Source: Georgenia sp. (lineage in GTDB: Bacteria; Actinomycetota; Actinomycetes; Actinomycetales; Actinomycetaceae). Taken from it: a stretch of 12,761 nucleotides of DNA. The position numbers were made by a program, and so were the translations under genes. The DNA lies in NCBI GenBank assembly GCA_027322565.1, contig DAHVRG010000249.1:1-12761 (forward strand), read 5' to 3'. Of the stretch, positions 1-12,761 are shown piece by piece. Below the pieces are notes generated by a model. The model was not told where the DNA came from and ran no database searches. It saw only the letters and a program-made list of their open reading frames with translations. How positions within the stretch are numbered: position 1 is the first letter of the stretch; each line of letters begins with the position of its first letter.

Positions 1-735
1 GTGGTGCACCCGGCTGCCGCTCCCGGCTCCGGTGCCACCGACTGGCTCAGCCGGTGGCTGCGGGCGGGCGACGCCGCTGCGCAGGTGCTCGACACGCAGG
101 AAGGCCTCGACGGGCCGGCGGTGGCCCGCGCCGTCGTCGACGCCGCCCACCGGGAGGGTGCGGAGGGGCGGCCGGCCCTCCACGTGCTGGGCTCGTCGCT
201 GGCGGTGCGCGACTGGGACCTCGCCGTCCACCGGGTCCCGCCGGAGCTGCGGATCGTGGCCAACCGCGGGCTGGCCGGCATCGACGGCACGCTCTCCACG
301 GCGACCGGCCTGGCGCTCGCCACCGGCGGCCCGGTGCGCGCCGTCGTCGGGGACCTCACCTTCCTCCACGACGCCGGTGCGCTGCTCCGCGGCCGGCTGG
401 AGGAGGAGGTCGACCTCCAGGTCGTCGTGCTCAACGACGGGGGAGGGGCCATCTTCGCCACGCTCGAGCACGGTGCGCCGGAGCGGCGGACGAGCTTCGA
501 GCGGGTGTTCGGCACCCCGCAGGCGGTGGACCTCGCCGGGCTGTGCGCCGGCTACGGGGTCCGGCACACGGTCGTGCACCGCGCGGAGGACCTGGGGGCC
601 GCGCTCGCCGAGCCGATCCGTGGGCGGTGGGTCGTCGAGGTGGTGGTCGACCGCTCCCGCCTGCGCGAGCAGCGGGCCGAGCTGGCAGAGCGCGTCGCTC
701 GGGCGGTGCGCCGGGAGCTCGCGGCGTCGTCCTGA
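1..735 (+). CDS. menD: MenD, 2-succinyl-5-enolpyruvyl-6-hydroxy-3-cyclohexene-1-carboxylate synthase, C-terminal part (5' end outside window)
   Basis: This is the ThDP-dependent enzyme of menaquinone synthesis that joins isochorismate and 2-oxoglutarate. Only about 244 C-terminal residues are present, against roughly 550 in the family, so the gene begins before the window and the GTG at base 1 is simply an internal codon. The fragment carries the C-terminal ThDP-binding domain: NRGLAGIDG at fragment residues 88-96, then GDLTFLHDAGAL (117-128), and NDGGGAIF (145-152). The GD...N-D-GGG pattern is the ThDP/Mg2+ site, and the FLHDAGALL and IFATLEHG wording is that of MenD rather than of acetolactate synthase. 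The stop is at 733-735. The next gene starts 54 bases on and has its own promoter-like signal. Identification rests on family motifs recognised by eye. Confidence 0.93.
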   Translation: MVHPAAAPGSGATDWLSRWLRAGDAAAQVLDTQEGLDGPAVARAVVDAAHREGAEGRPALHVLGSSLAVRDWDLAVHRVPPELRIVANRGLAGIDGTLSTATGLALATGGPVRAVVGDLTFLHDAGALLRGRLEEEVDLQVVVLNDGGGAIFATLEHGAPERRTSFERVFGTPQAVDLAGLCAGYGVRHTVVHRAEDLGAALAEPIRGRWVVEVVVDRSRLREQRAELAERVARAVRRELAASS

Positions 736-776
736 GCCGCCGGCGCCGCAGGGCACCGGTCTGCTGCACGGCCTGG

Positions 777-782
777 TACCAT
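777..782 (+). promoter_or_regulatory. Predicted -10 box of padR (leaderless)
   Basis: TACCAT fits the actinobacterial TANNNT -10 pattern. Seven bases separate it from the ATG at 790, so transcription would begin on or next to that ATG and give a leaderless mRNA. No convincing -35 hexamer or Shine-Dalgarno sequence is visible, which agrees with leaderless translation. Confidence 0.5.
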
Positions 783-795
783 GTGTCGCATGGTA
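777..795. promoter_or_regulatory. Probable PadR operator, palindrome over the padR start
   Basis: A perfect inverted repeat, TACCATG-TGTCG-CATGGTA (7-bp arms, 5-bp centre), sits exactly where padR begins. It covers the predicted -10 box (777-782) and the predicted transcription and translation start (790). PadR repressors are known to bind palindromes in their own promoters, so autorepression is the natural reading. The palindrome is seen; the binding is inferred. Confidence 0.6.
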
Positions 796-1134
796 GCGGC
801 CGAGGCGATCCTGGCGAACCTCCGCAGAGGGGCGCTGGAGTACTGCATCCTCGCGCTGCTCCGGACAGGCCCGCGCTACGGGCTGGAGCTCTCCCGGGAG
901 CTGACCCGCGACGGGGTGCTCATGGGCGGCGAGGGGACGCTCTACCCGTTGCTCGCGCGGCTGCGGAAGTCCGGGCTCGTCGAGACGACCTGGCAGGAGT
1001 CGACGAGCGGGCCGCCCCGCCGGTACTACGCCCTGACCGAGGACGGTCAGCGGGCGCTGCAGACGTTCATCAGCACCTGGCGCACCTTCCGCGGCGCGGT
1101 GGACGCGGTGTTGGACCGAGAGGAGACCGCATGA
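790..1134 (+). CDS. PadR-family transcriptional repressor
   Basis: A small winged-helix DNA-binding regulator of 114 residues, the length of the short (subfamily s2) PadR proteins. The N-terminal PadR domain fills most of it: LRRGALEYCILALL, then RYGLELSREL, then the recognition region ending EGTLYPLLARLRKSGLVE, and the wing RYYALTEDGQRAL. I choose the ATG at 790 over the in-frame ATG at 781, because it lies 7 nt after a TANNNT box and begins directly at the family's usual N-terminus. The stop overlaps the start of the next gene (ATGA at 1131-1134), so the two are translated together. Pairing of PadR with a HAAS-type membrane protein is a common arrangement. The ligand is unknown. Confidence 0.92.
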   Translation: MVAAEAILANLRRGALEYCILALLRTGPRYGLELSRELTRDGVLMGGEGTLYPLLARLRKSGLVETTWQESTSGPPRRYYALTEDGQRALQTFISTWRTFRGAVDAVLDREETA

Positions 1135-2300
1135 CGCGCGACGACGCACGGACGACGGCCGACGGCGCGGCGACCCAGTACCTGGACGACGTCGCCCGGA
1201 TGCTCGGCGACACCGACCCGGCCTACCGCGCCGAGGTGCTCGCCGGGGTCCACGACCACCTCGCGGCCGCGCTCGGGCCCGCGCCGTGGCCGGAGGCGCG
1301 GGTGCGCACGGAGCTCGACCGGCTCGGGCCGCCGGAGGAGATCGCCTCCGCTGCGCTCGAGGACACCGGGGTCACCGCCCAGCCGCCGCGCCGGCCTCGC
1401 CTGGCCGGCGCCTGGGTTCCTCCGGTGGTCGTCACCCTTCTTGCCGTCGGGGTGCTCGCCACCCTCTACGTCTTGGGCAGTATCTCCGGCTACGTCGTGC
1501 CCGGGACAAGCGGGGCCGCCTTCAGCCCGGGTCCGCTCCACTTCGTCGGGACCCTGCCACTCCTGCTGCTCCTGCCGCCGGCGCCGCTGGTTCTCGTCGG
1601 GGCGCTCCTCGTGACGGTGTCCCCGCTGTACCGGACGGCGGACCGGGTGGCCGCCTGGCTGGTGCTGCCGTGGTGCGCCGCCGTCCTGGAGCTCGGCGGC
1701 CTCGTCGTTCGCGCGGTCGACGACTGTTCCGCAGCAACCGGCGGCTGCACCGGGCTGGGCCCGGGCACGGTCCGTGCGGCACTCCTCGGGGCGCTCGCTG
1801 TCGCCGTCCTGGGGGTGGTGCTGCTGCTGGTCCGCCTCGCCCGGGTGGCGCGCATGGGCGCCCGAGCGGCCGGCGGCTGGTGGACGGCAACCGCAGCCGC
1901 CCTCGGCCTGCTGGTCTCGGCGCTCCCCGTGGTGCTGCTCCCGCTCGCCTACCGGGAGAACAGCTACGTCTCGCGAAGCCTGGGCGGGCTCGTCGCGCGC
2001 CCCGGGACCCTCGGTGACACCCTCGGGCCGGTCCTCGTCGTCACTCCCGTGTGGGTGGTCGCCGTTTTCCTGCTCGTCCGCAGCCCGCTGTGGGGACGGC
2101 CGGCCAAGGCGCTCGCCCTCGCGCTGGTCCCGGCGCTCCTCGGTGCGATGGTCGTCGTAGCGGTGACCCCACCGGCCTACACCCCGTCCGTCCTCCGGAC
2201 GGTGGACACCGCGGTGCTCATCGCCGCGGGCGTGGTGGTCCTCGTCGTGGCGGGGGTCTTCGCGAGGGGGCAGCGGGCCGGGGCGTCCTCCGGCGTCTGA
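1131..2300 (+). CDS. Multipass membrane protein with HAAS-type N-terminal domain, PadR-associated
   Basis: A 389-residue protein of unknown function, coupled to padR by an ATGA overlap and preceded by AGGAG at 1121-1125. Residues about 14-78 (QYLDDVARML, then AYRAEVLAGVHDHLAAAL, then LDRLGPPEEIASAAL) resemble the soluble helical HAAS/DUF1700-like domain that often accompanies PadR regulators; its last part matches the family's 'LG.P.E.A' ending. After a Pro/Arg linker there are about eight hydrophobic segments, near residues 95-123, 138-166, 174-195, 213-238, 252-273, 297-317, 325-346 and 360-377. Two cysteines (199 and 206) lie in a loop between segments. By analogy with such pairs, it may be the target or co-sensor of the PadR repressor. 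No enzymatic motif is visible. Confidence 0.85.
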   Translation: MTRDDARTTADGAATQYLDDVARMLGDTDPAYRAEVLAGVHDHLAAALGPAPWPEARVRTELDRLGPPEEIASAALEDTGVTAQPPRRPRLAGAWVPPVVVTLLAVGVLATLYVLGSISGYVVPGTSGAAFSPGPLHFVGTLPLLLLLPPAPLVLVGALLVTVSPLYRTADRVAAWLVLPWCAAVLELGGLVVRAVDDCSAATGGCTGLGPGTVRAALLGALAVAVLGVVLLLVRLARVARMGARAAGGWWTATAAALGLLVSALPVVLLPLAYRENSYVSRSLGGLVARPGTLGDTLGPVLVVTPVWVVAVFLLVRSPLWGRPAKALALALVPALLGAMVVVAVTPPAYTPSVLRTVDTAVLIAAGVVVLVVAGVFARGQRAGASSGV

Positions 2301-2316
2301 CCCGGATGCCCATGGC

Positions 2317-2335
2317 GGGGCGTGACGAGCGTCCC
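2317..2335 (+). terminator. Weak candidate terminator after the PadR/HAAS unit
   Basis: GGGGCG at 2317-2322 can pair with CGTCCC at 2330-2335 (one G-U pair) around a 7-nt loop, 16 bases after the stop of the membrane protein. There is no U-tract and the stem is short, so this is only a candidate. Confidence 0.25.
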
Positions 2336-2347
2336 TCCCGCGACGTG

Positions 2348-2362
2348 CCGACGCGCCGTCGG
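2348..2362. promoter_or_regulatory. Probable TetR operator 1, at the tetR promoter
   Basis: Perfect palindrome CCGACG-CGC-CGTCGG, between the -35 and -10 regions of tetR. Its outer half-sites (CCGAC / GTCGG, 15 bp overall) are identical to those of the palindrome before the ABC permease at 3048-3062. The shared geometry at both loci supports one regulator binding both; binding itself is inferred. Confidence 0.5.
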
Positions 2363-2369
2363 GAAGCCG

Positions 2370-2375
2370 TAGGCT
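2370..2375 (+). promoter_or_regulatory. Predicted -10 box of tetR (leaderless)
   Basis: TAGGCT matches TANNNT and ends 6 nt before the ATG at 2382, the typical actinobacterial leaderless layout. No Shine-Dalgarno sequence precedes the ATG. No clear -35 hexamer is visible. Confidence 0.55.
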
Positions 2376-2381
2376 CGAGCC

Positions 2382-2984
2382 ATGCCCCGCATCACGGAGC
2401 CCACGGTCGCCGAGCACCGCGCCGCGCGTGAGCGCGCCCTGCTCGACGCCGCCCATGCGCTCCTCCTGGAGACGGGCGAAGCGCCCGGGCTCGCGGACGT
2501 CGCCGCCCGGGTGGGCCTGGCCCGCACCAGCGTCTACCAGTACTTCCGGTCCAGGCGGGAGCTGCTCCAGGCGATGGTGCGCGACGTCTACCCGCGGTGG
2601 GTGGAGCGGGTGGCCGATGCGATGGGGGCCGCCCCGACCCCGGCGGACCAGGTGCTCGCCTATGCCGTCGCGAACGTCGAGCTCGTCGCGGAGGGGGCGC
2701 ACGCGGTGGGGAGCGTGCTGGCCGCGCTCGACCCCGGCGAGGCGCTCGACGAGCAGGCGACGCGGATGCACCGCGAGCTCCAGGAGCCGCTCGTCAGGAC
2801 GCTCGACTCGCTCGGGGTGGCGGCGCCCGAGGACGTGGCGGGGCTCGTCAACGCCGTCGTCCACGCCGCCACCGTCCTGCTCGAGGGCGGCCGCGGCCTG
2901 CCGGAGGTCCTCGACCGTCTCGCGATGGTCCTCGGCCCCCTGGTGCGTGAGCTCGGGGGCCGGGGCGTGCTGCCGGGGGAGTAG
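2382..2984 (+). CDS. TetR/AcrR-family transcriptional regulator
   Basis: A 200-residue one-component repressor. The N-terminal TetR helix-turn-helix is clear: helix 1 in RERALLDAAHALLLE (16-30), then GLADVAARVGLARTSVYQYF (36-55) with the usual SVYQYF recognition helix, followed by RSRRELLQAM. The C-terminal region (from about residue 70) is an all-helical ligand and dimer domain without a recognisable specific subfamily. The gene starts 6 nt after a TANNNT box. It lies 139 bases ahead of an ABC exporter in the same direction. A palindrome with matching half-sites is found before both genes, so the exporter is its likely target, with derepression by an unknown compound. Confidence 0.93.
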   Translation: MPRITEPTVAEHRAARERALLDAAHALLLETGEAPGLADVAARVGLARTSVYQYFRSRRELLQAMVRDVYPRWVERVADAMGAAPTPADQVLAYAVANVELVAEGAHAVGSVLAALDPGEALDEQATRMHRELQEPLVRTLDSLGVAAPEDVAGLVNAVVHAATVLLEGGRGLPEVLDRLAMVLGPLVRELGGRGVLPGE

Positions 2985-3034
2985 CGCACGCCACTCGTCG
3001 CCGGCTTTCGGTCGACGGACCCGTCATGACACAC

Positions 3035-3062
3035 TGTCGACATCATCCCGACATCGTGTCGG
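3035..3062. promoter_or_regulatory. Probable TetR operator 2, upstream of the ABC permease
   Basis: The region holds the perfect palindrome CCGACA-TCG-TGTCGG (3048-3062), the 8-bp palindrome TGTCGACA (3035-3042), and a direct repeat CGACATC at 3038-3044 and 3049-3055, spaced 11 bp (one helical turn). The main palindrome shares the half-sites of the one at the tetR promoter. No convincing -10 box was found nearby, so its exact position relative to transcription start is unknown. Confidence 0.5.
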
Positions 3063-3123
3063 CAACTTCGGTGGGGCCGCGTGTCCCACCCCGGTCCGGC
3101 ACCTCACGCCCCGAAGGGTCCCC

Positions 3124-4287
3124 GTGTTCCTCGCACTGCGCGAGCTGGTCTACGCCCGCGGCCGGTTCAGTCTCATGGGCGTCGTCATCGCCCTCATCGC
3201 CGTCCTCATGGTCATGCTCTCCGGCCTGTCGGCCGGGCTCGTCAACGACGGGGTCTCCGGGCTCAAGAGCCTGCCCGTCTCCGCCTTTGCGTTCGACGCC
3301 GGGACGCGGCAGGACAACGCCTTCTCGCGCTCGGTCGTCGACGCGGACCAGCTCACCGCGTGGCAGGCCCACCCGGACGTCGCCGACGCGACACCCATGG
3401 GCGTGTCGATCGTCAACGCCCAGACCGACACCGGCGCCCAGGTCGACCTCACGATCTTCGGGGTCGAGCCCGACTCGTTCCTCGCGCCCGTCGTGTCCGA
3501 GGGCAGCCCCCTCGCGGAGCCGGCCGGTGTCGTCGTCTCGGAGACGCTGCGGGACGAAGGGGTGGAGATCGGCACCGTCGTCACCCTCGACCAGTTCGGG
3601 ACCGAGCTGGCGGTCGTCGGCTTCACCGACGGCCAGGCGACCTTCGGCCACGTCGACGTCGCCTACACCCCGCTCGCGACGTGGCAGCTCATCACCATCG
3701 GCCAGGCACCGGAGGGCTCGGCGCCCACGGCGGAGGACCTCGCCGCGCTCACGGCCGACCACGCCTCCGTGATCGCACTCCAGGGCGTCGAGGGCTCGGC
3801 GCTCGCCGCGGGCGACGCCGCCGTCCTCGAGCAGGGTGACGCCACTGCCGGCACGACGACGATGACCCTGGAGCAGTCGTTCAACGCCTCGCCCGGGTAC
3901 CAGGCGGAGACGCTCACGCTGAGCATGATCCAGTGGTTCCTCTACGCCATCGGGGCCCTCGTCGTCGGGGCGTTCTTCACGGTGTGGACCATCCAGCGCG
4001 GGCACGAGCTCGCCGTGCTGCGCGCCATGGGGGCATCGGCCCGGTACCTGCTGCGGGACGGCCTCGCCCAGGCGGCCATCCTGCTCGTCGCGTTCACCGC
4101 CGTGGGTGTTGCCCTCGGCATCGGGCTCGGGGCGCTCATGCCCGCCGGGATGCCCTTCGCGCTCGAGGCGGGCCCCATCGCGGTCGCCTCGCTCGTCACC
4201 ATCCTGCTCGGCCTCGTGGGCGCGGCCGTCGCCGTGCTCCGGGTCACCCGGATCGAACCCATCACCGCTCTCGGAGGAGCCCGATGA
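3124..4287 (+). CDS. ABC transporter permease, FtsX/MacB type
   Basis: A 387-residue inner-membrane permease of the FtsX-like class. It has a first membrane helix near residues 16-38, a large extracytoplasmic domain (about 40-265) with the MacB-type core features (DLTIFGVEP, GVVVSETL, VVGFTDG), and three C-terminal helices near 270-290, 316-340 and 350-372. Between helices 2 and 3 is the cytoplasmic coupling segment QRGHELAVLRAMGASARYLLRDG, and the tail RVTRIEPITALGG is typical. The GTG start at 3124 is chosen because GAAGGG at 3113-3118 precedes it and translation begins with the expected LRELVYARGRF amphipathic stretch. The stop overlaps the ATPase start. Together they would form an exporter or mechanotransmitter; the substrate is not readable. 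Confidence 0.92.
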   Translation: MFLALRELVYARGRFSLMGVVIALIAVLMVMLSGLSAGLVNDGVSGLKSLPVSAFAFDAGTRQDNAFSRSVVDADQLTAWQAHPDVADATPMGVSIVNAQTDTGAQVDLTIFGVEPDSFLAPVVSEGSPLAEPAGVVVSETLRDEGVEIGTVVTLDQFGTELAVVGFTDGQATFGHVDVAYTPLATWQLITIGQAPEGSAPTAEDLAALTADHASVIALQGVEGSALAAGDAAVLEQGDATAGTTTMTLEQSFNASPGYQAETLTLSMIQWFLYAIGALVVGAFFTVWTIQRGHELAVLRAMGASARYLLRDGLAQAAILLVAFTAVGVALGIGLGALMPAGMPFALEAGPIAVASLVTILLGLVGAAVAVLRVTRIEPITALGGAR

Positions 4288-5033
4288 CCCACGCCACCCC
4301 GACCACCGGCGTCGCCGCAGAGCACACCGCCGACACCCCCGCCGTGAGCCTCCGGCTGGACGACGTCACCCTCGAGGTCGGTGACGGCGCCGGCAAGGTC
4401 CGGGCCCTCGACCAGGTCAACCTCGAGGTCAGGCGGGGTGAGCTCGTCGCGGTCATCGGGCCCTCCGGCGCGGGCAAGTCCTCGCTCCTCGCGGTCTCCG
4501 GTGCACTTGCCGCCCCTACGTCCGGCCGGGTCACCGTCCTCGGGCGGGACCTCGGGCCGCTGAGCGGCCGCCGCGAGCGCGGGGCCCTCGCGCGCTTCCG
4601 CCGCGAGCACCTCGGCTTCGTCTTCCAGTCCGGGAACCTCATCCCCGCCCTCACCGCGGCCGACCAGCTGCGGCTGGCCCACCGGCTCGCCCACCGGCGC
4701 GGCCGCTCGCGCGACTTCGACCCGGCGCCGCTGCTCGCCGCCGTCGGGATGAGCCACCGGGCGGGCAGCCGACCCGGTCAGCTCTCCGGGGGTGAGCGGC
4801 AGCGCGTGGGGATCGCCCGCGCCCTCGTCAACGACCCGGGGCTGCTCCTCGTCGACGCGCCCACGGCCGCCCTCGACCGCGCCCGCAGCCAGGACATCGT
4901 GGCGCTGCTCGCCGAGCAGTGCCACGGCAAGCAGATCGCCGCCGTCATGGTCACCCACGACCACGACGTCCTGCACCACTGCGACCGGGTCCTGGAGATG
5001 GTCGACGGGCGCCTGTCGCCGGTCGAGGGCTGA
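4284..5033 (+). CDS. ABC transporter ATP-binding protein (LolD/MacB type) with altered Walker B
   Basis: A 249-residue ATPase partner of the preceding permease, coupled by ATGA and preceded by GGAGGAG (4273-4279). Visible motifs are Walker A GPSGAGKS (59-66), the Q-loop FVFQSGNL (Q115), the signature LSGGERQRVGIARAL (167-181) and the H-loop VTHDHD (H225). The Walker B is LLLVD (187-191), but the catalytic glutamate expected next is alanine: DAPTAALD instead of DEPT.ALD. The codon is GCG at 4857-4859, one base from GAG. In known ABC ATPases, losing this glutamate strongly reduces ATP hydrolysis while leaving binding intact. This could be a genuine variant, a mutation or a base error. Residues 1-22 are a loose N-terminal extension. 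All other motifs are intact. Confidence 0.92.
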   Translation: MTHATPTTGVAAEHTADTPAVSLRLDDVTLEVGDGAGKVRALDQVNLEVRRGELVAVIGPSGAGKSSLLAVSGALAAPTSGRVTVLGRDLGPLSGRRERGALARFRREHLGFVFQSGNLIPALTAADQLRLAHRLAHRRGRSRDFDPAPLLAAVGMSHRAGSRPGQLSGGERQRVGIARALVNDPGLLLVDAPTAALDRARSQDIVALLAEQCHGKQIAAVMVTHDHDVLHHCDRVLEMVDGRLSPVEG

Positions 5034-5044
5034 GGTCACCGACC

Positions 5045-5070
5045 CCGACGCGGCCCCGTCCCGGCGTCGG
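5045..5070 (+). terminator. Candidate terminator after the ABC exporter
   Basis: CCGACGC (5045-5051) and GCGTCGG (5064-5070) form a perfect 7-bp stem with a 12-nt loop, 11 bases after the ATPase stop. No U-tract follows. It could also be a coincidental GC-rich repeat. Confidence 0.35.
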
Positions 5071-5138
5071 CGATGAGTTCCGCCCGCCGCACCGGTCTGT
5101 CCCTCCACGCAAACCACCACGAACAGGGGGGACCGCTC

Positions 5139-5732
5139 ATGCAGGAGCTCATGGTCGACTTCATCGTCTCGCTCGACGGCTACGGCTCCGCCGAGGGCTG
5201 GCCCGGCTTCTGGGGTATGGAGGGCCCGGAGTACCTCGGCTGGCTGGAGGAGCAGGCACCCGACGCCGCCCTCACCCTCATGGGCGCGAACACCTACCGG
5301 CTCATGTCGGGGATGGCCGCCACCCCGCCCGAGGCGGGTTACTCGGAGGATGAGCAGGCGAGCCTCGACAGCCTCGCCGTCATGCCCAAGGTGGTCTTCT
5401 CCTCGACCGTCACCGAGCCGCTCGCCTGGCCGAACACCCGCCTCGTCCGGGAGGACGCCGTCGCGGCGGTGCGCACCCTCAAGGCGGAGAGCGACCTGCC
5501 GCTGCGCACGCTGGGCAGCGTGAGCCTGTGCCGCTCGCTCCTAGTCGCGGGCCTCGTGGACCGCTTCCGGCTCGTCGTCTTCCCGGTCATCAACGGTCAG
5601 ACGGGGCAGACCCGGATCTACGACGACTACCCGGAGGTGGCCCTCGAGCTCATTGAGAGCCGGACCTTCGACGGCCGGCTCCAGCTGCTCGACTACGTCC
5701 CGACGGTGCTCGACGGGCCACTCACGCGCTGA
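5139..5732 (+). CDS. Dihydrofolate reductase family protein (RibD C-terminal fold)
   Basis: A 197-residue cytoplasmic protein of the DHFR/RibD_C superfamily, NAD(P)H-binding reductase-like proteins that are widespread and mostly uncharacterised in actinobacteria. Supporting features are the N-terminal VDFIVSLDGYGS (6-17), LTLMGANTYRLMSGM (45-59), KVVFSST, and the late GSVSLCRSLLVAGLVDRFRL and VVFPVINGQ segments. The last two correspond to the family's 'GS..L...L...GLVDE..L...PV..G.G' pattern. The ATG at 5139 is chosen because AGGGGGGA (5125-5132) lies 6 nt before it; the in-frame ATG at 5073 would add 22 residues without family similarity. The gene is convergent with selB, with 15 bases between the two stops. 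The actual substrate is unknown and true folate reductase activity is unlikely. Confidence 0.88.
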   Translation: MQELMVDFIVSLDGYGSAEGWPGFWGMEGPEYLGWLEEQAPDAALTLMGANTYRLMSGMAATPPEAGYSEDEQASLDSLAVMPKVVFSSTVTEPLAWPNTRLVREDAVAAVRTLKAESDLPLRTLGSVSLCRSLLVAGLVDRFRLVVFPVINGQTGQTRIYDDYPEVALELIESRTFDGRLQLLDYVPTVLDGPLTR

Positions 5733-5747
5733 CCCGGCCGACCTGGC

Positions 5748-7508
5748 TCACCGGCCGGTGACGCGCCGGCTGTCGTCCGGCAGCCGGCGCGTCCGGCCGG
5801 TGCGGTCCAGGTGCGCGAGCAGCGCAAGCACCACCCGCCGGCTGGTGCCGAGGTGACGGCGGGCCTGGCTCACGGTGAACGGCTGTGGGAGCGCCGCCAG
5901 CCGCTCGACCGCAAGGTCGTCGGTCCCGGCGAGGAGCACGACCCCGGGTGCCGGCCGCAGCACCAGGCCGGCCCGCGCCGCCGCGGCCTGCACCTTCGCG
6001 TCCAGCCCCAGCGCCGGCAGCTCGTCCGCCGCGGGAGCGGCGAAGGGCTGCTCCGCGAGACGTTCGCCCAGCGCCGCGACCGCGGCCCGGACGGCGGGGG
6101 GCACGTCGTCCGCGTCGTCGAGCACGACGCGGCCGGCCTCCACCCGCAGCGGCGCGGCGACGACGGCGGCCGCCGGCTCCGGGCCGGGGAGCCCGAGCCG
6201 CTCGGCGAGCGCGGCGAGCGTGAGCGGCGGGTCCAGCGGCGCCGAGCGGGCGTGCTCACGGACGACGTCGACCGCCTCGCGGGCGGCTGCGGCCACCCGG
6301 TCCGGGCTGAGGAGCCACCCTCCGGCGCGCACGACATCCGCGTCCGTCCCGTCCACGGGCACCCCGATCCGGGCGAGCAGCGCGGCTGCGACCACGCCGC
6401 GGCGTGCGACCTCGGTCGCGAGGTCGGGCCGGCCGTCGGCGGCGGCCAGCGCCCGTCCACGGGCCCGTGCCGCCCCGCGCCGGCCCAGCGGTGGGGGAGC
6501 GGGGTCGAGCACCGTGACGGCCCAGAGCCGCCGGGTGCCCGGGTCACGCAGCAGCGCCCGGTCCCCCACCCGCAGCGGGAGCCGGCGGTCGAGCAGGAGC
6601 CGGGCGACGCCGGGGGCCAGCGGCCGGTGGTGGACGCCGACCAGCGCCGAGCCGACGTGGAGGACGGGCCGCTGCGGGGCGGCGCCGTCCCCCAGACGCG
6701 GCGGACCGAGCCGCACGTCGACGACGTCGGTGCGGTGCCACGCGCCGGGCGTCACGAGCACGTCGCCGCGCGCGACCGGTGCGTCTCCGGCGAGGTTGAG
6801 CGCCACCCGGGCGACGCCCTCGGCACCCTCGACGTCCCGGCCGAGCGACTGCACCGCCCGCACCCGGTGCTCCGTCCCCTCCGCCTCGAGCCGGTCACCC
6901 GCCGCCACCCGGCCGGCGGGCAGCGTCCCGGTGACGACCGTCCCCGCGCCGGCCACGGTGAAGCTGCGGTCCACCCACAGCCGGACCGGCGCGTCCGTCG
7001 GCGGGGAAGGGAGGGCGGCCACCATCCTCACCAGCGCCGCGCGCAGCTCGTCCAGCCCCTGCCCGGTGCGGGCGCTCAGCGTCACCGCTGGGGCGCCGCG
7101 CAGAGAGGTCGCCGCCAGCTCGGCCAGGGCGCGCTCCCGGGCGGGGCCGGGGTCGGCGAGGTCGGCCCGGGTGACGGCGAGGACGCCGTGCTCCACCCCG
7201 AGCGCGTCGAGGGCGGCGAGGTGCTCGGCCGCCTGGGGCATCCACGGGTCGTCCGCGGCGACGACGAAGAGCACGGCCGGCACGGGTCCGAGCCCGGCGA
7301 GCGTGGTGCTGATGAACCGCTCGTGCCCGGGGACGTCGACGAAGGCGACCTCACGCGCTCCCGGCAGCGTGGTCCAGGCGTACCCCAGCTGGATCGACAG
7401 CCCGCGGCGGTGCTCCTCGGCGAGCCGGTCCGGCTCGGTGCCGGTGAGGGCGCGCACGAGCGCGGACTTGCCGTGGTCCACGTGCCCCGCCGTGGCGACG
7501 ACGTGCAT
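5748..7508 (-). CDS. selB: SelB, selenocysteine-specific translation elongation factor
   Basis: A 586-residue GTPase that carries selenocysteyl-tRNA-Sec to the ribosome and binds the SECIS hairpin of the mRNA. The N-terminal EF-Tu-like G domain shows G1 GHVDHGKS (8-15), the switch I region RRGLSIQLGYAW (34-45), G3 DVPGHE (58-63) and G4 TRAD (113-116). The motif AADDPWMPQAAEHLAALDALG (84-104) is SelB-specific. Beta-barrel domains follow (for example RVAAGDRLEAEGTEHRVRAVQSLG). The C-terminal third carries winged helices, ending with a last one (about 546-586) containing SQARRHLGTSRRVVLALLAHLDR and TRRLP, the RNA-binding end. The ATG at 7508 overlaps the selA TGA by one base (TGATG), implying coupled translation. 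No obvious separate Shine-Dalgarno sequence is present. Length is close to the E. coli protein. Confidence 0.97.
   Translation of the reverse strand: MHVVATAGHVDHGKSALVRALTGTEPDRLAEEHRRGLSIQLGYAWTTLPGAREVAFVDVPGHERFISTTLAGLGPVPAVLFVVAADDPWMPQAAEHLAALDALGVEHGVLAVTRADLADPGPARERALAELAATSLRGAPAVTLSARTGQGLDELRAALVRMVAALPSPPTDAPVRLWVDRSFTVAGAGTVVTGTLPAGRVAAGDRLEAEGTEHRVRAVQSLGRDVEGAEGVARVALNLAGDAPVARGDVLVTPGAWHRTDVVDVRLGPPRLGDGAAPQRPVLHVGSALVGVHHRPLAPGVARLLLDRRLPLRVGDRALLRDPGTRRLWAVTVLDPAPPPLGRRGAARARGRALAAADGRPDLATEVARRGVVAAALLARIGVPVDGTDADVVRAGGWLLSPDRVAAAAREAVDVVREHARSAPLDPPLTLAALAERLGLPGPEPAAAVVAAPLRVEAGRVVLDDADDVPPAVRAAVAALGERLAEQPFAAPAADELPALGLDAKVQAAAARAGLVLRPAPGVVLLAGTDDLAVERLAALPQPFTVSQARRHLGTSRRVVLALLAHLDRTGRTRRLPDDSRRVTGR
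5760..5793. terminator. Strong hairpin at the convergent DHFR-like/selB ends
   Basis: GACGCGCCGGCTG (5760-5772) and CAGCCGGCGCGTC (5781-5793) pair perfectly over 13 bp around an 8-nt loop. It begins 27 bases after the stop of the + strand gene, inside the last codons of selB. The 12-bp palindrome CACCGGCCGGTG (5749-5760) lies next to it. For the + strand it is a plausible terminator without U-tract. For the - strand it lies just before the selB stop, so it would stall transcription only after the gene is nearly complete. Confidence 0.5.
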
Positions 7509-8803
7509 CACACCCGCCCGGCCGCGGCCCGCACCGCCTCGGCGAGCGCGTCGTCCTGCTCCGGCGGGACGGCCAGGAGGTCGAGCAGCAGCCGCCCGCG
7601 GTGGGCGCGGCCGAGCACCGGGCACGCGCCGGTACGCAGCGGGGCGGCGAGCCGGTCGTCGACCGCCACGGCGGCGCTCGGCAGCTCCACCCCGGGAGCA
7701 CCGCCGCCCCCGACGGCGCCGACGCTCTCCACCGCCTCGGCGGCGACGTCGGCCCCCAGCGCCGCGGCGATCGCCCGGGCCCGGCGCAGGAGGTCGGCCG
7801 CGTCGGCGTCCAGCCCGGCGGGGACCGGCGGCACCGGCCCGGTGAGAGTGGCCTCGAGCGCGGCGAGGGTGAGCTTGTCCACCCGGACCGCCCGCGCGAA
7901 CGGGTGCCGGCGCAGCCCCTCGACGACGTCGGCCTCCCCGAGCAGGAGCCCGCACTGTGGCCCGCCGAGCAGCTTGTCACCGGATGCCGTGACGACGGCG
8001 GCCCCGGCCCGCAGCGTGCCGGCGGCGGAGGGCTCGGCCGGCAGCCGGGGGTGCGGCGCCAGGAGACCGGAGCCGATGTCGGCGACGACGGGCACCGGAA
8101 GGGTCGCCAACCGTTCGACCGGGACGCTCGCGGTGAACCCGGTGACCCGGAAGTTCGACGGGTGCACCTTGAGCACGAAGGCGACGTCGTCGTCGACCGC
8201 CGCGGCGTAGTCCTCCAGCCGCACCCGGTTCGTCGTGCCGACCTCCCGCAGCCGGGCCCCGACGGACTCGAGCAGCTCGGGGATCCGGAAGCCGTCCCCG
8301 ATCTCGACGAGCTCCCCGCGGGCCACGACGACGCAGCGTCCCGCGGCCAGCGCGAGCGTCACGAGGGCGAGGGCGGCGGCCCCGTTGTTGACGACGTGGA
8401 CCCCACCGGCGTCCGGCACCGCGCGGGCGAGCGCCGCCAGCGCCCCCCGGCCGCGGCGCCCACGGCGGCCGGTGCCGAGGTCGACCTCGACGTCCGTCGT
8501 CCCGGCTGCGACCTCGAGGGCCGCCACGGCCGCCGGGGAGAGCGGCGCCCGGCCGAGGTTGGTGTGGACGAGCACGCCCGTCGCGTTGATCACCGGGCGC
8601 AGCGTCGTCGCCGTCGCGGGCAGCGCCGCGAGCGTGGCGGCGACGACCTCCTGCGGCCGGACCCGTCCCTGCCGACACTCCTCGATGGCGCGCCGGGCGG
8701 CGTCCTTGACCAGCTGCGGCCCGAGCCGTCCGGCCGCAGCGACGAGGGCCGGGTCGGCAAGGACGGTGTCGGTGCGCGGCGTCGCGCGCCGGTGGTCCAG
8801 CAC
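7508..8803 (-). CDS. selA: SelA, L-seryl-tRNA(Sec) selenium transferase
   Basis: A 431-residue PLP enzyme that converts seryl-tRNA-Sec to selenocysteyl-tRNA-Sec using selenophosphate. The PLP lysine is K277 in SGDKLLGGPQ, the signature of the family. Other landmarks are VINATGVLVHTNLGRAPLS (71-89), VVNNGAAAL (137-145), ARGELVEIGDGFRIPE (161-176), EVGTTNR (187-193), KVHPSNFRVTGF (212-223) and ADIGSGLL (241-248). The start is GTG at 8803, preceded by a strong AGGGAGG (8816-8810 on the - strand) with 6-nt spacing. That Shine-Dalgarno sequence lies in the 21 bases between the tRNA-Sec CCA end and selA. No promoter is visible in between, so selA most likely shares the tRNA-Sec transcript. selB follows with a one-base overlap. 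Confidence 0.97.
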   Translation of the reverse strand: MLDHRRATPRTDTVLADPALVAAAGRLGPQLVKDAARRAIEECRQGRVRPQEVVAATLAALPATATTLRPVINATGVLVHTNLGRAPLSPAAVAALEVAAGTTDVEVDLGTGRRGRRGRGALAALARAVPDAGGVHVVNNGAAALALVTLALAAGRCVVVARGELVEIGDGFRIPELLESVGARLREVGTTNRVRLEDYAAAVDDDVAFVLKVHPSNFRVTGFTASVPVERLATLPVPVVADIGSGLLAPHPRLPAEPSAAGTLRAGAAVVTASGDKLLGGPQCGLLLGEADVVEGLRRHPFARAVRVDKLTLAALEATLTGPVPPVPAGLDADAADLLRRARAIAAALGADVAAEAVESVGAVGGGGAPGVELPSAAVAVDDRLAAPLRTGACPVLGRAHRGRLLLDLLAVPPEQDDALAEAVRAAAGRV

Positions 8804-8824
8804 TACGAGCCTCCCTGGGGTCGG

Positions 8825-8919
8825 TGGCGGAGGCGGACGGGAATCGAACCCGCCTGGCCGAGCTGCTCGACCACAACGGTTTTGAAGACCGCGCCCGTCA
8901 CCAGACGAGGTACGCCTCC
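8825..8919 (-). tRNA. selC: tRNA-Sec (anticodon UCA), CCA encoded
   Basis: A 95-nt selenocysteine tRNA including a genome-encoded GCCA end (8828-8825). Numbering from the 5' G at 8919: acceptor 1-7 with 85-91 pairs perfectly, T8 faces C84 (mismatch) and A9 can pair with T83. The D-stem is 6 bp (11-16 with 21-26) with tetraloop TGGT. The anticodon stem 28-32/40-44 encloses CTTCAAA, with anticodon TCA (+ strand 8883-8885). The extra arm is a long 8-bp stem (47-54 with 58-65) closed by CAG. The T loop is TTCGATT. Six-bp D-stem, long extra arm and UCA anticodon are the hallmarks of bacterial tRNA-Sec. It lies immediately ahead of selA and opposite selD. Confidence 0.97.
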
Positions 8920-8926
8920 GGGGGGC

Positions 8927-8932
8927 AGCGTA
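8927..8932 (-). promoter_or_regulatory. Predicted -10 box for tRNA-Sec/selA/selB
   Basis: On the - strand, TACGCT (TANNNT) lies 7 nt before the first nucleotide of tRNA-Sec. This would place the transcription start at or next to G1 of the tRNA, leaving little or no 5' leader. A -35 element is not clear (GTCGGT at 17-bp spacing is weak). Confidence 0.5.
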
Positions 8933-8947
8933 GCCGCTCGCCGTCCG

Positions 8948-8976
8948 CGACCGACGGTCGTCCGCGGTCGCGCGAC
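8948..8976. repeat. Palindromes between the divergent tRNA-Sec and selD promoters
   Basis: CGACCG-A-CGGTCG (8948-8960) is a perfect inverted repeat, and GTCGCGCGAC (8967-8976) is a perfect 10-bp palindrome, with CCGCGG (8962-8967) touching it. They fill the middle of the 81-bp gap between the two predicted -10 boxes. They may be regulator sites, but chance palindromes are common in such GC-rich sequence. Confidence 0.35.
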
Positions 8977-8987
8977 GCGGGCCCCGC

Positions 8988-8993
8988 TACCCT
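8988..8993 (+). promoter_or_regulatory. Predicted -10 box of selD (leaderless)
   Basis: TACCCT matches TANNNT and lies exactly 7 nt before the GTG at 9001. No Shine-Dalgarno sequence precedes that GTG, so a leaderless selD transcript is likely. The -35 region is not recognisable. Confidence 0.5.
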
Positions 8994-9000
8994 GGCGCCT

Positions 9001-9996
9001 GTGACCACCGCCACGTACCCCGACCTCCGCCTCACCCAGTACGCCGCGGGTGGCGGCTGCGCCTGCAAGGTCCCGCCCGGCGAGCTCGAGCGGGTCCTGG
9101 GCACGCTGCCGGGCAGCACCCACCCCGACCTCCTCGTCGGGATTGAGAACGGCGACGACGCCGCCGCGGTCCGGATCGACGGCAGCCGCGCGGTCATCGC
9201 GACCGCCGACTTCTTCACCCCCGTCGTCGACGACCCCTTCGACTTCGGGCGGATCGCCGCGACGAACGCGCTCTCCGACGTATACGCGATGGGCGGCACC
9301 CCCCTCGTCGCCGTCAACCTCCTCGCCTGGCCGCGCGACCGCATCCCGTTCGACGTCGCCGCCGAGGTCCTCCGCGGCGGTGCGGCCGTGTGCGAGGAGG
9401 CCGGCGTCGTCGTCGGCGGGGGGCACAGCGTCGACGACCGCGAGCCCAAGTACGGACAGGCGGTCACCGGCATCGCCGACGCCGACCGGCTCCTGCGCAA
9501 CGACGCCGGACGCGCCGGCCTGCCGCTCACGCTGACCAAGCCGCTCGGCCTCGGTATCCTCAACAACCGGCACAAGGCGACGGGCGAACGGTTCGCGGAG
9601 GCCGTCGCGGTCATGACGACGCTCAACCGAGAGGCGTCCCGCGCGGCGCTCGCGACCGGCGTCGAGGCCGCCACCGACGTCACCGGCTTCGGGCTGCTCG
9701 GCCACCTGTACAAGCTCGCCCGGGCGAGCGGCGTCAGTGCGGTCGTCGACGCGGCCGCCGTGCCGTACGTCGCCGGTGCCCGGGAGTCCCTCGCCGCCGG
9801 CTACGTCCCCGGCGGCAGCCGCCGCAACCTCGACTGGGTGCGCCCGCACGTCGCCTCCGACGTCGACGACGACGAGCTCCTCCTGCTCGCCGACGCCCAG
9901 ACCTCCGGTGGCCTGCTCGTCGTCGGGGAGCTGCCCGGCCACCCGGTGGTCGGTGAGCTCGTCCAAGCCGAGGAGTGGACCGTCCGGGTGCGCTGA
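9001..9996 (+). CDS. selD: SelD, selenide, water dikinase (selenophosphate synthase)
   Basis: A 331-residue enzyme making selenophosphate from selenide and ATP, the selenium donor for SelA. The start is marked by the leaderless -10 box and by the family N-terminus LTQYAAGGGCACKVPP (11-26). C20 and K23 correspond to the catalytic Cys17 and Lys20 of E. coli SelD. The codon for C20 is TGC, so this SelD is not itself a selenoprotein. Further motifs are ENGDDAAAV (49-57) and ATADFFTPVVDDPFDFGRIA (67-86) with metal-binding aspartates, NALSDVYAMGGTP (89-101), GGGHSVDDREPKYG (139-152), and a late DVTGFGLLGHLYKLA segment. An upstream in-frame ATG at 8824 would run through the tRNA gene and is rejected. 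The gene is divergent from tRNA-Sec/selAB and 92 bases ahead of the formate dehydrogenase. Confidence 0.97.
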   Translation: MTTATYPDLRLTQYAAGGGCACKVPPGELERVLGTLPGSTHPDLLVGIENGDDAAAVRIDGSRAVIATADFFTPVVDDPFDFGRIAATNALSDVYAMGGTPLVAVNLLAWPRDRIPFDVAAEVLRGGAAVCEEAGVVVGGGHSVDDREPKYGQAVTGIADADRLLRNDAGRAGLPLTLTKPLGLGILNNRHKATGERFAEAVAVMTTLNREASRAALATGVEAATDVTGFGLLGHLYKLARASGVSAVVDAAAVPYVAGARESLAAGYVPGGSRRNLDWVRPHVASDVDDDELLLLADAQTSGGLLVVGELPGHPVVGELVQAEEWTVRVR

Positions 9997-10003
9997 GGCA
10001 GCA

Positions 10004-10028
10004 CCGCCCGGCCACACGGAGCCGGCGG
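10004..10028 (+). terminator. Candidate terminator after selD
   Basis: CCG-C-CCGGC (10004-10012, one bulged C) can pair with GCCGGCGG (10021-10028) around an 8-nt loop, starting 7 bases after the selD stop. No U-tract. A promoter-like TACCGT follows at 10058, consistent with separate transcription of the next gene. Confidence 0.35.
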
Positions 10029-10057
10029 GGACGGCTGCGGGTGCCCGGCGTCCGCGC

Positions 10058-10063
10058 TACCGT
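10058..10063 (+). promoter_or_regulatory. Predicted -10 box of the formate dehydrogenase gene
   Basis: TACCGT matches TANNNT. A start about 7 nt later would leave a leader of roughly 18 nt containing AAGGGG (10077-10082), a Shine-Dalgarno sequence 6 nt before the ATG at 10089. Unlike selD and padR, this gene would therefore have a leader. Confidence 0.4.
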
Positions 10064-10088
10064 GACGAGGGACACGAAGGGGTGAGCG

Positions 10089-12761
10089 ATGGCGACGTTC
10101 CTCAACTGGCCCGTGCTGCGCCAGCTGACGGGGACGGACGTGCTCGGCCGCGGCAGGGCCGCCCGCTCCCGCCGCACCGAGGAGCTCACCCCGCGCACGG
10201 CCACCGCCGACCGGGTCGCCCGCAGCGTGTGCCCCTACTGCGCGGTCGGCTGCGGCCAGCGCGTCTTCGTCAAGGACGAGCAGGTCGTCCAGATCGAGGG
10301 CGACCCGGACAGCCCGATCTCCCGCGGCCGACTCTGCCCCAAGGGCGCGGCGAGCAAGAGCCTGGTCACCGGGCCGAACCGCCTGGAGAAGGTCCGCTAC
10401 CGGCGCCCCTACGGCACGGAGTGGGAGGACCTCGACCTCGACACGGCGATGGAGATGATCGCCGACCGCGTCCTGGAGACCCGGGCCCGGACGTGGCAGC
10501 AGACCGACGCGGAGGGCCGCCACCTGCGCCGGACCATGGGCATCGCGGCCCTCGGCGGCGCGACGCTGGACAACGAGGAGAACTACCTCATCAAGAAGCT
10601 CTTCACCGCGATGGGCGCGGTGCAGATCGAGAACCAGGCCCGGATATGACACTCCGCGACGGTCCCCGGTCTGGGGACCAGCTTCGGCCGAGGAGGGGCC
10701 ACCAACTTCCAGCAGGACCTGGCGAACGCTGACTGCATCATCATCCAGGGCTCGAACATGGCCGAGGCCCACCCGGTGGGCTTCCAGTGGGTGATGGAGG
10801 CGAAGCGGCGGGGAGCCAAGGTCATCCACGTCGACCCGCGCTTCACCCGCACGAGCGCGCACGCCGACGTCTTCGTGCCGATCCGCGTGGGGACCGACAT
10901 CGCGTTCCTCGGCGCGGTCATCAACTACGTGCTCCAGCACGAGCTCGACTTCCGGGAGTACGTCCTGGCCTACACCAACGCCGCGACCATCCTGTCCGAG
11001 GACTTCCTCGACACCGAGGACCTCGACGGGCTCTTCTCCGGCTTCGACCCGGAGACCCGCACCTACGACACGACGACGTGGCAGTACGCCGGCACCGAGC
11101 ACACGGGGGAGGACGAGGAGGAGGTCGCCGCCGACCGCGCCACCGCGTCCGGCCTGCAGCACGAGGCGCACGGGATGCCGGTGCCCGAGGAGCCCGAGCG
11201 CGACGAGACGCTCCAGCACCCGCGCACCGTCTACCAGGTGCTCAAGCGGCACTTCTCCCGCTACACGGCCGAGCTCGTCGCGGAGACGTGCGGCATCTCG
11301 GAGGAGCAGTTCCTCGAGGTCGCCCAGGCGTGGGTGGAGAGCTCCGGGCGGGAGCGGACGACGGCGCTGGTCTACAGCGTGGGCTGGACCCAGCACAGCG
11401 TCGGGGCCCAGTACATCCGGGCCGGGTCCATCCTCCAGCTGCTCCTCGGCAACATGGGCCGCCCCGGCGGCGGGATCATGGCGCTGCGCGGCCACGCGAG
11501 CATCCAGGGCTCCACGGACATCCCCACCCTGTTCAACCTGCTTCCCGGCTACCTCGTCATGCCCGACGCCGCGAAGCACCCCGACCTCGCCCGCTGGGTG
11601 GAGGACATGTCGCACCCCGGGGCGAAGGGGTTCTGGGCGGGCACCGACGCCTACGCCACGAGCCTGCTCAAGGCGTACTGGGGCGATGCGGCCACCGCCG
11701 AGAACGACTGGTGCTACGACTACCTGCCGCGTATCGACGGCGACCACGGCACCTACCGCACCGTCCTCGACATGATCGACGGGAAGGTCAAGGGCTACTT
11801 CCTCCTCGGGCAGAACCCCGCCGTCGGCTCCGCCCACGGGAAGGCGCAGCGGCTCGGGATGGCCCAGCTCGACTGGCTCGTCGTGCGGGACCTGTACGAG
11901 ATCGAGAGCGCCTCGTTCTGGAAGGACTCCCCGGAGGTCGAGACCGGGGAGATCGTCACCGAGGAGTGCGCCACCGAGGTCTTCCTCCTGCCCGCCGCCT
12001 CCCACGTGGAGAAGGAGGGCACGTTCACCCAGACCCAGCGCATGCTCCAGTGGCGCGAACAGGCGGTGGAGCCCACCGGCGACCGCCGCTCCGAGCTGTG
12101 GTTCTTCTACCACCTCGGCCGCATCATGCGGGAGCGGCTGGCTGCGAGCGGCGACGAACGCGACCGCCCGCTGCTCGACCTCACCTGGGACTACCCGGTG
12201 CACGGCGCGCACGCCGAGCCCAGCGCCGAGGCCGTGCTCATGGAGATCAACGGCTTCGAGGTCGCGACCGGCAGGCCGCTGTCGAGCTTCACCGAGATGC
12301 GGGCCGACGGCTCCACCGCGGGCGGCTGCTGGATCTACACCGGCGTCTTCGCGGGCGGTGTCAACCAGGCGGCCCGCCGTAAGCCCGGCCAGGAGCAGGA
12401 CTGGGTCGCCCTGGAGTGGGGCTGGGTCTGGCCGGCCAACCGCCGGGTGCTGTACAACCGCGCCTCGGCCGATCCGGCCGGCCGCCCCTGGGATCCGGAT
12501 CGCCGCCTGGTCTTCTGGAACGGCCGGGCCTGGGCCGGCGCCGACGTCCCCGACATGCGCCCCGACGCGAGGCCGGAGGAGGAGGTCGCCCCCTTCATCA
12601 TGAACCCGGAGGGCGTGGGCCGGCTCTTCGCCCTCGGGCTCATGGCCGAGGGGCCCTTCCCCGAGCACTACGAGCCGTTCGAGACCCCGCTGGCCGTGAA
12701 CCCCTTCGGGAAGCGGGCGGTCTCCAACCCGGCCGCCCGCCTCTTCCCCGGCGACCGCGCG
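10089..12761 (+). CDS. fdnG: Formate dehydrogenase alpha subunit, FdnG/FdoG type, selenoprotein (3' end outside window)
   Basis: The catalytic molybdopterin subunit that oxidises formate to CO2. The frame is open for 891 codons to the window end apart from one TGA (10647-10649, residue 187), read as selenocysteine. The 4Fe-4S cluster ligands are C48, C51, C55 and C83 (CPYCAVGC...LCPKG). Sec187 is followed by H188 in ARI-U-HSATVPGLGTSFGRGG, matching the FdnG active site, and R467 in ALRGHASIQGSTD corresponds to the substrate arginine of E. coli FdhF. SNMAEAHPVGFQW and RDETLQHPR are also FdnG-like. There is no twin-arginine signal or hydrophobic N-terminus, so the subunit probably stays in the cytoplasm, unlike E. 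coli FdnG. An acidic segment (about 340-373) looks like an insertion. The ATG is supported by AAGGGG 6 nt upstream. Partner subunits would lie beyond the window. Confidence 0.96.
10647..10649 (+). other. In-frame UGA selenocysteine codon (Sec187)
   Basis: The TGA falls exactly where formate dehydrogenases carry Sec or Cys, directly before the conserved catalytic histidine. Strong family similarity continues in the same frame on both sides, the next 704 codons contain no stop, and a SECIS-like hairpin and the full Sec machinery are adjacent. It should be recoded, not treated as a stop, frameshift or pseudogene. Confidence 0.97.
10661..10679 (+). promoter_or_regulatory. Bacterial SECIS element (selenocysteine insertion hairpin)
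   Basis: GGTCCCC-GGTCT-GGGGACC forms a perfect 7-bp stem with loop GGUCU, beginning 11 nt after the UGA. The E. coli fdhF SECIS, as I recall its sequence, also starts its upper stem 11 nt after UGA and has GGUCU in its loop region, with the guanine and uracil contacted by SelB. The E. coli bulged uracil is absent here: the stem is unbroken. The hairpin lies within coding sequence, and its loop codes for Gly-Leu as in E. coli. Confidence 0.88.

Follow-up and report, generated by a model that had tools for sequence, protein, structure and literature searches.

FdhA and SelD are the most widespread bacterial selenoproteins, and fdhA often lies beside sel genes, according to excerpts of PMC1794560 and PMC5029168. 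The FDH1 cluster of Actinomycetospora chiangmaiensis DSM 45062 combines a selenocysteine (Sec)-containing formate dehydrogenase with FdhB, FdhC, SelA and SelB; formic acid builds up without selenite (molar ratio of about 0.6) and hardly does so with it (excerpt of PMC7176365). The selABCD-fdnG region of Corynebacterium aurimucosum clusters a UGA-containing fdnG with sel genes (excerpt of PMC2830990).

The stretch of Georgenia sp. DNA analyzed here, called the window, is 12,761 nucleotides long and ends within a formate dehydrogenase gene that is accompanied by a sel gene set. The set was absent from the preliminary description of this DNA and is part of the same story. Likened by description and not by sequence, the window resembles FDH1 in having a Sec-type formate dehydrogenase clustered with SelA and SelB; the A. 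chiangmaiensis SelD carries no cluster label in the excerpt of PMC7176365. The likeness to C. aurimucosum is also one of description and not of sequence, and the gene order differs: fdnG comes before selD, selA and selB by locus-tag number (excerpt of PMC2830990), whereas in the window fdhA directly follows selD, with selA-selB on the opposite strand. An fdhA with a sel set is a well-known arrangement, and the locus is a new but ordinary representative of a known kind.

The fdhA reading frame and its internal TGA

The gene and its landmarks are as follows.

10077..10082, + strand: AAGGGG, likely fdhA ribosome-binding site, proposed from the sequence
10089..12761, + strand: fdhA, alpha subunit of a formate dehydrogenase, predicted to contain Sec, truncated at its 3' end where the contig stops, assigned from profile and structure-sequence matches
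10647..10649, + strand: in-frame TGA, predicted Sec codon 187, placed by translation and alignment column

Translation of 10089-12761 starts at an ATG after the AAGGGG and yields 891 residues with exactly one internal stop, the TGA at codon 187, as the preliminary description had stated. Its 891-codon frame is indeed continuous but for this codon; the length is only a lower limit because the contig end cuts the frame at 12761. The stop-to-stop frame at fdhA is 892 aa and measures 1,121-1,456 aa in nine other relatives of the window's family. The full-length protein of the nearest named relative (L009) has 1,099 residues, the genes of two plasmid relatives have 1,111 and 1,055 codons with stops included, and three full-length relatives span 1,054-1,110 aa; a protein of about 1,100 residues would have an estimated mass near 120 kDa.

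The residues around codon 187 read QIENQARI-U-HSATVPGLG. A table-11 ORF list splits the gene into 10089-10649 (186 aa) and 10758-12761 (668 aa, internal ATG, open-ended), the outcome that had been predicted for standard gene calling. The NCBIfam profile NF041513 (formate_DH_Act) covers both halves in one stretch, protein residues 4-886, and scores 1550.4 bits (cut-off 1400) despite the truncated protein. The window's protein is a plain member of this family, and sequence divergence was the only difference found. TIGR01553 (formate dehydrogenase-N alpha) gives 874.5 bits (cut-off 814.2). Comparison with L009 sorts codons 1-186 into 135 same, 34 synonymous and 17 nonsynonymous, and codons 188-877 into 442, 127 and 121, counts that point to constrained substitution on either side of the TGA.

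The best solved-structure match by sequence is the alpha subunit of Escherichia coli FDH-N (1kqf_A, E 1.3e-203). The preliminary description had made its claim depend on the TGA falling inside the Sec/Cys column of such an alignment, and it falls there: residue 187 aligns with the X (= Sec) of 1kqf_A, and likewise in 1h0h_A. The UGA thus occupies the Sec/Cys ligand column and is followed by His.

The column was read across relatives. Among the best 80 of at least 583 named-genome relatives, which were the ones kept, 74 have TGA at this codon and 6 have TAG. The nearest named relatives in this set include Oceanitalea stevensii and Georgenia ruanii. A relative at E <= 1e-80 occurs in 82 of 296 sampled genomes of the class, the window's own counted; a copy with one internal TGA is present in 67 of the 82, and the other 15 have only stop-free copies. 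Nineteen stretches were fetched from the 296-genome table, picked for having no stop or a split frame, and their column holds TGC or TGT in 16 and TGA in 3. Within the window's family a relative was found in 10 of 101 genomes, nine with TGA (window's own included) and one with TGC (L114). The genomes of L009 and L010 have one NF041513 match each above the cut-off, with one TGA inside. Two copies were seen in some genomes: one TGA copy and one Cys copy (L196) in G243, and two TGA copies in G369.

The SECIS hairpin and the Sec-decoding genes

A candidate recoding signal lies just 3' of the TGA.

10661..10679, + strand: putative bacterial SECIS apical hairpin, GGUCCCC-GGUCU-GGGGACC, 7 pairs, 5-nt loop at 10668-10672 starting 18 nt after the UGA

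The 5-nt GGUCU loop, the 7 pairs and the 18-nt distance conform to the rules for loop, stem and spacing given in an excerpt of PMC13188914. Formate dehydrogenase sequences were compared at this site: 178 were read, repeats included (161 TGA/TAG, 17 Cys), and removal of sequences identical over codons 100-299 left 132 Sec-type and 17 Cys-type genes. The inner four pairs form in 132/132 distinct Sec-type genes versus 0/17 Cys-type genes. Codon 193 is CCC in every Sec-type gene versus 1/17 of the Cys type, and codon 194 ends in T in 132/132 versus 3/17; GGT makes up 11% of Gly codons elsewhere in Sec-type genes. Pair 18-30 joins the third bases of codons 192 and 196 and is C-G in 86 genes, U-A in 28, U-G in 10, G-U in 6 and G-C in 2. 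It is paired in 132/132; in 2000 shuffles, which ignore relatedness, the number of paired genes averaged 98.8 and never exceeded 107. Only 70 of the 132 Sec-type genes have the outermost pair.

Part of the hairpin is set by the protein, since two of the seven pairs and some of the GGTCT loops also appear in Cys-type genes (pair 17-31 in 17/17, pair 20-28 in 16/17, loop in 3/17). Rfam SECIS_3 scores 19.7 bits at the fdhA site, far below its gathering threshold of 63, and single-sequence folding of the region is unremarkable (z = -0.73, -1.22 and -0.33 in three cuts). The case for this putative SECIS is made only by comparison across relatives, compensatory third-base changes included. A search for a second UGA-plus-hairpin (33 bases, <=3 mismatches), which misses unlike selenoproteins, found none besides that of fdhA in the window's own assembly, a single draft that is 57% complete and lacks the fdhA 3' end and the partner genes.

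Upstream of fdhA the window encodes the following Sec-decoding components.

5748..7508, - strand: selB, Sec-specific elongation factor with C-terminal winged helix (TIGR00475 246.8 bits, cut-off 242.25; PF00009, PF09107 SelB-wing_3)
7508..8803, - strand: selA, L-seryl-tRNA(Sec) selenium transferase (TIGR00474 387.1 bits, cut-off 267.9; PF03841)
8829..8919, - strand: selC, tRNA-Sec, anticodon UCA (RF01852 82.4 bits, gathering 47; ARAGORN anticodon tca)
9001..9996, + strand: selD, selenide water dikinase, Cys form, GGGCACK (TIGR00476 388.3 bits, cut-off 125)

All four genes that define Sec decoding in bacteria, selA, selB, selC and selD, are therefore present. selB exceeds its TIGR00475 cut-off only just (4.5 bits) and shares one base with the selA stop, and selD ends 92 bases ahead of fdhA on the same strand. 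The tRNA-Sec is the sole match above the RF01852 cut-off among 10 in the window's assembly. A scan of 8780-10150 found neither promoters nor terminators, which says little for an actinobacterium.

With an RNA signal and the required genes right beside it, the UGA is almost certainly read as selenocysteine. In the proposed pathway, SelD would make selenophosphate and SelA would convert Ser-tRNA(Sec) to Sec-tRNA(Sec). SelB carrying Sec-tRNA(Sec) (anticodon UCA) would then bind the SECIS 3' of the UGA, and Sec would be inserted with no termination, as established for such systems. The gene would thus, with very little room for doubt, encode an actinobacterial formate dehydrogenase alpha subunit that contains Sec and bears molybdopterin, with the UGA read as Sec via SelB and the SECIS. 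The central claim of the preliminary description, that codon 187 is Sec and not a stop, holds up on the Sec/Cys column, the hairpin and the tRNA-Sec, SelA, SelB and SelD encoded in the window.

It is extremely improbable that the formate dehydrogenase gene is broken and its TGA reflects genuine termination, a sequencing error or decay. A plain ORF caller does halt at the TGA and the assembly is a single draft; against this, all 80 of the best 80 of at least 583 named relatives, from independent genomes, have TGA or TAG in the column, the 3' hairpin is under third-base constraint and both gene halves are conserved. A pseudogene or sequencing error at codon 187 was ruled out by the independent genomes that carry the same codon. 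It is hardly probable that a near-cognate or reassigned tRNA inserts some other residue at the TGA, for instance Trp or Cys: no point in its support was seen, the window encodes a UCA tRNA-Sec, SelA, SelB and SelD, Sec-type genes retain the hairpin and Cys-type genes do not, and reassignment was ruled out because selA, selB and selD themselves end in TGA, which is thus a stop elsewhere.

Sec genes and tRNA-Sec in relatives

Selenocysteine decoding of the column was followed in the relatives. The 80 named loci (best 80 of at least 583) hold selA, selB and selD together in 20 cases, two of them in 24, one in 9 and none in 27, many of the fetched stretches being short. A selD within 600 bases upstream of fdhA on the same strand is found in 6 of these best 80. 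ARAGORN reports a UCA tRNA-Sec in 9/12 Micromonospora loci, and those nine hold selA and selB.

The six TAG relatives (L068, L073, L080, L081, L084 and L085) belong to Geodermatophilus, Goekera and Modestobacter (four). UAG coding in Geodermatophilaceae has already been published (excerpt of PMC5330540). tRNA-Sec genes were searched for in 12 genomes of kept relatives, six TAG and six TGA. A tRNA-Sec family match with a CTA anticodon was found in 6/6 TAG genomes (tRNAs L098-L102 and L104), each labeled tRNA-Pyl by ARAGORN, and a UCA tRNA-Sec in 5/6 TGA genomes. Codon and anticodon changed together (TAG/CTA versus TGA/UCA), which ties the column-187 codon to tRNA-Sec.

The draft genome of L027 (G010, Micromonospora foliorum) gave no tRNA-Sec above the cut-off, and a Micromonospora tRNA-Sec used as DNA query, which does pick up its counterpart in a sister genome, found none either. 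G010 has two formate dehydrogenase copies with TGA in the column (L027 and L034). The missing tRNA-Sec is likely a draft gap, as the genome is a draft and the L034 contig is only 5 kb.

The Geodermatophilus genome of L068 (G004) has two tRNA-Sec-like genes, L092 and L104; the one with UCA scores 81.8 bits and lies 1.2 kb from the start of a contig, and the one with CUA scores 65.3 bits. The pair may reflect two Sec codons or a stray contig; both are possible. Literature searches returned nothing on UAG with formate dehydrogenase in Geodermatophilus, nor on NrfD in Streptomyces.

Partner subunits, topology and plasmid copies

The window's own partner genes lie past the contig end, and the NrfD-type subunit is known from relatives. 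Downstream of the formate dehydrogenase gene, L009 encodes a 4Fe-4S beta subunit, an NrfD-family membrane protein (PF03916) and a formate/nitrite transporter. Among the best 80 of at least 583 named relatives, loci with room have an L009-like fdhB downstream in 70/70 cases and fdhC in 67/67; the transporter is present in only 3/64.

A twin-arginine signal was sought in 77 sequences, window included, after 4 of 81 were dropped as cut short. By a simple rule in place of a signal-peptide predictor (RR plus a hydrophobic 12-mer within 70 residues before the Fe-S motif), it was found in 0/77. Two mycobacterial sequences (L071 and L082) contain the motif SRRSL alone, with no accompanying hydrophobic stretch.

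The third subunit of E. coli FDH-N is a cytochrome b. The window's protein shares the Sec column with E. coli FdnG (1kqf_A) and passes TIGR01553, so the label "FdnG-type" given in the preliminary description stands for the alpha subunit. It probably does not extend to the complex: unlike FdnG, the window's alpha subunit has no twin-arginine signal before the Fe-S motif by this rule, and the third subunit of the relatives is of the NrfD type (PF03916). On these two grounds the complex is unlikely to duplicate E. coli FDH-N, though the alpha subunit is homologous.

Sec187 would be the Mo/W ligand where formate is oxidized to CO2, by analogy with established enzymes, and the electrons would pass via the 4Fe-4S beta subunit to the NrfD-type membrane subunit, as the subunits seen in relatives suggest. 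Most likely the formate dehydrogenase is bound to the membrane, with a predicted cytoplasm-facing topology, and delivers electrons to the quinone pool. Positions 1-732 of the window hold the 3' part of a gene for a MenD-like thiamine-diphosphate enzyme, cut by the contig start (TIGR00173 56.5 bits, cut-off 244.2); a role in menaquinone synthesis would be in keeping with a formate dehydrogenase linked to quinones.

Two plasmids, Arthrobacter pYA7-1a (L215, typed as conjugative) and Tsukamurella plasmid 17 (L216), carry fdhA with TGA, a 4Fe-4S protein, nrfD, selD, tRNA-Sec (UCA), selA and selB together, and in both the 4Fe-4S protein and nrfD come after fdhA. A third plasmid-collection match (L217) has a frame without a stop and no annotation. 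In the plasmid loci, the formate dehydrogenase and the Sec-decoding genes make up a single portable module.

In the RefSeq records of L215 and L216 the TGA-bearing fdhA is annotated as one read-through CDS. Such a gene had been called easily misannotated, which is right for a plain ORF caller and does not apply to these two intact CDSs. A 2026 review states that pipelines misannotate such genes (excerpt of PMC13188914); misannotation of a TGA-containing fdhA is not inevitable. The locus is a clean worked example for annotation, with a Sec gene split by a naive ORF caller and selB, selA, tRNA-Sec and selD within 5 kb upstream.

Knowledge of selenocysteine decoding is unchanged by this locus. 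The contrast between Sec-type and Cys-type genes gives a sharp putative SECIS signature for the family, CCC-RGU-YUG plus a covarying third-base pair. The balance tips slightly toward a broader reading, in which the lineage's cytoplasm-facing, quinone-coupled formate dehydrogenase (Tat-less FdnG-like alpha subunit, ferredoxin-like beta subunit and NrfD anchor) moves with its own Sec-decoding set as a portable module, also on plasmids. If this is true, the enzyme would be a topological variant of FDH-N and not a copy of it.
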